From Akkermansia muciniphila (GTDB lineage: Bacteria > Verrucomicrobiota > Verrucomicrobiia > Verrucomicrobiales > Akkermansiaceae): a DNA stretch of 64,000 nt. This document shows positions 1 to 64,000 of this stretch, one piece after another. Each line of letters starts with the position of its first letter. Within the stretch, counting starts at the first letter, position 1. The position numbers and the translations under genes were made by a program. The stretch lies in NCBI RefSeq assembly GCF_900184965.1, contig NZ_FXYA01000003.1, positions 54,158 to 118,157 on the forward strand, in the 5' to 3' direction. Under the pieces are notes generated by a model. The model ran no database searches. It worked only from the letters and a program-made list of their open reading frames with translations, and was not told the DNA's origin.

Positions 1-2
1 AG

Positions 3-230
3 GACCAGAACAAGGACCAGAACAAGGACCAGAACAAGGACCAGAACAAGGACCAGAACAAGGACCAGAACAAGGACCAGAACAAGGACCAAGACAAGGA
101 CCAAGACAAGGACCAAGACAAGGACCAAGACAAGGACCAAGACAAGGACCAAGACAAGGACCAAGACAAGGACCAAGACAAGGACCAAGACAAGGACCAA
201 GACAAGGACCAAGACAAGGACCAAGACAAG
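3..230 (+). repeat. 12-bp coding minisatellite (19 units)
   Basis: Nineteen perfect tandem 12-bp units without spacers. Units 1-7 (3-86) read GACCAGAACAAG and encode Asp-Gln-Asn-Lys. Units 8-19 (87-230) read GACCAAGACAAG and encode Asp-Gln-Asp-Lys. The array starts before the window, because bases 1-2 are the end of another unit. The unit length is a multiple of three, so copy-number change lengthens or shortens the protein without breaking the frame. The sharp switch from one unit type to the other suggests block expansion of two separate ancestors. Confidence 0.95.
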
Positions 231-515
231 GATAACGCCGAAACCAAGGAAAGCAAGAAGGACGAAAATGAAATGAAAAACGCCCGTCTTCCCTCCTCCC
301 CGGAAAAAGACAGGCTTCCTGAAACGCCCGGCATGGAAAAACCGCAGCCCCAGCCGGAAGGGGACAAGCCCGTTCCGGTAGCCGCGCAACAGGAAAGCAG
401 GGAGGAAAAGGAACGCCGGGAGGCAAGAGCCATCCTGATGGAACGCAGGGACATTGAACCCGGTTGCCCCGTTCCCCAGCGTTCGCCGGAAATTCCTCCG
501 GATAAGGATTATTAA
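3..515 (+). CDS. C-terminal part of a BatC-like protein (5' end outside window)
   Basis: Open reading frame entering from the left edge in frame with position 3 and ending at TAA 513-515. The visible 170 residues are an extremely charged low-complexity tail: 76 residues of DQNK/DQDK tetrapeptide repeats, then a Lys/Glu-rich stretch, then a Pro/Glu/Arg-rich end. No folded domain is visible here. The assignment rests on context: the next gene, 53 bp downstream on the same strand, is a BatD/BatE protein. In Bat operons the preceding gene usually encodes BatB (VWA) or BatC (TPR), and BatC proteins often end in Gln/Asn/Lys/Asp-rich tails. It could instead be a BatB-BatC fusion or an unrelated protein with an acidic-basic tail. 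The upstream sequence would settle this. Confidence 0.55.
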   Translation, partial: DQNKDQNKDQNKDQNKDQNKDQNKDQNKDQDKDQDKDQDKDQDKDQDKDQDKDQDKDQDKDQDKDQDKDQDKDQDKDNAETKESKKDENEMKNARLPSSPEKDRLPETPGMEKPQPQPEGDKPVPVAAQQESREEKERREARAILMERRDIEPGCPVPQRSPEIPPDKDY

Positions 516-568
516 CACGTTCCTCCCGCATCCGCGATGCCACCCCTTTAACCATATCCCGCAATACA

Positions 569-2983
569 ATGAAAAAACTGCTCGCCATTCTTTCGCTTTT
601 CTTCTGCATGACTGTCACGCTGATGGCTCAGCAGGTGGTTACCACCTGGCTGTCCGACGCCGTTGTGCCGGGAGAACAAACCCGTCTCTTCATCATCCTG
701 ACGGACGGCAGCATCGCCCGTCAGGATCCGCTTCCCCGTGTAAAGGGCGCCAGCCTGCGCTGGGTCAGCCAGGGCAACTACATCCGCTGGCCGGGGGCCC
801 CCAACCAATCCGCCTTCCTGATGGCCATTGAAGTGACGCCGGACGAAGTGGGCACCGTGGAAATCCCTTCCCTGACCCTGCAGGCCAACAATGGCCGCAC
901 CTATACCACGCTTCCCCAGACGCTGACTGTCTACCCGTACAGCGCCATCAAATGGAATACGCTGAACCTGAACGGTACAGCAGTTCCGTACGGCATGCTT
1001 TGGCATGTGGATAACCAGAAGCCCTATGTCCACCAGCCGGACCGCTGCGAACTGAAAATTTATGCTCCGGAATACATTCTGGAATACACGGCGCCCGCCA
1101 TTACCACCTCCAACCTGGCTACCTGGCGCTTTGAACCCACGCTGGTGGAACTGCTCCGCGGCCAGCCTCGCGGCTCCGTACTTTATAAAGGCGTCAACTG
1201 GAATGTCATGACCTTCCAGAGCACCCTGTTCCCGCTGCGCGCCGGGGAAGTAACGGCATCCGGCGCTGTCACGGCACGCGCCGCCCTGCCGGAGGCGGAT
1301 CCTCTCATCGCCAACTTCATCCGTTCGGAAGTGCTGGTGGAAATGGCTATTCCGGAAGTAAAAATCACGGCCCAGGAACTTCCACAGGGAGCTCCCGCTT
1401 CCTTCACCAATGCCGTAGGAAATTTCCGCATCTCCTCCACCACGGATGCGCGGGATCTCAGCGCCAATGAACCCATTACCGTGAAAATCAGGGTAACAGG
1501 AACAGGCAACATCCACAGCATCGCCTGCCCGGCCCTCACGGACGCCTCCAACTGGAAGCTCTACCCTCCCAACAAGCTGGACCCGGGCCAGAATACGCGC
1601 TCCATCCAGGGAACCGTGGAATTTCAGCAAATGATGCGCCCGGTCGCCCAGACGGATGCCATCCCACCCTTTGAACTCACTTTTTTTGACCCCAGCACGC
1701 AGCAGTACAAAACCGTAACGACTGCCCCCATTCCCCTGGAATGGAAGGCCTCGGTCATCACAGGAACGGCGGCCGGAGGCGCCGCTCCCGCCACGCCCCC
1801 CCCGGCTGGCGCCATTCCGGTAGCGGAAATGACGGATATTTACGGAATCATGCCCGCCGCCGTTATGAACGCCCTTACCGCTCCGGCTCACTGGGGATGG
1901 TATTTCCTGGCCTACATCCCCGCCGTCGTCCTGCTGGGAATGGCTCTGATCCGCTACATCCGGAAAATCCGGAAGGAAAGCTTCACGGCCAGGGAACGCA
2001 TGAGAGCCTTCCGCAGGCTCGCCTCCGCTCCGCGCCAGGCAAGCTCCACGGAATTCCTGCGCTCCGCCGGCAACTTTATTGAATCCTATATTCCCCCTTC
2101 CAAGCAGAATGAACAAATGAAAAATATCCTTCAACTCCGGGACGACAGGGCATTCAAGCCTTCGGAATCCTCGGACGAACTGCCGCACGCGGAACGCCAG
2201 CGCATGCTCCAGGCTATTAAAAAAGCCATCGCCAAGCTTCCCGTTCTCATGGTGGCCGCCGTACTGGCCCTGTCTCTGGCCGGAACAGCCGGAAACGCGT
2301 CGGAAACGGAAAACCTGGGCGTAAAAGCCTATGAACAGGGAGAATACGCCAAAGCCATCGACTACTTCAGCAAGGAAAGCGGCAATACGGAGCTTTCCAG
2401 GTCAGAACGAGCCTACGCCTGCTTCGGCATCGGCAATTCCTATTACCGCATGAACAAGCCCGGGCTGGCAGCCCTCAATTACCGCCGCGCCCTGGAACTC
2501 TCCCCATACTTCACGGAAGCTGAATACAACCTGCAATTCATCGAACGCAAGGAGGGAGCCATCCTGCCCGCCAATACCACGGAAAACCAGTGGCTCACTT
2601 ACATCAGCCATGATACGCTCGGCCCCATCGCCATCCTGTCCGGGGCCGTCATGCTCACCTTCCTGGCCCTGCTGACCGTTACCCGCAAACACGGGGCGCT
2701 GCTGACCATTCTGGCCACCCTGAGCGGACTGGTCACCGTAGCGGCTGTCATGAACTACATCATGTACCCGGAAACCCCGGAATCCATTCCGGCGGACCGG
2801 TTGCTGGTCGTTACCCAAAAAACGCCCGGCAGACACGCGGCGGACATGAACAGCCCGGCGCTCATCACCCTGCCGGAATCCACCCCGCTCATCCTGCGCG
2901 CGGAACGCGGCTCCTGGTACTACGCCAGCACCTTCCAGAATACGCCTGTCTGGATACCCAGGACGGATGCGCAGCCGCTGTAA
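569..2983 (+). CDS. BatD-BatE fusion protein (Bat operon, envelope)
   Basis: 804 aa. Residues 1-20 form a signal peptide with Lys-Lys and a Leu/Phe core. About 21-430 is a large periplasmic BatD-type region, followed by a Pro/Ala linker and a membrane segment near 440-460. The second half looks like BatE: a hydrophobic segment near 556-575 that resembles a retained signal peptide, TPR helices at about 590-660, two membrane segments at about 684-704 and 710-735, and a small C-terminal SH3-like region. BatD and BatE are normally separate genes in Bat (aerotolerance) operons, where they act with VWA proteins BatA and BatB and a MoxR ATPase at the membrane. Their exact biochemical role is unknown. 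An internal ATG at 2204 sits just before the embedded signal-like segment, so separate BatE initiation is possible. The ATG at 569 was chosen for the signal peptide. Confidence 0.85.
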   Translation: MKKLLAILSLFFCMTVTLMAQQVVTTWLSDAVVPGEQTRLFIILTDGSIARQDPLPRVKGASLRWVSQGNYIRWPGAPNQSAFLMAIEVTPDEVGTVEIPSLTLQANNGRTYTTLPQTLTVYPYSAIKWNTLNLNGTAVPYGMLWHVDNQKPYVHQPDRCELKIYAPEYILEYTAPAITTSNLATWRFEPTLVELLRGQPRGSVLYKGVNWNVMTFQSTLFPLRAGEVTASGAVTARAALPEADPLIANFIRSEVLVEMAIPEVKITAQELPQGAPASFTNAVGNFRISSTTDARDLSANEPITVKIRVTGTGNIHSIACPALTDASNWKLYPPNKLDPGQNTRSIQGTVEFQQMMRPVAQTDAIPPFELTFFDPSTQQYKTVTTAPIPLEWKASVITGTAAGGAAPATPPPAGAIPVAEMTDIYGIMPAAVMNALTAPAHWGWYFLAYIPAVVLLGMALIRYIRKIRKESFTARERMRAFRRLASAPRQASSTEFLRSAGNFIESYIPPSKQNEQMKNILQLRDDRAFKPSESSDELPHAERQRMLQAIKKAIAKLPVLMVAAVLALSLAGTAGNASETENLGVKAYEQGEYAKAIDYFSKESGNTELSRSERAYACFGIGNSYYRMNKPGLAALNYRRALELSPYFTEAEYNLQFIERKEGAILPANTTENQWLTYISHDTLGPIAILSGAVMLTFLALLTVTRKHGALLTILATLSGLVTVAAVMNYIMYPETPESIPADRLLVVTQKTPGRHAADMNSPALITLPESTPLILRAERGSWYYASTFQNTPVWIPRTDAQPL

Positions 2984-3358
2984 CGCTTTTGATCTTCCCG
3001 CCCCTTTTCTGGAGCCGCCTCTCCGGGAATGCCGTATTCCCCCGGAAGGGCGGCTTTCTCACAGCCGCATTCAGCCTTCTTTCCTGCTGAAGAATCTGGA
3101 ACGGGAAAACAGCACATTCTTCTTTTCAAATAAAAAGATCCGGTCCCCCTTCCGGATATGCGTCAGCGGATTCCCCGGGCTTACGAACGGCAAAGCCAAT
3201 GCCTCCCTCATATCGTACCCACAAGGATCATCAAGGCATGCGTATATGGAAATTATCCGCAGACGCCCTTTCATCCCGGTACAGATGAAGGGCTTAAAAC
3301 CATTCTGATGCGTCAGGAAAATCCGCGCGACCCGTTTCACTCCAACTGTCGGCCGGCG
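2984..3358. other. Intergenic region between converging genes
   Basis: 375 bp between the end of the Bat fusion gene and the end of the aldo/keto reductase pseudogene. The left part holds a GC-rich imperfect hairpin (3014-3054), listed separately. The short open frames in the rest have no recognisable content and unlikely compositions, so I see no gene. Remnants of the deleted reductase C-terminus do not extend into it. Confidence 0.6.
3014..3060 (+). terminator. Probable terminator of the Bat operon
   Basis: GCCGCC (3014-3019) pairs with GGCGGC (3049-3054), and CCGGGAAT pairs imperfectly with ATTCCCCCGG inside. The stem is followed by TTTCTC. It lies 31 bp after the Bat fusion stop codon. 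The weak T-tract and internal mismatches keep confidence moderate. Confidence 0.5.
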
Positions 3359-4042
3359 TCACGGTTTACCAGGAATCCAGATGCACCTTGCTGACCGGGG
3401 GCGGAAAAGCCTCATCCAGCAAATCCCCATCAGCACCGGATTGCGGGAAAGCCGCCCTTCATCCGCAGGCGAATAGGCCATCACGGGAAGGTGACGCTCC
3501 CGGCACCACGGCAGCAAATCGTACTCCACGCCGCGATGGGCCAGATTATAAAGAATCTGGTTGGCGGCGCAGGAGGCTCCCCCCGGGACGGCATAAAACC
3601 GCTCCATTTCCGGAACGTCCATATTGCTCACGCCCCAGGCCTTTATCTTACCCTCCTGCTGCAGCTCAACCATGGAGGCAACCGTATCTTCAATGGGATG
3701 GGGACCGCCCCAGTGAAGCAGAAACAAATCCACATAGTCCGTCTTCAGCCTGTTCAGGCTCCGTTCGCAGGCCTCTTTGGTTCCAGTCCTGCTGGCGTTG
3801 CCGGGCAGCACCTTGGTAACCAGGAACACACGGTCGCGCAATCCGCGGATTGCCGCTCCCACCATTTCCTCGTTGCCATACATCTCCGCCGTATCCACTA
3901 CGCTCATGCCCAGCTCAATGCCGGCGCGCAAAGCATCTATCTCATCGGCTTCCCTCAACGCTGATTTTCCCATTTTCCAGGTTCCCTGTCCCAGGGCGCA
4001 AACCTTCCGATGGTCCGGAAAAATTACTGAATGTTCCATCAT
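3359..4042 (-). pseudogene. Aldo/keto reductase (YeaE-like), internally deleted and frameshifted
   Basis: An NADPH-dependent aldo/keto reductase of the YeaE/2,5-diketo-gluconate reductase type. The catalytic tetrad is visible: Asp and Tyr in DTAEMYG, Lys in LVTKVLPG, His in LFLLHWGG. After MAYSPADEGRLSRNP (near 3430) the frame ends abruptly with an unrelated tail and stops at 3359. In another frame, ending at TAA 3366-3368, the same DNA encodes DLLDEAFPPPVSKVHLDSW, which is the expected extreme C-terminus of this family. About 50 residues normally lie between these points, including the IPKA cofactor-binding segment. So roughly 150 bp were deleted and the frame was lost. I place the start at 4042 because AGAAAGAAG lies just upstream. 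The product probably cannot bind NADPH normally. Confidence 0.85.
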
Positions 4043-4447
4043 TAATATCTTCTTTCTACCTGATCGCATCATTCCATGCCGTATAAACCTTTGACAGCAG
4101 ATGAGAAAAAAAGCTCAAAAATCAGGACGTTTTTTCCGAACCGCCTCGTCCGTCATCTTCCTTTTCTGCTGGCAGGCCGTCAATAACTCTCATTAAAATT
4201 TCATTCAATATGCTTTTCGCGAACGTGTAAAAAACACTCATTTCCCGCCGGGCATACCCGCATCAAAAAACGACCAGCCTCCTGTCATACTGATTCCGAA
4301 ACAATGGGCCTTCTTCCGGAAAAATCACTTTCGATATTGGCCATCCAAGCCCCCTTTCTCCGCTGCTATTTGGGAAATAAAAAGCCGTCCCGCTGTAAAC
4401 GGGACGGCTCTGAAGATATTTTCCGGACTCAAACCGCTGAAAAAACA
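4043..4447. other. Intergenic region upstream of the reductase pseudogene
   Basis: About 400 bp between the start of the reductase and the end of glyS, both on the minus strand. It contains the glyS terminator hairpin (4375-4409) and otherwise AT-richer sequence that presumably holds the reductase promoter. No open frame here looks like a gene. Confidence 0.6.
4375..4409 (-). terminator. Rho-independent terminator of glyS
   Basis: Perfect 10-bp stem AGCCGTCCCG (4383-4392) with CGGGACGGCT (4400-4409) and a 7-nt loop. On the minus strand it is followed by a run of five T. It sits 38 bp beyond the glyS stop codon. Confidence 0.9.
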
Positions 4448-6025
4448 TTAACGTATGCGGGCAATCAGCCAATGCAGCAGGTCGTTAATTGCAACACGTT
4501 CCTGTTTCATGGAGTCGCGGTGACGAATGGTCACCGTCCCCTTGAGAGAAGCATCGTTTTCTCCGAGCGTTTCAAAATCCACCGTAATGCAGAAAGGAGT
4601 ACCCACTTCATCCTGGCGGCGGTAACGGCGGCCGACAGCTCCCGTTTCATCATAAAAGACGGACATCCACGGCTGAAGCGTCTTTTCAATTTCCCGGGCA
4701 ATACGCACCTGTTCCCCGTTTTTCTTAAGCAGAGGGAAGATGGCCGCCTTGATCGGGGCCATGCGGGGCACGAAGCGGAGTACCGTGCGGACGTCTTTTT
4801 TACCTTTGTCGTCCACCAGCTCCTCTTCATCGTAAGCTTCGCAGATGATGGCCAGAATGGTGCGGTCACAACCGGCCGAAGGCTCCACCACATGGGGAAT
4901 GAATTTCTCCCGCGTCTCTTCATCAAAGTATTCCAGCGGACGGCCAGAACCTTTCTGATGGCAGCTCAGGTCATAATCCGTCCGGTAGGCGATGCCTTCC
5001 AGTTCCTGGATGCCGAAGGGGAATTCATACTCCAGGTCATAGGTTTTCTTGGAGTAGAACGCGCGTTCGCCGTCCGGCACATCCAAAATATGAATGTGTT
5101 CGCGCGGAACCCCCACCTCGTCATAGAAGCAGAGGCGGTGTTCCAGCCATTCATCCACCAGGCGCAGCCCGTCTTCCGGCCGGCAGAAATATTCAATTTC
5201 CATTTGTTCGAATTCGCGGGAACGGAAAGTGAAGTTTCTCGGGTTGATTTCGTTGCGGAAAGATTTGCCGATCTGGGCGATCCCGAAAGGCAGTTTGACG
5301 CGGGAGCTGTCCAGAATGTTTTTATACTGGCAGAAAATGGACTGGGCCGTTTCCGGGCGCAGCCAGCCCGTAGCGTTGGGATCGTTTTCATCAGAGGTAG
5401 CTCCAATGGTTGTCTTGAACATGAGATTGAACTCACGGGCTTCCGTCAGCAGGGAACCGTTGGCAGGGTTGTACATGGTGGAATCCGTTACGATTTCCAT
5501 GCACTCGCCCTTCAGTTCCATGTCCTTGTAAGAGACATCCTTGCCGGCCAGCTGGGCATAGTATTGAGCCGCGGTCTTACGGGCCTTGTCCGCCTGTTTT
5601 TCAGATTCCACCAGAACGGAGTACTTCTTTTCAATATTCCAGGAACCGTCTTTTTTGGCGGCTCCGGTATAGAAAAACCCCATGCCGCTCTGGGCCGGAA
5701 CCTGGTCCGCACGCAGACGCTCCTTGGTCAACAGGCAATCGCACATCGGGTCGGAAAATCCGCCCACATGGCCGGAAGCCACCAGTACGGAGTTATGCGT
5801 CAGGATGGAGCCGTCCATGCCGACCACATCCTCGCGTTCCTGCACATTTTTACGCCACCAGTATTCCTTCAGATTGCGCTTGAGTTCCACCCCCATGGGA
5901 CCATAGTCCCAGCAACCGTTCAGACCGCCGTAAATTTCAGCTGACTGGAAGATGAATCCCCTCCTTTTACAGAGGCTCACGATTTTTTCCATTCGGGCGG
6001 GGTCTGTGTTGGTTCTGTCTGCCAT
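4448..6025 (-). CDS. glyS: Glycyl-tRNA synthetase, homodimeric type
   Basis: 525 aa, class II aminoacyl-tRNA synthetase that charges tRNA-Gly with glycine. The N-terminus has the family pattern IVSLCKRRGFIFQSAEIYGG, followed by the conserved GCWDYGPMGVELKRNL. Class II motifs follow: the RPETAQSIF region, FRNEINPRNF (motif 2) and VVEPSAGCDRTILAI (motif 3), then a C-terminal anticodon-binding domain. The length and order fit the eukaryote/archaea/Bacillus alpha2 form (GlyQS), not the alpha2-beta2 form encoded by separate glyQ and glyS genes. It starts at ATG 6025, lies 83 bp downstream of a YdcF-like gene on the same strand, and ends before a clear terminator. Confidence 0.97.
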   Translation of the reverse strand: MADRTNTDPARMEKIVSLCKRRGFIFQSAEIYGGLNGCWDYGPMGVELKRNLKEYWWRKNVQEREDVVGMDGSILTHNSVLVASGHVGGFSDPMCDCLLTKERLRADQVPAQSGMGFFYTGAAKKDGSWNIEKKYSVLVESEKQADKARKTAAQYYAQLAGKDVSYKDMELKGECMEIVTDSTMYNPANGSLLTEAREFNLMFKTTIGATSDENDPNATGWLRPETAQSIFCQYKNILDSSRVKLPFGIAQIGKSFRNEINPRNFTFRSREFEQMEIEYFCRPEDGLRLVDEWLEHRLCFYDEVGVPREHIHILDVPDGERAFYSKKTYDLEYEFPFGIQELEGIAYRTDYDLSCHQKGSGRPLEYFDEETREKFIPHVVEPSAGCDRTILAIICEAYDEEELVDDKGKKDVRTVLRFVPRMAPIKAAIFPLLKKNGEQVRIAREIEKTLQPWMSVFYDETGAVGRRYRRQDEVGTPFCITVDFETLGENDASLKGTVTIRHRDSMKQERVAINDLLHWLIARIR

Positions 6026-6108
6026 GATGAGTTATATAATTGGGTTGGCTATGCGGGTTGTATTGATGCCCGCAATCAGCGTTCAGTGAAAGCAAAAAGC
6101 GTGTCTTC

Positions 6109-6771
6109 TCAAGAATTCCAGGGGAGGGGAACCCCCTTGAGCAGCTGGGAGCCATAACCCGCTTCCACCAGCGTGCGGAATGCCGCCATCGCCTCCGGAG
6201 TCACAGGCTGTTCCGTGGAAAATCCCTGTTTAGGATATTCCAGTATCCTTTGAAAGTCCCCCACCATGGCGGAAACTACCAGTTCCTGCGGCAGTTCCCC
6301 GGTCAGGTATTCCCTGAACGTGAAGGGAGGGGAGCTGACCGCCACCCGCGCTTCCGGCCACTGGGCCTGGAGCGTAGCCAGCGTTCGCCGTTCCATATAG
6401 GGCTTTTGCAGGGCAATGAGGCTGGATGGTTCCGGAATGCCGGCTTTTTCCAGGACAGCGCGGGAAAAGCGGACATTTTCTCCCGTGTTGGTGGATTTGT
6501 TTTCAATGAGGATGCAATCCCCCGGCACGCCCTTCTTCATGGCCGCCTCTGCGAAAAGTTCCGCTTCCGGTACAGCCCATTCCCCCGTAAAACGCCCCAT
6601 CCCGCCGGAAAAGAGCAACAGGGGAGCCAGCTTCCGGGCATAAAGTTCCGCCGCATATTCCGCCACCCTTATGTCATTGCTGCCAAGAATGAAAATGAGT
6701 TCCGCCGGATGCAGCACCTGCTTCACGTGATGGTAGTCCCACAAAATTTCTATGGCTTCCTCTGGAGTCAT
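6109..6771 (-). CDS. YdcF-like (DUF218/ElyC-SanA-YdcF) protein
   Basis: 220 aa, no signal peptide or membrane segment. The Rossmann-like DUF218 pattern is present: AELIFILGSNDIRVAEYAAEL, then LLLFSGGMG, an acidic EAELFAEAAMKKGVP segment, ENKSTNTGENVRFS and a C-terminal helix. The ENxSxxTxENxxF motif is the most diagnostic. E. coli YdcF binds S-adenosylmethionine in vitro, but the family's reaction is not settled; other members act in envelope polysaccharide metabolism. It is the fourth gene of a compact minus-strand run that starts with an Lrp-type regulator. Confidence 0.85.
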   Translation of the reverse strand: MTPEEAIEILWDYHHVKQVLHPAELIFILGSNDIRVAEYAAELYARKLAPLLLFSGGMGRFTGEWAVPEAELFAEAAMKKGVPGDCILIENKSTNTGENVRFSRAVLEKAGIPEPSSLIALQKPYMERRTLATLQAQWPEARVAVSSPPFTFREYLTGELPQELVVSAMVGDFQRILEYPKQGFSTEQPVTPEAMAAFRTLVEAGYGSQLLKGVPLPWNS

Positions 6772-6815
6772 CGGCTTTTATGTACTCAAGAAATTCCTCC
6801 CTGTAAACGCCGGAT

Positions 6816-7595
6816 TCACCATAATCCGTATTTGCCCCATGCCAGAGCAGCCCAGCCCAGCAGCGCATTCGCCGCCGCATGCATCACGATCACGGCGCAC
6901 AGATTTTTCCGCCAGACGGCAAGCAGATACGCCAGGGAACCGTAAACGAACGCGCCGCAGTAGTCCACGGGCTGGTGCACCGCCATGAAACAGAGGGTAG
7001 TCACCCAGTATGCCTTCCAGCTATGAGCGCCGAATGGCACCTTCCAGGGATGGTCCGGATTCACCATCAAACGCATCAGATAGCCGCGCCAGAAAAGTTC
7101 CTCCACCAGAGCCACCACAACCACGGCACGGAAGAAACGCAGCACCAGGGCCGCCAGCCAGCTCCAGGAATCCATAAGGAAGACGATGCCCGGATCAAAC
7201 CCCTCCGGACGCGCGTCAATTCCCAGCAGATACCGGTACCAGGGCCAGGAGGGATGGCCAAACCAGGCGTCCGCGCCTCCGGGCAGGCGGTCCGCTATCA
7301 TGGTCGGGGCCAGCCAGCACAGGATACCCAGCACGCCGAACAGAATTCCCCAGGCGGCGGGCTTCCACCGCCAATCCCAATCAATGGCTTTTCTCCACCG
7401 GAAAACCAGGGCAAAACAAACGATCGCCTGAACGGGGTACAGCCATTGTTCCGGCGCCCTTCTCCACCAGGGCGCGGCCGGGTGGTCCCATTCCAGAAAC
7501 GGGGCGCCAAACTGCCATACCAGGGTAAAGCCCATGAATACTGCAAACGGCGCCACATACGCCTTTGTTTTCAGCGCCTCCGTCACGGAGTTCAT
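6816..7595 (-). CDS. CPBP intramembrane protease, exosortase-associated type
   Basis: 259 aa with about seven hydrophobic segments. The CPBP (CAAX/Abi) motif is visible as VEELFWRGYLMR, with the paired Glu and the Arg of the first conserved motif. FMAVHQPVDYCGAF supplies a conserved His, and HAAANALLG supplies the last conserved His-Asn-like region. The N-terminal half (WLYPVQAIVCFALVFRWRK, then a Trp-rich loop) resembles the CAAX-protease-related family that accompanies PEP-CTERM/exosortase systems. That subfamily call is from memory of the family pattern. No exosortase is present in the window. The gene lies 13 bp after the aminotransferase, so co-transcription is likely. Substrate unknown. 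Confidence 0.8.
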   Translation of the reverse strand: MNSVTEALKTKAYVAPFAVFMGFTLVWQFGAPFLEWDHPAAPWWRRAPEQWLYPVQAIVCFALVFRWRKAIDWDWRWKPAAWGILFGVLGILCWLAPTMIADRLPGGADAWFGHPSWPWYRYLLGIDARPEGFDPGIVFLMDSWSWLAALVLRFFRAVVVVALVEELFWRGYLMRLMVNPDHPWKVPFGAHSWKAYWVTTLCFMAVHQPVDYCGAFVYGSLAYLLAVWRKNLCAVIVMHAAANALLGWAALAWGKYGLW

Positions 7596-7608
7596 GAATA
7601 CTGCCGGG

Positions 7609-8778
7609 TCAGGAAAGAGTTTTCACAAAATGCTCCATGCGGTTGCAGGCCTCCTTGATCTGGTCAAAGGCGGTCGCATAACAACAGCGCAGGAAACCTT
7701 CTCCGCTCGCGCCGAAGGCGGTCCCCGGCACGGCGGCCACCTGCTTCTCCATCAGCAGCCGGGTGGCAAACTCCTTGCTGGTCAGGCCAAATCTGGAAAT
7801 GTCCGGGAAGACATAGAACGCGCCGCCGGGCAGGTGGCAGTCCATGCCGATTTCATTAAGGCACTTCACCAGGTAATCCCGGCGCTGGCGGTAGCTTTCC
7901 CGCATTTTCAACATGGCGGATGTCCCGTTTTCCAATGCTTCAATGGCCGCCTCCTGGGAAGTAATGGGGGCGCAGAGCATGGAATACTGATGAATTTTCA
8001 TCATGGCGGAAATAAGCGGCTCCGGACCGCAGGCATAACCCAGGCGGAACCCCGTCATGGCGAATGCCTTGGAGAAGCCGTGCAGCAGAAGCGTGCGTTC
8101 CTTCATCCCCGGCAGAGAAGCTATGGAAACATGCGGCTTGCCGTCATAACGCAGTTCACTGTAAATTTCATCCGTCAGCACAATGAGGTCGTGCTTGATG
8201 CAGATGCGGGCGATTTCCTGAAGGGTTTCCACAGGGGCCACCGCTCCGGTCGGGTTCGTCGGGAAGTTGAGCATCAGCACCTTGGTTCGCGGTGTAATGG
8301 ACGCTTCCAGCACCTCCGGGTTAAGGGCAAAAAGATCCCTCTTGCTCGTAGGAACGGCGGTAGCCACGCCATAGGCCATGTTGACGCTGGGGGCATAGGA
8401 AACATAACAGGGTTCGTGGTAAAGAACCTCGTCCCCCGGATTCAGAATGGCACGGAGAGCGAGATCTATGGCCTCGCTTACGCCTACGGTCACCAGCACT
8501 TCACGCAGGGGATCGTAGTTGACATGGAAAAATCCGTCCACGTATTTGACGATGGAACGGCGCAGGGATTCCAACCCGTAATTGGATGTATAGGAGGTAT
8601 GACCCTTTTCCAGGGAGTAAATGGCCGCTTCCCGTATATTCCACGGCGTCACGAAGTCCGGCTCCCCTACGCCCAGGGAGATGATATCCGTGCGTCCCGT
8701 GACCAGGTCAAAAAATTCCCGGATGCCGGAACGGGGTATGGAGCTTACCTGCTCCGCTATTTTGTTCTGCCAATTCAT
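7609..8778 (-). CDS. PLP-dependent class I/II aminotransferase
   Basis: About 390 aa, fold type I. The PLP lysine lies in LHGFSKAFAMTGFRLGYACG. The cofactor-contacting segments SLGVGEPDFVTPWNI, NFPTNPTGA and LTDEIYSELRYDG are all present. It resembles the aspartate/aromatic aminotransferase group that includes PatA and AlaT-like enzymes. The exact amino-acid substrate cannot be read from sequence. Two ATGs are close together (8784 and 8778); I chose 8778 because AAAGGA lies six bases before it. It is 28 bp downstream of the Lrp-type gene, an arrangement in which the regulator often senses an amino acid related to the enzyme's substrate. Confidence 0.9.
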   Translation of the reverse strand: MNWQNKIAEQVSSIPRSGIREFFDLVTGRTDIISLGVGEPDFVTPWNIREAAIYSLEKGHTSYTSNYGLESLRRSIVKYVDGFFHVNYDPLREVLVTVGVSEAIDLALRAILNPGDEVLYHEPCYVSYAPSVNMAYGVATAVPTSKRDLFALNPEVLEASITPRTKVLMLNFPTNPTGAVAPVETLQEIARICIKHDLIVLTDEIYSELRYDGKPHVSIASLPGMKERTLLLHGFSKAFAMTGFRLGYACGPEPLISAMMKIHQYSMLCAPITSQEAAIEALENGTSAMLKMRESYRQRRDYLVKCLNEIGMDCHLPGGAFYVFPDISRFGLTSKEFATRLLMEKQVAAVPGTAFGASGEGFLRCCYATAFDQIKEACNRMEHFVKTLS

Positions 8779-8805
8779 GATCATTCCTTTCTTAACGGCA
8801 GAGAA

Positions 8806-9291
8806 TTACGGAGCGACAGCCAGGCGTTCTGTCTGCACGGGAGCTTCAAACACACAACCGTTTTTCTTGTATGTTTTCAGATGGAAGTGTGTGGAAGTGG
8901 ACAACACCCCTTCCAGCGTAGAAAGTTTTTCCGCCACAAACCGGGCAATCTCCCGCATGCTTTTTCCTTCCACAAGCACCAGCAGGTCAAACCCGCCGCT
9001 TGCCAGATAGCAGGAGGAGACTTCGTCGAACCGTGAGATGCGCATGGCCAGACGGTCAAAACCGCCGTCGCGTTCAGGCGTCATTTTCACTTCAATGAAG
9101 GCCGCCACCTTGCTGTCGTGCTCATATTCCTCATTCACCACGGCCTGGTATCCGAGGATGACGCCTTCCTTCTCCCACTGTTCCCGCTGGGCCCGCACGG
9201 CTTCTTCAGTCATGTCAAGACGTTCGGCCAATTCGCCATCGCTCAAGCGGGCTTGAGTCGCCAGTAACTGTAGAAGTGATGCAGAGGACAT
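8806..9291 (-). CDS. Lrp/AsnC-family transcriptional regulator
   Basis: 161 aa. Residues about 1-55 form a winged helix-turn-helix (LLQLLATQARLSDGELAERL, then EEAVRAQREQWEKEGVILGY). Residues about 60-145 form the RAM/ligand-binding alpha-beta domain, with the SSCYLASGGFDLLVLVEGKS core typical of AsnC-type effector domains. Such proteins bind amino acids and control amino-acid metabolism as octamers. It is the first gene of a run that continues with an aminotransferase, so autoregulation and control of that enzyme are likely. It starts at ATG 9291. Confidence 0.93.
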   Translation of the reverse strand: MSSASLLQLLATQARLSDGELAERLDMTEEAVRAQREQWEKEGVILGYQAVVNEEYEHDSKVAAFIEVKMTPERDGGFDRLAMRISRFDEVSSCYLASGGFDLLVLVEGKSMREIARFVAEKLSTLEGVLSTSTHFHLKTYKKNGCVFEAPVQTERLAVAP

Positions 9292-9593
9292 AAAATTTCA
9301 GGCATAAAAGACGCTTTTACGACGAACCTGTCAAGAATCATGTTACGCAAGACTGACATCTTTTCTTTCCAAGATGATAAAATATGTTCGTTTTCTTCAA
9401 AAATCGACCTTCTTCACATAAACATAACAATTTGTCATTCAACAATAAATACTTCACCACAAACAACCTCCGGAATTATTTTCAGAGAATAGTTGCTCTA
9501 ATCCGCTTTTTGTGCCATAGTAAAGTGCATAGACCTGTGGCGTCCCCTGACTGGGAACGCTTGTTTCCAATTTTTATATGACAGTTTGATATT
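9292..9593. other. AT-rich divergent intergenic region
   Basis: About 300 bp between the Lrp-type gene (minus) and the SNF2 helicase (plus), clearly more AT-rich than its flanks. It should hold both divergent promoters. Apart from the TTGACA at 9329-9334 I see no convincing operator, RNA or gene. Confidence 0.6.
9306..9334 (-). promoter_or_regulatory. Possible promoter of the lrp-aminotransferase run
   Basis: A perfect TTGACA lies at 9334-9329 on the minus strand, followed 17 bp later by TCTTTT at 9311-9306, a poor -10. The placement 15 bp before the regulator's start codon would give a very short leader. It is reported for the perfect -35 only. Confidence 0.35.
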
Positions 9594-12500
9594 ATGAGCA
9601 TGGCACTTAACCCGGACAGGGCTACTCTGAACTTCCTCAATGCCTTTCCGGAAGAAATCCGGCTGCGCGGAGAGAAACTCCAGAAAGATGGCGCAGTCAC
9701 GCAAATTTTCGGCAATCATTTATATATTCAGGGCCGCGTGGAAGACGCATACGGCGTGCACCGCGTAAATCTGCGCCTTCAGGGCAACAGGTGGTTCGGA
9801 GCATGCTCCACGGAAGACGAGGACCTCGCCGGAGCGGCCATGTATGCCGCCATGCTGGAGCGCATGTACCGCGGCCAGGATCTTCCGGAGTCCCCGAACG
9901 AACTGAATGATGTTCCCCTTCTGGATATTCTGGAAGAGAAACTGGGCCGCGAACTGGACGACAAGGAAGCGGACTACGTCAGCAAACTGGAGAAGCGCTA
10001 CCGCCGTTTCGCCATTGAACAGGAGATTCACGACCATGATATGGTGCGCCTGAATCCCCGATGGGAAATCGTCAGCTATGACCCGCTGGAGTTGTGGCCC
10101 GTGCCTCCCACGAACATCCTCGAATTCTGGAATTACATTGCTTACGCTTTCAACAAGAAACGCCTGCCCTATCCGGAATTCATGGACTCCATTACGGATC
10201 TGGAAAAGGTACAGCGCAAGATTCATGAGTGGGAGCGCTCCCGTGAAGTCGGCACCTGGTACGACCGCATCCAATCCGTGAATGAACGCCCCCCGCAGCC
10301 GCCCCGCGGAGAACTGTTCATGAGGCTTGTTTCCACTATTAACGAGGGGCATTTCGAATACCGTCATTCCCTGAAGCAGGACTGGATTCCCGTCCGGGAA
10401 AAACAGGATCTGGAACATCTGGAAAATCTGCATGAACGGGCCGCCGTACGCATGGACGCCCAGACGGAAATCCTGCTCGTCTCCCTGTCCGACTACGCCC
10501 GTGCGGAAGACGCCCTGACGCTGGACCTGGACCAGGAAGCCGCATGCGCCCTGATGAACAAACTTTTCCACCAGCCCGCCCTGAAAGGCTACCTGGTGAA
10601 CCTTGATGAAAACTATTTCAAAGTGGTGGACGAACCGCTCAAATGGATTTGCCAGGACGATCCCATTGAACCGGACTGCTACGCTCTTCAGCTCGCTACT
10701 TCCACCGGCATCAACGTCTCTCACTCCGTCCGGCAGCTTCCGGGCCAGCAGGAACTGTACCAGTCTGACGAAACTGTTTTCCCCGGACCTCCCCGCTGGC
10801 TGGAAAGCACGGAAGTGGAACCCCGCTACTCCATTCCCAAGCAGGTCATCGACAGCCTTGAAGGGGTGGAATTCCTCCGCAAAATAGGCGCTTCCCTGCC
10901 CCCCAGCATGGAAGACCGCGTGGTGGACATTGACCTGCGCGGCACCTTTGACATGAAAATCGTCCGCGGCCTCACCTCTGCGGAAACGGAACACGTGCTC
11001 TGCGAAGTAAGCGCCCGGGACGCTTCCGGCTACCGCACGGAAAAACTCGGCAAGGACGGCTGGGACGTATCCCATCAGGAGCCCATGAAGAACAAAGTTC
11101 TGCTGCGCTTCATCCGGGAGCACCTTTATCCCATTCCCGGCCTGCTGGAAGAAATGGGCTTTTCCTACGACCCCCAGGTGGGCGCGTTCAAGGCCCGAGT
11201 CACCCGCCAGTTCCCCGAAAAATTCGCGGAATGGGCCAAGCAGCTTCCGGAAGAGCTGACCGTCAATATGGATGACAAGCTCAAGACGCTGCTGGCGGAT
11301 CCGGTGGCCGCCGCCGTGCGGTTTGAAGTAGTCAACCAGGAAATTGACTGGTTTGACCTTCGCATCGTCATTGATGTGGAAGGCGTCCAGCTCTCCAAAG
11401 AACAAATCCGCGCCCTGGTCGCCGCCAGAGGCGGTTACGTCCGCATGGACGACGGAGGATGGATGCGCCTGGAAATTAAGCTGGACAACGACCAGCGCGA
11501 CGCCGTTACCCGCCTGGGCCTGGACCCCTTCGATCTTTCCGGAGAAACCCACCGCATGCACGCCATGCAGCTGGCGGACCCGAAAGCCGCGGAAGTGTTC
11601 GACCCGAAGGCATGGAAACGCATCAAGGACCGTACCGCGGAAATCCAGATCGACGTCAAGCCGGATGTTCCCTCCCAGCTCCAGGCAACCCTGCGCCCAT
11701 ATCAGGTGGAAGGGTTCCATTTCCTGGCTTACCTTGCCACGAACGGGTTCGGCGGCATTCTGGCGGACGACATGGGCCTGGGTAAAACAATCCAGTCCAT
11801 CACTTATGTCCTCTGGCTGCGTGAAGAATTCGCCCGCAAAAACAAATCCAAGAAAAAAGCCGTCATTCCCCCGGTTCTTATTGTTTGCCCCAAATCCGTG
11901 CTGGACGTCTGGGCGGGAGAAACGGAAAAATTTGCGCCAGGCGTGCGCGTCCTCGTCATCCGCAGCAAGGACCAGGCCAATCTGGAAGACATCAAGAAGA
12001 ACTACGACATGGTCGTGGTCAACTACGCCCAGCTCCGCGTCTGCGGGGAAACCCTGAACCAAATCAAATGGCTCACGGTCATTCTGGATGAAGGCCAGCA
12101 AATCAAAAACCCGGATTCCAAGGCAGCCAAGGCGGCGCGGGAAATCGTTTCCTACAACCGCCTCGTTCTTTCCGGCACACCCATTGAAAACCGCCTGCTG
12201 GACATGTGGTCTCTCATGGCTTTCTCCATGCCCGGCGTCCTCGGTTCCCGCTCCTACTTCAAGAAGCGCTTTGACAAGCGCAAGGACCCGCAAAGCCAGA
12301 ACCGCCTGGCCGCGCGCCTGAAACCCTTCCTGCTGCGCCGCACCAAATCCCAGGTGGCAAAAGACCTGCCTCCCAGGACGGAAGAAGAAGTGTACGCCAA
12401 AATGGAAGGCATCCAGAGCCAATTGTACAAGGCGGAACTCCGCCGCATTCAGCAGGCCCTGCTCGGCCTGGATTCGGACGAATCCGTCAAAAAGAACAGT

Positions 12501-13109
12501 TTCGCCATTTTGCAGGGCCTGATGCGCCTGCGTCAGATCTGCTGCCACCCCGGTCTGGTAGATCCCAAATACGCCAAGGAAGACAGCGCCAAAATGACGG
12601 CCCTCTTCTATCTGCTGGACCAGCTCCGGGAAGAAGGGCACAAAGTGCTCGTCTTCTCCCAGTTCGTTTCCATGCTGGAAATCATCAAGAACAGGCTGGA
12701 AGCGGAAAACAGGCCGCTTAACTATCTTACCGGCCAGACCAAGGACCGCCGTGGAGAAATTGAAAAATTCCAGACGACCAAGGACCCTTCCGTCTTCCTG
12801 CTTTCCCTGAAAGCCGGCGGCGCCGGCCTCAACCTTACTTCCGCCTCCTATGTCGTTCTGTATGACCCGTGGTGGAACCCGGCCGTAGAAAGCCAGGCCA
12901 TCGACCGTACGCACCGCATCGGCCAGAAAAACAAGGTGATCGCCTACCGCCTTCTGACGAAGGATTCCGTGGAAGAAAAAATCCGCATTCTCCAGCATCA
13001 GAAAAACCAGCTCGTCGCCAACGTGCTGGGTGACGAAGGATTTACCTCCAGCCTGGGCATTGACGACCTGAACTTCATCCTCAACCACGGAGATGATGAA
13101 GAAGGTTAG
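9594..13109 (+). CDS. SNF2-family DNA/RNA helicase (RapA-like ATPase)
   Basis: 1171 aa. The C-terminal ~480 residues are a complete Swi2/Snf2 motor: motif I DDMGLGKTIQS (about residue 725), Ia LIVCPKSVLDVW, motif II DEGQQIKN (about 831; DEGQ where bacterial members usually have DEAQ or DEAH), motif III LVLSGTPIENRL, motif IV KVLVFSQF, motif V LLSLKAGGAGLNLTSA and motif VI DRTHRIGQ. The first ~690 residues are poorly conserved, with no cysteine-rich SWIM zinc finger that I can see. Such proteins translocate on duplex DNA and remodel protein-DNA complexes, sometimes recycling RNA polymerase. The gene stands alone, with a divergent AT-rich upstream region and its own terminator. No Shine-Dalgarno is visible. 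Confidence 0.93.
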   Translation: MSMALNPDRATLNFLNAFPEEIRLRGEKLQKDGAVTQIFGNHLYIQGRVEDAYGVHRVNLRLQGNRWFGACSTEDEDLAGAAMYAAMLERMYRGQDLPESPNELNDVPLLDILEEKLGRELDDKEADYVSKLEKRYRRFAIEQEIHDHDMVRLNPRWEIVSYDPLELWPVPPTNILEFWNYIAYAFNKKRLPYPEFMDSITDLEKVQRKIHEWERSREVGTWYDRIQSVNERPPQPPRGELFMRLVSTINEGHFEYRHSLKQDWIPVREKQDLEHLENLHERAAVRMDAQTEILLVSLSDYARAEDALTLDLDQEAACALMNKLFHQPALKGYLVNLDENYFKVVDEPLKWICQDDPIEPDCYALQLATSTGINVSHSVRQLPGQQELYQSDETVFPGPPRWLESTEVEPRYSIPKQVIDSLEGVEFLRKIGASLPPSMEDRVVDIDLRGTFDMKIVRGLTSAETEHVLCEVSARDASGYRTEKLGKDGWDVSHQEPMKNKVLLRFIREHLYPIPGLLEEMGFSYDPQVGAFKARVTRQFPEKFAEWAKQLPEELTVNMDDKLKTLLADPVAAAVRFEVVNQEIDWFDLRIVIDVEGVQLSKEQIRALVAARGGYVRMDDGGWMRLEIKLDNDQRDAVTRLGLDPFDLSGETHRMHAMQLADPKAAEVFDPKAWKRIKDRTAEIQIDVKPDVPSQLQATLRPYQVEGFHFLAYLATNGFGGILADDMGLGKTIQSITYVLWLREEFARKNKSKKKAVIPPVLIVCPKSVLDVWAGETEKFAPGVRVLVIRSKDQANLEDIKKNYDMVVVNYAQLRVCGETLNQIKWLTVILDEGQQIKNPDSKAAKAAREIVSYNRLVLSGTPIENRLLDMWSLMAFSMPGVLGSRSYFKKRFDKRKDPQSQNRLAARLKPFLLRRTKSQVAKDLPPRTEEEVYAKMEGIQSQLYKAELRRIQQALLGLDSDESVKKNSFAILQGLMRLRQICCHPGLVDPKYAKEDSAKMTALFYLLDQLREEGHKVLVFSQFVSMLEIIKNRLEAENRPLNYLTGQTKDRRGEIEKFQTTKDPSVFLLSLKAGGAGLNLTSASYVVLYDPWWNPAVESQAIDRTHRIGQKNKVIAYRLLTKDSVEEKIRILQHQKNQLVANVLGDEGFTSSLGIDDLNFILNHGDDEEG

Positions 13110-13203
13110 CCCGGAAGCAACAATTAGAGGGAGTAGGAATTAAGGAACAGTTTTATTAACTTATAGACTTTTATCCTCAGATTCTTCCTCTATCCCTTAT
13201 CCA

Positions 13204-13240
13204 GAAAAAAGCCCTGCATGAATATTGCAGGGCTTTTTAT
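13204..13240 (+). terminator. Bidirectional rho-independent terminator
   Basis: Perfect 9-bp stem AGCCCTGCA (13210-13218) with TGCAGGGCT (13226-13234), a 7-nt loop, TTTTTAT after it on the plus strand and AAAAAA before it. It can therefore end both the helicase transcript and the convergent ApaG-domain gene that stops at 13242. Confidence 0.92.
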
Positions 13241-13241
13241 T

Positions 13242-13619
13242 TCACCATTTAAGGCTGACGGGATCCGTATGATAAAGGATTCCCGCCTCGTCCCGGACAA
13301 GGAGAGTCAACTGGATGCGCGCCGGCAGCCGAAGCATCTGAAGGCCGTTGAACGCAAAAATCTGTCCCTGGCACAACAGGGGGCGTGAACCGAACAGTTC
13401 ATCCCCTTCAATCACCTGCGTGCCGTCTTCATGGGAACGGACGGTCCACTTTTTGCCGATGATGCGCACGGCGCCGTCTCCCGCATTGTGGATGCTTACG
13501 TTGTAAGGAACGGGGATGCGGCCATCATCCCGAACCATCCGCTCCAGTTTTTCATTCCGCAAGTACAGGCTGCGGGGAGTAAGACGCACTTCCAGACTGG
13601 TCAAAAGGGGAAGAACCAT
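13242..13619 (-). CDS. ApaG-domain protein
   Basis: 125 aa, almost entirely one ApaG (DUF525) beta-sandwich. The diagnostic run is YNVSIHNAGDGAVRIIGKKW, then an acidic turn, VIEGDELFGSRPLLCQGQIF and FNG. This matches the ApaG pattern of a beta strand, RKW, and VVGxxPxLxPGExFxY. E. coli ApaG has a cobalt-sensitivity phenotype and an unknown reaction; in eukaryotes the domain occurs in F-box proteins. The C-terminal end diverges from the usual ApaG end (no GTMxG motif), so it may be a divergent family member. It lies 26 bp downstream of the unknown exported protein on the same strand. Confidence 0.8.
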   Translation of the reverse strand: MVLPLLTSLEVRLTPRSLYLRNEKLERMVRDDGRIPVPYNVSIHNAGDGAVRIIGKKWTVRSHEDGTQVIEGDELFGSRPLLCQGQIFAFNGLQMLRLPARIQLTLLVRDEAGILYHTDPVSLKW

Positions 13620-13645
13620 AGATGTATGCCTGCCGGAGAGAGGAA

Positions 13646-14536
13646 TTATGATTCCACAGGAGCCAGAGCCGCCTTGAGCAACTCCAGCGTCGTTTTGCGG
13701 ATGGCTTCCACGCCCTCCTTGGCGGGCCTGGCGTCCGGAGCCAGCGTCATCTGCTCCTGCAAGATCGTCAGAAGGTTCATGATTTTGGCAATGTCGCGGC
13801 GTTCTTTCATTTCCGGCTCTACCCCGTCCAGAATATAGTGAAAATATTCCGGGACATCCGGCTGGAAGATGACCTTCGCCTTGTCCTCCGCAAATTTGTT
13901 ATCCAGAGCCGCGGTAGCGGCATCCAAGGCGCGTATCCACCCCCCCAGGCCGATCAGGTTCGCCATATCGGAATCCCGCAGGGAGGCAAGCTCCTGCTCC
14001 ACATCGGATTGAATAAGGGCCAAATTGTTTTTGAAACTGCTCAAATCCCCGTCTTCCGCATTTTTCAGCAGGCTGGCGGCGTGGCGGTTCACCCTTTCTC
14101 CAGCTCCAATGGCCTTTGCATAGCTGGAAAGATCCAGGGCAATGGGTTTCACCTCGTTCATCTTGCCGCACTGCACGATTACGAAGCCGTCCGCCATCAT
14201 GCCGCCCAGCTGAAGAGCCAGGGAACAGCGGTCCATGGGAGGCCGCTCCGGACGTGCGCGCAGGGCCACCTTTTCCGGTATTTCAGGGAGCCCCTCCAAA
14301 TCTTCAAAAATCTTGCGGATGGACGGCGCGGTAAATTCGTTAATGCCCAGCTCCTCATTCATGTGGGAGTCGTCCAGCAGGCGTTCCGGAACGGTCGGCT
14401 GGTCCTGCTTGCCGGGCGGCGGCGTTTGCGCATCCAGTACTGCCGCCTCCTTCTCCGGGGCCTCTTCTTTTGGAGCGGAAAACGCCATTCCCCCCGCGAC
14501 GGATACAGCTGCGGCCAGCAGATACAATCTCTTCAT
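13646..14536 (-). CDS. Exported protein of unknown function
   Basis: 296 aa. Residues 1-20 are a typical Sec signal peptide (Lys-Arg, Leu/Ala core, cleavage after AFSA). A Pro/Glu-rich linker follows (about 22-50), then a mostly helical region to the end with no motif I recognise. Only one cysteine pair region (DRCSLAL and VQCGK) is visible in the mature part. It probably works in the periplasm or at the outer membrane. The ApaG-domain gene follows at 26 bp and may be co-transcribed. Confidence 0.75.
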   Translation of the reverse strand: MKRLYLLAAAVSVAGGMAFSAPKEEAPEKEAAVLDAQTPPPGKQDQPTVPERLLDDSHMNEELGINEFTAPSIRKIFEDLEGLPEIPEKVALRARPERPPMDRCSLALQLGGMMADGFVIVQCGKMNEVKPIALDLSSYAKAIGAGERVNRHAASLLKNAEDGDLSSFKNNLALIQSDVEQELASLRDSDMANLIGLGGWIRALDAATAALDNKFAEDKAKVIFQPDVPEYFHYILDGVEPEMKERRDIAKIMNLLTILQEQMTLAPDARPAKEGVEAIRKTTLELLKAALAPVES

Positions 14537-14670
14537 AACAACACTCGAAAAGGTTAAGCAAAACGGAATATGTCTTGACTCTCGCCCTATGGTGTCCTAT
14601 ACGGGCGTCACGTCAAGGAAATCCCCCTGCCCTGACGCAAAAAGATACCAACCCCCTTTGTGCCCCCTGC

Positions 14671-16188
14671 ATGTCTTTAAATTACAATTTTATCTGGCTT
14701 TTGTGCTATCTTCTGGTCCTCGTCGGCCTGGCGGGGTATGGCTTCCACCGCCTGAGCATCGTTTACCTGTACTGGAAAAACCGCAATAATAAGCCCCAGC
14801 CCAAAGCGCGCTTCCAGGAACTGCCCGTCGTGACGGTCCAGCTCCCCATGTTCAATGAGAAGTTCGTCGTGGACCGCCTCCTGGAATCCGTAGCCGCTCT
14901 GGATTATCCGCAGGACAGGCTGGAAATCCAGATTCTGGACGATTCCACAGACGACACCACGGAACAATGCTGCCGCAAGGTGGAGGAATTAAAGTCCCGC
15001 GGCTTTGACGCCGTCTGCATCCACCGCACGGACCGCACCGGCTTCAAGGCAGGCGCGCTGGAAGCGGCCACCAAAACAGCGAAGGGGGAATTCCTGCTGA
15101 TTCTGGACGCAGACTTCGTTCCGGAACCGGATCTCCTGCAAAAAACCATCCATTTCTTCACGGATGAAAACGTGGGCCTCGTTCAAACCCGCTGGGGCCA
15201 CATCAACCGTGAATACAATCTCCTCACCCGCATCCAGGGGATGTACCTGGACGGCCATTTTGCCATGGAACAGACGGCCCGCAACCGTTCCGGCCGCTTC
15301 TTCACCTTCAACGGCACTGCGGGCATATGGCGCAAATGCGTAATCGGCGACGCGGGCGGCTGGTCCCATGACACCCTGACGGAAGACATGGACCTTTCCT
15401 ACCGTGTCCAGCTCAAGGGCTGGCGCTTCATCTACCTGAACGACGTCGTTACCCCGGCGGAACTTCCCGTGGACATGGACGGGTTCAAGTCCCAGCAGCA
15501 CCGGTGGACCAAAGGTTCCATCCAGGTCTGCCAGAAAATCCTGCTGGACATCTGGCGCTCCAATGCCCCCCTTAAAGCCAAGGTAGAAGCCACCACCCAC
15601 CTCACCTGCAATTATTCCTACCTGCTCCTGGCACTGCTCTGCTTCCTGGTGTACCCCATCTGCACGCAGCGCATTCCGGAAAATGAAACGGTCTTCATGT
15701 GGTTTGTGAATGTGGCCCTGTTCTTCATGACCAGCGTGGCCGTCTGCATCTTTTACATGAGCGCCCAAATCGTGGTGCGTCCCAAATCCTGGTGGAAGGA
15801 ACTGCCGTACCTCCCCCTCCTTCTCACGCTGAGCGTGGGCATGGCGGTCAACAACGCCAAGGCTGTTCTGGAAGCCATCTTCGGCCATCAGTCCGCTTTC
15901 GTCCGCACGCCCAAATACGGCGTGGACCGGAAGGAAGACCGCCGGCACGTCTCCCAGCTCAAACGCAACGGATACCGGGCTATTAAATCCGTCGTCATCC
16001 CCGTTCTGGAAATCGCCTGCGGAACTTTCTTCCTGAACCTGATCATCATCATGATCCGCCAGGGCCATTACCTTTCCCCCATCCTGATGATTCCTTTCCT
16101 GGGTTTCTATTACACAGGATTCTGTTCCCTGGGCCGCATGATTTCCAACCTGCTGCCCGCCAAGCAAACTGCCAAAGCCAAGAACTGA
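14671..16188 (+). CDS. Membrane glycosyltransferase family 2, cellulose-synthase-like
   Basis: 505 aa from ATG 14671, the first start that opens directly onto the N-terminal membrane helix (FIWLLCYLLVLVGLAGYGF). The GT2 processive signature is complete: DDSTDDTTE and DADFVPEPD (nucleotide-sugar and metal), TEDMDLSYR (catalytic Asp), QQHRWTKGS (QxxRW). Three or four membrane segments follow at about 315-345, 365-390, 395-415 and 440-490. Members of this subgroup make beta-linked polysaccharides or glucosylate lipids from UDP-sugars on the inner face of the inner membrane. No PilZ domain or BcsB-like partner is nearby, so product and regulation are open. An L,D-transpeptidase gene starts 10 bp after its stop. 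Confidence 0.88.
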   Translation: MSLNYNFIWLLCYLLVLVGLAGYGFHRLSIVYLYWKNRNNKPQPKARFQELPVVTVQLPMFNEKFVVDRLLESVAALDYPQDRLEIQILDDSTDDTTEQCCRKVEELKSRGFDAVCIHRTDRTGFKAGALEAATKTAKGEFLLILDADFVPEPDLLQKTIHFFTDENVGLVQTRWGHINREYNLLTRIQGMYLDGHFAMEQTARNRSGRFFTFNGTAGIWRKCVIGDAGGWSHDTLTEDMDLSYRVQLKGWRFIYLNDVVTPAELPVDMDGFKSQQHRWTKGSIQVCQKILLDIWRSNAPLKAKVEATTHLTCNYSYLLLALLCFLVYPICTQRIPENETVFMWFVNVALFFMTSVAVCIFYMSAQIVVRPKSWWKELPYLPLLLTLSVGMAVNNAKAVLEAIFGHQSAFVRTPKYGVDRKEDRRHVSQLKRNGYRAIKSVVIPVLEIACGTFFLNLIIIMIRQGHYLSPILMIPFLGFYYTGFCSLGRMISNLLPAKQTAKAKN

Positions 16189-16198
16189 CGCCTTTCCC

Positions 16199-17056
16199 AT
16201 GCCTGCGCCTCTCTCGCAAGCAGCACGCCTGATTCAACTCGCCGGCGCAGCTTTCGCTGTGTTCGGAGTGCTGGCATCCTGTTCCCGTCCGGATTATGAG
16301 CCCACCGCCATCGTGAAAGACGGCGCGGTCGTCAGCGTCAGGGACCAGAAAATGGCCGTCATGCGTCATGGCCGGGTAGTGAAAACCTACCCTGTCAGCA
16401 CTTCCAAATTCGGTCTGGGAGACAAAAAGGGAAGTTGCCGCACTCCGCTGGGCGCCCATCGCATCGCTTCCAAAATCGGCAGCGGGCAGCCCAAGGGCAT
16501 GGTGTTTAAAAGCCGCAAGCCCACCGGGGAATGCGTCGCGCCCAATTCTCCGGGCCGGGACCCCATCGTCACGCGCATCATGTGGCTGGAAGGTCTGGAA
16601 CCCCGTAACCGGAACGCTCACTCGCGCCTGATTTATATTCACGGTACGGCGGAGGAACGCACCATCGGCACTCCCGCCTCCTACGGTTGCGTCCGGATGA
16701 AGAGCAATGACGTGTATGAAGCCTTCAACCTGCTCCGGACCGGAGACCCGGTCGTGATTGAACGCTGTTCCATTGACGCCTCCCTGAAAGCTCTGGCCCA
16801 GGCGGAAAAAATGCAGGATTCTTCCCTGCTGGTCATGGCTTCCGCTCCAGACCGCATGGAGAACGCCAATACGGCCTCCGTCATTTCCCACCGCCGCAGG
16901 GCTTCCCGTCCCCCCGCCGTCGCCCTTTCCCGCAGGCAGACGGCATCAGCCGGTAGGAAATCCGTTTCCTCCAGGAGGGCGGCCTCCCGCAAGACGGCCG
17001 GAAATTCCAGGGTTGCCGTCCGTTCCGCCAGGGGGACCCGCTATACACTCGGGTAA
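16199..17056 (+). CDS. L,D-transpeptidase (YkuD) lipoprotein
   Basis: 285 aa. The N-terminus ends in the lipobox LASC, with Cys28 the likely lipidated residue, so the enzyme should be anchored in a membrane facing the periplasm. The YkuD catalytic pattern is visible as YIHGT, then about a dozen residues later SYGCVRM, giving the active-site His and Cys. The domain spans about 45-185. The last ~80 residues are Ser/Arg/Ala-rich and basic, perhaps for binding peptidoglycan or another anionic polymer. Family members form 3-3 cross-links in peptidoglycan or attach outer-membrane lipoproteins to it; which one cannot be told here. It lies directly after the GT2 gene, suggesting joint cell-envelope function. 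Confidence 0.88.
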   Translation: MPAPLSQAARLIQLAGAAFAVFGVLASCSRPDYEPTAIVKDGAVVSVRDQKMAVMRHGRVVKTYPVSTSKFGLGDKKGSCRTPLGAHRIASKIGSGQPKGMVFKSRKPTGECVAPNSPGRDPIVTRIMWLEGLEPRNRNAHSRLIYIHGTAEERTIGTPASYGCVRMKSNDVYEAFNLLRTGDPVVIERCSIDASLKALAQAEKMQDSSLLVMASAPDRMENANTASVISHRRRASRPPAVALSRRQTASAGRKSVSSRRAASRKTAGNSRVAVRSARGTRYTLG

Positions 17057-17164
17057 AAACTCATCTTCCCGCCTGTTTTTCCGGTATTCCGTTTTCGCCG
17101 CCTCCTGACATGGCCGTTTGAACGCATGGTTGCCTGCCTCCGTCACATTTGGTAACGTAGATTT

Positions 17165-17728
17165 ATGGCCATGATGGAACATGAAGATATCAGCAATGAA
17201 AACCTGGCGGGACACCTTCTGATTTCCGCACCCTACCTGGATGGCGCCGGATTCCATCATTCCGTCATCTTCCTGAGCAGGGCGGAGAAGGAATTTGTCA
17301 TCGGCCATATTTTGAATCATCCGGCCGGCATGAATGTGGGGGACGTAGCCCGCCATACGGAAATCCCGGAATCCCTTTACACTGTGCCTATCTTCAAGGG
17401 AGGGCCCGTAGAACGCAACCAGCTCATCTTCGCCGCTTTCATCCGCACGGAGGATAAACTGCGCGTCCAGTTTCATCTGCAAGAGGAACAGGCCCTGGAA
17501 TACCTGGAAGATCCCCGCGCCATCCTGCGCGCCTACGTAGGCCATAGCGGGTGGACGCCGCCCCAGCTGCGCCGGGAACTGAATGACCGCGCCTGGTATG
17601 TTTCCCCCATGGTGCCGGACATCTGTCTGGAAACGGATTCTTCCAAGGTCTGGGCCATGGCCATGCGGAGGCTTTCGCCCCTGCACCATATCATGAGCCA
17701 CGCGCCCGCGCAGCCATCTCTGAACTGA
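17165..17728 (+). CDS. YqgE/AlgH family protein
   Basis: 187 aa. The family pattern is clear: LAGHLLISAPYLDGAGFHHS, VIFLSRAEKEFVIGHILNHPAG, then FKGGPVERNQLIF and YVGHSGWTPPQLRREL. The fold is known but the molecular role is not established; P. aeruginosa AlgH was linked to alginate regulation. It starts 10 bp before nothing else and is followed at 10 bp by the YggS gene, a tight pair that is probably one transcript. Confidence 0.92.
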   Translation: MAMMEHEDISNENLAGHLLISAPYLDGAGFHHSVIFLSRAEKEFVIGHILNHPAGMNVGDVARHTEIPESLYTVPIFKGGPVERNQLIFAAFIRTEDKLRVQFHLQEEQALEYLEDPRAILRAYVGHSGWTPPQLRRELNDRAWYVSPMVPDICLETDSSKVWAMAMRRLSPLHHIMSHAPAQPSLN

Positions 17729-17738
17729 ACCACCCATC

Positions 17739-18434
17739 ATGAGCATTCAACAGAATCTGGAACATATTCTCTCCCGCATACGCGCAGCGGAACTCCGCGC
17801 CGGACGCCCGGCGGGTTCCGTCCGCCTCGTCGCCGTCAGTAAAACTTTTCCCGCAGAGGATGTGAAAGCGTGCCATGATGCGGGCCAGCGCGTTTTCGGC
17901 GAAAATAAGGTCCAGGAGGGACTGGGAAAAATCCCCTCCCTTCCTACGGATACGGAATGGCATCTCATTGGCCCCCTCCAGCGCAACAAGGTGCGCAAGG
18001 CCCTGGAATATTTCACGCTGATCCATGCCGTGGACTCCCTGCGCCTGGCCCGGTTCATAGATACCGTGGCCCAGGAAACGGGAAAACGGCCCCGCATTTT
18101 ACTGGAAGTGAACGTCGGGGATGAAGACAGCAAATTCGGATTCTCCCCGGAACCCCTGGAAAGGGAATGGCCGGAGCTGTCCGCGCTGAATCACCTTGAA
18201 ATCGCCGGTCTTATGTGCATTCCTCCCCCGGTGGAAAATCCGGAGGAGGCGCGGCCCTATTTCCGCCGTCTCCGGGAGCTGAAGGAAGCGCTGTCCGGCA
18301 GAGGGGGAGCCGCGCTGACGGAACTGTCCATGGGCATGAGCCATGACTTTGAAACGGCAATCGAGGAAGGAGCCACGCTCGTCCGCGTAGGGACGGCCAT
18401 TTTCGGCGGCCGCTCATACGCTCCCGCTTCGTGA
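17739..18434 (+). CDS. YggS-family PLP homeostasis protein
   Basis: 231 aa, fold type III TIM barrel. PLP-binding lysine in RLVAVSKTFPAEDV, then GENKVQEGLGKIP, WHLIGPLQRNKVRKAL, VNVGDEDSKFGF, IAGLMCIPPP and the phosphate-binding end LSMGMSHDFETAIEEG, VRVGTAIFGGR. Family members bind PLP, have no known catalytic activity and buffer vitamin B6 and amino-acid metabolism. It lies 10 bp downstream of the YqgE gene. Confidence 0.95.
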   Translation: MSIQQNLEHILSRIRAAELRAGRPAGSVRLVAVSKTFPAEDVKACHDAGQRVFGENKVQEGLGKIPSLPTDTEWHLIGPLQRNKVRKALEYFTLIHAVDSLRLARFIDTVAQETGKRPRILLEVNVGDEDSKFGFSPEPLEREWPELSALNHLEIAGLMCIPPPVENPEEARPYFRRLRELKEALSGRGGAALTELSMGMSHDFETAIEEGATLVRVGTAIFGGRSYAPAS

Positions 18435-18541
18435 TTTTAGTTGGACAGAAGGAAAAGCGGCGTGTAGGTTTGTTCCGCAAAACCGGAACAGCCCGGACGG
18501 AGACCTGATTTCATCACCCCATGCTGACAGGAGGAAAAAAC

Positions 18542-20188
18542 GTGATTCCGCATGCGGTGCGGGACGTAGCGGATGCCGCCGCGGCGTTCTCCGCCCGCAT
18601 TGGCCCCGACCGTCATTTCGGTTCCCAGGAAAAGGTGGAAGAAGCCCTGGCCGAATGCTGCTCTCCGCAGAATGTCACCGTCATCGGCATGACAGGGTCC
18701 GGCAAATCCTCTACGCTGGACGCCCTGGCCGGGGAACGGTTCTGTTCCCGCGTGTCCAGTGAAGCCACGCTGGTCCGCTGGCAGTACAGGCCTCATCCTG
18801 CTCCCCATACCCATGAATGGGTTCTGGACCTTTTTTACCCGTCGGACGCCCTGCTCAACCTGGAGTTCTGGGACACCATCGGCCTGGAGCAGGAGGATGC
18901 CCCCAGAAAGCTGAAGCACATCGTTCCCAAATCGGATGCCATCCTCGTGGTTATTTCCGCCAGCGGCGGCAGCCATTCCGCCCTGTGGGACTATCTCCGG
19001 ACGCTGGAGGAACGGCTTCATTCCCGCATGGTTCTCGTCATCACTCATGCGGAGCTGCTCTCCTTTGAGCAGCTCCAATCCTTGAAAGAGGAACTTCGCG
19101 CCACCTCCCGGGAACGCCTGGGAGTGCAGCTGCCCCTGTACCCCGTCACGACCGCCGGAGAGCATGCAGGGGAAGGAGTGGAAGCCCTGACGGCATGCGT
19201 TCAGGAAGTGCTGAAACGCAGCCCGCTGACGGACAAGCGCGTGGAACGCCTCCTGCTGGCTACGGACAGCCTTCTGGCGGAACAGGGGAAGGTGCTCGAT
19301 GAACTGAGCCGCCTTTCCAAGATGGATTCCGGCTTCCTGACGTCCATTGACCGGGAAATCGACCGCATCCAGCTCCAGATGGAGGATGAAATGCCGGCCC
19401 GCCTCAAGGCATACGCGCAATACGTGCAGGACTGCGTGCCGCGCCTGGGGAAAAAGTCGGCACGCCAGATGGGGCGTTTCCTCTCCATCCGGCGCACGAT
19501 GATCCTGCACAAGCTTCCTCCCGTCATTGACGAATGGTTTTATGAGCTGGTCAAATCCGGCATTGAGGAACGGCACGCGTATTACAACAAGGAATTCCTG
19601 AACATCTGCCAGACGCACTGGAACCATGTGCGCCCACGCGTGAAAGAACAATGGGACTGCGACATAGGAGATTTTCCGGCCGCAAAGCTCCAGACGGATC
19701 TGGAAGTGTACAAGGAAAGGCTGGGGCGTTCCATTTACATGCCCCTGAAGGACTTCGGCATCAAGCCGTGCCTCAGCAAGCTGTTTCTGGACCAGGAGGA
19801 CGTGATGAGAACGGAAATCAAGCTGATGCTCCTTCTGGTAATTCTGGGAGCCCTGCTGGGCTGTTTCGGAGAGCATGCAGCAGGGTTCGCCTGCGTGGGC
19901 GCGGCCCTGGTCATCTGGGTGGGCGGCAACCTGGGGCTGGCCTGGATGCAATTCCGCCTGTCCCGCCAGATTGTGGCCGCAGCGGCTGAAATGCACATTG
20001 CCGTGGAATGCGGATTGCGCACTCCCCTGTATGAAGCCATGATCAGCGGACTTTCCGACTACCGGAAACTGTATGCGGACATCCGCGGCCAGGTAGCCGG
20101 AGGGGTGGAATATCTCCAGCCCCTGCTTAACGCCCGCTACGACCTGTTCTATAAACTGACTGTGCAGAAACACCGTTTCCGCATCTAG
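18542..20188 (+). CDS. Dynamin-like membrane GTPase of unknown function
   Basis: About 549 aa from GTG 18542, chosen because AGGAGG lies seven bases upstream; an in-frame ATG at 18521 would swallow that ribosome-binding site. The N-terminal ~190 residues are a TRAFAC GTPase: P-loop VIGMTGSGKSSTLDALAGE, a Thr in the switch I region, FWDTIG as G3. The usual N/TKxD guanine motif is not evident; VLVITHAELL sits where it should be. A long helical region (about 225-420) follows, then two adjacent hydrophobic segments (about 423-460) forming a membrane hairpin, then a C-terminal helical tail. GTPase head, coiled middle and membrane hairpin resemble bacterial dynamin-like or Era-like membrane remodelling proteins. 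The function is not known. Confidence 0.7.
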   Translation: MIPHAVRDVADAAAAFSARIGPDRHFGSQEKVEEALAECCSPQNVTVIGMTGSGKSSTLDALAGERFCSRVSSEATLVRWQYRPHPAPHTHEWVLDLFYPSDALLNLEFWDTIGLEQEDAPRKLKHIVPKSDAILVVISASGGSHSALWDYLRTLEERLHSRMVLVITHAELLSFEQLQSLKEELRATSRERLGVQLPLYPVTTAGEHAGEGVEALTACVQEVLKRSPLTDKRVERLLLATDSLLAEQGKVLDELSRLSKMDSGFLTSIDREIDRIQLQMEDEMPARLKAYAQYVQDCVPRLGKKSARQMGRFLSIRRTMILHKLPPVIDEWFYELVKSGIEERHAYYNKEFLNICQTHWNHVRPRVKEQWDCDIGDFPAAKLQTDLEVYKERLGRSIYMPLKDFGIKPCLSKLFLDQEDVMRTEIKLMLLLVILGALLGCFGEHAAGFACVGAALVIWVGGNLGLAWMQFRLSRQIVAAAAEMHIAVECGLRTPLYEAMISGLSDYRKLYADIRGQVAGGVEYLQPLLNARYDLFYKLTVQKHRFRI

Positions 20189-20211
20189 CCTCTTTTCCTT
20201 TCTCCGGAGAG

Positions 20212-20802
20212 TCACTCCCCTTCTGGCGTAATCACCATATCCACACGCCTGTCATGGGCTTCCATGGGCAGGTCGTCCAGAAGCTGGCAGGGGAAACAGA
20301 CTCCCGCCAGCGGCACCCCAGCAGCCGGACCGGCCAGCAGCGTATCATAAAATCCGCCGCCATACCCCAGCCGCTTGCCGTCTCCGGTAAACGCGGCCCC
20401 CGGCAGCACGATCAAATCCATTTCCCCCGCATGCAGTTCCGGGCAGTCCGGACCGGGTTCGCGTATGCCCCAGCTGCCCGCCACCAATTCCCCGTGATGG
20501 CATACACGGTGAAAACTCAGCTTTCTCCCTTCATGCACCAGCGGGAAGTACCATTCCCGGTCCGGAAGCAAATCCAGCAGGGAAAGCAAATCCACCTCCC
20601 CCGGCCTGGCGGCAAAAACAGCCACGCGCCGGAAATTCCTTTCCCGCACCAGCGCCGCCACGCGGCGGCAGATGGAACGGGACATGGCCTCCCGGGCGGC
20701 GGCATCCAATCCGCCCACCCTTTCACGTATCATGCGGCGCACTTCCCGTTTAGCGGCCGCCGAACCGCTTACGGTTCCGGATTGGGATGCTTTTCCTTCC
20801 AT
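20212..20802 (-). CDS. 5-formyltetrahydrofolate cyclo-ligase
   Basis: 196 aa. It converts 5-formyl-THF to 5,10-methenyl-THF with ATP. The N-terminus has KREVRRMIRERV, matching the K-x3-R-x10-R nucleotide-binding pattern. The C-terminal signature is LIVLPGAAFTGDGKRLGYGGGFYDTLL, followed by the family's GVCFPCQL and a final HDRRVDMVITPEG. Its start overlaps the end of the ABC ATPase gene by 34 bp, which suggests translational coupling, although the functions are unrelated. Confidence 0.95.
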   Translation of the reverse strand: MEGKASQSGTVSGSAAAKREVRRMIRERVGGLDAAAREAMSRSICRRVAALVRERNFRRVAVFAARPGEVDLLSLLDLLPDREWYFPLVHEGRKLSFHRVCHHGELVAGSWGIREPGPDCPELHAGEMDLIVLPGAAFTGDGKRLGYGGGFYDTLLAGPAAGVPLAGVCFPCQLLDDLPMEAHDRRVDMVITPEGE

Positions 20803-21647
20803 TCCAACAAACTTTTTAGAAATACGCTTTCCAGGGAGTTGCGCGGATGCCCGTCCTCCAGCCAGGAGGCACGGCCGTCTTCCTTCACCATATCCTTCAG
20901 CCGTTTCATCAGTTCCGGGGAAGCATGCTCCAGAAGTATTTCCTGCTTGTCGGAATCCCGCGTCAGCTCATTCACAGTCCCTTCCGCAATGAGCAGCCCT
21001 TTAAAGATGACGCCCACCCGGTCGCAGACCTCCTGCACCTGTTCCAGCAGGTGGGAGCACAGGAATACGGTCATTCCCTGCTCTTTCAGGTTGTCGATAA
21101 TATTCCGGATATCCCGCGACCCCAGGGGATCCACGCCGGCGGTCGGTTCGTCCAGAACCAGCAGGCGGGGGGACTGGACCAGCGCCTGCGCCATGCCGAT
21201 GCGCTGGAGCATCCCTTTGGAATAGCCGCCCAGCCGCCTGTCCGCCGCATCGGCCAATCCCACCAGCTCCAGCAGTTCCCGGACTTTCTCTTTCAGAGGT
21301 TTTCCGCTCAGGCCGCACAGTTTGCCGTAAAAGGAAACAGTTTCCGCTCCCGTCAGGAATTTGTAAAAGTAGGGGTTTTCCGGAAGAAAGCCCACTTCCT
21401 CCTTGCTGTCCGGAGCCAGGCTGGACCTGCCGAAAATGGAGCAGGAACCTTCCGTAGGCCTCACCAGCCCCAGCAGGGCCTTCATCAGGGTGGACTTGCC
21501 GGAGCCGTTCGGGCCAATGAGGCCATACACCTCCCCCTGCCGGATATTCATGTCTATCCCCCGCACGGCATGCACTACGGGCTTGCCAAGACCTGTTTTA
21601 AAGGTCTTGTGCAAATTGACTATTTCAGCGGCGGCAGGCTGGTCCAT
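20769..21647 (-). CDS. ABC transporter ATP-binding protein
   Basis: About 292 aa. Walker A GPNGSGKSTLM, Q-loop GFLPENPYFYK, signature YSKGMLQRIGMAQALV, Walker B LLVLDEPTAGVDP and H-loop CSHLLEQ. The layout is that of ABC-2-type (exporter) ATPases such as the NatA/CcmA/Gld group, with a C-terminal extension. No permease is adjacent, so the partner must lie elsewhere. ATG 21647 was chosen; a TTG four codons upstream overlaps the stop of the peptidase gene and would allow coupled initiation. Confidence 0.9.
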   Translation of the reverse strand: MDQPAAAEIVNLHKTFKTGLGKPVVHAVRGIDMNIRQGEVYGLIGPNGSGKSTLMKALLGLVRPTEGSCSIFGRSSLAPDSKEEVGFLPENPYFYKFLTGAETVSFYGKLCGLSGKPLKEKVRELLELVGLADAADRRLGGYSKGMLQRIGMAQALVQSPRLLVLDEPTAGVDPLGSRDIRNIIDNLKEQGMTVFLCSHLLEQVQEVCDRVGVIFKGLLIAEGTVNELTRDSDKQEILLEHASPELMKRLKDMVKEDGRASWLEDGHPRNSLESVFLKSLLEWKEKHPNPEP

Positions 21648-21655
21648 AAGAAAGG

Positions 21656-22996
21656 TCAATGCTTGATCTGCCCCAGGCGGCGCAGAAGAATCTGGCTCAT
21701 GTCAATGCCCCTGGAGAACAAATCCACGGGAAAGTTTTCATTGGGGGAGTGGATATGGGCATCAGGAAGGCACATGCCCAGCATCAGGGCATCCGCTCCC
21801 AGCACACGCTTCATCTCCTCAATAATCGGAATGCTGCCTCCTTCCCTTACCAGCACGGGTTTGCGGCCAAAAGCCTCTTCCAGAGCCTGCTGGGCGGCAA
21901 GACCGAACTCGGAATTCGGATCGCACACGTAAGCATTCCCGCCGTGGCCACGCCTGAACTCCACCGTGACGCCCTTGGGGGAATGTCTCTTCACATGTTC
22001 TTCCAACAGGGTTTCAATCCTTTCAGGCTGTTGCCCCGGCACCAGCCGGCATGAAATTTTGGCAAAGGCATGGCTGGGGATAATCGTCTTGCTTCCCTCG
22101 CCCTGGTAACCTCCCCCAATACCGTTGATTTCCAGCGTCGGACGGGCAAAGATACATTCCGCTCCGGTAAACCCGACCTCCGTCACCACGGTTTCCACGC
22201 CCGTCAGCTGAGCCAGTTCCTCATTGCTCATGCCGGGCACCGTGGCCCACATGCTGCGTTCCCATGTGGCGATAGGTTCCACGCCGTCGTAAAACCCTCT
22301 CACGGCCACACGCCCCTCCTCATCATGGAAGGAAGCGATTATTTCCGCAAGAGCGGTGATGGGATTGGCCACCGCTCCTCCAAACACGCCGGAATGAAGA
22401 TCCGCGGAAGGGCCTCTGACAATTATTTCCGCGCCGGCCAGGCCGCGCAGACCGTAGGAAAACGTAGGGGTGTCCGGAGCGGCCATTCCGGTATCGGAAA
22501 CCACAATCACGTCGCAGGCCAGTTCTTCCCTGTGCTCCTTGATGAACTGGGAAAGACTGCCGCTGCCCACTTCCTCCTCCCCTTCCAGAAGGAAAATCAC
22601 ATTCACGGGAAGGTGGCCGCCGTTCTGGCGGAGCAATTCCTCCACGCCCAGGATATGGGCGAACAGCTGCCCCTTGTTGTCCGTAGCGCCGCGGGCGTAA
22701 ATTCTCCCGTCCCTCACTTCCGGCTCAAACGGGTCGGATTCCCACAATTCCACAGGATCTACGGGCTGCACGTCGTAATGGCCGTAAATCAGCACGGTGG
22801 GCTTTCCTTCCTCCCGCGGGCTGCGGGCCAGCACGATGGGGTGGAGGGGCGTTTTGCAGGCCTTTGCTTCCAATCCCATGCCGGACAATTTGTCTACCAG
22901 CCAGTCCGCGCAATCACTCACGTCCCGGGCGTGCTCCTTCTGTGCGGAAATGCTGGGAAATCTCAACAAGGTGGCTAATTGATCCAGTCTGTTCAT
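21656..22996 (-). CDS. M20-family metallopeptidase (dipeptidase)
   Basis: About 446 aa. Metal-binding pattern of M20: LIYGHYDVQP (His, Asp), ARGATDNKGQL (bridging Asp), LLEGEEEVGS (Glu-Glu), VSDTGM and the C-terminal His. The dimerisation lid domain lies at about 190-320 (RGLAGAEI, LHSGVFGG). This is the pattern of cytosolic dipeptidases close to the CNDP/Dug1 group. The start at 22996 (MNRLDQLATLLRFPS) fits the family; a longer start at 23053 would add 19 atypical residues. The product probably finishes degrading imported peptides. Confidence 0.9.
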   Translation of the reverse strand: MNRLDQLATLLRFPSISAQKEHARDVSDCADWLVDKLSGMGLEAKACKTPLHPIVLARSPREEGKPTVLIYGHYDVQPVDPVELWESDPFEPEVRDGRIYARGATDNKGQLFAHILGVEELLRQNGGHLPVNVIFLLEGEEEVGSGSLSQFIKEHREELACDVIVVSDTGMAAPDTPTFSYGLRGLAGAEIIVRGPSADLHSGVFGGAVANPITALAEIIASFHDEEGRVAVRGFYDGVEPIATWERSMWATVPGMSNEELAQLTGVETVVTEVGFTGAECIFARPTLEINGIGGGYQGEGSKTIIPSHAFAKISCRLVPGQQPERIETLLEEHVKRHSPKGVTVEFRRGHGGNAYVCDPNSEFGLAAQQALEEAFGRKPVLVREGGSIPIIEEMKRVLGADALMLGMCLPDAHIHSPNENFPVDLFSRGIDMSQILLRRLGQIKH

Positions 22997-23150
22997 GCCT
23001 TCATCAGACCATGCCTGCGGCTTCAAATCAACCGGTAAAGTGTGGCATTCCATGCCGGAACGGGCCTTTTTTCAAAAAAGGCCCCCGCACACGGCCCCGG
23101 CAACAATATTTGATTGCTCTCACGTGTGTTTTGTTTCTTTATATAGGATT

Positions 23151-24113
23151 ATGTTCAGCAAATCCAAAGTGAAGAAAGTGGATTTCGTCACCCTGTCCAA
23201 ATTTTACGGCAAGTACAAGGAAGCCCTCCAACTGGAACTCATCAACAGCCCCGCCGGCCTCAGCCGCCACATCTGCGAACCCGCCCTCAACCGCCCCGGC
23301 CTGGCGATCGCCGGCTTCTACTCCTACTTTGCCAACAAACGCATCCAGGTTTTCGGCTCCGCGGAGCTGGCCTATCTTCAAAAGCTGCCGGAAGGCATGC
23401 GCAAATCGCGCATTCAGCGCATGTTCCGGTGCGAGGTACCGGGCATCGTCTTCTCCCGTGACAAGATCCCTCCACGGGAAATCGTGGAACTGGCGGATGA
23501 GGCCGGCGTCTGCGTCTTCCGCACAAGCCTGGTAACCATGAAATTCGTCAACTCCGCCACCATCATTCTGGAAAACGAATTCGCGGAAAGCGTCACCCTG
23601 CACGGCTGCATGGTGGACGTGCGCGGAGTGGGCGTCCTCATCCGCGGCAAGAGCGGCGTGGGGAAGAGTGAAACGGCCCTGGGCCTGATTGAACGCGGGG
23701 CGGCCCTCGTGGCGGATGACATGGTGTACGTGCGCAACGTGGGCGGAGAACTGGTGGCCAGCGCCCCGGAAATGAGCCGCGGCTTCATGGAGGTGCGCGG
23801 CCTGGGCATCGTCAACATCACCACCCTTTTCGGCCTGAAGTCCATCCGCCACAACAAGCGCCTGGACCTCATCGTCACCCTCATTCCCGCCAAGGACCAG
23901 GAAGAGCTGGACAGGCTGGGCCTGGAGCGGGAGGGGCTGGACGTCCTGGGGGAAAAAGTGCTCCATGTCCAGCTTTCCGTGGCTCCCGGCAGGGATATTG
24001 CCAGGCTGGTGGAAGTAGCCGCCATGGACTACCATCTCAAGGACATGGGCATCGACATGGCCGGGGAGTTCAACCGCCGCCTCATGTCAAACTTCCAATC
24101 CTCTGAAAAGTAG
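23151..24113 (+). CDS. hprK: HPr kinase/phosphorylase
   Basis: 320 aa from ATG 23151, which has AGGATT directly upstream; longer frames add an atypical extension. The N-terminal ~130 residues are the variable HprK domain. The kinase domain has the P-loop IRGKSGVGKSETALGL and the diagnostic HprK signature EVRGLGIVNITTLFG, followed by the basic C-terminal helix. The enzyme phosphorylates and dephosphorylates Ser46 of HPr in response to metabolites, linking sugar status to gene control. HPr and Enzyme I follow on the same strand (84 bp and 47 bp gaps). No sugar permease (EII) is in the window. Confidence 0.96.
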   Translation: MFSKSKVKKVDFVTLSKFYGKYKEALQLELINSPAGLSRHICEPALNRPGLAIAGFYSYFANKRIQVFGSAELAYLQKLPEGMRKSRIQRMFRCEVPGIVFSRDKIPPREIVELADEAGVCVFRTSLVTMKFVNSATIILENEFAESVTLHGCMVDVRGVGVLIRGKSGVGKSETALGLIERGAALVADDMVYVRNVGGELVASAPEMSRGFMEVRGLGIVNITTLFGLKSIRHNKRLDLIVTLIPAKDQEELDRLGLEREGLDVLGEKVLHVQLSVAPGRDIARLVEVAAMDYHLKDMGIDMAGEFNRRLMSNFQSSEK

Positions 24114-24197
24114 GACTGACAAAAAACTCTTGGAAAAAAACTTTAATTAGTGTACTTACCGTTGTAGCAACCGTTATCACCCCTTACTTCAAATTCC

Positions 24198-24464
24198 ATG
24201 GTCACCAAGGAGCTCACCATCATCAACAAACTCGGCATTCACGCGCGTCCGGCTGCTCAATTCGTCAAACTGGCCAGCAAATTTGATGCAGACATTGTCG
24301 TGGAGAAGGATGGCGAGGAAGTTGACGGCAAGAGTATTCTGGGTTTGATGATGCTGGCGGTAGGCCACGGCTCCAAGATCACCATCATGGCGGAAGGGAA
24401 GGACGAACAGGAAGCGTTGAACGCGCTGGAAGACCTGATTTCCCGCAAGTTTGAAGAAGATTAA
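24198..24464 (+). CDS. ptsH: Phosphocarrier protein HPr
   Basis: 88 aa. His15 in KLGIHARPA is the Enzyme I phosphorylation site. Ser46 in DGKSILGLMML is the HprK target, and both positions are exactly conserved. The latter distinguishes an HprK-responsive HPr from many NPr proteins. The gene sits between hprK and ptsI, so the three probably form one regulatory unit. Confidence 0.96.
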   Translation: MVTKELTIINKLGIHARPAAQFVKLASKFDADIVVEKDGEEVDGKSILGLMMLAVGHGSKITIMAEGKDEQEALNALEDLISRKFEED

Positions 24465-24511
24465 AACACTCCGGCTCACAGCCATATGAGACCGGGCCAT
24501 CAAGCCCGCAG

Positions 24512-26290
24512 ATGATTCAGGAACCCATTTCAACGGAAGAAACCTGGCTTCAGGGCATTCCCGTTTCCCCCGGTATTGCCCTGGGCAAGATTAAAATTCA
24601 GATCAGCGGTTCCAGGGAACCTGTAGCGTACGATATTTCCCCGGAAGAGGTGGATGCCGAGCTGGTGCGCTTCCACCGGGCGTTGCAAACAACCGCGGAC
24701 CAGATCAGGACGCTGCGGGAACGCATGATCCAGATATCCGGAGAGAAGGATGCCTCCATCTTCGACGCCCACATCCTTCTCCTTCAGGACAAGGTTATCC
24801 TCCAGCAGGTTCAGACGGAACTGGTCAAGCGCCTCCAGAACGTGGAGCACATCTTTTATGTGGTCATGCAGAACTACATGGAAGTTCTGCGCCGCGTGGA
24901 CGATCCCTACCTGCGCGCCAAAACCGCGGACATGGAGGATGTCATGCAGCGGGTCATTAACAACCTACGCAGCACGGAACCTCCTGAAGACGAGGAAGAA
25001 GCGGAAAAAGACCAGGTGCTGGTGGCTTATGACCTGACCCCTTCCGACACGGCCGCCATGGACGCCAGCCTGATTCACGGCTTTGCCACGGAAATGGGCT
25101 CCTCCGTCTCCCACACAGCCATTCTCGCCCGCTCCATGGGCATCCCCGCCGTCGTGGGGCTTGAGCAGGCCCTTCTGAGAGTGGAAAGCCACTCCCCCGC
25201 CATTCTGGACGGCTACAAGGGCGTGCTCATCCTGAAACCCACGAAGGAAACGGAGGAATACTACCACCGCCTCCAGGTGGAAAAGGAAAAGGCCTACAAG
25301 GCGCTGGAAGCGCTGCGCGGCCTGCCCACCATCACCCGGGACGGTCGCAACATCCGCCTGTCCGTCAACGTGGAGTTCCCCCATGAATACTCCGGCATCA
25401 AGGAGGTGGGAGCGGAAGGCGTAGGCCTGTTCCGCACGGAATTCTTTCTTCTGGGCAATCCATCCGGCATGCCGGATGAAGAAGAACAAACGCGCTACTA
25501 CAGAAAACTGGCGGAAGGCTGTTCCCCCCACGGCGTCATCTTCCGCACCCTGGACTCCGGCGGCGACAAGCTGCCGTGCGAACAGCTCCGCGCCCCGGAA
25601 CCGAATCCCTTCCTTGGCTGGCGAGGCATCCGCGTCTCCCTCAGCCGACCGGAACTGTTCAAGCAGCAGCTCCGGGCCATCCTCCGCGCCTGCGCGGACA
25701 CGCCCGGTTGCGGCGTTATGTTCCCCATGATCTCCGGCTACACGGAAGTGGTCACGGCCAAGCACATCCTCCAGGAATGCCGGGAGGAACTGGAAAGGAA
25801 GAACATCCCCTATGCGCGGGATTTGAAAGTGGGCATCATGATTGAAGTGCCCAGCGCCGCCATTATGACGGACGTGCTGGCCCGCGAGGTGGACTTCTTT
25901 TCCATAGGCACGAATGACCTCACCCAGTACACTATTGCCGTGGACCGGGTCAACAACCGCGTCGCCAATATGTTCCGCCCCACGCATCCTGCCGTGATAC
26001 GCATCATGGGCATGACGATCACCGCCGGAGAACGGGAAAACATTCCCACGGCCATCTGTGGGGAAATGGCGGGGGACATCACCCTGCTTCCCCTGCTGAT
26101 CGGCTTGGGGGCCACCTCCATGTCCGTGGGCGTCCACCTTGTCCCCATCATCCGGTACGCCATCCGCAATCTGGACTACGGCCAGTGCCGGGACATGGCG
26201 CAGAAGGCGCTCCAGGCCCCCAACAGCAGGGCTATCGTGGACTTGAGCACGACTCTGGCCCGGAAATCCTATCCGGCCCTGTTTGAATAA
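24512..26290 (+). CDS. ptsI: PTS Enzyme I (phosphoenolpyruvate-protein phosphotransferase)
   Basis: 592 aa. N-terminal HPr-binding helical domain, swivelling phosphohistidine domain with active His in GSSVSHTAILARSMGIPAVVGL (about residue 200), then the PEP-binding TIM barrel with GVGLFRTEFFLLG, GWRGIRVSL, FSIGTNDLTQYT and the catalytic Cys in AICGEMAGD. It moves phosphate from PEP to His15 of HPr. In a genome with few or no EII permeases it would mainly serve regulation. ATG 24512 is 47 bp after ptsH. Confidence 0.96.
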   Translation: MIQEPISTEETWLQGIPVSPGIALGKIKIQISGSREPVAYDISPEEVDAELVRFHRALQTTADQIRTLRERMIQISGEKDASIFDAHILLLQDKVILQQVQTELVKRLQNVEHIFYVVMQNYMEVLRRVDDPYLRAKTADMEDVMQRVINNLRSTEPPEDEEEAEKDQVLVAYDLTPSDTAAMDASLIHGFATEMGSSVSHTAILARSMGIPAVVGLEQALLRVESHSPAILDGYKGVLILKPTKETEEYYHRLQVEKEKAYKALEALRGLPTITRDGRNIRLSVNVEFPHEYSGIKEVGAEGVGLFRTEFFLLGNPSGMPDEEEQTRYYRKLAEGCSPHGVIFRTLDSGGDKLPCEQLRAPEPNPFLGWRGIRVSLSRPELFKQQLRAILRACADTPGCGVMFPMISGYTEVVTAKHILQECREELERKNIPYARDLKVGIMIEVPSAAIMTDVLAREVDFFSIGTNDLTQYTIAVDRVNNRVANMFRPTHPAVIRIMGMTITAGERENIPTAICGEMAGDITLLPLLIGLGATSMSVGVHLVPIIRYAIRNLDYGQCRDMAQKALQAPNSRAIVDLSTTLARKSYPALFE

Positions 26291-26418
26291 GCCCTATCCG
26301 GCCCGGAACACGCCGTACCGGAAAAACGGAACTTTCCCGGGCAAACTGCCGCAGGAACACGAATCCTTGACAGAAATGTCCGGCCCATGCGTTATTACAG
26401 GTACCGGCTTTTTTGATA

Positions 26419-28107
26419 ATGAACATTTCCCGCATTGCAGCCTTTTTCATCCCGTTCCTGCTGGGAAGCGCCTGTTCCGCTTCCGCAGCTTCCGCAAAAG
26501 AAGCCCGCGCGGCAGAATTAAAACGCCCCAACATCATCCTTTTCCTGGTGGACGACATGGGCTGGCAGGACACTTCCCTGCCCTTTTGGAGGGAAGAGGA
26601 CGGCTCTCCCAAGCCAACTTTCCTGAACAAGCGCTACCGCACGCCCAACATGGAGGCTCTGGGCAAGCAGGGCATGGTCTTCACGAACGCCTATGCGCAG
26701 CCTATCTGTTCCCCCAGCCGGTGCAGCCTCATGTCCGGCATGAACTCCGCCCGCCACCGCGTCACGAACTGGACGCTCCTGCGTGACCAGACCACGGACG
26801 CAGGCCATCAAGCACTCAAGGCTCCCGCAGACTGGAGCGTCAACGGCATCCAGCCGGCAGGAACCAGGGCATCCGGAACCACCCGGCTCCCCCTGACGGA
26901 AGAAACAATCCAGTACAGGATGGAAAAACCCTTCACCCAGGTGCTTGGGCTGCCCGCCCTGCTCAAAAAACAGGGTTATACAACCATCCACTGCGGAAAA
27001 GCCCATTTCGGCTCCAAAAATACGCCCGGGGCCAATCCCAGGCTCTTCGGCTTTGACTACAATATCGCCGGCACGGAAATAGGCGGCCCGGCGGACTACC
27101 GGGGTTCCCGGAAATACGGCACGGGAAATTTCCATGTGCGCGGACTGGATGAAAATAATTATTATGAAAACGACACATTCCTGACGGAAGCCCTGACGCA
27201 GGAGGCGCTGAAACGCCTGGACGCCATCCGGAAAAACCCCAGGGAGGCGGACAAGCCTTTCTATCTGTACATGTCCCATTACGCCATCCATGCCCCTTTC
27301 GACATGCGCGGCTATGACAAAAGGTTTGCGGAAGAGTATTCCAACCCCAATGACGGCCACAAATGGTCCGACAACGAAAAACGCTACTCCGCCCTGATCC
27401 AGGGGATGGACAAGAGCCTGGGCGACATCCGGGAATATCTGAAAAAAAACAATCTGGATAAAAATACCGTCATCATCTTCATGGCGGACAACGGGGGCCT
27501 CGCCATCAGTGGGCGCATGGGCAACAAGGAATCCAATTACCCGCTGAGCTTCGGCAAGGGTTCCAACCGGGAAGGCGGCATCCGGGAACCGATGATCGTT
27601 TGCTGGCCCGGAGTCACGAAGGCGGAAAGCGTCTGCGCCACTCCCGTCATCATTGAAGACTTTTTCCCCACCATCCTGGAAATAGCGGGAGCGGAAAAAA
27701 TCCAGGCGCCCCAGGTTGTGGACGGCAAAAGTTTTGTTGCCCTGCTGAAAGGCGGCAGCATGGACCCCAACCGCCCCCTGCTCTTCCACACGCCCAACGT
27801 ATGGGGGGAAGGAAACGGAAACAACTCCCTTTATTCCCCCAGCACGGCCATGCGCCAGGGGGACTGGAAGCTTATCTACTGGCACCCTGACCAGAAGTTC
27901 GAACTCTTCAACCTCAAGGAGGACATCAGCGAGGAGCATAACCTGGCGGAACGGCATCCGGAACGCGTTAAGGCCATGGCCAGGACCATGACCGCCCTGC
28001 TCAAGGAGCGCAAGGCCCAAATGCCCACCTACAGGAAGAATAATCCCGCCGGAGCCCGTGAAGGCGCTCCCGTACCGTGGCCGGACCAGGCGGCGGCCCG
28101 GCTGTAA
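26419..28107 (+). CDS. Secreted sulfatase (formylglycine type)
   Basis: 562 aa. Signal peptide at 1-25 (Ile/Phe/Leu core, ending SASAAS). Sulfatase domain: PNIILFLVDDMGWQDTS (metal-binding Asp-Asp), CSPSRCSLMSG with Cys in the CxPSR motif that is matured to formylglycine, CGKAHFG, MSHYAIHAPF and FMADNGGLA (Asp-Asn metal ligands), then a C-terminal substrate-binding region with WHPDQKFELFNLKEDISE. The signal peptide places it in the periplasm or outside, where it could remove sulfate from mucin or other host glycans; the particular sugar is not readable. A TTG six bases upstream is an alternative start, but ATG 26419 begins the signal peptide. A good terminator follows. Confidence 0.93.
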   Translation: MNISRIAAFFIPFLLGSACSASAASAKEARAAELKRPNIILFLVDDMGWQDTSLPFWREEDGSPKPTFLNKRYRTPNMEALGKQGMVFTNAYAQPICSPSRCSLMSGMNSARHRVTNWTLLRDQTTDAGHQALKAPADWSVNGIQPAGTRASGTTRLPLTEETIQYRMEKPFTQVLGLPALLKKQGYTTIHCGKAHFGSKNTPGANPRLFGFDYNIAGTEIGGPADYRGSRKYGTGNFHVRGLDENNYYENDTFLTEALTQEALKRLDAIRKNPREADKPFYLYMSHYAIHAPFDMRGYDKRFAEEYSNPNDGHKWSDNEKRYSALIQGMDKSLGDIREYLKKNNLDKNTVIIFMADNGGLAISGRMGNKESNYPLSFGKGSNREGGIREPMIVCWPGVTKAESVCATPVIIEDFFPTILEIAGAEKIQAPQVVDGKSFVALLKGGSMDPNRPLLFHTPNVWGEGNGNNSLYSPSTAMRQGDWKLIYWHPDQKFELFNLKEDISEEHNLAERHPERVKAMARTMTALLKERKAQMPTYRKNNPAGAREGAPVPWPDQAAARL

Positions 28108-28127
28108 AGGCATCTCCACCCCTGCCT

Positions 28128-28192
28128 GGAAAGCCGCATTATTCCCTTTTCTTTTAAGAAAACAGGGAGTATGGTGCGGCTTTCCCGTTTTT
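28128..28192 (+). terminator. Terminator after the sulfatase gene
   Basis: GGAAAGCCGCA (28128-28138) pairs perfectly with TGCGGCTTTCC (28175-28185), and an inner TCCCT pairs with AGGGA. The hairpin is followed by CGTTTTTA. It lies 20 bp after the sulfatase stop and 18 bp before argF. Confidence 0.88.
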
Positions 28193-28210
28193 AATTCCCT
28201 TTCAAAAACC

Positions 28211-29128
28211 ATGAACAACCTCCTTTCCATCGAACAGCTTACCGGAGACGAAATCCGGGGCCTGCTCGCCCTGGGCCACCGGCTTAAGGCGGAACGCGGC
28301 CATCACGAACGCCTCCCCCTGAAGGGGCAGACCTGGGCGCTCATCTTTTCCAAATCCTCCACCCGCACCCGCGTTTCCTTTGAAGTGGGCATCAGCGAAC
28401 TGGGGGGCCGCCCCATGTTCCTTTCCGTCCATGACATCCAGCTTGGGCGCGGAGAGCCCATCAAGGATACGGCCCGCGTGCTGGGACGTATGATTCACGG
28501 CGCCGCCATCCGTACGTACGGGCAGCAGGAGGTGGAGGAATTCGCCAGTTTTTCCGGCATTCCCACCATCAATGCCCTGACGGACGAGGAGCACCCCTGC
28601 CAGATCCTGGCGGACCTGCTTACCATTGAGGAAATCTACGGCCCCGGCTCCTGGAAGGATATGAAAATCGCCTTCGTGGGGGATGGGGACAACAACATGT
28701 CCCGCTCCTGGATGTGGGCGGCCAAGAGGCTGGGCTTTACGCTCGCCATCGGCGCCCCCACCAATTACCTTCCCCTGGAAGACTTCCGCAGGCATCTGGA
28801 CTGCGAAAACGTCATCTTTACCACGGACCCCGTGGAAGCCGTCAAGGGCGCTTCCGTCATCAACACGGACGTCTGGCTTTCCATGGGCCAGGAATCGGAA
28901 GGGCTGTCCAAGGAAAAACACTTCTATCCCTACCAGGTGAACAGGGAGCTGCTGGAACATGCCGCCTCCGGCCACTCCGTTTTCCACTGCCTGCCCGCCT
29001 ACCGCGGCAAGGAAATCACGGAAGACGTGCTGGAACATTTTGCTCCCGTTATCTTCCGGGAAGCGGAAAACAGGGTGCATGCCCAGAAAGCCGTGCTCGC
29101 CACGCTTGCAGACGCCCGCCGGGGATAA
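28211..29128 (+). CDS. argF: Ornithine carbamoyltransferase
   Basis: 305 aa from ATG 28211. It makes citrulline from ornithine and carbamoyl phosphate. Carbamoyl-phosphate loop SKSSTRTRVSFEVG, then LSVHDIQLGRGEPI, EEHPCQILADLLT, VGDGDNNMSRSW (ornithine-side residues) and FHCLPAYRGKEITEDV, whose HCLPA cysteine is the ornithine-binding residue that separates it from aspartate carbamoyltransferase. No other arginine gene lies next to it. The SufE gene follows at 33 bp. Confidence 0.96.
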   Translation: MNNLLSIEQLTGDEIRGLLALGHRLKAERGHHERLPLKGQTWALIFSKSSTRTRVSFEVGISELGGRPMFLSVHDIQLGRGEPIKDTARVLGRMIHGAAIRTYGQQEVEEFASFSGIPTINALTDEEHPCQILADLLTIEEIYGPGSWKDMKIAFVGDGDNNMSRSWMWAAKRLGFTLAIGAPTNYLPLEDFRRHLDCENVIFTTDPVEAVKGASVINTDVWLSMGQESEGLSKEKHFYPYQVNRELLEHAASGHSVFHCLPAYRGKEITEDVLEHFAPVIFREAENRVHAQKAVLATLADARRG

Positions 29129-29161
29129 CCCGCCCGGCTCATCCTACCCAATCTCCGAGCC

Positions 29162-29581
29162 ATGAACTACGAAGAACGTCTGCAAGACCTGCTGGATGAA
29201 CTGGACTTGTTCCAGGACTGGACGGAACGCTACGAATACATCATCAGCCTGGGGAAAAAACTGCCCAGGCTGGGGGAAGCCTACAAAACGGAGGACTCCC
29301 TCATCAAGGGATGCCAATCCCGCGTGTGGCTGCACACGGAACCGGACAACGGCGTGCTGAAACTGTACGCAGACAGCGATTCCCTCATCACCAAGGGCCT
29401 CATTGCCGTCTTCATCCGGCTGCTTTCCGGTCTGCCTCCGGAAGAAATCCTGAAGGCGGACATGTCCAAGCTGGACAAAACCGGCCTGAAAGACCACCTG
29501 GCGCCCACCAGGGCTAACGCCCTCAACTCCATGGCGGTCCAGATTAAGCAGGCCGCCATGAAAATGGCGGAACACCATTGA
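29162..29581 (+). CDS. SufE-family sulfur acceptor protein
   Basis: 139 aa. The SufE signature is complete: DWTERYEYIISLGKKLPRL, then KGCQSRVWL with the sulfur-accepting Cys, and an LITKGLIAVFIRLLSG helix. SufE proteins take persulfide sulfur from a cysteine desulfurase (SufS or CsdA) for Fe-S cluster assembly. No desulfurase or other suf gene is adjacent, so it probably works with a partner encoded elsewhere. Confidence 0.94.
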   Translation: MNYEERLQDLLDELDLFQDWTERYEYIISLGKKLPRLGEAYKTEDSLIKGCQSRVWLHTEPDNGVLKLYADSDSLITKGLIAVFIRLLSGLPPEEILKADMSKLDKTGLKDHLAPTRANALNSMAVQIKQAAMKMAEHH

Positions 29582-29595
29582 TTTTTTCCAGAGCA

Positions 29596-29976
29596 ATGAC
29601 TCACGGCCTTTTCCCGCATCTTCTCCTGCTCTCCGCATTCTGCGGCGCAAGCCTCTCATGCAGCAGCTCTTCCCGGGACATCACCATCCGCAGCATTCCT
29701 TCCGGAGCCAGCCTACGCGTGAACGGAGACTACGCCGGCCAGGCCCCCGTCACGCTCTCCCTGAACAGGCACAAGCCCGTGCACGTTGCGGCGGATAAAC
29801 CCGGCTTCCTTTCCACGGAAAAAACGTTTTATCCGGAAATGACCACGCAAGGGGCCATTTTGTGGGGCCGCAATAACGAGAAGTCCAAGGACTTCAAAAC
29901 GGACATCCTGACCATCCGCCTGAAAAAGGCGGATTCAGGAGCGCCTCCTCTTCGGGAGCTTCCCGCAAATTGGTAA
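29596..29976 (+). CDS. PEGA-domain lipoprotein
   Basis: 126 aa. A hydrophobic N-terminus ends in SLSCSSSS, a likely lipoprotein signal with a Cys near residue 22. One PEGA domain follows: ITIRSIPSGASLRVNGDYAG, APVTLSLNRHKPVHV and DKPGFLS. PEGA domains are small beta folds in surface-layer or envelope proteins of unknown role. ATG 29596 is preferred over a TTG at 29578 that overlaps the SufE stop. Confidence 0.82.
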   Translation: MTHGLFPHLLLLSAFCGASLSCSSSSRDITIRSIPSGASLRVNGDYAGQAPVTLSLNRHKPVHVAADKPGFLSTEKTFYPEMTTQGAILWGRNNEKSKDFKTDILTIRLKKADSGAPPLRELPANW

Positions 29977-30099
29977 CAGCCTACCGGACACGTTCCGGCA
30001 GGGAAAGCGCCTATTCATCCCGCGCCCGGTACGCAGACCCGTCCCGCACGCCTCTTTCATGGACGGATCAGCAACCCGCCAGTTTTTTGAGGCCGCACG

Positions 30100-32136
30100 C
30101 TAATCCTCCCGCCCCGGGCGGCGGGCCATGACGGCGGAACCTGCCCTTTTCAGGACCAGGGCCGTACGCGGCAGCAGGTACAGGGAAAGGTTCCCGTCCT
30201 CATCCGTAAAATGCGGCATGGAAACATCCTGCCTCCCGAAACCGCCGAAACGGGCGCTGTCCGTATCCAGCACGACCCGCCATTCCCCCTTCTGGGGAAC
30301 AGGCAGCATGTAATCCATGATAGCCTTGTCCCCGGACCAGTTGAACACAAATACCAGACCGCCGCGGTGGAATGCCATGATATGGTTGGTCTCGTCAATA
30401 TTAAGCGGGAAAGGCGGCGGATTATTCAGCAGCCGGGCTTCCTGCGCCAGGCGGACCATCGCCTGGTCAAAGGCATTCAGAAACTTGAACCTGAGGGAAG
30501 GATTGTCCACCAGGGACCACTGGCGGCGGCAGTATTCGTAAGACCAGCCGTTGCCTTCGCGCGGAAAATCAATCCATTCCGGATGCCCGAATTCGTTGCC
30601 CATGAAATTCAGCCAGCCTTCCCCCCCGGTAGCCAGCGTCACCAGGCGGATCATCTTGTGCAGAGCCATGCCGCGGTCAATAATGAGGCTCTGCTGGTCC
30701 ACGGCCATTTTCCAGTACATTTCCGCATCCATCAGGCGGAACGCCAGAGTTTTGTCTCCCACCAGGGCCTGGTCATGGCTCTCGCAATAGGCCACATGCG
30801 GCTCTCCGTAGCGCCTGTTGGTCAGCGTGTACCACATGTCTCCCATGCTCCATTCCTCATCCTTTTTCTCCTTGAGCAGCTTAATCCAGTAATCGGGAAT
30901 GCCCATGGCCAGACGGTGGGAAAAGCCAATCCCCCCTTCGTCCACCGGGCGGCACAACCCCGGCATGCCGGACATGTCCTCCGCAATCGCTATGGCGCCC
31001 GGCTTCACCCGCTGAATCAGCGTAGTGGCCAGCTGCAGATAAGCCACGGCATCCAGATCCACGGAAGAGCCGAAGTAGGCGCCCAAATCCCCGAACGGCT
31101 CATGCCCGCGGTGGAAATACAGCATGGACGTCACGCCGTCAAAACGGAAGCCGTCAAAACGGAACTCTTCCAGCCACCAGCGGACATTGGACAGGAGGAA
31201 CTCAATCACCTCGTCCCGGCCATAATCAAAACAACAGGAATCCCAGTCCGGATGACGGCCGCGCTCCCCGGGCAGGAAATACATGCCTCCGGAACCGTCA
31301 AAATTGTTCAGCCCTTCCGCCTCATTCTTCACGGCGTGGGAATGCACCACGTCCAGCAGCACGGCGATGCCCAGGCCGTGAGCCTGGTCTATCAGGTATT
31401 TCAGGTCCTCCGGCTCGCCGAAACGGGAGGAAGGGGCGAAAAAGGAGGAAACATGGTAGCCGAAGGAACCGTAATAGGGGTGCTCCTGGACCGCCATCAG
31501 CTGGACGGTATTGTAACCCAGACTGGAGATCCGGGGAAGAACCTCGTCCGCAAACTCGCGGTACGTATGCACGCGCCCTTCTTCCCCGCCCATGCCTACA
31601 TGCGCTTCATACACGAACGGAACTTCCACCCGGGAAGGATCAAAACCGTTATTCCGCCATTCATAGGGGCGCTCCGGCATCCAGATCTCCCCGGCAAAAT
31701 CATAGGTGGTCGGATCCTGGACGGTCCTGGTAATCCACGCGGGAATGCGATCTCTGCCCGTGCCGTCCGCACCGACCACGTGCACCTTCACCTTCTGCCC
31801 GTGAGCCAGCGCATCAGGCGGCAGCGTAATCTCCCACACGCCGCGCTCATTCCGCTCCAGCGGGTGGCTCTCCCGGTTCCAGCCGTTAAAATCTCCAATC
31901 AGGAACACCCTGCGGGCGGCGGGAGCCCATTCCCGGTACGTCCACGCCCCCGTCTCCGCGTCCCTGTTGAAACCGTAATAGCGGTAGCCACGCGCGTATT
32001 CCTCCAGAGAACCGGCGCGCTGGTTGATCCTCTTCATTTTCAGGTCAAACAGACGCTGGCGGTCGCTTATCTGGCGGGAATACGGCTGGAGCCATCCGTC
32101 CGCCATCACCAAGCCGGGTATCGGGGGTCTTCTCAT
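30100..32136 (-). CDS. glgB: 1,4-alpha-glucan branching enzyme (eukaryote-like GH13_8)
   Basis: About 678 aa from ATG 32136 (a TTG at 32172 is possible). N-terminal CBM48 (about 45-140, YREWAPAARRVFLIGDFNGW), a GH13 barrel and a C-terminal beta domain. Conserved regions: LLDVVHSHAVKN (I), GFRFDGVTSMLY with the nucleophile Asp (II), IAIAEDMSGMPG with the acid/base Glu (III), YCESHDQALVG with the transition-state Asp (IV). Around them YGSFGYHVSSFFAPSSRFG and WDSCCFDYG are the patterns of animal and plant branching enzymes, not of E. coli GlgB. The enzyme adds alpha-1,6 branches to glycogen in the cytosol. It stands alone on the minus strand. Confidence 0.93.
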   Translation of the reverse strand: MRRPPIPGLVMADGWLQPYSRQISDRQRLFDLKMKRINQRAGSLEEYARGYRYYGFNRDAETGAWTYREWAPAARRVFLIGDFNGWNRESHPLERNERGVWEITLPPDALAHGQKVKVHVVGADGTGRDRIPAWITRTVQDPTTYDFAGEIWMPERPYEWRNNGFDPSRVEVPFVYEAHVGMGGEEGRVHTYREFADEVLPRISSLGYNTVQLMAVQEHPYYGSFGYHVSSFFAPSSRFGEPEDLKYLIDQAHGLGIAVLLDVVHSHAVKNEAEGLNNFDGSGGMYFLPGERGRHPDWDSCCFDYGRDEVIEFLLSNVRWWLEEFRFDGFRFDGVTSMLYFHRGHEPFGDLGAYFGSSVDLDAVAYLQLATTLIQRVKPGAIAIAEDMSGMPGLCRPVDEGGIGFSHRLAMGIPDYWIKLLKEKKDEEWSMGDMWYTLTNRRYGEPHVAYCESHDQALVGDKTLAFRLMDAEMYWKMAVDQQSLIIDRGMALHKMIRLVTLATGGEGWLNFMGNEFGHPEWIDFPREGNGWSYEYCRRQWSLVDNPSLRFKFLNAFDQAMVRLAQEARLLNNPPPFPLNIDETNHIMAFHRGGLVFVFNWSGDKAIMDYMLPVPQKGEWRVVLDTDSARFGGFGRQDVSMPHFTDEDGNLSLYLLPRTALVLKRAGSAVMARRPGRED

Positions 32137-32222
32137 TATCCGATGATACCCCGCCTCAATCAGAAGGGTCAAGGAAGAAAGAAGGGCTGCTCCCGGAGGG
32201 GAAGGAAAACAGGCGCGCCCCT

Positions 32223-33242
32223 TTACCCTCGTTCGGGAAGGCGCCCCGTATCACGCATGTACATCATCCTGGCCAGAACCTCCTTGGAAATATGGTTCAA
32301 ATCAAAATGCACAGGGGGAGAATCCGGCAGAGCTCCCCAGTCCCCGTACTGGCCGTACAACACCATTTCAGGCAACCGCGGGGCAGGGAACTCCCTTCCC
32401 TCAAACCGGACGCGGGAAAGCGGAAACAGCCATTCATGGCGGAAGGAATGGCGGCACGGGCCGGCAAAAGGAATCTCAAAACCCAGGAAAATGTTTCCTC
32501 CATCCGCCGGCCGCCGTCCTCCCATCACCACACGGTCCCGGATCGCCATCTTTTCCTCATAAGAACACCGCGTCCGGTAGCGGCAGGAGGAATCCACCTC
32601 ATAATCAAGCATTCCGGATGCCTTGTAACCGCGCAGCAGCCACTCCCCTTCCTCAGGGGCATCCGGAGACCACGCGGCAGGGGCCGTGTCATACGGGAAA
32701 ATGTCCACATTGCACAACGTGCCCGGCAACCCGATCTGGATGAACGGATCCATACTGACGGAGAAACCGCGCGAACCGAAAAGCCCGGCGGCGTTCTCCC
32801 TCAACCTCTCATAATCTTCACGCAGCATGGAAATATCCAGGTCGTCATCCCAAGGGATAAAGCCCCGGTGCCGCACCGCGCCCAGCAGGGTCCCGAAATC
32901 CAGCCAGTACTGATAACCGCCCTCTTCAAGAATGCCGGCCACCTCATTCAAAAAACAGGTCATGGCCTGCTGCACAATCCTCAGCACTCCGGATGCCTGG
33001 GGCATTTCCTCGGCCCGGACGGTAGCTTTAACCAGTTTGCCCAACTGGGAAAATTCACTTTCCCGGCCCACCTTGAACCGCCCGCACGGAATGCCGAAAA
33101 GACGGACGAAACGCTTCTTCCTGTCCGTGCAGGAAGAAAGCACGTTCAGGCCGCAGCACCGGACTTCCGTCACCCACCAATGCTTTCCCCTTACTAATTT
33201 CCCGGTTCTTCCGGCGGTAATGAATGATGGCAGCTTCATCAT
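32223..33242 (-). CDS. LicD-family phosphotransferase (copy 1 of 3)
   Basis: 339 aa. The LicD core is YWLDFGTLLGAVRHRGFIPW followed by DDDLDISMLREDYERL, with the Asp-Asp-Asp-x-Asp metal-binding motif, then a NVDIFPYD segment. LicD proteins belong to the nucleotidyltransferase superfamily and move a phospho-substituent such as phosphocholine or phosphoglycerol from a CDP carrier to a glycan. The first ~95 residues are unlike the core and Cys/Arg-rich. It starts at tandem ATGs (33242 and 33239) and is transcribed away from a region carrying one copy of the 23-bp motif described at 33456-33478. Confidence 0.85.
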   Translation of the reverse strand: MMKLPSFITAGRTGKLVRGKHWWVTEVRCCGLNVLSSCTDRKKRFVRLFGIPCGRFKVGRESEFSQLGKLVKATVRAEEMPQASGVLRIVQQAMTCFLNEVAGILEEGGYQYWLDFGTLLGAVRHRGFIPWDDDLDISMLREDYERLRENAAGLFGSRGFSVSMDPFIQIGLPGTLCNVDIFPYDTAPAAWSPDAPEEGEWLLRGYKASGMLDYEVDSSCRYRTRCSYEEKMAIRDRVVMGGRRPADGGNIFLGFEIPFAGPCRHSFRHEWLFPLSRVRFEGREFPAPRLPEMVLYGQYGDWGALPDSPPVHFDLNHISKEVLARMMYMRDTGRLPERG

Positions 33243-33455
33243 AGGTAAATTTGGTCAAAAAACACGCGGGCTATGCTTCATTTTTCCAGAAAAGCACATC
33301 CGGCAGATTCAGAATCTTTATCTCCCACTTCTTACAAGTCAATGAAAAACAAGCCGTTCTTTTCGGAGAAAAACACCCGTTCCATCATCATAAAACTGCT
33401 TTTTCCAAAATGGCGGACAAACCTTATCCGACCCTTTCCACTATATTGGCGACAA

Positions 33456-33478
33456 GCGGATTGAGCATCCGCCGTCAA
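33456..33478 (-). promoter_or_regulatory. Third copy of the locus-specific 23-bp motif
   Basis: On the minus strand: TTGACGGCG (33478-33470) then GATGCTCAATCCGC (33469-33456). It matches the two motif copies at 38429-38451 and 38569-38591 with the pattern (T/A)TGAC-n-nCn-GAT-nnn-CAATCCGC. Inside it GCGGAT and ATCCGC form a 6-bp palindrome around 5 bp. TATAGT, a good minus-strand -10, lies ten bases further along (33445-33440). The 285-bp gap between the LicD gene and the aminotransferase pseudogene is otherwise AT-rich without a gene. Confidence 0.6.
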
Positions 33479-33527
33479 AGTAAAAATTTCTGTAAGAATA
33501 TGTTAATGGAATATTACACGGGTAAAA

Positions 33528-35038
33528 AGAAAAGACCTGATTTTTGAAGACTCCGTTATTGACGCCCTGCTCCGCCACCCCTATCCCAGCCTTGCCCTCG
33601 TCGCCAAATTTGAAAGCTGGATGGACGGCACGGTCGTCACGCTGGATGAAGACGACAACATCAGGCAATTCATTCCCGGAAGCAAATTCTCCTACAAGAA
33701 AAAGACGGAATATTTTAAAACCGTCAATATTTACAAATTCAGCAGGGAATTCTCCCGGACCCATTACGTCCCCTTTCTTACAGCCTACAGCAAAGCCCTG
33801 GGCAATAATGAATATTACGAACAGGTGCTGCGGGTCATCGCCCTGCTGGACAAGCCGGAAATCAAGGCGCTGCGCCTCGGCGGCGAAGCATGGTATGAAA
33901 TAGACGACATCCAGGACCTGGACATCGCAGCTTCCATATTCACCCCGGACAGGGAAGAACACCTGCGCCTGATGGAATCCCGGTACGGAGGCTACTGGCG
34001 CTATCCCCGCATCAGGGATTTCTGCTACCTGGTCAACCCCTATTTCCCCAACAAACGCCTCATGTCCGAACTCAAGGCAAATTTTGAACGCCTGGTGAGG
34101 GAATACCCGTCCGGAATGAGGGTCAATAGCCTGCTGGCGGCAAAATACTTCGGCATCAGCCAGGAATACATCTGCATCGGCAACGGCGCGGCGGAACTCA
34201 TTAAGGCGCTCATGTCCCGCCTGGAGGGGAAAATGGGGGTCATCTACCCTACCTTTGAGGAATATCCCAACCGGCTGAATCCAGATATGGTGGTGCCCTT
34301 CCATACTGCTTCCCGGAATTTCACTTACACGGCGGACGACCTGATGGAATTTTTTTCCGGGAAAGACATTGGTACCCTGCTCCTCGTCAATCCGGGAAAC
34401 CCTTCCGGCTTCTTCCTGCCGAAAGGCGATGTGCTGCGCCTCTGCCAGTGGACAAAAACCCGCGGCGTACGCCTGATCGTGGATGAATCCTTTGTAGACT
34501 TCTCCTGCGGAATGCCGGACAATACGCTGCTGAAAGACGACATCCTGGAAGAATATCCCCACCTGACCGTGGTAAAAAGCATTTCCAAATCCTACGGCGT
34601 TCCGGGTCTCCGCCTGGGTGTTCTGGCCTCCGCGGACAGGGAACTGGCGGCATGGCTCAAAAAAGACGTTTCCATCTGGAACATCAATTCCATTGCGGAA
34701 TTCTACATGCAAATCTTCGGGAAATATGAGCAATCCTACGTGCGTGCAACCGTTTCATGAAAGAACGGGACCGCTTCATGCAGGAACTCTCCCGCGTGCC
34801 TTTCCTGAACGTGTTCCCTTCCCAGGCAAACTACTTCATGTGCGAGGTCAAGCCCCCCATGAAAGCTCGCACCCTGACCGGCCTTCTGCTGAAAAACCAC
34901 TCCATCCTTGTTAAGGATTGCAGCCGGAAAAAAGGATTTGAAGGCAGGGAATTCATCCGTGTCGCCGTCAGGGACGCAACCGACAATGATGCCCTGGTCC
35001 GGGCCATGCACGAGATGTGTTCCATGCATTCAAACTAG
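33528..35038 (+). pseudogene. Broken nucleotidyltransferase-aminotransferase fusion
   Basis: Two frames carry one protein. Frame 1 (to 34760) begins in mid-domain: DLIFEDSVIDALLRHPYPSL and ESWMDGTVVTLDED are the second half of a sugar-phosphate-type nucleotidyltransferase, whose first ~110 residues with the LAAGxGxR loop are absent. It continues with YEIDDIQDLDIA and, from about 33980, a class I/II aminotransferase with NPGNPSG and PLP Lys in VVKSISKSYGVPGLRLG. It stops at TGA 34758. Frame 2 (34757-35038) carries the rest: KERDRFMQELSRVPFLNVFP to IRVAVRDATDNDALV. The shift lies at TACGTGCGTGCAACC, a CGTG tandem repeat. A third CGTG would give Y-V-R-A-C-N-R-F in frame. Missing N-terminus and frameshift both argue against a normal product; a 379-aa fragment from ATG 33621 is possible. 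Confidence 0.85.
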
Positions 35039-35087
35039 TCATTAGCTCTCTATTTCCAAACGCCGTTTTTACTCTAATCCCCCTACC

Positions 35088-36047
35088 ATGCTGACAATTC
35101 CTCACGAAATTATTTCCTCCCTCAATATTTCTCCCCGGCAGGCAGTCCAATGGGTAAAAGAGTCCTTCCATATCAAGGAGGAAGAACCTGTATTCCTTCC
35201 CCATAAAACAAGCATCGCCTTTGAAGAAGGAAAATTCATGAATACGATGCCCTGCATCGTCCCCGGCCTGAACGCCATGGGGGTAAAAATTGTAACGCGT
35301 TACCCGGAACGGGCCAAAACCATTAATGGGGAAATACTGCTTTACGATTATCATACTGGAGAGCTTCTGGCTCTTATGGACGCTTTTTGGGTCACGAACG
35401 CCCGTACCGGAGCAGTAGCCGCCCTCGCCCTTCAAACATTCGCCAGACAGGATTTCCAGACAATTTCCCTGATGGGGCTGGGAAATACAGCCCGCGCCAC
35501 TATGGCATGCATTCTGGCGTTATATCCTGAAAAAAACTTCACGGTGCGTCTTCTTTCCTACAAAACGCATGTTCCCCAATTCATTGAAGAATTCCAATGC
35601 TACAGCAACATCCGTTTTGAAGAAGTGAAAAACATCAATAACCTCATTGATGGAACAGATGCCGTCATTTCCTGCATTACTAATGCGGAGGGCATCCTTG
35701 CCGAAGACAGCTGTTTCAAACCAGGCATTACTGTTATCCCCGTACATACAAAGGGATTCCAAAATTGTGATTTGTTTTTCGACAAGGTATTTGCCGATGA
35801 TCGTGACCATGTTAAGAATTTCCGGCATTTTGAGCGCTTCCGTCAATTTGGGGAAATAGCTCCGGTTCTGGCCGGAAAAACAGTGGGAAGAACGTCTCCG
35901 GAAGAACGCATCCTCAGCTACAATATCGGGCTGGGCCTCCACGATATCGTCTTCGCCAAGCACATTTACGACCGCCTGATTCATGTTGAGGAGCAGAAGG
36001 AAAAATCTCCCTCCTTTCATTTCCGGCAAACGGCATGCCTGTCCTGA
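35088..36047 (+). CDS. Ornithine cyclodeaminase/mu-crystallin family enzyme
   Basis: 319 aa, more AT-rich than its neighbours. The family fold is visible: PHKTSIAFEEGKFMNTMPCI, GVKIVTRYPERA, TNARTGAVAALALQTFA, then the Rossmann segment SLMGLGNTARATMA, AVISCITNAEGILAEDSCF and a C-terminal helix. These NAD(P)-dependent enzymes include ornithine cyclodeaminase, alanine dehydrogenase, ketimine reductase and siderophore/antibiotic amino-acid synthases, so the substrate here is open. Next to a nucleotidyltransferase-aminotransferase it may have supplied or reduced an amino compound for glycan decoration; that is inference. Its stop codon abuts the stop of the convergent gene with no base between. 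Confidence 0.8.
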   Translation: MLTIPHEIISSLNISPRQAVQWVKESFHIKEEEPVFLPHKTSIAFEEGKFMNTMPCIVPGLNAMGVKIVTRYPERAKTINGEILLYDYHTGELLALMDAFWVTNARTGAVAALALQTFARQDFQTISLMGLGNTARATMACILALYPEKNFTVRLLSYKTHVPQFIEEFQCYSNIRFEEVKNINNLIDGTDAVISCITNAEGILAEDSCFKPGITVIPVHTKGFQNCDLFFDKVFADDRDHVKNFRHFERFRQFGEIAPVLAGKTVGRTSPEERILSYNIGLGLHDIVFAKHIYDRLIHVEEQKEKSPSFHFRQTACLS

Positions 36048-37403
36048 TCAGCTGATTTCATCAACACATTCCCCACGCCTGAAGCGGGAGGCAACATCAG
36101 CCATGAACATGGAATCCTCACGGGTCAAAAGACGGTTGCCATGATGACAGCCGTGAATCAGGCGCAAAAACACGCCGAGCTCATAACGCAGCCCGTCCCC
36201 TTCAAAATTGGCAAAATACTTCCTGTTGAGCCGGGAATCCTCAAACCGCACTTCAAACATCTCCGTCTTCCACCACGGCGCCGGCACATAAATATACCCC
36301 TCCGTTCCGGTAATGCACAAGTCCCCCTCCTGCTTGGCGCCTATGGCTGCCGTGGCGGTGGCTACTGCATTGGAATAAAGAAATTCCGCGCGCGTGAACA
36401 CGTCCACGCCCGTATGAGAATTTCTGCAAGTCACAAAACGGACCCTGCGGGGATCGGTCCCCAGAAGCTTCCCGACGGCAAAAGCGGGATAGGAACCCAG
36501 CTCCGTCCACGCGCCTCCGGCCTGCATGGGATCATATTCCCTGGCGGTCTCATCCTCTATCAGCTTGGTAAACGTGGCGTCCACCGCCTTAATGGAACCA
36601 ATGACGCCGCTGCCCGCCAAACTGGTCAACTGCTGGAAAGCCGGGCAAAACGCAGTTTTAAGCGCTTCCAGTAAAACGACTCCTTTCTCCGCTGCAATCC
36701 GGAACAGCTCTTCCGCCTCCTCCCGGGCAAGGGCAAGGGGCTTCTCGCACAACACGTGTTTCCCCCGCAACAGGGCCCTCCTGGCCATTTCATAATGGAG
36801 ATGATGGGGAACGGCAATGTAAACGGCATGCACCCGGTCCAAGAACTGCTCATATTCCGTATCATATTCCAGCAGAGCGTGAGACTCGGCAAAACGGCGG
36901 ACTCTCTCCTTATTCCTTCCGAAAACGGCTGTTATTTCAATATTGCTGACATATTTGGACTCCCGGAGAAAACGGCCCGCTATGCGCCCGTGCCCTGCAA
37001 TTCCCATATAAACAATGGGATTCCTGGCGGAACGGAGGTCTGTTGAAGAAACGCCCTTGGTGCGTTCCAGGTAAACCACCTCGCAATACTCGCGAAGATA
37101 GTCAAATTTCCCCGACCAGTCGGAGCCAATCACAAAAACATCCGCCCCGTACTTCCGTATGTCATGGATCTTCTGCCCTTCCAGCTCTTCTTTAATAATG
37201 AGATCCGCCAGACCGGTCTTCCGCACGTTTTCCATGCGCTCCTCCAGGCTCTCCATGACATTCAGCTTGCCCCGGCTCTGGTCGTAGCTGTCCGTAGTTA
37301 CGCCGACGATGAGCCGGTCCCCCAGTTTCCGGGCTCTCCTCAGAAGATTCATGTGCCCCGTATGGAGCAAATCAAAGGTTCCGTAGGTAATAACCGTTTT
37401 CAT
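36048..37403 (-). CDS. TagD-like cytidylyltransferase fused to Gfo/Idh/MocA oxidoreductase
   Basis: 451 aa with two domains. Residues 1-132 are a glycerol-3-phosphate cytidylyltransferase-like domain: ITYGTFDLLHTGHMNLLRRA holds the HxGH nucleotide motif, then IGSDWSGKFDYLREYCEVVY and the RTKGVSST end motif. From about 137 a dinucleotide-binding oxidoreductase begins (YMGIAGHGRIAGRFLRES), with HVLCEKPLAL as the EKP motif and a C-terminal alpha/beta domain (GGAWTELGSYP). Each half is complete, so a bifunctional enzyme is likely: one half makes a CDP-activated alcohol, the other may oxidise or reduce its precursor. Its start overlaps the LicD gene end by 4 bp (ATGA), so it is coupled to it. Confidence 0.88.
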   Translation of the reverse strand: MKTVITYGTFDLLHTGHMNLLRRARKLGDRLIVGVTTDSYDQSRGKLNVMESLEERMENVRKTGLADLIIKEELEGQKIHDIRKYGADVFVIGSDWSGKFDYLREYCEVVYLERTKGVSSTDLRSARNPIVYMGIAGHGRIAGRFLRESKYVSNIEITAVFGRNKERVRRFAESHALLEYDTEYEQFLDRVHAVYIAVPHHLHYEMARRALLRGKHVLCEKPLALAREEAEELFRIAAEKGVVLLEALKTAFCPAFQQLTSLAGSGVIGSIKAVDATFTKLIEDETAREYDPMQAGGAWTELGSYPAFAVGKLLGTDPRRVRFVTCRNSHTGVDVFTRAEFLYSNAVATATAAIGAKQEGDLCITGTEGYIYVPAPWWKTEMFEVRFEDSRLNRKYFANFEGDGLRYELGVFLRLIHGCHHGNRLLTREDSMFMADVASRFRRGECVDEIS

Positions 37404-38359
37404 GGCCTGGGCGCATCAATCCTCTTTCCGTAAACGTCAATGAAACGGTTGACCGCCGCCTCAAAGGGAACCTTCTCCACCATGGCCTTCACGGAAGGAT
37501 GCTTGAACTGGATGCGTTCCGGATAGGACAGGTAATCGCCGTAAAAAAATTGCAGGTACTGGCGGGCATGGTTGGGCACGGAAAACATCACCCCCTCAAA
37601 TTCCGCGGAGCCAAGGGGAAAGAACGTTTCATAGGAAAGGTGCGTGTTTTTTGTAAACGTAATGGCAGGAGAAAGAAAAATCCCGGGGGCTTCTTCTTCC
37701 CCGGCGGCATCCCTTCCTTCCAGAATATCCCGGCGGATTTTCTCCTGCACCTGTTCATCGGTCAGGTTCATCCTGGCACCTACCAGCACCACGTCTTTCT
37801 TAAATCCGCTCATAAGCCTGTCCAGCTTCTCATGCCGTTCCGGTGATGAAAGGCTCTCTGAATAAAAATGATAAGGATACACATCAAGGTTGAGGGGGGT
37901 GCCCTCATACCCTATTTGCAGAAAGGCGTGCCTGTTCCAGGTGAATCCTTCCTCACGGGGAAAAAGAACGGGAAGCAGCTCCAGCAGGCGGTCAAACTCC
38001 GGCCTCATCATGCTCACATCCAGATCATCATCCCACGGAATAAAGCCCCTGTGCCTTACCGCCCCCAGCAGCGTCCCGTAATCCAGCCAGTACCGCAGCC
38101 CGTTTTCCCGGCATTTGCGCGCAAAAAGAGCCAGCAAAACCGTATTGCCGTCCTGAAGAAGCCTTAACTTTCCCGTAGCCGGAGGAACTGAGGAAATAGG
38201 GTGGTTATAAATAAGCAGATTGCGGATATCCTCCAGCTTCGCATCAAGGGACCGGTCCCTCCTTCTCCTGCATTTCTTCGCGACCCGTCCGGCGATTTTC
38301 CGCAAACGGTAGGGAAGATTGCAAAGCACCATGTATTTCATACGCCCCAGTCCTGCCAT
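37400..38359 (-). CDS. LicD-family phosphotransferase (copy 2 of 3)
   Basis: 319 aa. LicD core YWLDYGTLLGAVRHRGFIPW followed by DDDLDVSMMRPEFDRLL, then NLDVYPYHFYS, closely matching copy 1. A basic N-terminal region (RRRRDRSLDAKLEDIRN) precedes it. It is the first gene of a two-gene minus-strand unit with the cytidylyltransferase-oxidoreductase, fitting a pathway in which the CDP compound made by one is used by the other. It begins 64 bp from a -10 element (38428-38423). Confidence 0.85.
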   Translation of the reverse strand: MAGLGRMKYMVLCNLPYRLRKIAGRVAKKCRRRRDRSLDAKLEDIRNLLIYNHPISSVPPATGKLRLLQDGNTVLLALFARKCRENGLRYWLDYGTLLGAVRHRGFIPWDDDLDVSMMRPEFDRLLELLPVLFPREEGFTWNRHAFLQIGYEGTPLNLDVYPYHFYSESLSSPERHEKLDRLMSGFKKDVVLVGARMNLTDEQVQEKIRRDILEGRDAAGEEEAPGIFLSPAITFTKNTHLSYETFFPLGSAEFEGVMFSVPNHARQYLQFFYGDYLSYPERIQFKHPSVKAMVEKVPFEAAVNRFIDVYGKRIDAPRP

Positions 38360-38422
38360 ATTCAGTCTGTAAAAAACTCCGCTTTTGAAACTCTACTACC
38401 CTCTGTTTCTTTGCCTTGCCGC

Positions 38423-38451
38423 TGGATAGCGGATTGCCTATCAGAAGTCAA
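38423..38451 (-). promoter_or_regulatory. Promoter of the LicD-cytidylyltransferase unit
   Basis: -35 TTGACT (38451-38446), 17-bp spacer, -10 TATCCA (38428-38423) on the minus strand, with the LicD start 64 bp downstream. The spacer is made of TCT plus exactly the 14-bp inverted-repeat arm. So the -35 lies inside the segment bounded by the repeats and the -10 outside. Either inversion of the segment or a protein bound at the repeat would directly affect this promoter. Confidence 0.6.
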
Positions 38452-38591
38452 CAGAAAAATCTGAATGAAAACATGATAGGAGAATTTTGATTGTGGAAAA
38501 AACGGAAAAATAAAAAGGTGTAGGATATAGTAACCATTTGACAATCTTGGAATTCAACTATTCGGAGCATGACAGCGGATAGGCAATCCGC
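38429..38591. repeat. Inverted repeat around a 135-bp AT-rich segment (possible invertible element)
   Basis: Perfect 14-bp arms: GCGGATTGCCTATC (38429-38442) and GATAGGCAATCCGC (38578-38591). Counting the inner flanks, the arms match at 19 of 23 positions (TTGACTTCT versus ATGACAGCG, then the 14-mer). The enclosed 38443-38577 is AT-rich and lies between divergent genes, the LicD unit (minus) and the GT32-TagD-LicD unit (plus). It holds TATAGT at 38526-38531 and TTGACA at 38538-38543 on the plus strand. Size and position resemble invertible promoters of gut bacteria. No recombinase gene is in the window, and both arms could instead be binding sites of one regulator. Confidence 0.6.
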
Positions 38592-38622
38592 AGAGTGAAA
38601 GGAAAATAAGTTTCTCAATCAC

Positions 38623-39408
38623 GTGATCAGAAAGCTCCATTATTGCTGGTTTGGCGGCCCTGTTCCCAACGCCGTTTTGGACAATGTGCAAAGATGGAAA
38701 GACCTCAACCCGGAGTTTGAACTGATTGAATGGAACGAAAACAATATTGATGTATCCGCTTTTGAGTTTGGCAGAAGATGTCTGGAACAAAAAAAATGGG
38801 GGTTTTTAGGAGACGTCGTACGCCTTCAGGCTTTAACGGAGCACGGAGGCTTTTATTTGGACTGCGATATAGAACTAGTTAAGCCTTTATCCCTTCTTCC
38901 TGTAAATCATCGTTTTTCATTGGGATACATTTATAATTGCGCTCTCGGCACCGCTTTTCTCTATGCCCCGCCTCATCACCCGGTCTGCATGAATCTGCTT
39001 GATTTATATGATCAAATTAAACCGGATTGCTGGCCTGTCTCCAACACCGTCTATACAGATTATTTCATTAACGAAATTCCCGGTTTTTTATTAAACGGAA
39101 AAACCTGGAGCAATGACCTGGTGACCATTTATCCCAAGGAATTTTTTGAACAGCCGGCCTTGATACGCTCCCGCGGCTTTTCCATTCACCACTGCTGCGG
39201 TTCCTGGAAACCGGACAACGGCTCTTATTTTGCTCTGAACATGAGGAGCAGCCACCAAATTAAGTGGCTTAAGAGGAAAATCAACACAGCCATTGCATTA
39301 CGCAAAAATGAATTTTATGCCTGCTATCAAGCGGCCCTCAAAGGCATATCCCTGAAAAAGGAATACGAGTGGCGCCGGGAAAAGGCGCCCAGTCCACTAT
39401 CGGAGTAA
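38623..39408 (+). CDS. GT32-like glycosyltransferase (Gly_transf_sug)
   Basis: 261 aa, starting at GTG 38623, which reads IRKLHYCWFGGPVPN, the family's usual beginning. The sugar-binding DXD motif lies in GDVVRLQALTEHGGFYLDCD, the diagnostic OCH1/capsule segment, then a C-terminal region with IHHCCGSW. Such enzymes add a hexose to capsule or lipid-linked oligosaccharides in the cytosol. Base composition is clearly more AT-rich than the surrounding genome, with many AAA/TTT codons, suggesting acquisition by transfer. It starts only 31 bp after the inverted-repeat element. Confidence 0.85.
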   Translation: MIRKLHYCWFGGPVPNAVLDNVQRWKDLNPEFELIEWNENNIDVSAFEFGRRCLEQKKWGFLGDVVRLQALTEHGGFYLDCDIELVKPLSLLPVNHRFSLGYIYNCALGTAFLYAPPHHPVCMNLLDLYDQIKPDCWPVSNTVYTDYFINEIPGFLLNGKTWSNDLVTIYPKEFFEQPALIRSRGFSIHHCCGSWKPDNGSYFALNMRSSHQIKWLKRKINTAIALRKNEFYACYQAALKGISLKKEYEWRREKAPSPLSE

Positions 39409-39454
39409 GCACTCTTGCTCAAACCAACCCTGCTATGGATCAAAACAAATCATT

Positions 39455-39844
39455 ATGAAAAAAGTGATTACCTACGGCACATTCGACATGTTGCATTACG
39501 GCCATATCAACTTGCTTCGGCGGGCCAGAGCCTTGGGGGATTATCTGATTGTCGCCCTCTCTTCGGATTCATTCAATGCCATCAAAAACAAGCAATCTTT
39601 TTTCCATTACGAACACCGCAGGCAAATGCTGGAAGCCATCCGGTACGTGGACCTGATCATTCCGGAAAATGATTGGGAACAGAAGCGGGAAGACATCATC
39701 AAGCACAACGTCAACATCTTTGTCATGGGAAATGACTGGGAAGGAAAATTCGATTTTCTAAAAGACATATGTGAAGTCGTCTACCTGGAACGGACTCCGG
39801 AAATTTCCACGACCCGGATAAAAAATCATCTGAAAATCCGATGA
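39455..39844 (+). CDS. tagD: Glycerol-3-phosphate cytidylyltransferase (TagD-like)
   Basis: 129 aa, full length for TagD. KKVITYGTFDMLHYGHINLL contains the HxGH motif. YEHRRQMLEAIRYVDLIIPE, NDWEQKREDIIKHNV and GNDWEGKFDFLKDICEVVYL follow the Bacillus TagD pattern almost position by position. The end motif reads RTPEISTTRI where TagD has RTxGISTT. The enzyme makes CDP-glycerol from CTP and sn-glycerol 3-phosphate. The downstream LicD gene overlaps it by 4 bp, so CDP-glycerol is the likely donor for that LicD protein (inference). The second TagD-like domain in this locus is more divergent. Confidence 0.9.
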   Translation: MKKVITYGTFDMLHYGHINLLRRARALGDYLIVALSSDSFNAIKNKQSFFHYEHRRQMLEAIRYVDLIIPENDWEQKREDIIKHNVNIFVMGNDWEGKFDFLKDICEVVYLERTPEISTTRIKNHLKIR

Positions 39845-40710
39845 AAGAAATCTCCGCACCCCAGGCGAAACGGATTCTGGTTGAGATCTTACAGGAATTT
39901 CATCAATTCTGCCACAGAGAAAATTTACGTTATTCCCTATACGCGGGAAGCCTGATCGGGGCATTGCGCCATCAGGGTTTCATTCCGTGGGATGATGACA
40001 TTGACGTACTTATGCCCCGGGAAGATTATGAACGGCTGTTTCATCTTTACCACACTTCTCCGCATCCGGCACATCTGGAATTAAATGATTCCCGCACCAG
40101 GCCGGATTACTTCTACCCGTTCATGAAACTGGAAGACACCCGCACCATCATGGTTGGAAAGGGAAAAGAGAGAGTCCGCATAGGACTGCACATTGACATT
40201 TTCCCTCTTGACGGCATGCCGAAATCCCTCATTGCCGCCAACGCCTATCTATACCTTCACAGACTGTTCCGCCATGCCACCACGCTGGCCAGCCTTCATC
40301 TGCGGGTAAAAGGCAGGAGCCTTCCGAAACAGTTGTTTCTGTTCATGTTTAAAACGCTCACCTTGGGAGCGGCGTCCGCCCGCTGGAACAAAATAAGTCA
40401 TTGGATCGCCAGACGCTATTCATGGGAAAAATCCCGTTGGGCCGGCAATGTCATCTGGGGATATGGCACAAAAGAAAAAGTTCCCGGCGCGTATTATCAA
40501 GGAAATCAAGCCGTGCCTTTTGAAGGATTCCAATTTGACGCCATGGGAAACGCCGATGGCTACCTGCGTTGCGTGTACGGAAATTACATGACTCCGCCGC
40601 CTCCGGAAAAAAGAATCCCCACGCACATAACGCCGGGCGAAATTTACATCAAAAACCTTTGCTCCGTTCCCGATTCCGGTCAGAGTTTGTCCAGGGCGGA
40701 GCGGCCATAG
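39841..40710 (+). CDS. LicD-family phosphotransferase (copy 3 of 3)
   Basis: 289 aa. LicD core RYSLYAGSLIGALRHQGFIP followed by WDDDIDVLMPREDYERLF, then the second acidic motif GLHIDIFPLDGMP and a C-terminal half with VIWGYGTKEKVP and VYGNYMTPPPPEKR. This is the fuller LicD form seen in capsule loci, unlike copies 1 and 2. It overlaps tagD by 4 bp, so translation is coupled, and the pair probably attaches phosphoglycerol or a similar CDP-derived group to a surface glycan. Its 3' end overlaps the convergent gene by 31 bp. Confidence 0.88.
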   Translation: MKEISAPQAKRILVEILQEFHQFCHRENLRYSLYAGSLIGALRHQGFIPWDDDIDVLMPREDYERLFHLYHTSPHPAHLELNDSRTRPDYFYPFMKLEDTRTIMVGKGKERVRIGLHIDIFPLDGMPKSLIAANAYLYLHRLFRHATTLASLHLRVKGRSLPKQLFLFMFKTLTLGAASARWNKISHWIARRYSWEKSRWAGNVIWGYGTKEKVPGAYYQGNQAVPFEGFQFDAMGNADGYLRCVYGNYMTPPPPEKRIPTHITPGEIYIKNLCSVPDSGQSLSRAERP

Positions 40711-41270
40711 GCCGTATCGGGATATTTATCCGCAGCTTCCTCCCAATATTTCCGGGCCCTGTCCGGGGCATTGAGCTGGGACTCGTAAATGGCTCCTATC
40801 TTGTACAGGAACAGAGCCCGGTCCTCCTTGCGCCATCTTCCGTATTCCAGACCTTTCTGAAGGACGTTGACGGAATCCGCGTACCGGCGCATATCGTTCA
40901 GCAGGCTGGATTCCATGAGCCAGGAACGCACCAGCCCCGGATTCTCCTTCCGGTAGCGTTCCAGCAATTCCAGAGCGCCCTGGGGATCCCCGGAATTCAG
41001 CATGCGCCTGGAAGCCTCCACCAGCACTTCCTCATCCGTAGTAATATTGGAGGAATACAGCGTCTTGGTCACCAGCTCCCCCATGACGGGCAGCAGATGC
41101 CTGATGACGAGCCACACTTCAAAGGCAATCACCGGAACCAGTGCCAGCAGGGATTGCAGTGGGGAAAGGGGAATGGCCTGCGCCAGGAACATAAACAGGC
41201 CCAGCGGAAGCAGCGCCAGCAGCAGCCGTATAAATATACGCCGGGCCAGCAGAAAAATCATTTTCAACAT
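40680..41270 (-). CDS. Membrane-anchored TPR-like protein
   Basis: 196 aa. Two hydrophobic segments at the N-terminus (about 8-32 and 38-60) are followed by a helical region of TPR-like repeats (ALELLERYRKENPGLVRSWL, YADSVNVLQKGLEYG, KYWEEAADKYPDTAYG). It is probably an inner-membrane scaffold. The last 31 bp overlap the convergent LicD gene, which suggests the LicD locus was inserted against it or that the stop was moved. Function unknown. Confidence 0.7.
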   Translation of the reverse strand: MLKMIFLLARRIFIRLLLALLPLGLFMFLAQAIPLSPLQSLLALVPVIAFEVWLVIRHLLPVMGELVTKTLYSSNITTDEEVLVEASRRMLNSGDPQGALELLERYRKENPGLVRSWLMESSLLNDMRRYADSVNVLQKGLEYGRWRKEDRALFLYKIGAIYESQLNAPDRARKYWEEAADKYPDTAYGRSALDKL

Positions 41271-41335
41271 GGCAGGGGATTTAAGGAAAGCCGGGGAGTG
41301 GGGGCATGCGCCACCCCGGAAGGGGAGGAAACGGC

Positions 41336-41370
41336 CTCCGCGGCCCTTCCCGGTGAAAGGGGCCGCGGAG
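41336..41370. terminator. GC-rich hairpin after the barrel protein gene
   Basis: Perfect 11-bp stem CTCCGCGGCCC (41336-41346) with GGGCCGCGGAG (41360-41370) and a 13-nt loop, just after the stop of the minus-strand barrel gene. On the minus strand only three T follow, so intrinsic termination is plausible but not certain. Confidence 0.5.
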
Positions 41371-41377
41371 CATTCGC

Positions 41378-42226
41378 TTAAAAACGGTAAACGGCTTCCA
41401 CGCCCACACGGATGCGGAAATCCTCAATCGCGTTCATGCCGGCGTAGCGGCGGAGTTCGGAACGGGTGTTCCCCGCCCAGTCAAGCTGGATGAAGGGAAT
41501 AACCCGGAACCCGCGGCTGGAGTCCACGCCCGTTACGCGCACGGGAGCCGCCAGCTTGATGTTAACCTGGTCAAACCCGGCTACGCCGGGCCCCCAGTAA
41601 CTGGAGGAATAACCTGTTCCGGCGCTCAGCTCCAGATCCACCTTTTCATGAATCAGGCCGCTCCAGCGCTTGCCCGCGTTCAGGTCAACGCGCCAGCCGA
41701 TCATGCCGTAAAAGCCGTACTGCACATCCAGGGAACCAAAATAGCCGTGGCCCGGATCGTCATACGCCAACCCCGCCGTGACGGACTGGGCAAGGGAATG
41801 GGGCGCCTTCCCCATATGCTTGCTCAAATACCCCGGTAGGCCGCCGTAATTCAACTCATACCCGCCCCGGAAGGAAAGATTGGGGAACAGCTCCTTGACA
41901 GCCTTCCAGCTGGCGTCAAAAGCGTCCTTGTCGCTCAGCAGCCCGTCGCAGAAAGCCATGTATTCCGCGCCGATTTCCTGCTTCCAGTCCCTGGCCAGGT
42001 TGAGGTTCAGCTCGCCGCCGATATTGAACACGCCGCTGCGGTTCAACACGGAAGAAGCCACCACGTCCTTATAGGCATACCGGGAATCATAGCCGATGTG
42101 GGCCGCTCCGCTGATGGTATTGTTATAGGAACTCGCGGGCCGGGGGTCATAACCGTATCCGTCATAGGCGCCGGCGGAAACCGCGGCCAGGGCGGAAGCC
42201 GCCAGGAACAGGGCTGTTGCTTTCAT
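41378..42226 (-). CDS. Probable outer-membrane beta-barrel protein
   Basis: 282 aa. Signal peptide at 1-20 (Leu/Ala core, cleavage near SAGA). The mature part alternates polar and hydrophobic residues with many Gly, Tyr and Trp, as in beta-barrels: GYDSRYAYKD, GGELNLNLARDW, SLDVQYGFYG, VDLELSAGTGYSSSYWG. It ends in VEAVYRF, a C-terminal Phe recognised by the BAM machinery. No specific family is recognised. It probably sits in the outer membrane as a porin-like or structural protein. Confidence 0.75.
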   Translation of the reverse strand: MKATALFLAASALAAVSAGAYDGYGYDPRPASSYNNTISGAAHIGYDSRYAYKDVVASSVLNRSGVFNIGGELNLNLARDWKQEIGAEYMAFCDGLLSDKDAFDASWKAVKELFPNLSFRGGYELNYGGLPGYLSKHMGKAPHSLAQSVTAGLAYDDPGHGYFGSLDVQYGFYGMIGWRVDLNAGKRWSGLIHEKVDLELSAGTGYSSSYWGPGVAGFDQVNIKLAAPVRVTGVDSSRGFRVIPFIQLDWAGNTRSELRRYAGMNAIEDFRIRVGVEAVYRF

Positions 42227-42382
42227 AGTAAGCTTATCTTAATCATTTCCCGCCCGCCAACGCAAGGAAGAATCCCGGCACGGCGCGGAGAAATGGACAA
42301 AGCGCCTCCGGGAGAAATGCCATGAAAACAAGACAGAGTCTTTCTTGAAAAAAAATCCCTTTTTCCCTACGATGGAGAGGTC

Positions 42383-43126
42383 ATGGACTGGAACGCTGAA
42401 TGGTATGAAAACAAACACGGTTTTGTCGCGGAATACGGCAGAGTGCTGCTCTCCTGCGTACCGGAAAATCCAGAACAGTCCATTCTGGACCTGGGCTGCG
42501 GAACCGGTACGCTGACGCACGCCCTGCTGGAAAAATCGGCGTCCGTCATCGGCCTGGACTCCTCTCCAGAAATGATAGCAACAGCCCGCCGGCTCTATCC
42601 CGGCATGGACTTCCGCGTGCTGGACGCCTGCCTCATGCCCTGGCGCAACAGGTTCGACATCGTTTTCTCCAATGCGGCCTTCCACTGGATACCGGATCAG
42701 GAAACTCTCTTAAATGCCGTTTACCGCGTCCTGAAACCACAGGGGAAACTGGTTTGCGAATTCGGAGCCCGCTTCAATATTCTCCGCATCAGGGAAGCAT
42801 TCCGGACAGCCCTGGAACGCAGGAGCCTCCCGTACACAACGCGTTTTTACTTTCCCGCCGCGGAGGAATACGGCAGCGTGCTGGAACAAGCCGGGCTCCG
42901 CCCGGAAACAATGAAGGAATTTGACCGCCCCACGCCGCTGAAAGACGGTCCTGACGGCCTGCGCAACTGGGCCAACCAATTCTTCCGGGAAGACTTGAAA
43001 AACCTCCACGAAGAACAGCGCATCCAGATTTTCAAGGAAATGGAAAATTCCCTGAAAGATGAGTTATGGGACGGTTCCCAATGGGTGGCGGACTACCGGC
43101 GCATCCGGGTGACGGCAGCCAGATAA
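42383..43126 (+). CDS. SAM-dependent methyltransferase
   Basis: 247 aa, class I fold. Motif I ILDLGCGTGTLTHALLE, motif II with the acidic VIGLDSSPEMI, motif III FDIVFSNAAFHWIPDQETLL. The HWIPD segment and length resemble trans-aconitate 2-methyltransferase and related type 11 methyltransferases. The substrate cannot be told. It is 98 bp upstream of the UDP-sugar pyrophosphorylase gene on the same strand. Confidence 0.88.
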   Translation: MDWNAEWYENKHGFVAEYGRVLLSCVPENPEQSILDLGCGTGTLTHALLEKSASVIGLDSSPEMIATARRLYPGMDFRVLDACLMPWRNRFDIVFSNAAFHWIPDQETLLNAVYRVLKPQGKLVCEFGARFNILRIREAFRTALERRSLPYTTRFYFPAAEEYGSVLEQAGLRPETMKEFDRPTPLKDGPDGLRNWANQFFREDLKNLHEEQRIQIFKEMENSLKDELWDGSQWVADYRRIRVTAAR

Positions 43127-43224
43127 TCCGGAGCAGCCCCCACAGGAAAAAGAAAACGCGCGGGCATTCCGGATACGCTGATAATGCTTGAGCCGCCTCC
43201 GGGCATTTTGTACAAAAGCCATTA

Positions 43225-44610
43225 ATGAGTACGTTCACTCCTTTTGCGGAAAAGATGGAGTCTGCCGGCGTTTCAGCCGCGGCCGTCAACGCTTTCTCCC
43301 GTTGTTACGAAGCCCTTGTTTCCAACCACTCCGGCATGATTCCGGAAACGGACATCCTGCCCGCCGACCAGGTGGAAGACTGGCAGAACATCACAGCCTC
43401 CACCCCCGCGGCGGACAAGGACCTGATTGCCCGGTGCGTCTGCATCAAGCTCAACGGCGGCCTCGGCACGAGCATGGGCCTCCAGAAAGCGAAAAGCCTG
43501 CTGAAAATAAAAGGAGAGGATACGTTCCTGGATTTGATCGTCAGGCAGGTGAAGCATCTGCGCTCCATCTCCGGCACGCCGGTGCGCCTTCTGCTGATGA
43601 ATTCTTTCTCCACCAGCGCGGACACGCTGGCCTACCTGGAAAAATACGCGGCGGACGGCTTTGCGGACCCTGCCCAGGTGGAACTGATGCAGAACCGCGT
43701 TCCTAAAATTCTGGCGGACGGCCTCTCCCCGGCCAGCTGCCCGGAGCAGCCGGAGTTGGAATGGTGCCCGCCCGGCCATGGGGACCTGTATCCGGCCCTG
43801 CTGGGGTCCGGCTGGCTGGACCGCCTGCTGGCGGATGGCGTTAAATACGCCTTTGTCTCCAATTCCGACAATCTGGGCGCCCAGCTTGACATGAACTTCC
43901 TCCGCTGGTTTGCGGAAAGCGGCGCCCCCTTCGTCATGGAAGTCACCCGCCGCACGGAGGCGGACAGGAAAGGCGGCCACCTGGCGGTCAGGAAGTCGGA
44001 CGGCCAGCTGATTCTGCGGGAAGTGGCCCAATGCCCGGATGAGGACATTCCCGAATTCCAGAATATCTCCAGGCACCGCTACTTCAACACCAATACGCTC
44101 TGGATACGCCTGGACGCCCTCAAGGAAATTCTGGACGCCAACGGCGGCGTGCTCCCGCTGCCCATGATCCGCAATAAAAAAACGCTCAACCCCCGCGATC
44201 CGAAATCCGCCCCGGTGTACCAGCTGGAAACGGCCATGGGCGCGGGCATCGAATGCTTCCCGGGAGCCAGGGCCGTCAATGTCCCGCGTTCCCGTTTCTT
44301 CCCCGTCAAGACCACTTCCGACCTGTTCCTGCTCCGTTCGGACGCCATCGTTGTGGATGAACACGGCAACGTTGCTCTGGCTCCGGAACGGCAGGGCAAC
44401 ACCCCGGTAGTGGACCTGGATGCCAAACTGTACAAGCTGGTGGATTCCCTGGACGGGCTGGGCCTGCCCTCCCTGGCAGGCATGGACAAGCTGACCTTGC
44501 GCGGCCGCTTCCACTTCCATGACGGAGCCGTTCTCCGGGGCACCCTGCTGATGGAAAACGATTCCGACGAAACGAAGGAAATCCTCCCGGGCGTCTATGC
44601 CGGAGCCTGA
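43225..44610 (+). CDS. UTP-sugar-1-phosphate uridylyltransferase (UDPGP family)
   Basis: 461 aa. Eukaryote-type UDP-glucose pyrophosphorylase fold: the nucleotide loop CIKLNGGLGTSMGLQKAKSL, LLMNSFSTSADT, WCPPGHGDLYPALLGSGWLD, FVSNSDNLGA and FNTNTLWIRLD, and a C-terminal left-handed beta helix with FFPVKTTSDL. It makes UDP-glucose (or a related UDP-hexose) from UTP, a substrate for glycogen, capsule and UDP-glucuronate pathways; a UDP-glucuronate decarboxylase lies at 59.3 kb. The next gene starts 14 bp before its stop. Confidence 0.92.
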   Translation: MSTFTPFAEKMESAGVSAAAVNAFSRCYEALVSNHSGMIPETDILPADQVEDWQNITASTPAADKDLIARCVCIKLNGGLGTSMGLQKAKSLLKIKGEDTFLDLIVRQVKHLRSISGTPVRLLLMNSFSTSADTLAYLEKYAADGFADPAQVELMQNRVPKILADGLSPASCPEQPELEWCPPGHGDLYPALLGSGWLDRLLADGVKYAFVSNSDNLGAQLDMNFLRWFAESGAPFVMEVTRRTEADRKGGHLAVRKSDGQLILREVAQCPDEDIPEFQNISRHRYFNTNTLWIRLDALKEILDANGGVLPLPMIRNKKTLNPRDPKSAPVYQLETAMGAGIECFPGARAVNVPRSRFFPVKTTSDLFLLRSDAIVVDEHGNVALAPERQGNTPVVDLDAKLYKLVDSLDGLGLPSLAGMDKLTLRGRFHFHDGAVLRGTLLMENDSDETKEILPGVYAGA

Positions 44611-45151
44611 ACGCCATACTCCCGCTTCCGCGCCCCGTCCGGTCCAGGCCGGGCTGGGCGTGGAAGACATCCGCCACATTCCCGTCCAAAAGAGGGAACT
44701 GCGCTTCACCCGGAACCGGGTAGGCGCCATCCTGACGGCGGCGGGGTTCCTTCTGGCAGCCACCGCCGCTTTCCTCCAGCTCACGGGATATGATACAATC
44801 ACCCCGTACCTGCCCGCCCCCCTGTGGGCCATGCAGGCCGCGGCGCTTGTTCCCGCCGTCCTCTGCCTGGCCGCGGGGCGCCGCTGCCTGAAACACGCGG
44901 CCGTCATCGTCACCCCGGTGGGCGTGGAAATCCTGCCCTTTCTGCGGGCGCGGCGCGCCATGCAATGGTTCTTCTGGCAGCAGATTCGCTCTGCGGACCG
45001 GGAAGGCGGCCGGCTGAACCTCCGCCTGGCTGACGGTTCAACCGTTGCCGTCAGCCTCCGCCCCATGACGTCTGCCAGCCGGGACATGCTGGTCCATGCG
45101 GTCCGGCAGCGCGTCAACACCCTGCAATATTCCGGCTATGGTCAGGCCTGA
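44597..45151 (+). CDS. Membrane protein with PH-like domain, unknown function
   Basis: 184 aa. Basic N-terminus, two membrane segments at about 48-68 and 76-100, then a cytoplasmic beta-rich region (AAVIVTPVGVEILPFLRARR, WFFWQQIRSADREGG, LADGSTVAVSL) resembling a bacterial PH (bPH2-type) domain. It overlaps the preceding gene by 14 bp and the next gene by 14 bp, so the three are one translationally linked unit. Role unknown. Confidence 0.7.
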   Translation: MPEPERHTPASAPRPVQAGLGVEDIRHIPVQKRELRFTRNRVGAILTAAGFLLAATAAFLQLTGYDTITPYLPAPLWAMQAAALVPAVLCLAAGRRCLKHAAVIVTPVGVEILPFLRARRAMQWFFWQQIRSADREGGRLNLRLADGSTVAVSLRPMTSASRDMLVHAVRQRVNTLQYSGYGQA

Positions 45152-45500
45152 AAAACTGGCGGCTCTCAAGGAACGGATGGAAGCCCTGGGCATCCGTGAG
45201 CAGGACCTGGAGGAAAGCTTTGTCCGCGGAAGCGGGCGCGGCGGCCAGAAAGTGAACAAAACCAACAACTGCGTTTATCTCAGGCACACGCCCACGGGCA
45301 TCGCCGTCAAATGCCATGCGGACAGATCCAGGGAACTCAACCGCTTTCTGGCGCGCAGGGAACTGTGCGATGCTGTGGAACAAATGCAAACGGGCCGATG
45401 CGCCGCCAGGGCCCGCGTCATCCAGCGCATGAGAAAGCAGAAAGACAGAAGGAGGCGCAGGCGTTCCGCACCAGCCCCCTCTCCACCGGACAGCGAATAA
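45138..45500 (+). CDS. ArfB-like peptidyl-tRNA hydrolase (GGQ release factor family)
   Basis: 120 aa from ATG 45138. It has the single release-factor catalytic domain: FVRGSGRGGQKVNKTNNCVYL with the GGQ loop, then VKCHADRSRELNRFLARREL. It has no codon-recognition domain but ends in a basic tail (KQKDRRRRRR), which in ArfB (YaeJ) and mitochondrial ICT1 reaches into the empty mRNA channel of a stalled ribosome. So it probably rescues non-stop ribosomes by hydrolysing peptidyl-tRNA. PrfH-type factors are an alternative. Confidence 0.88.
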   Translation: MVRPEKLAALKERMEALGIREQDLEESFVRGSGRGGQKVNKTNNCVYLRHTPTGIAVKCHADRSRELNRFLARRELCDAVEQMQTGRCAARARVIQRMRKQKDRRRRRRSAPAPSPPDSE

Positions 45501-45524
45501 CGGAACGGAAATCCGGAATCACCG

Positions 45525-46034
45525 CTAGGAACGCGGAAAAACCTCCCGGTACTTCTCCTTCAACATGGCGAATACATTATGGGGAACATAGCGGCTCACC
45601 TGGCTTTCCCAGCCTTCCGGACCAATCAACCCTTTCACCATGCTGGAAGACAATTCCGCCGTATCCCGGGGAGGCATCAGGAACACCGTGCACACCTTGG
45701 GGGCCATATCCGCATTGATATGGCGCATCACGCGTTCATACTCGTAATCCTGCGTGGAACGGATGCCGCGCAGCATGAACGTAGCCCCGTGTTCATTGGC
45801 GAAATCCACCAGAAAGCGGTTGTGGAACTCGGCAATGCGCACATCCGGCATGTCGGAAAGCGCCACCCGCAGCATATCCATGCGTTCCTCATGGGAAAAC
45901 GTATAACGCTTGTCCGGATTGTCGCCTATGGCCACAATCAGCTCATCAAACATCCTCGCGCCCTGCCTGATCATCCATAAATGACCATTGGTCAGAGGGT
46001 CGAAACTACCGGCATACACGGCGATGCGCTTCAT
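45525..46034 (-). CDS. coaD: Phosphopantetheine adenylyltransferase
   Basis: 169 aa, full length. Nucleotidyltransferase motif [16 protein letters not shown] with the TxGH loop, [20 protein letters not shown] (the RGLR substrate motif), and SSSMVKGL at the end. It makes 3'-dephospho-CoA from 4'-phosphopantetheine and [18 protein letters not shown] differs a little from the usual ISSSLVKE, but the fold is intact. It stands alone. Confidence 0.94.
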
Positions 46035-46230
46035 TCGGCCATCCTATACGCCCTCCGGAGGAAAATACAACCCTTTTCCATGCGGAGGAATGTTCCTTCA
46101 CGTCCAGTCCCGCTCTTTTCCGGCCCTCCCTGCTTGACGCGCCAGCAAGAACGGATAGATTAAACAGGTAGAGTATGCCTTTGCAACGTGCGTCCGGCTG
46201 TTCTGCAACCAACCATCCAACCACCAGCCC

Positions 46231-47820
46231 ATGGCAGAACCTTCCCCCTTCCCAGAACGTCCGTCCCTTTTTCCTTCCTTCCGCAGCGATCCGCGCCCCT
46301 TGCTTTCCCCTTCATGGTGGAGACACGGGCATATTCCCCTCCTTGTTCTGATCGCCGCCGGCTTCGCCGCTGACTTCATGTTCGGCACATTGGAGGGCTT
46401 GGGCATCGGTACTGCGTTAGGTCTCCTGCTGTATACGGCGGCCTTTCTGGCCCTGCGAACGGATCTCAGCCGGAAGGAGCAGGCGTTTCTCGTTTTCATG
46501 GCCGTGCTGAATGCCGCCGCCACAGGAATCAACCTGTCTTCCTTCACCCATTATAACATGCTCATCGGGCTGGGGCTCCCCGTCGTGATGACCTTCCTGC
46601 CGCGGAAGGAAGGCAACAGCTTCGATCCCGCCAAACGGTACGTCTCCTGGTGGGGCTACAAATTTTTCCGAATGACCCAGGCAAAAGAGGCAATCGGAAA
46701 AGTCCTGGGGAAAATTCCGCTTGCAGGCAGCGTCGCCATCGGAGTGATTCTGTTTCTGATCTTCCTATCCATCTTTGCGGGAGGAAACCCCGTAGTCGCC
46801 GCCTTCAAATCAGCCATGAACCAATGGTTCTGCAATTATTTCTCCTGGCTGATTCCGGATATGGGAACCATTGCGGATATCCTCCTGTGGTGCCTGGGAG
46901 CCCTGGCCTTCGGCATCGTAACCGCGCCGCGCCCCTGCTCATCCTTTCCGGAACAGCATCCCGTGCGCCCAGGACGCCCGTGGCTTCCCTGCCTTCCCGC
47001 CGTGTCCCTGCTGTTCATCAACCTGGCCTTTCTGGTCAACAACGGTACGGATGTGGCGTTTTTATGGAGGGGGAGCGTGCCTGACGGCATCTCCCAGACC
47101 GTCTATTTACACGACGGAGCGGACTCCATCATGCTGGCGGCCTTTCTTTCCGCCGTCACGCTGCTGGTTCTGTTCCGTCCGGAAGGTTCCGTGCGGGCAT
47201 CAAAAACGGGAACTGTCTTGGGCTTCATCCTGGCGGCGCAAACAGGTCTGCTCGCCGCCAGCGTTGGCATGAGGCTGTATTTCCAGATAAAAGATTTCGG
47301 CTTTTCCCCCAACCGCGTTACGGCCGGCATCTATCTGCTGATGGGAACCTTCTTCCTGTATCTTCTCTTCCGCTACATGGCCGGCAATGGAAACTGGTTG
47401 CGTTATGGGAAGCTCTGCGGAGCCATCGCCCTCGTTTTTCTGGCTCTGACCGGACTCCGCAGTCCGTTCCAACTGAGCGGCGACCTGAATTTGATGACGA
47501 TGGACGAGCATCCGGACTGGTACTTCAGCGATGGAGACCTGCCGCGCTTTGAACTCCGGGACAACATCCCTTTTGCCATAGCCGTCTATCGCCGGCTGGG
47601 AGGGGAGACGGAAGCCGGAGCCAATGTTTACGCCATGACCCGGGAAGCCCTCAATGCCAAAAGCCGCATTTGGAACTGGCGTTCCCTCAATCTGCGGAAA
47701 TGGAAAAGAGACCGGCAGAGAATGCAGTTCCAGCAGCTCCCCGAACCCACGGCGCAAGCCACCTACGGCACGAATGCGTGGAGGCCTTCCTCCCGGCCCA
47801 CCGGAATGAAGCCGAACTGA
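46231..47820 (+). CDS. Polytopic membrane protein (DUF4173-like)
   Basis: 529 aa with about ten hydrophobic segments from residue 35 onward. The ATG at 46231 is followed by a cytoplasmic Pro/Ser-rich start. VYLHDGADSIMLAAFLSAVTLL and FGFSPNRVTAGIYLLMGTFFLY match the pattern of DUF4153/DUF4173 membrane proteins, whose function is unknown. A hydrophilic C-terminal tail of about 100 residues ends in a basic, Pro-rich stretch. No partner gene is evident. Confidence 0.72.
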   Translation: MAEPSPFPERPSLFPSFRSDPRPLLSPSWWRHGHIPLLVLIAAGFAADFMFGTLEGLGIGTALGLLLYTAAFLALRTDLSRKEQAFLVFMAVLNAAATGINLSSFTHYNMLIGLGLPVVMTFLPRKEGNSFDPAKRYVSWWGYKFFRMTQAKEAIGKVLGKIPLAGSVAIGVILFLIFLSIFAGGNPVVAAFKSAMNQWFCNYFSWLIPDMGTIADILLWCLGALAFGIVTAPRPCSSFPEQHPVRPGRPWLPCLPAVSLLFINLAFLVNNGTDVAFLWRGSVPDGISQTVYLHDGADSIMLAAFLSAVTLLVLFRPEGSVRASKTGTVLGFILAAQTGLLAASVGMRLYFQIKDFGFSPNRVTAGIYLLMGTFFLYLLFRYMAGNGNWLRYGKLCGAIALVFLALTGLRSPFQLSGDLNLMTMDEHPDWYFSDGDLPRFELRDNIPFAIAVYRRLGGETEAGANVYAMTREALNAKSRIWNWRSLNLRKWKRDRQRMQFQQLPEPTAQATYGTNAWRPSSRPTGMKPN

Positions 47821-47907
47821 CGGAAAAACGGCCCATGCGGCGCGGGGAAAATTTTCATCCCCCCGGCTTGTCAAGGGACCGTATTTTTTGCATGATGCTT
47901 CTCCGTT

Positions 47908-49083
47908 ATGCAGAAACGACGCGTCGTCATCCTGGGCTCCACCGGCTCCATCGGAACCAGCGCCCTGAAAGTCGCCCGGGATATTCCGGACAGAATGGAA
48001 ATCGTGGGGCTGGCCGCAGGAACCAGCGTGGAGGCGCTGGCCCGCCAGGCGCGCGAATTCAACGTGCGCAGCGTATGCATCTTTGACCCGTCCGGAGCGG
48101 ACGAGCTGGCGCGCGCTCTCCCCGGCGCGCAGGTGGAAACGGGAGAAGAAGGGCTGTGCCGCCTGGCGCAGCTCCCAGAAGCGGACATGGTGTTAATCTC
48201 CATCGTGGGAACCGCCGGTCTCAAGCCCGCGCTGGCCGCTATTGAAGCAGGCAAGGACCTGGCCATCGCCAGCAAGGAAATTCTGGTCATGGCCGGGCAA
48301 ATCGTCATGGAAAAAGCCCGCCGGGCCGGTGTGCAGGTGCTTCCGGTGGACAGCGAACACAACGCCATTTTCCAGTGCCTGAACGGCAACCACGGCGGCC
48401 CGGAAGCCGTCTCCCGCCTGATTCTGACGGCCTCCGGCGGTCCCTTCCGCACCTGGAACAGGGAAGATCTGGAGCATGTCACGCTGGAACAGGCCCTCAA
48501 GCACCCCACCTGGAGCATGGGCCGCAAAATCACCATAGACTCCGCCACCCTGTTCAATAAAGGGCTGGAAATGATTGAAGCCCGCTGGCTTTTTGACGTT
48601 CCCATGGAAAAAGTGGACGTCATCGTCCACCCGCAGAGCATTGTGCACTCCATGGTGGAATACCGGGACGGCACGGTGCTGGCCCAGATGAGCAGCTCGG
48701 ACATGTGCTTCCCCATCCAGTACGCCGTCACATGGCCGGACCGCGTTCCCAACTCCCTGAAGCAGCTCAATTTTGCGGAAATCGGCCGACTGGTGTTCGA
48801 GGCACCCCGCACGGACGTCTTCCCCGCCCTGAACCTGGCGCGCAGGGCCGGAGCCGGCAACAGCACCCTGGCCGCCGTTTACAACGCCGCCAACGAAGCG
48901 GCGGTGAATGCCTTCATCCACGGCCAGATCTCCTTCCCCGGCATCTGGAAACTGGTGGAGGCCGTCATGGACGACCACACCCCGGCGGATCCCCGCGGGG
49001 AACTGGCCCCCATCCTGGAAGCGGACCAATGGGCCAGGAGGCGCGCGGCGGAACTGCTCCCATCCTTTTCCCGCCCCTGCTGA
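47908..49083 (+). CDS. dxr: 1-deoxy-D-xylulose 5-phosphate reductoisomerase
   Basis: 391 aa, full length. NADPH loop RVVILGSTGSIGTSALKV, IASKEILVMAGQIVME, PVDSEHNAIFQCL (metal-binding Asp and Glu), ILTASGGPFRTW, HPTWSMGRKITIDSATLFNKG and the IEARWLFDV, IHVHPQS-like segment (VIVHPQSIVHSMVEYRDG). It makes 2-C-methyl-D-erythritol 4-phosphate in the MEP isoprenoid pathway. The following gene starts 4 bp after its stop. Confidence 0.97.
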   Translation: MQKRRVVILGSTGSIGTSALKVARDIPDRMEIVGLAAGTSVEALARQAREFNVRSVCIFDPSGADELARALPGAQVETGEEGLCRLAQLPEADMVLISIVGTAGLKPALAAIEAGKDLAIASKEILVMAGQIVMEKARRAGVQVLPVDSEHNAIFQCLNGNHGGPEAVSRLILTASGGPFRTWNREDLEHVTLEQALKHPTWSMGRKITIDSATLFNKGLEMIEARWLFDVPMEKVDVIVHPQSIVHSMVEYRDGTVLAQMSSSDMCFPIQYAVTWPDRVPNSLKQLNFAEIGRLVFEAPRTDVFPALNLARRAGAGNSTLAAVYNAANEAAVNAFIHGQISFPGIWKLVEAVMDDHTPADPRGELAPILEADQWARRRAAELLPSFSRPC

Positions 49084-49087
49084 CGCC

Positions 49088-50320
49088 ATGACCGCCCGGA
49101 CTCCCGCCGGAACGCCGCTCCCGGCCGCGCGCATCACCATTCTGGATATCCTCCGGGCTCTGGCCCTGCTGGGCATCGTCATCGTCCACACGCACGACCA
49201 CTTCAACCTGTACCTTCCCATGCCCCCGGCGGAGGGATGGCAGGCCGCGGCCAACAGCGCGGCGGACTGGGCCTATGAACATCTCTTTGTCAGCAAATCT
49301 TTCCTGCTCTTCTCCTTCCTGTTCGGCCTCAGCTTCTTCATCCAGCTGGACAGGCGGGAGCAACAAGGAATCGACTTCCGGAAACGCTTCATGTGGCGCC
49401 TGACGCTCCTGTTCCTGCTGGGTCTGGCGCATACCCTGTTCTATGACGGAGACATCCTCACCCTCTTCGGCACCCTGGGCTTTGCCCTGGTCATGCTCTA
49501 CAAATGCGGTACTCCCCTGCTCATCACCCTCTGTGCCCTGTGCCTGATTCAGCCGGTCATGCTTATGGACCTGCTGAACCATGCCGGGCTGGCGGCCTGG
49601 TGGCCCCACTCCTCCGGCTGGTTCCATACGGGCTCCCCGGCTGCGGGCCCCACGCGGGAATTCCTGTACGCCCACGGCAGCTGGAGCCAGGCGGCCCTGT
49701 GGAACCTGACGCAGGGCCAGGCGGGCAAATGGCAGTTCTTCCTGCTCAGCGGCCGCCTCTGGCAGACGATGGGCCTCTTCATCCTGGGCATGCTGGCGGG
49801 CAGATGGCGCGCCTTTGAAGACGCGCCCAATAAACGCCGCCTGTTCCTGCGGACGCTGGGCGTGGCCGGGCTCCTGTTCCTGGCTTTGCTGGCAATGCGT
49901 CTGTACCTCATCCCGCAGCTGGGCGCCCCTCTGGAAGCGGATGCAGCCCGCCTCCTGCATCCATGGGAAAACCTCTCCTATACCGTGGCTTTCGTCTCCG
50001 CCGCCGTCCTGCTGTTCACCCATCCCGGCCTTCCCCTGCCCACCCGGCTGCTCAGCAGCGCCGGCAAATGCACGCTGACCTGCTACGTCACCCAGACTCT
50101 GGTCTTCACCTTCCTCTTCTTCGGGTGGGGGCTGGGCCTGGCCCAGGACATGGGGCCGTGGCCATGCCTGTGCGCGGCCGTTGCCGTCTTCCTCCTCCAG
50201 GCCTGGGCCTGCCGCCTCTGGCTCACCCGCTTCCTGTACGGCCCCCTGGAATGGCTCTGGCGCACCGCCACCATGTGCCGCATGCAGCCTTTCTGCAAAC
50301 GAATGTCCAAAGAAAATTGA
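49088..50320 (+). CDS. DUF418-family polytopic membrane protein
   Basis: 410 aa from ATG 49088, four bases after dxr, so co-translation is likely. Ten or so membrane segments. The start RITILDILRALALLGIVIVH with ADWAYEHLFVSKSFLLFSFLFG and FGLSFFIQLDRRE is the pattern of DUF418/YeiB proteins. They belong with acyltransferase-like membrane families (heparan alpha-glucosaminide N-acetyltransferase relatives). Substrate unknown. The C-terminal part (LTCYVTQTLVFTFLFFGWG) is the family's second conserved segment. Confidence 0.85.
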   Translation: MTARTPAGTPLPAARITILDILRALALLGIVIVHTHDHFNLYLPMPPAEGWQAAANSAADWAYEHLFVSKSFLLFSFLFGLSFFIQLDRREQQGIDFRKRFMWRLTLLFLLGLAHTLFYDGDILTLFGTLGFALVMLYKCGTPLLITLCALCLIQPVMLMDLLNHAGLAAWWPHSSGWFHTGSPAAGPTREFLYAHGSWSQAALWNLTQGQAGKWQFFLLSGRLWQTMGLFILGMLAGRWRAFEDAPNKRRLFLRTLGVAGLLFLALLAMRLYLIPQLGAPLEADAARLLHPWENLSYTVAFVSAAVLLFTHPGLPLPTRLLSSAGKCTLTCYVTQTLVFTFLFFGWGLGLAQDMGPWPCLCAAVAVFLLQAWACRLWLTRFLYGPLEWLWRTATMCRMQPFCKRMSKEN

Positions 50321-50690
50321 GATATTATTCACCTTCTTCCCGTTCCATCCCGGTTTCTCCGAACGTAGGAGGAATAGAACGCATAGCCTCCTGCATCCGG
50401 CCCGGAATAAAACCATTCCTGCTCTTCAGGAAGTGAGAACGATGCTTAAATACCCGGCATAGCGTCTTTTGCACATACCCGGCAGCCACGAATCGGCTCC
50501 ATATCCTCGTAATGGAGCAATATCTTCTCCAGGCGTTCCGGACGGTTTCCAGATTCCTATTGAACGGAAAGAAACAATTCCTCCAGCGACTCCGGGAGAA
50601 TTCCCCGGGTCTCTATAGAAAAGCATTCGCCCGTAAAAAAGGCTTTCCGCCTTATAAGGGCGGAAAGCCTGAAAAAGAAAAAATGCCGTT
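50321..50690. other. Intergenic region between converging genes
   Basis: 370 bp between the end of the DUF418 gene and the end of infC. The right part holds the infC terminator (50634-50670). The rest shows no protein-like open frame and no clear repeat. Because infC is often followed by rpmI and rplT, I looked for L35 or L20 here and found neither. Confidence 0.65.
50634..50676 (-). terminator. Rho-independent terminator of thrS-infC
   Basis: Stem AGGCTTTCCGCC (50640-50651) with GGCGGAAAGCCT (50659-50670) and a 7-nt loop. On the minus strand it is followed by a run of six T (50639-50634). It lies 20 bp past the infC stop codon. Confidence 0.93.
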
Positions 50691-51329
50691 TTACTCGTCA
50701 TCTTCCGCGTCAAAGGCGGAATCTTCGGAATCGAAGTCCTTATCCAGGTGGGCGGTGAATTTTTTCACGCGCTGCTGGGCGGGGAGCGGGGAGAGCACCA
50801 TGTGCATGGTGTTGCCGGCCAGGCGCGGGGCCTGGTCCACCTGCGCCATGGTCTTCATGTCCGCGATGACTTTGTTGAAGACGTCGTAGCCAAGTTCCTG
50901 GTGGGCGTTTTCACGACCACGGAAACGGAGCTGGAAGCGAACCTTGTGGCCATGGTCCAGGAAGCTTTCCGTACGGGCCATTTTCACGTTATAGTCATTG
51001 GTATCCGTACCGATGCGGAGCTTGATTTCCTTGAGCTTGACGGTTCGGCTCTTGTTGTTTTTCTGCAGTTTGGCCTGCTGGTATTTGTATTTGCCGTAAT
51101 CAACCACCCGGCATACGGGCGGATCGGCATTGCCGGCCACTTCCACCAGGTCCAGACCCAGAGCCTTGGCTTTTTCCAGCGCATCGCGCGTGTTCATGAC
51201 GCCCAGCTGGTCGCCGTTGGCAGTCACTACCCGCACGCGGGGCGCGCGAATCCGTTCATTGATCCGAGTCTGATCGCCGCGCTCACGGCGGCGATTTCCG
51301 TCATTATTCTTCGTTGGCTTGGTTGGCAC
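50691..51329 (-). CDS. infC: Translation initiation factor IF-3
   Basis: 212 aa, starting at GTG 51329. N-domain with TRINERIRAPRVRVVTANGD and GLDLVEVAGNADPPVCRVVD, then the lysine-rich linker YGKYKYQQAKLQKNNK, and the C-domain with KEIKLRIGTDTNDYNVKMAR and VRFQLRFRGRENAHQELG. It binds the 30S subunit and checks start-codon pairing. An acidic C-terminal tail (DSEDSAFDAEDDE) extends beyond the usual end. It lies 39 bp downstream of thrS; rpmI and rplT do not follow. Confidence 0.97.
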   Translation of the reverse strand: MPTKPTKNNDGNRRRERGDQTRINERIRAPRVRVVTANGDQLGVMNTRDALEKAKALGLDLVEVAGNADPPVCRVVDYGKYKYQQAKLQKNNKSRTVKLKEIKLRIGTDTNDYNVKMARTESFLDHGHKVRFQLRFRGRENAHQELGYDVFNKVIADMKTMAQVDQAPRLAGNTMHMVLSPLPAQQRVKKFTAHLDKDFDSEDSAFDAEDDE

Positions 51330-51368
51330 GTCCGGATACTACTAAACTAAAAGGAATAACTTGGCAAC

Positions 51369-53261
51369 TCAAATCACGGGAGAAATATGACGCTCCGCGA
51401 TTTCCCGGGCCACGAGGTCCGCGAATTGCTCAAAAGGCATCGCGCCCAGGTCCCCCTTGTCCCGGTGGCGGACGGAGACGGTGCCGTCTTCCGCCTCCCG
51501 CTGGCCGAGCACCAGCATGTAGGGAACGCGGTCCAGGCGGGCGTTGCGGATTTTGGCTCCGATTTTGTCCGGCGTTTCGTCCACTGTGACGCGCACGCCC
51601 CTGGAGGCCAGGGCGGCGCGATGCGCGGCGGCCACGTCCGTCACTTTGTCGGAGATGGGCAGCACGCGCACCTGTTCCGGAGAAAGCCAGGTGGGGAATT
51701 TCCCTTCAAAGTGTTCAATCAGAAGCCCCGTGAAGCGTTCCATGGAGCCGAAGGGAGCGCGGTGCACCATCACGGGCCGGTGCGGCTTGTTGTCCGCTCC
51801 GGTGTAATGGAGGTCAAAGCGTTCCGGCAGGTTGTAGTCCACCTGCACGGTGCCCAGCTGCCATTCGCGGCCAATGGCGTCGCGCACGATGAAGTCGATC
51901 TTGGGGCCGTAGAAGGCGGCTTCCCCAGCTTCCTCGCTGTAGTCCGCCCCCAGCCATTCCGCGGCTTCCCGCAGGGCCTGTTCCGCTTTGTCCCAGTTTT
52001 CCGGGGAACCCACGTATTTGTCGCTTTCCGGGTCGCGCATGGAAAGGCGCACGCGGTAGTCCGTCATGCCCAGCGTGCCGAAAATGGTTTTCACGATGCC
52101 CAGGCACTGGCGGATTTCCCCGGCCAGCTGATCAGGCGTGCAGAAGATGTGGGCGTCATCCTGCGTGAAACCGCGCACGCGCGTCATGCCGCCCAGTTCT
52201 CCGCTCTGTTCCCAGCGGTACACCGTGCCGAACTCCGCCAGCCGCACGGGAAGATCCCGGTAGGAATGGGCGTCATTCGCGTAAATCTTGATGTGGTGGG
52301 GGCAGTTCATCGGCTTGAGCATGTAGCCCTCAATAGTGCCGGTGGCCAGTCCATTGAACAATTCCGCGCAGGACGCCCCTTCCTGGCTGAGCTTCTCCAT
52401 GGCGTCCCGTTCCGGGATGGGCGCGTACTGGCTTTCCTGGTAATACGGGAAGTGGCCGGACGTGCGGTACAGGTCCAGCTTGCCGATGTTGGGCGTGTAC
52501 ACCTGGGAGTAGCCCAGCTTGTCCAGTTCCTCGGTGATGAAGTCCTGCAGGGAACGGCGGATGAGAGCCCCCTTGGGTTTCCAGAGGATGAGCCCCTGGC
52601 CCACGGACTCGTCAATGCAGAACAGGCCCAGTTCGCGGCCAAGTTTGCGGTGGTCCCGGCGGCGCGCTTCCTCCAGCCGTTCCAGATGCTCGTCAAGCTG
52701 GGTGCGGTTCGGGAAGCAGGTGCCGTAAATGCGCTGGAGCATGGGACGGTTTTTGTCCCCCTTGTAGAAGGCGCTCGCAACGCTCATGATCTTGAACGCC
52801 TTGCAGTTGCCCGTGCGGCCTACATGGGGGCCGGCGCACAGGTCCGTAAAATCTCCGTTGCGGTAGAGGGAAATTTCCTCGTCCTCCGGGATGTCGTTCA
52901 ACAGGTCGATCTTGAAACGGGAAGGCTCGTTGCGGGGCCCCAGGGCGCCTAATTCCCCGGATTCCGCCATCTTCATGGCATCCGCGCGGGAAATAATTTC
53001 CTTCTGGAAAACCTGGTTTTCCTTCACCACCTTTTTCATTTCCTCTTCTATGCGCTCAAAATCCTCTGTGCTGATGCGATGCTCCAGCTCCACGTCATAA
53101 TAAAAACCGTTGTCCACGGCGGGGCCTCTGGCCAGCTGGGCATCCGGCCAGAGGCGGCAGACAGCCGTAGCCAGAACGTGCGCGCAGGAGTGGCGCAGCC
53201 GTTCCAGATCAGACATCTGTTGGCGTTCTTCAAGAGTCTTTCTTTCCTTGTGTTCGGACAT
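51369..53261 (-). CDS. thrS: Threonyl-tRNA synthetase lacking the TGS domain
   Basis: 630 aa. The editing domain begins almost at once: LRHSCAHVLATAVCRLWPDA at residue 21, where E. coli ThrRS has it near residue 71. So the N-terminal TGS domain is absent, while the rest is intact: VDNGFYYDVELEHRI, GPHVGRTGNCKAFKI, the catalytic core with zinc ligands in MNCPHH, DDAHIF and VHRAPFGS, motif 2 around TVYRWEQSGELGG and the anticodon domain (VPYMLVLGQREAE). An insertion of about 30 residues before the catalytic Cys (YAPIPERDAMEKLSQEGASC) keeps the total near normal length. It charges tRNA-Thr and edits Ser-tRNA-Thr. Starts at ATG 53261. Confidence 0.96.
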   Translation of the reverse strand: MSEHKERKTLEERQQMSDLERLRHSCAHVLATAVCRLWPDAQLARGPAVDNGFYYDVELEHRISTEDFERIEEEMKKVVKENQVFQKEIISRADAMKMAESGELGALGPRNEPSRFKIDLLNDIPEDEEISLYRNGDFTDLCAGPHVGRTGNCKAFKIMSVASAFYKGDKNRPMLQRIYGTCFPNRTQLDEHLERLEEARRRDHRKLGRELGLFCIDESVGQGLILWKPKGALIRRSLQDFITEELDKLGYSQVYTPNIGKLDLYRTSGHFPYYQESQYAPIPERDAMEKLSQEGASCAELFNGLATGTIEGYMLKPMNCPHHIKIYANDAHSYRDLPVRLAEFGTVYRWEQSGELGGMTRVRGFTQDDAHIFCTPDQLAGEIRQCLGIVKTIFGTLGMTDYRVRLSMRDPESDKYVGSPENWDKAEQALREAAEWLGADYSEEAGEAAFYGPKIDFIVRDAIGREWQLGTVQVDYNLPERFDLHYTGADNKPHRPVMVHRAPFGSMERFTGLLIEHFEGKFPTWLSPEQVRVLPISDKVTDVAAAHRAALASRGVRVTVDETPDKIGAKIRNARLDRVPYMLVLGQREAEDGTVSVRHRDKGDLGAMPFEQFADLVAREIAERHISPVI

Positions 53262-53522
53262 ACGCGCATTAGTAAACCCCTCTTAAACGCTGTTGGCAAA
53301 TGCAAAAAGACTTTCTTCCCGAAAATTCAAGGCATGAACGCTGCGGAAAAGCCCTTCCGTCCGGATGGCGGATTCTTCTTGAACGCATCCTTTTCCTTTA
53401 CCCTCTCTCGTTCCTTTTCCCGTGGCGTCACGGCTGGCCGCCCCGCTTCAAAGACCGCGTCAACGCTTCCAACGAATGATTTACACCCGCAGCCGTTTAT
53501 GCCATAGTGGCGACCGGCTCTC

Positions 53523-55166
53523 ATGAACATCCTCCCCCTCTCCCTCCCTCTTTTCTGCCTCTGCCTTTCCTTCGGGTTCTCCCGGGGCGACCAGCCGCCT
53601 GACGGCTCTCCTGTCCGTTTCCAAATTAATATGGACCAGGCGCCGGAAAACAAGGCCCCGGCCCCCGGCCCCGTTCCGGATCAGAGCACGCCGTTGAACG
53701 CGGCCAAACTGCTGCTCCGCGCCCTTCAGGAAAAAACGGACTGGGAACACGAGCCATACCAGTCATTGCCCGCCACTTCCCCCTTTGTAAGCCAGCTCAG
53801 GCTAAAGAGCATCCTTTCCCGTCTGGAGGCGGTCCAGGGGTATGTCACCGGAGCGGCCCCGGAACGCCCCCCCTTTGTGGATGAAAACTCCATCATTGCC
53901 GAAGGCGACCTGGCGATGGCCTACATCCTGCTGCCGGACAAGACCAACCCGTACGTCTATGCGGCCACCGCCGTGGCTCTGGTGAAAAAAGGGGGCCAGT
54001 GGAAGGCCTCCCTGACTCCCGGAAGCTTTGACAACACATTCCTTCCTTTTGACGACCGCATCCGGGAAGAAGCGGAAAAACTGTCCTCGGAAGCCAGAAA
54101 GAAAATTTTCGGCCTTGCCCGCCAGTACTCCGTAGCCGCCGTCAAAACTGCCCTGGGACACATCAAGCGCTTCCGCCGGGAAGCCGTCAAGGGAACAACG
54201 GACGACGAACTTAAGAACCTGATTATCCGGACGGTGAAGGGGAACGACCCGGCCCTCATCGCCGCCTTGCTCGTTCCCCCGTACTACGAAGAATCCTCCA
54301 TTACCCAGAGCGCGCGCCTCACTCCCGTAGTCAAAGCCATGCGCCTCCAGGACAGAAGGGAGGAAAACCGCTATATCCAGCCTACCCACCTCAGCTTCAT
54401 GACCTTTCCGAACACCATCCTGGTTCCCCTGAGCCCCCACCCGGACGACCAGCTGGAGCCGAACAGCCGTGAAGAAGGCCAGCAGAAGGATGCCAATAAA
54501 AACCACGCGAAGAAGAACGGCAGGGACATCCACAGCATTGGAGCCTTGACCATCCTGCCGCCTCGCATGAGCATGCCGAACATCGACAAACCCGCTCTCA
54601 TTTACCGTTACGCGCTGGAAAAAACCACGGATCCCACAGACGGCCAGCCCGTCTTCAAGATGAACCTGACGGACGCTTTCACTTCCTGGAACCTGAAACC
54701 GGACGAATCCACCACCTCCCGCATCATGGCGGATTTCCACCGGACGTATCCTCCACTGGCCTTTCCCTCTCCGGAAGAGGCCGTAACCGCCGCCGGACGC
54801 GCCCTGGCGAACAGGGACAGCCTGACCATGATGCGCATGCTGGCCCCGGCCCACTTCGCCTCCGTGGAGAAATTTGAAGACGCGCTTTCCCAGTTGAAAA
54901 CAGCCATGAGCAGGATTCCCGCCCCGCACATCGGGGTAAAGGAAAAAGACGTTCCCAAAGTCAACGCGGCGTATGTTTCCGCCGCCAGAGACGGCAGTCC
55001 CGGGATCAAGGCCACCATCGGCGTGCAGCCGGCCTCCGGGAACGGTTTCTTCGCCAATAGTATCTTCGTCAACAATCTGTATTTTATCAAAACGGACGGC
55101 GGCTGGATGATCGCCGGGGCTGATGCGGAACATCCGCTGGAACTGGAGGAACCAAAAGCTTCCTGA
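53523..55166 (+). CDS. Large exported protein of unknown function
   Basis: 547 aa. Signal peptide at 1-21 (Leu/Phe/Cys-rich). A Pro-rich linker follows, then an alpha/beta region with no recognised motif: repeated sections such as FVSQLRLKSILSRLEAV, YVYAATAVALVKKGGQWKAS and NNLYFIKTDGGWMIAGAD look like NTF2-like or DUF4878-type beta sheets ending in 'x-GGWMI'. That suggests two or three repeated periplasmic domains (inference). Its position 57 bp before hemB on the same strand does not point to a shared function. Confidence 0.7.
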   Translation: MNILPLSLPLFCLCLSFGFSRGDQPPDGSPVRFQINMDQAPENKAPAPGPVPDQSTPLNAAKLLLRALQEKTDWEHEPYQSLPATSPFVSQLRLKSILSRLEAVQGYVTGAAPERPPFVDENSIIAEGDLAMAYILLPDKTNPYVYAATAVALVKKGGQWKASLTPGSFDNTFLPFDDRIREEAEKLSSEARKKIFGLARQYSVAAVKTALGHIKRFRREAVKGTTDDELKNLIIRTVKGNDPALIAALLVPPYYEESSITQSARLTPVVKAMRLQDRREENRYIQPTHLSFMTFPNTILVPLSPHPDDQLEPNSREEGQQKDANKNHAKKNGRDIHSIGALTILPPRMSMPNIDKPALIYRYALEKTTDPTDGQPVFKMNLTDAFTSWNLKPDESTTSRIMADFHRTYPPLAFPSPEEAVTAAGRALANRDSLTMMRMLAPAHFASVEKFEDALSQLKTAMSRIPAPHIGVKEKDVPKVNAAYVSAARDGSPGIKATIGVQPASGNGFFANSIFVNNLYFIKTDGGWMIAGADAEHPLELEEPKAS

Positions 55167-55223
55167 CGACATCCGCTCCGGAACGCCAGACCTTCCTGGA
55201 AAATTCCTTTTCATTACCACACC

Positions 55224-56219
55224 ATGATGAATCTACCGATACGGCCTCGCCGCAACAGAAAATCCGCCAACATCCGGGGCCTCATCCGGGAAACCTCCCT
55301 CGCCCCGGAACACCTCATTTATCCGGTCTTCGTTCATGAAGGAACCGGAAACCAGCCTATCCCCTCCCTGCCGGGGTGCACGCGCTGGAGCGTCAAGGGA
55401 CTGGTGGAGGAAGCCAAGCGTCTGATGGACCTGGGCATCCGGACGCTGGATCTTTTCCCGGCCATTCCGGATGAGAAAAAAACGCCGGACGCCTGCGAAG
55501 CCTGCAACCCTGACGGCCTTATCCCGCGCACCATTTACGCGCTTAAAAGCGAAGTGCCAGGCATCACCGTCATGACGGACGTAGCCCTGGACCCCTACAA
55601 TTCCAACGGCCATGACGGCTTGGTGGAATTCCGTTCCGACGGAACGATGGAAATCCTCAACGACGACTCCGTGGAGGTTCTCTGCCGCCAGGCATTGTGC
55701 CACGCGGATGCCGGGGCGGACATCGTCTCCCCCAGCGACATGATGGACGGCCGCGTGGCCGCCATCCGAGCCACTCTGGATTCCGAGGCCCTGGACGACG
55801 TTTCCATCATGGCTTATACCGCCAAGTACGCCAGCGCGCTGTACGGGCCGTTCCGCGGAGCTCTGGAAAGCGCGCCCAAGGAAGGGGATAAAAAAACCTA
55901 CCAGATGGATCCCGGCAACATCCGGGAAGCCCTGCGGGAAGCGCAGCTGGATGAAGCGGAGGGGGCGGACATCCTGATGGTGAAACCCGCCACATTGTAT
56001 CTGGACGTCATGGCCGCCATGCGGAAGCATGTAACCCTCCCCATAGCCGCCTATCATGTCAGCGGGGAGTACCTGATGATCAAGTCCGCCGCAGCCTCCG
56101 GCTGGCTGGATGAACGGGAAACCGTTCTGGAGACTCTAATCTCCATCCGGCGCGCCGGGGCTGATATGATCCTTACGTATTACGCCCCCCAGGCCGCCGA
56201 ATGGCTTCAACAACGCTGA
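55224..56219 (+). CDS. hemB: Delta-aminolevulinic acid dehydratase (porphobilinogen synthase)
   Basis: 331 aa, joins two ALA molecules into porphobilinogen in heme synthesis. Schiff-base lysines in MAYTAKYASALYGPFR and ILMVKPATLYLD. The metal segment reads DVALDPYNSNGHDGLV, with Asp in place of the three zinc cysteines, so it is the magnesium-dependent, cysteine-free class. The N-terminal arm PRRNRKSANIRGLIRET is complete. The next gene begins 57 bp after the stop. Confidence 0.96.
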   Translation: MMNLPIRPRRNRKSANIRGLIRETSLAPEHLIYPVFVHEGTGNQPIPSLPGCTRWSVKGLVEEAKRLMDLGIRTLDLFPAIPDEKKTPDACEACNPDGLIPRTIYALKSEVPGITVMTDVALDPYNSNGHDGLVEFRSDGTMEILNDDSVEVLCRQALCHADAGADIVSPSDMMDGRVAAIRATLDSEALDDVSIMAYTAKYASALYGPFRGALESAPKEGDKKTYQMDPGNIREALREAQLDEAEGADILMVKPATLYLDVMAAMRKHVTLPIAAYHVSGEYLMIKSAAASGWLDERETVLETLISIRRAGADMILTYYAPQAAEWLQQR

Positions 56220-56275
56220 CGCCGCGCGGCCACCGAACAGGAGGTGGACGTACGGCCCAGAATACCTCCCTCCGC

Positions 56276-56647
56276 ATGTCTACCTCCACAAAAATCATTG
56301 TCGGCGTCGTGATCGTCGTCGTTATGGCGCTTACTTCCTTCTGGGGAGTTTACGCGCCTTCCTTTTCGGAAGCCTATATACTGCCCGTCCAGATGACGGC
56401 GGCTGACGGAACACCGCTTGGCGACTTCCAGTGCCGTCCTGTAGCCGGGGAAAACGGAAAAACGCTCCTGGTCTTCCGGGACGCGGATTTCCTGCGCCAG
56501 ACTACGGGCGGCATGGTGCATTCCAAAATCATCCTTTCCTACAAAGGCACGCCGTTCTTTGAAGGAATCGTCCCCGGCCCCATGGAGGCCATTGAAATTC
56601 CCTCCGGCAGCCTTCCTCTCCCCTTCCGGGAACTCCGGAATAACTGA
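56276..56647 (+). CDS. Small membrane-anchored protein, unknown
   Basis: 123 aa from ATG 56276; an upstream ATG at 56201 would overlap hemB and read poorly. One N-terminal membrane helix (TKIIVGVVIVVVMALTSFW) precedes about 90 periplasmic residues of beta-like sequence (EAYILPVQMTAADGTPLGDF, LLVFRDADFLRQTTG). No family recognised. It may be co-transcribed with hemB. Confidence 0.6.
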   Translation: MSTSTKIIVGVVIVVVMALTSFWGVYAPSFSEAYILPVQMTAADGTPLGDFQCRPVAGENGKTLLVFRDADFLRQTTGGMVHSKIILSYKGTPFFEGIVPGPMEAIEIPSGSLPLPFRELRNN

Positions 56648-56746
56648 AGACGCTCCCGGCGGCCGTCCTGTTATGGCATTGTTACTGAAAGGGCGCAGGT
56701 TTCTCTATACAACGGGGGAAACATTGTGGTTTTATAAAATCAAACG

Positions 56747-57451
56747 ATGAGTGATTCAGCCTATACCATTCTGATTGCGGAGGACGACGACAGCATCAGG
56801 CATGCCCTGACGGATGTTCTGACCGCATCCGGCTACGAGGTGCTGGCGCAGGAAGAAGGACTGGCCGCCATCCATGCCGTGCGGGAACGCAATTTCGACC
56901 TCGCCCTGCTGGACGTGGCCATGCCGGGCGCGGACGGCTTCCACGTGCTGCAGGTCATGTCCAAGGAACGCCCCGGAACGCCTGTCATCATGCTTACGGC
57001 CCGCGGAGAGGAGGAAGACCGCGTGCAGGGGCTCAAGCTGGGAGCGGATGACTACATTGTCAAGCCGTTCAGCATCCGGGAATTGCTCGCCCGCATTGAG
57101 GCCGTGCTGCGCAGGTCTCCGGAACGGCCGCGCCAGCTCCGGGAAATCAGTATCCCCGGCGCCACCCTGGACAGCGCCAACCGCCTGATCACCTTTAAGG
57201 ACGGGAGGGAAACCTCCCTGACCGCGCGGGAATTCGAATTCCTCACCTACATGGCCACCCACCCCAACCGCGTTATCACAAGGGACGAACTGCTCCGGCG
57301 CGTATGGGACGTGGATCCGCGCCTGACGGATACGCGCTCCGTGGAAATGACCGTCATGCGCCTCCGGGACAAGCTCGGGGCCATTTCCGCCTCCCCCCTG
57401 GAGACGCTCAGAAGCCAGGGCTACCGCTGGAATTCATCCTTCGTTTCCTGA
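56747..57451 (+). CDS. OmpR/PhoB-type response regulator
   Basis: 234 aa. Receiver domain (about 1-120) with acidic DDD near the N-terminus, phosphoacceptor Asp in LALLDVAMPGADGFHVL, Thr in MLTARGEEED and Lys in DYIVKPFSIREL. The winged-helix domain (about 130-232) has TAREFEFLTYMATHPNRVIT and VEMTVMRLRDKLG as in OmpR/PhoB. It is followed 3 bp later by its sensor kinase. The signal is unknown. Confidence 0.95.
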   Translation: MSDSAYTILIAEDDDSIRHALTDVLTASGYEVLAQEEGLAAIHAVRERNFDLALLDVAMPGADGFHVLQVMSKERPGTPVIMLTARGEEEDRVQGLKLGADDYIVKPFSIRELLARIEAVLRRSPERPRQLREISIPGATLDSANRLITFKDGRETSLTAREFEFLTYMATHPNRVITRDELLRRVWDVDPRLTDTRSVEMTVMRLRDKLGAISASPLETLRSQGYRWNSSFVS

Positions 57452-57454
57452 CCC

Positions 57455-59092
57455 GTGAACCGGCGCATACGCATCATTCTTCTGGCAATCAGCCTGCTTC
57501 TGGTCATCGGCATGCTCGGCTGGCTCACCCATGTTTTGCTGGTGCAGGCGGAAGAAACGGGCCATTCGGAACAGCGTATCAGGGTGGAAGCCCTGGCTCA
57601 TGAAGCCAGACTGGAAATGGACCGCCTGCTGACCTCCTTCATCACGTTCGAACAGGCCCGCGGCTATTTTGAATACCAGCCCGTTTACGCCTACAAGCGT
57701 CCCTATGACCTGAGGATGGACTCCCCGGTTCCCGGAGAAGCAACCCGCAGCTCCAACCTTGCCGCCTATTTGCCGGACTACGTTACAGCCTACATTCAGA
57801 TTTCCCCTGCCGGGCGCGTAACTGGCCCCGCTCTGCCTCCGGAGCTTGCCGATAGGCTGAATGAACAGAAGGATCTTTACCAACGGCTGAACGGCAAGGT
57901 CTCCTCCCTTACTTCCGTGCCGTCCAGCGGTAACCTCTGGGCGGATATCCGGAATGAAATTCTGCATGAATCTCCGGAACCGGAACCAACGGCATCCGGA
58001 GCCCCGGCGCAAGTGGAAACCGTCACATCCTTCGTTCCCGTGGAAGACGGAGGGAATCTTTACATCCTGCGCCAGGTGCGCACCAGCCGCGGCATTTATT
58101 TACAGGGGGCCCTGATGAACATGGACAGCCTGAACAGGAGCCTGCCCGGCCGTGTAAAGACGCTGCTCCCCTACAGCCGCCTGGCAACTTTCGACCCTTC
58201 CTCCCCGCCCCCGGAGGAAGACCGGCAGGCGGGCGCACTCCCCTTTGCCAACGCCCCCCTGGTTTTTCTTCCGGGAGACACCGGAGCCGTCCCCCTTCAG
58301 GACCACAAAAAAATGCTGGCCTGGACGCTCACCCTCATCTGGAGCATGGTGCTCCTGGGTGCGGCCGGGGTCATCTGGCTCATGCTGGGCACCTTCCGCC
58401 TGGAACAGCGCCGCGGGGACTTCGTCTCCGCCGTCACCCATGAACTCCGGACGCCTCTCACCTCCTTCTCCCTGTACACGGAAATGCTGGAAGACGGCAT
58501 GGTGCCGGAACAGAAAAAGCCGGAATACTACGCCAACATGCAGCGGGAATGCCGCCGTCTGGAACATCTGATTGAAAACGTGCTCTCCTACTCCCGGCTT
58601 CAGCGGAACGCCATCCGCCGAGCGCGGGACACGCTCACCTGCCAGGAGCTTTTTGAACCCATTGCGGAAAAAATAGAACGCCGCCTCCGGGAGGCGGGCA
58701 TCAGTTTCTCTTTTGCCTTGGCCCAGCCCATCCGCATTCTTCCCATCCATACGGACGCCGTTTCCGTAGAGCAGATTATGGACAACCTGACTTCCAACGC
58801 CATTAAATACGCCAAGGGAGAAAACGCCAAGGTCCAGCTCACCGTCCAGGCGGACCGCCACAACATCGTCATCCGCTTCCGCGACAACGGCCCCGGCATT
58901 TCCCCGAAAAACCGCAAGCTTGTCTTCAAGCCTTTCCGGCGCACACAAGACGCCACCAACAGCAGGAAACCCGGCGTAGGCCTGGGTCTGGCGCTGGCAA
59001 GGGACACGGCCCGTTCCCTGGGGGGAGACCTGAAACTGGAATTCGGCACCCTGGGCGGAGCCAGCTTTCTGCTGACGATTCCCAAATCCTGA
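57455..59092 (+). CDS. Membrane sensor histidine kinase
   Basis: 545 aa from GTG 57455. N-terminal membrane helix (about 5-28), a periplasmic sensor region of about 250 residues without a recognised fold, a second membrane helix (about 288-312), then the kinase core: H-box VTHELRTPLTSFSLYTEML, N-box DNLTSNAIKYAKGEN, G1 FRDNGPGIS, G2 GVGLGLALARDTARSLGG. Because the regulator precedes it by 3 bp, the two form one two-component system. No target gene is evident nearby. Confidence 0.95.
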   Translation: MNRRIRIILLAISLLLVIGMLGWLTHVLLVQAEETGHSEQRIRVEALAHEARLEMDRLLTSFITFEQARGYFEYQPVYAYKRPYDLRMDSPVPGEATRSSNLAAYLPDYVTAYIQISPAGRVTGPALPPELADRLNEQKDLYQRLNGKVSSLTSVPSSGNLWADIRNEILHESPEPEPTASGAPAQVETVTSFVPVEDGGNLYILRQVRTSRGIYLQGALMNMDSLNRSLPGRVKTLLPYSRLATFDPSSPPPEEDRQAGALPFANAPLVFLPGDTGAVPLQDHKKMLAWTLTLIWSMVLLGAAGVIWLMLGTFRLEQRRGDFVSAVTHELRTPLTSFSLYTEMLEDGMVPEQKKPEYYANMQRECRRLEHLIENVLSYSRLQRNAIRRARDTLTCQELFEPIAEKIERRLREAGISFSFALAQPIRILPIHTDAVSVEQIMDNLTSNAIKYAKGENAKVQLTVQADRHNIVIRFRDNGPGISPKNRKLVFKPFRRTQDATNSRKPGVGLGLALARDTARSLGGDLKLEFGTLGGASFLLTIPKS

Positions 59093-59298
59093 ACCTGCCG
59101 GCAAAAACCGGAATTTGCCTCCCGGCCCGCACGAAAGAACCCTTCCCGGACATTCCATAAAATATTCCGTCCAACATGTATGCGCTTGCCTTCCCTTGAC
59201 GGATATGTGACATTGACCAGCAACGCACGGCAGGGTGAAAACTTTCCGCTTGCCTCCCTTCCGGCGCGGCGGAACGCACAAACACAGGACATGCCATC

Positions 59299-60231
59299 AT
59301 GAGCAAAAGGATTTTGATTACCGGAGGCGCCGGCTTCATCGGCTCCCACCTCAGCGAACGGCTCCTCAAGGAAGGCCATGAAGTCATCTGCATGGATAAC
59401 TTCTTTACGGGCAGCAAACAAAACGTCCTCCACCTGAAGGATTATCCAGGATTTGAATTAATACGCCATGACGTTACCGTTCCCTATGTCATGGAGGTTG
59501 ATCAAATCTACAATCTGGCCTGTCCCGCCTCTCCCCCCCATTATCAGTTTGACCCCATCCACACAATGAAAACCTCCGTGCTGGGCGCGCTGAATATGCT
59601 GGGCCTCGCCAAACGGTGCAAAGCCAGAATCCTCCAGGCCTCCACCAGCGAAGTATACGGAGATCCCATGGTCCATCCCCAGCCGGAAACCTACTGGGGA
59701 AACGTCAACCCCGTAGGTGTCCGCTCCTGCTACGATGAAGGTAAAAGATGCGCGGAGACCCTGTTCATGGATTACCGCCGCATGAACGGAGTGGACGTTC
59801 GCATCATCCGCATCTTCAACACCTACGGACCGCGAATGAACCCGAACGACGGTAGAGTAGTCTCTAACTTCATCGTTCAGGCGCTGAAGGGGGAAGACAT
59901 CACCATTTACGGAACGGGCAAACAGACCCGGAGTTTCCAGTACGTGGACGACCTGGTGGAGGGAATGGTGCGCATGATGGATACGGAAGGTTTTTCCGGC
60001 CCTGTCAACCTGGGTAATCCAGGGGAATTCACCATGCTGGAACTGGCGGAAAAAGTCATTGAAATGACAGGTTCTTCTTCCAAAACAGTCTTCCGTCCTC
60101 TGCCCCTGGACGACCCGACCCAGCGCAAACCGGATATTCGGCTTGCGGAAGAAAAACTGGGGTGGAAGCCTCATATTTCACTGGAAAAAGGGTTGGAAAA
60201 AACTATCGCCTATTTCCGGAGCATCCTCTAA
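59299..60231 (+). CDS. UDP-glucuronate decarboxylase (UDP-xylose synthase)
   Basis: 310 aa, extended SDR. NAD loop [48 protein letters not shown] (typical of UXS), [16 protein letters not shown] and the active-site [11 protein letters not shown] with the YxxxK-like Tyr and Lys. [20 protein letters not shown] and [14 protein letters not shown] complete it. It makes UDP-xylose from UDP-glucuronate. A UDP-glucose dehydrogenase would be needed to supply the substrate; none is in the window. Confidence 0.92.
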
Positions 60232-60280
60232 AAATTTGGGAATGCCGTCAACCTCAGCGGATGCTGGAAGAATTTCCATT

Positions 60281-60350
60281 GCATGCCGCTCCCCTGGCGG
60301 GCTGCCCGGAAATTACGGGAAGCCATACACATACCGGAGGTGCGGCATGC
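60281..60350. other. Long-range inverted repeat, possible structured leader
   Basis: GCATGCCGC (60281-60289) is perfectly complementary to GCGGCATGC (60342-60350). Between them GGCT pairs with AGCC and CCCG with CGGG around GAAATTA, giving a nested stem. The element lies between the UDP-xylose synthase and the thioesterase. It does not match a riboswitch I know, and no T-tract follows. Confidence 0.4.
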
Positions 60351-60374
60351 CCAACAGCCGGATATTACCCGTTT

Positions 60375-60403
60375 TTGACTGGCTCTGAAAAAATGGTTTT
60401 ACT
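60375..60403 (+). promoter_or_regulatory. Possible promoter of the acyl-ACP thioesterase gene
   Basis: TTGACT (60375-60380), 17-bp spacer, TTTACT (60398-60403). The gene starts at 60417, so the leader would be short. The -10 is weak. Confidence 0.35.
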
Positions 60404-60416
60404 ATCATAAGATGTT

Positions 60417-61166
60417 ATGGAACATGCCAGCGCCAAGGAAATCTATTCCGTTCAGGCAACCGTCCGCACTTACGAAAGCGGAGCGGATGGCCTGATGAAA
60501 CCGGAAACGGTTCTGCTTTGGTTTCAGGAAATAGCGGAAACCCATGCCTCCTGCCTGGGGTTCGGCTATGATTTTGTAACGTCCCGCAGCCTGGCTTGGG
60601 TGGAAGTGCGCCTGGATGCGGCCGTCAGCCGCCTTCCCCGGTGGAAGGAAACGGTGGAACTCCGCACCTGGACAGCCCAGGAAACGCCTCTGCTGGCGCG
60701 CCGCAACATGGAAATCAGGGATGCCCAGGGCAACTGCATTGTTGCAGCAAGCTGCCTGTGGGCTGTCATTGATATACGCCGCAGGCGTCCGGTGCCATTA
60801 AACAGGCACATCAGCTCTTTCCCGGATACCCCATGCGACGAAACGGTAACTCCGGTATCCATGGATATTTCGGGACTTCTGCCAGTTATCAGGGAATGGA
60901 CGGCGGAACGCCGCGATACGGATTTCAACCGCCACATCAACAATGCCGCCTACCTGTCCTGGGCCCTGGACTCCCTGCCGGACTCCTGGCTAGAGAACCA
61001 TCAGCTGACGGGAATTCACCTGCATTTCAGAAAAGAAACCCATGCGGGAGATTCCATGAAATCCCTGCTGTTCTTCCGTGACTCCCTCACTTCCCACCAG
61101 CTCATGCACGGAGATGAATTGCGGGTGGAAGTGGTATTGGAATGGAAAACCGCTGAAATCGCATAA
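60417..61166 (+). CDS. Acyl-ACP thioesterase (FatA-like)
   Basis: 249 aa, a double hotdog fold. First half: SVQATVRTYESGADG, VLLWFQEIAETHASCLGFGY and VELRTWTAQETPLLARRNMEI. Second half: AERRDTDFNRHINNAAYLSW, with the conserved catalytic-region RHxNNxxYxxW, and IHLHFRKETHAGDS. The enzyme releases fatty acids from acyl-ACP in the cytosol. It stands alone. Confidence 0.9.
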   Translation: MEHASAKEIYSVQATVRTYESGADGLMKPETVLLWFQEIAETHASCLGFGYDFVTSRSLAWVEVRLDAAVSRLPRWKETVELRTWTAQETPLLARRNMEIRDAQGNCIVAASCLWAVIDIRRRRPVPLNRHISSFPDTPCDETVTPVSMDISGLLPVIREWTAERRDTDFNRHINNAAYLSWALDSLPDSWLENHQLTGIHLHFRKETHAGDSMKSLLFFRDSLTSHQLMHGDELRVEVVLEWKTAEIA

Positions 61167-61295
61167 AAAAGGCCCTGTTACTCGCGTTCCGGTTTTTTCC
61201 GGCTCCGGATAGCGGAAGAGGGGGCCGGGAACATTTGGCGCGTTTTTACCTCATTTTTGCCCCTCTTGGGGCACTGGCGGGTTTTCCCTGGGCAA

Positions 61296-61330
61296 CAGAG
61301 CCGTTCCGGAGTTGTTCCGGAACGGCTCTG
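61296..61330 (-). terminator. Strong hairpin after the autotransporter gene
   Basis: Perfect 14-bp stem CAGAGCCGTTCCGG (61296-61309) with CCGGAACGGCTCTG (61317-61330) and a 7-nt loop, 53 bp beyond the autotransporter stop. No clear T-tract on either strand, so termination may be factor-dependent or the hairpin may stabilise the RNA 3' end. Confidence 0.55.
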
Positions 61331-61382
61331 GAGGGCCCGGAGGAAGGAGGCTGCGGGGAGCTTCCTTTCCCGTTTCTTCCTG

Positions 61383-64000
61383 TTAGAAGTCGTAGCGGTA
61401 GCCGACGCTTCCGTTCACCGAGCTGGACCCGTCACGGATGTCCGCGTTGCCGTTCACGAAGATGGTTCCTTTCGTCCCCACCGGCACGCTCAGCCCCGCT
61501 CCGAGCTGCAACGCCGTCGTTCCCGCTTTCGCCCCTCTCACGCTTTGCGTGAAGCCGGGGTTGCCCAGCAGGGAGACGTTTGTTTCTCCCCTCCGGTCTC
61601 CCAGGTCCTGCGCCGCGTTGATCCGGATTTCCCCCAGCGCTTCTCGTCCGAAGATGTTGCTGCCTATCAGACCCATCCAACGGCCGCCCAGCGCCAGCGT
61701 CCCCGTCGTCCAGTCCTGCCGGCCGACGTTCAGGCCCGCGTTGCCCGCTCCCGTTTCCTCATAGCCGTCCATCCGCGTCGTCACCACCGAGGCGTTGAAC
61801 AGCGGCTGCAGCACGCTGCTGCGGTTTTCGTCAAGGTAGATGTCGCAGGTGAGTTCGTACATGGCTCCAAGGCCCCACCCGCTGGTGCTGCCCTGCGTGC
61901 TGTAGCTTCCTTCCCCGTAGTTGACCGTGCGGTTGAGTTTCGCGTCGTTCCATCCTCCCGTCAGGATGAGCGTGTGCGCCCAGCGTTTGCTCTGATAGCG
62001 CCCGAAGAGGCTGGCGTAGTAGCTGTCCAGGTGGCCGTCGGCGCTGTCCGCCGCGCTGGCCGTCAGGTCGCCGTAGCTGGCCGTGAAGGCCGCTCCCACG
62101 GTGACGCGGTCGCTGAGGTCCGCGTCCATGCCCACAGTACCTCCCCAGGTGGTGAGCCGGTAGCCGCTTTCATCTCCCCGGGTGTCGAGCTGGGCGTAGG
62201 AGCCCGTGCCTTCCATCCACATGTGGAAGCGGGGGAGGTCGTCGTTGACGTAGGCGGGGTTGACGCCCATGAGGGTGGTCCGGTTGCGGATCCAGCCCAT
62301 CTGGTCGCGCAGGGCGTCCCGCTGCGCCGTACCCAGCGCGTTGACTGTGCTTCCCGACACCGCTGCCATAGCCCTGGATGCTCCCGCCAGGTCGGAATGA
62401 TCTCCCGTAACCATGGTGCTGATGGAATGCATCACCTGCCCAAGCTGGGAAGTGGCATCCAGATTATTCTTGGCCTCCCACAGAAGGTCGGAACCTGCTC
62501 CGGAATTATGGGAGTTCACCGCAGGCGTAAAAATATTGTCCTGCTGCACCGTGGCATTCAGCACAATATGATTGCCCTCCCGGCTCATGGTCGCATCCTT
62601 GTAATAAACGGCAAACAGGCCGGAAGTTCCCACGGATATGGATTCTCCCTCCGCCAGGCCGTCAATCGTGTCCGCTGTCATCAGAACCACGCCGTCCAGA
62701 CTGTCATACGTTCCCAGCCCCGTGTTGCCTTCCATATTGGCAAGCGAGAACCCCGCCCCATTCCCGATGGTGATGGAATCCGCCATCAGCATAGCGGAGC
62801 CGAAAGGATCCGCCGCGCTTAGATTATAAACGAATTCCGTCGTAGAACCGCTTTGGAAATCAATGCTGCCGACGTTTAAGGAGGTATTGGAGTCTCCGGC
62901 TTCATGTCCAATGGCTTCAATACGCAGGGCGCCGGCAGAACCTACTGCAACATTCCGGTAATCAAGCGAGGGAGCGGCAGAGGTGCCTTTCAATACCAGC
63001 GTCCCCCCTCCATGAACGCCCAGGTCATACGTAGAGCTTCCCGTCTGCATTACCTGGGTCACGCTGCCGGATACGTCAATGCGCCCCTCACCATCCAACG
63101 TACCGGAGAAAGAACCGTTTCTGGCGGAAGCGGAAGAGACAGACAGGGCGCCGCCGTTCAACGCCAGCATTCCGGAACCGGAGAGGGACTGGATAGATTT
63201 TTCCCCAGTCCCGGACAGGCTCAGCGTTCCGTTCAGCGTCACGGAAGTTCCGGACAGGCCGGCTTCCCCCGTCAGGGAGAGGGAGGAACCTTCCTGAATA
63301 TTCAAACTCCCCGCTCCGGAAATGGAAGTCTCCTGATCCAGGACGGAATCCCCAGCGGTTCTGAATATTCCCCCCGCAGCAATTTCCAGGGAACCGCCTT
63401 CATCTTCATCCGACAGAGTGGCTGTGACAGTCCCTCCAATCACGGTGCGCGCCATTGCATCTGCAGAAGCGGAGGCCAGAGTCAGCGTGCCGACATTGTT
63501 GGCGCTTCCGTTCAGTTCCAGCGTGCCTTCTTTAACAACAACCGCATTGGGGGTATTGACATTGCCATTCAGCGCCAAGGTCTTTTCTCCCGTCTTGATC
63601 AGGTCCGTGCCGTCACCGTTCACGGTAAGATTGCCGTTGAACACGGAGTCGTTCAGATCGTTCGCAAGTTCGATTTCCAGGGAACCGTCTCCGGCGGCAT
63701 TCACCGCCAGGTTACCCGTGCTGCTGGTGCCGGAGGAAAGATGCCGGATAACAGTCTTGTCCGTATTGGCTGCGGGTACGTCAAAATTCAGGGTGAGATT
63801 CGTGTCCACAATCACCTGCGCATAGGAATTCAGGGCCGGAATTTCCGTTACTGAGGAACCGTCTGCGGAAGCGATATAAATCTGGTCCGTTCTTCCGGAA
63901 ATGATAATGCTGCCGCCATCCACTCCCTGGATGCCAAAGCCCAGGCTTTCCAGCGTAGCATTAAACGTAAGATGCCGGTTGAGCCATGCCACCAGGCCGC
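61383..64000 (-). CDS. Autotransporter, C-terminal part (5' end outside window)
   Basis: At least 872 aa; the frame is open to the right edge. The N-terminal visible part is a passenger rich in Gly, Ser, Asn and Leu with PATR-like beta-helix turns (KEGTLELNGSANNVGTL, GSLEIAAGGIFRTAG, GTLVLKGTSAAPS). From about residue 575 (near 62270) comes an autotransporter beta-barrel: WMEGTGSYAQLDTRGDESGY, TWGGTVGMDADLSDRVTVG, GWGLGAMYELT, VPVGTKGTIFVNGNADIRDG and the end SVGYRYDF with C-terminal Phe. The barrel region is visibly more GC-rich than the passenger. The protein should insert in the outer membrane and display the passenger outside; the passenger's role, such as adhesion, cannot be read. Confidence 0.93.
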   Translation of the reverse strand, partial: GLVAWLNRHLTFNATLESLGFGIQGVDGGSIIISGRTDQIYIASADGSSVTEIPALNSYAQVIVDTNLTLNFDVPAANTDKTVIRHLSSGTSSTGNLAVNAAGDGSLEIELANDLNDSVFNGNLTVNGDGTDLIKTGEKTLALNGNVNTPNAVVVKEGTLELNGSANNVGTLTLASASADAMARTVIGGTVTATLSDEDEGGSLEIAAGGIFRTAGDSVLDQETSISGAGSLNIQEGSSLSLTGEAGLSGTSVTLNGTLSLSGTGEKSIQSLSGSGMLALNGGALSVSSASARNGSFSGTLDGEGRIDVSGSVTQVMQTGSSTYDLGVHGGGTLVLKGTSAAPSLDYRNVAVGSAGALRIEAIGHEAGDSNTSLNVGSIDFQSGSTTEFVYNLSAADPFGSAMLMADSITIGNGAGFSLANMEGNTGLGTYDSLDGVVLMTADTIDGLAEGESISVGTSGLFAVYYKDATMSREGNHIVLNATVQQDNIFTPAVNSHNSGAGSDLLWEAKNNLDATSQLGQVMHSISTMVTGDHSDLAGASRAMAAVSGSTVNALGTAQRDALRDQMGWIRNRTTLMGVNPAYVNDDLPRFHMWMEGTGSYAQLDTRGDESGYRLTTWGGTVGMDADLSDRVTVGAAFTASYGDLTASAADSADGHLDSYYASLFGRYQSKRWAHTLILTGGWNDAKLNRTVNYGEGSYSTQGSTSGWGLGAMYELTCDIYLDENRSSVLQPLFNASVVTTRMDGYEETGAGNAGLNVGRQDWTTGTLALGGRWMGLIGSNIFGREALGEIRINAAQDLGDRRGETNVSLLGNPGFTQSVRGAKAGTTALQLGAGLSVPVGTKGTIFVNGNADIRDGSSSVNGSVGYRYDF

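Follow-up and report, generated by a model that had tools for sequence, protein, structure and literature searches.

An AT-rich intergenic element of about 160 bases between two divergent LicD units of Akkermansia muciniphila belongs, judged by its sequence, to the known CGGATT..AATCCG group of Akkermansia invertons, and it probably carries a split promoter that controls the left LicD unit. The element lies in the 64,000-nucleotide stretch of DNA analyzed here (the window) and consists of perfect 14-bp inverted repeats at 38429–38442 and 38578–38591 (19/23 identical with their inner flanks included) around a putative invertible segment of 135 bp (38443–38577), which has 33% GC compared with 57% for the window. 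The left unit reads on the minus strand and starts with a LicD-family phosphotransferase (37400–38359; PF04991, 1.5e-31), the gene we predict to be switched, followed by a second minus-strand gene (36048–37403) that encodes a glycerol-3-phosphate-type cytidylyltransferase and a GFO/IDH/MocA oxidoreductase fused in one protein. The right unit reads on the plus strand and contains a GT32-type glycosyltransferase (Gly_transf_sug; 38623–39408), a TagD-like glycerol-3-phosphate cytidylyltransferase (39455–39844; TIGR01518 above cut-off), and a second LicD-family protein (39841–40710). The earlier note on this DNA had described the arms, the AT-rich interior, and the gene content of both divergent units, all of which were present as it had them. 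Rfam and tRNA scans of the window returned no matches.

The LicD-locus repeat alone was mildly unusual. The window contained no second perfect 14-bp inverted repeat with a loop of 30–350 bp, but at least one such repeat occurred in 5 of 60 Markov-1 resampled windows, and independent support was therefore needed. We accept the repeat as real because it belongs to a large site family. A search for the arm with one mismatch in the window’s own genome found one other place, also one arm of an inverted pair, and with the centre left variable the arms fell into the family CGGATT-NNN-AATCCG. The left recombination site is CGGATTGCCTATCAG (38430–38444, plus strand) and the right is CGGATTGCCTATCCG in minus-strand reading (38576–38590, minus strand). 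They matched 10/12 and 11/12 of the conserved family positions, respectively, in inverted orientation and 146 bp apart from start to start. Exact family sites numbered 36 in the window’s genome, where they fell in about 26 pairs, and 37 in the second genome of the species, compared with 0 for a reversed control. Sites elsewhere came as inverted pairs and not as the single conserved operator sites that the earlier note had named as evidence against a switch. Site counts across 76 Akkermansia genomes were strongly bimodal, with 22–88 sites in 14 genomes, 11 in one, 8 in one, and 0–5 in the rest. A genus-wide search with the exact LicD-locus arm and a free centre found paired copies only in A. 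muciniphila; the same search in other Akkermansia species gave single matches only, apparently inside coding sequence.

An inverton repeat of this sequence, CGGATT..AATCCG, had already been published for Akkermansia (Jiang 2019, as quoted in PMC13343947), and it was rediscovered as inverton group 138 (PMC11892184). The cps1 inverton has been shown to flip (PMC13343947). Both LicD-locus arms match the published motif in inverted orientation, and the element shares repeat motif, inverted pairing, and size with these invertons (Jiang 2019; PMC13343947; PMC11892184). It is likewise intergenic beside surface-related genes (PMC13343947, PMC11892184). It differs from other Akkermansia invertons in having TGAC at both arms, a feature of only 2/81 pairs, and T in place of A at position 10 of each arm. 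This substitution and a C-to-A change in the left inner half-site place its sites among the more divergent ones. We found no description of the LicD locus as an inverton in the Akkermansia inverton literature covered here.

The family members behave as recombination sites. We picked 86 pairs by motif quality alone and kept 81 non-redundant pairs (162 arms) for family statistics, with the pairs from G004 and G017 being samples and not complete inventories. The 3-nt centre was identical within the pair in 81/86, while random re-pairing gave an average of 3 and at most 9. The five remaining pairs were set aside by eye and for their unmatched centres and look like mispairings (e.g., a terminator stem or two neighbouring elements); since unmatched centres were part of the reason for exclusion, the claim rests on 81/86 versus about 3 expected and not on 81/81. 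Centres differed between pairs, with 39 different ones among the 81. Deviations from the consensus confined to one arm occurred only at site positions 1–4 and 12–15, and any deviation at positions 5–11 was common to both arms, as expected of the 7-bp region in which a tyrosine recombinase exchanges strands; we infer that positions 5–11 are this region. At the LicD locus both arms contain the centre GCC, and the corresponding overlap would be TTGCCTA (left 38434–38440, right 38580–38586).

Two paralogous invertons, L190 (G000:C108) and L193 (G000:C145), have interiors that are 92% identical but different centres (TCG and TTG), with the two arms of each element agreeing. Homologous interiors with different but internally matched centres suggest that the two sites change together, probably because an overlap left mismatched by strand exchange is then repaired. 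We gave up the idea that centres are selected to be unique, because 23 of 26 were distinct and random draws from 64 would give about 21.5.

Inversion was visible between genomes. Comparison of G000 with G067, which belong to the same species, showed four of 22 shared elements inverted, with inner flanks swapped and outer flanks unchanged, and three of these four also toggled their predicted promoter state. The LicD-locus element had the same (ON) orientation in both A. muciniphila genomes carrying it, which says little given that the other 18/22 shared elements, perfect ones included, also kept one orientation. By interior sequence it is closest to four complete invertons of sister species, all homologous to it there, and among these L369 is inverted relative to L367. 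The invertible phase switch proposed in the earlier note is thus supported by the motif match, by inverted sister elements, and by the family-wide promoter design described below; the LicD-locus copy itself, found in one orientation in both genomes, probably inverts as its relatives do.

The single orientation is also compatible with an inverton that is locked or dying: a family member by descent that has lost the ability to recombine through mutation of its half-sites, and now drives the left LicD unit from a fixed promoter. The left inner half-site reads CAG where the consensus has CCG, deviations at positions 12–15 are rare (9/162 arms), and a broken solo arm of another inverton persists 5 kb away. 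We consider this reading unlikely, as the overlap is perfectly matched between the LicD-locus arms, the majority of shared elements are likewise unchanged, and L177, L186, and L190, in each of which one outer half-site deviates, were nonetheless inverted between genomes.

A tyrosine recombinase of about 365 residues is the candidate enzyme for the Akkermansia invertons. The genome G074 (one contig, 74 sites) had four PF00589 matches: a XerC-like protein, a XerD-like protein, and proteins of 394 and 365 residues. Orthologues of the 365-residue protein (at least 86% identical) were present at a syntenic locus in exactly 12/76 genomes, all of which had 36–84 sites, although the correlation of recombinase and sites across Akkermansia genomes is confounded by shared ancestry. 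The candidate gene in the species (G000:C39:105628–106785) was picked by this co-occurrence and by elimination among PF00589 proteins. The protein has the expected catalytic motifs (GIRPQE, KTGGARH, LRHTYAS, MGH, and RY) and weakly matches a XerD whose structure is known. G042 (88 sites) and G013 (22 sites) contained no close orthologue and only homologues 45–47% identical to the candidate; the sites in these genomes may depend on a divergent homologue or on a different enzyme. Two invertons, L246:791–952 and L247 (792 to about 952), were directly upstream of tyrosine-recombinase genes whose products are 46–48% identical to the candidate invertase, as if the recombinase gene itself were phase-variable there.

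The family also has a common promoter architecture. Reading outward, TTGAC stopped exactly 2 nt short of the site in 61/162 arms, with a single occurrence at any other tested offset, and TA started exactly 1 nt after the site in 64/162 flanks compared with 2–15 at other offsets. With these offsets the recombination site serves as the exact 17-bp spacer between the −35 and −10 boxes. Exactly one arm had the −35 in 59/81 elements and both arms in 2, and exactly one flank had the TA in 60/81 and both in 2. This one-sidedness argues against symmetric recombinase contacts, which would be two-sided. Where both halves could be scored, 21 elements had them facing (ON) and 24 facing away (OFF). TA flanks led into an ORF reading away from the element in 50/62 cases versus 49/86 of the remaining flanks for which an ORF was clear (Fisher p = 0.003, with crude ORF calls). 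The split promoter that the earlier note had proposed from one copy, with the −35 inside the segment and the −10 outside, therefore describes the family, recurring at exactly those offsets. The two boxes of this promoter did not both lie within the repeats, either at the LicD locus or across the family.

At the LicD locus, the minus strand contains TTGACT inside the segment (38446–38451), at the family-wide −35 offset and facing the left unit, then a 17-nt spacer and TATCCA outside it (38423–38428), with the family-wide TA at +1. The right-arm counterpart of the −35 is ATGACA (38569–38574, plus strand), which would face TATCCA after inversion. These boxes and their spacing were found as the earlier note gave them, but its description of the promoter as good was generous: TATCCA matches TATAAT at only 3/6 positions and a consensus promoter scanner did not report it. 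In the sequenced orientation the element is predicted to be ON toward the left LicD unit. Since TGAC is present on both arms (TTGACT and ATGACA), inversion would weaken the left LicD promoter and not abolish it, making it a dimmer rather than a clean switch. The interior also contains a rightward TTGACA-15-TATTCG (38538–38564, found by eye), which may be an extra promoter, though it is weak and its spacing is too tight for good evidence.

The earlier note had left two outcomes side by side, a switch choosing between the LicD-cytidylyltransferase and GT32-TagD-LicD units or one dampening a unit, and the retained TGAC fits dampening of the left unit better. For a choice between units, inversion would have to take the −35 away from the left LicD unit and bring it to a promoter of the GT32 unit. 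The position of the element between divergent units favors this, as does an inverton in G075 that also has the centre GCC and lies immediately upstream of a GT32 homologue, where TTGACA-16-TATGGT faces that homologue. At the position required for a −10 on the GT32 side, the window has AGAGTG (38592–38597, plus strand), which matches TATAAT at 0/6 positions, and TA on both flanks is a feature of just 2/81 elements, leaving the choice between units unsupported and very improbable. With no −10 on the GT32 side, the switch probably tunes the left unit instead. Readings without recombination, as a paired operator for a regulator or the MITE-like ends of a small mobile element, draw on the quasi-palindromic sites and the homology of some interiors between unrelated loci, but we rejected them as largely refuted and scarcely credible, because operators do not need a pair-specific matched centre, transposon ends should have one common sequence and direct target-site duplications where we found 39 centres, each copied inverted (not direct) within its pair, and inner flanks are swapped in orthologous elements whose outer flanks agree.

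For the preferred reading, a phase-variable split promoter of the left LicD unit, we propose that a tyrosine recombinase would bind the quasi-palindromic arms and exchange strands within the TTGCCTA overlap, which must match between the two sites, and that this exchange would invert the intervening segment of roughly 147 bp. As sequenced, TTGACT faces TATCCA, which would set the left LicD-cytidylyltransferase unit to ON; after inversion the weaker combination of ATGACA and TATCCA would remain, and TTGACT would face the GT32 side with no −10. The likely outcome would be cells that differ in LicD-dependent surface-glycan decoration.

The left LicD gene in related genomes had no inverton upstream and directly followed a TPR gene where examined (G017, L079, and G073), whereas the window has the inverton, together with the GT32-TagD-LicD genes, between the TPR gene and the left LicD gene. 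Given the GCC-centre inverton beside the GT32 homologue of G075, the LicD-locus inverton probably arrived together with the GT32 gene. The solo arm about 5 kb away, CGGATTGAGCATCCG (33457–33471, plus strand), has a partial interior extending to about 33510 that is homologous to a complete inverton of G017 (L023:6294–6463) beside the neighbouring LicD gene. No partner arm for it was found in the window locus, and it looks like a broken, locked switch. Next to it, an aminotransferase-type ORF (33621–34760, plus strand) starts well within the corresponding 613-aa G017 gene (L023:4400–6241), which opens with a nucleotidyltransferase-like LAAGMGKR motif, and thus its N-terminal part seems to be missing.

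Bacteroides invertible promoters, which use Mpi/Tsr-type tyrosine recombinases, and E. coli fimS carry a complete promoter within the invertible segment. The Akkermansia family resembles them in its inverted repeats, its site-specific tyrosine recombinase (here a candidate), and its orientation-dependent transcription of surface genes (here predicted), but has only the −35 inside the segment and a −10 fixed outside. Haemophilus lic1 varies phosphocholine through slipped-strand repeats inside licA. The predicted outcome at the LicD locus is similar, a phase-variable LicD-family surface-decoration gene, with DNA inversion proposed in place of slipped-strand repeats. Having only the −35 inside the segment might explain why the published Akkermansia inverton promoter motif fell short of the promoter-enrichment cut-off in PMC11892184.

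We see about even chances that the invertons of Akkermansia amount to a bank of split-promoter switches spread across the genus, in which the site is the 17-bp spacer between one flipping −35 and one fixed −10, every element has its own 7-bp crossover identical in its two sites, and a single conserved chromosomal tyrosine recombinase (about 365 residues) acts on most or all elements. The predicted state of such a switch can be read straight from a genome as ON or OFF by whether TTGAC-n2-site faces an outer TA at +1. With a candidate recombinase named, it can be tested directly which enzyme flips Akkermansia invertons, and the LicD locus extends the predicted set of phase-variable Akkermansia genes by a LicD-type surface-decoration unit.
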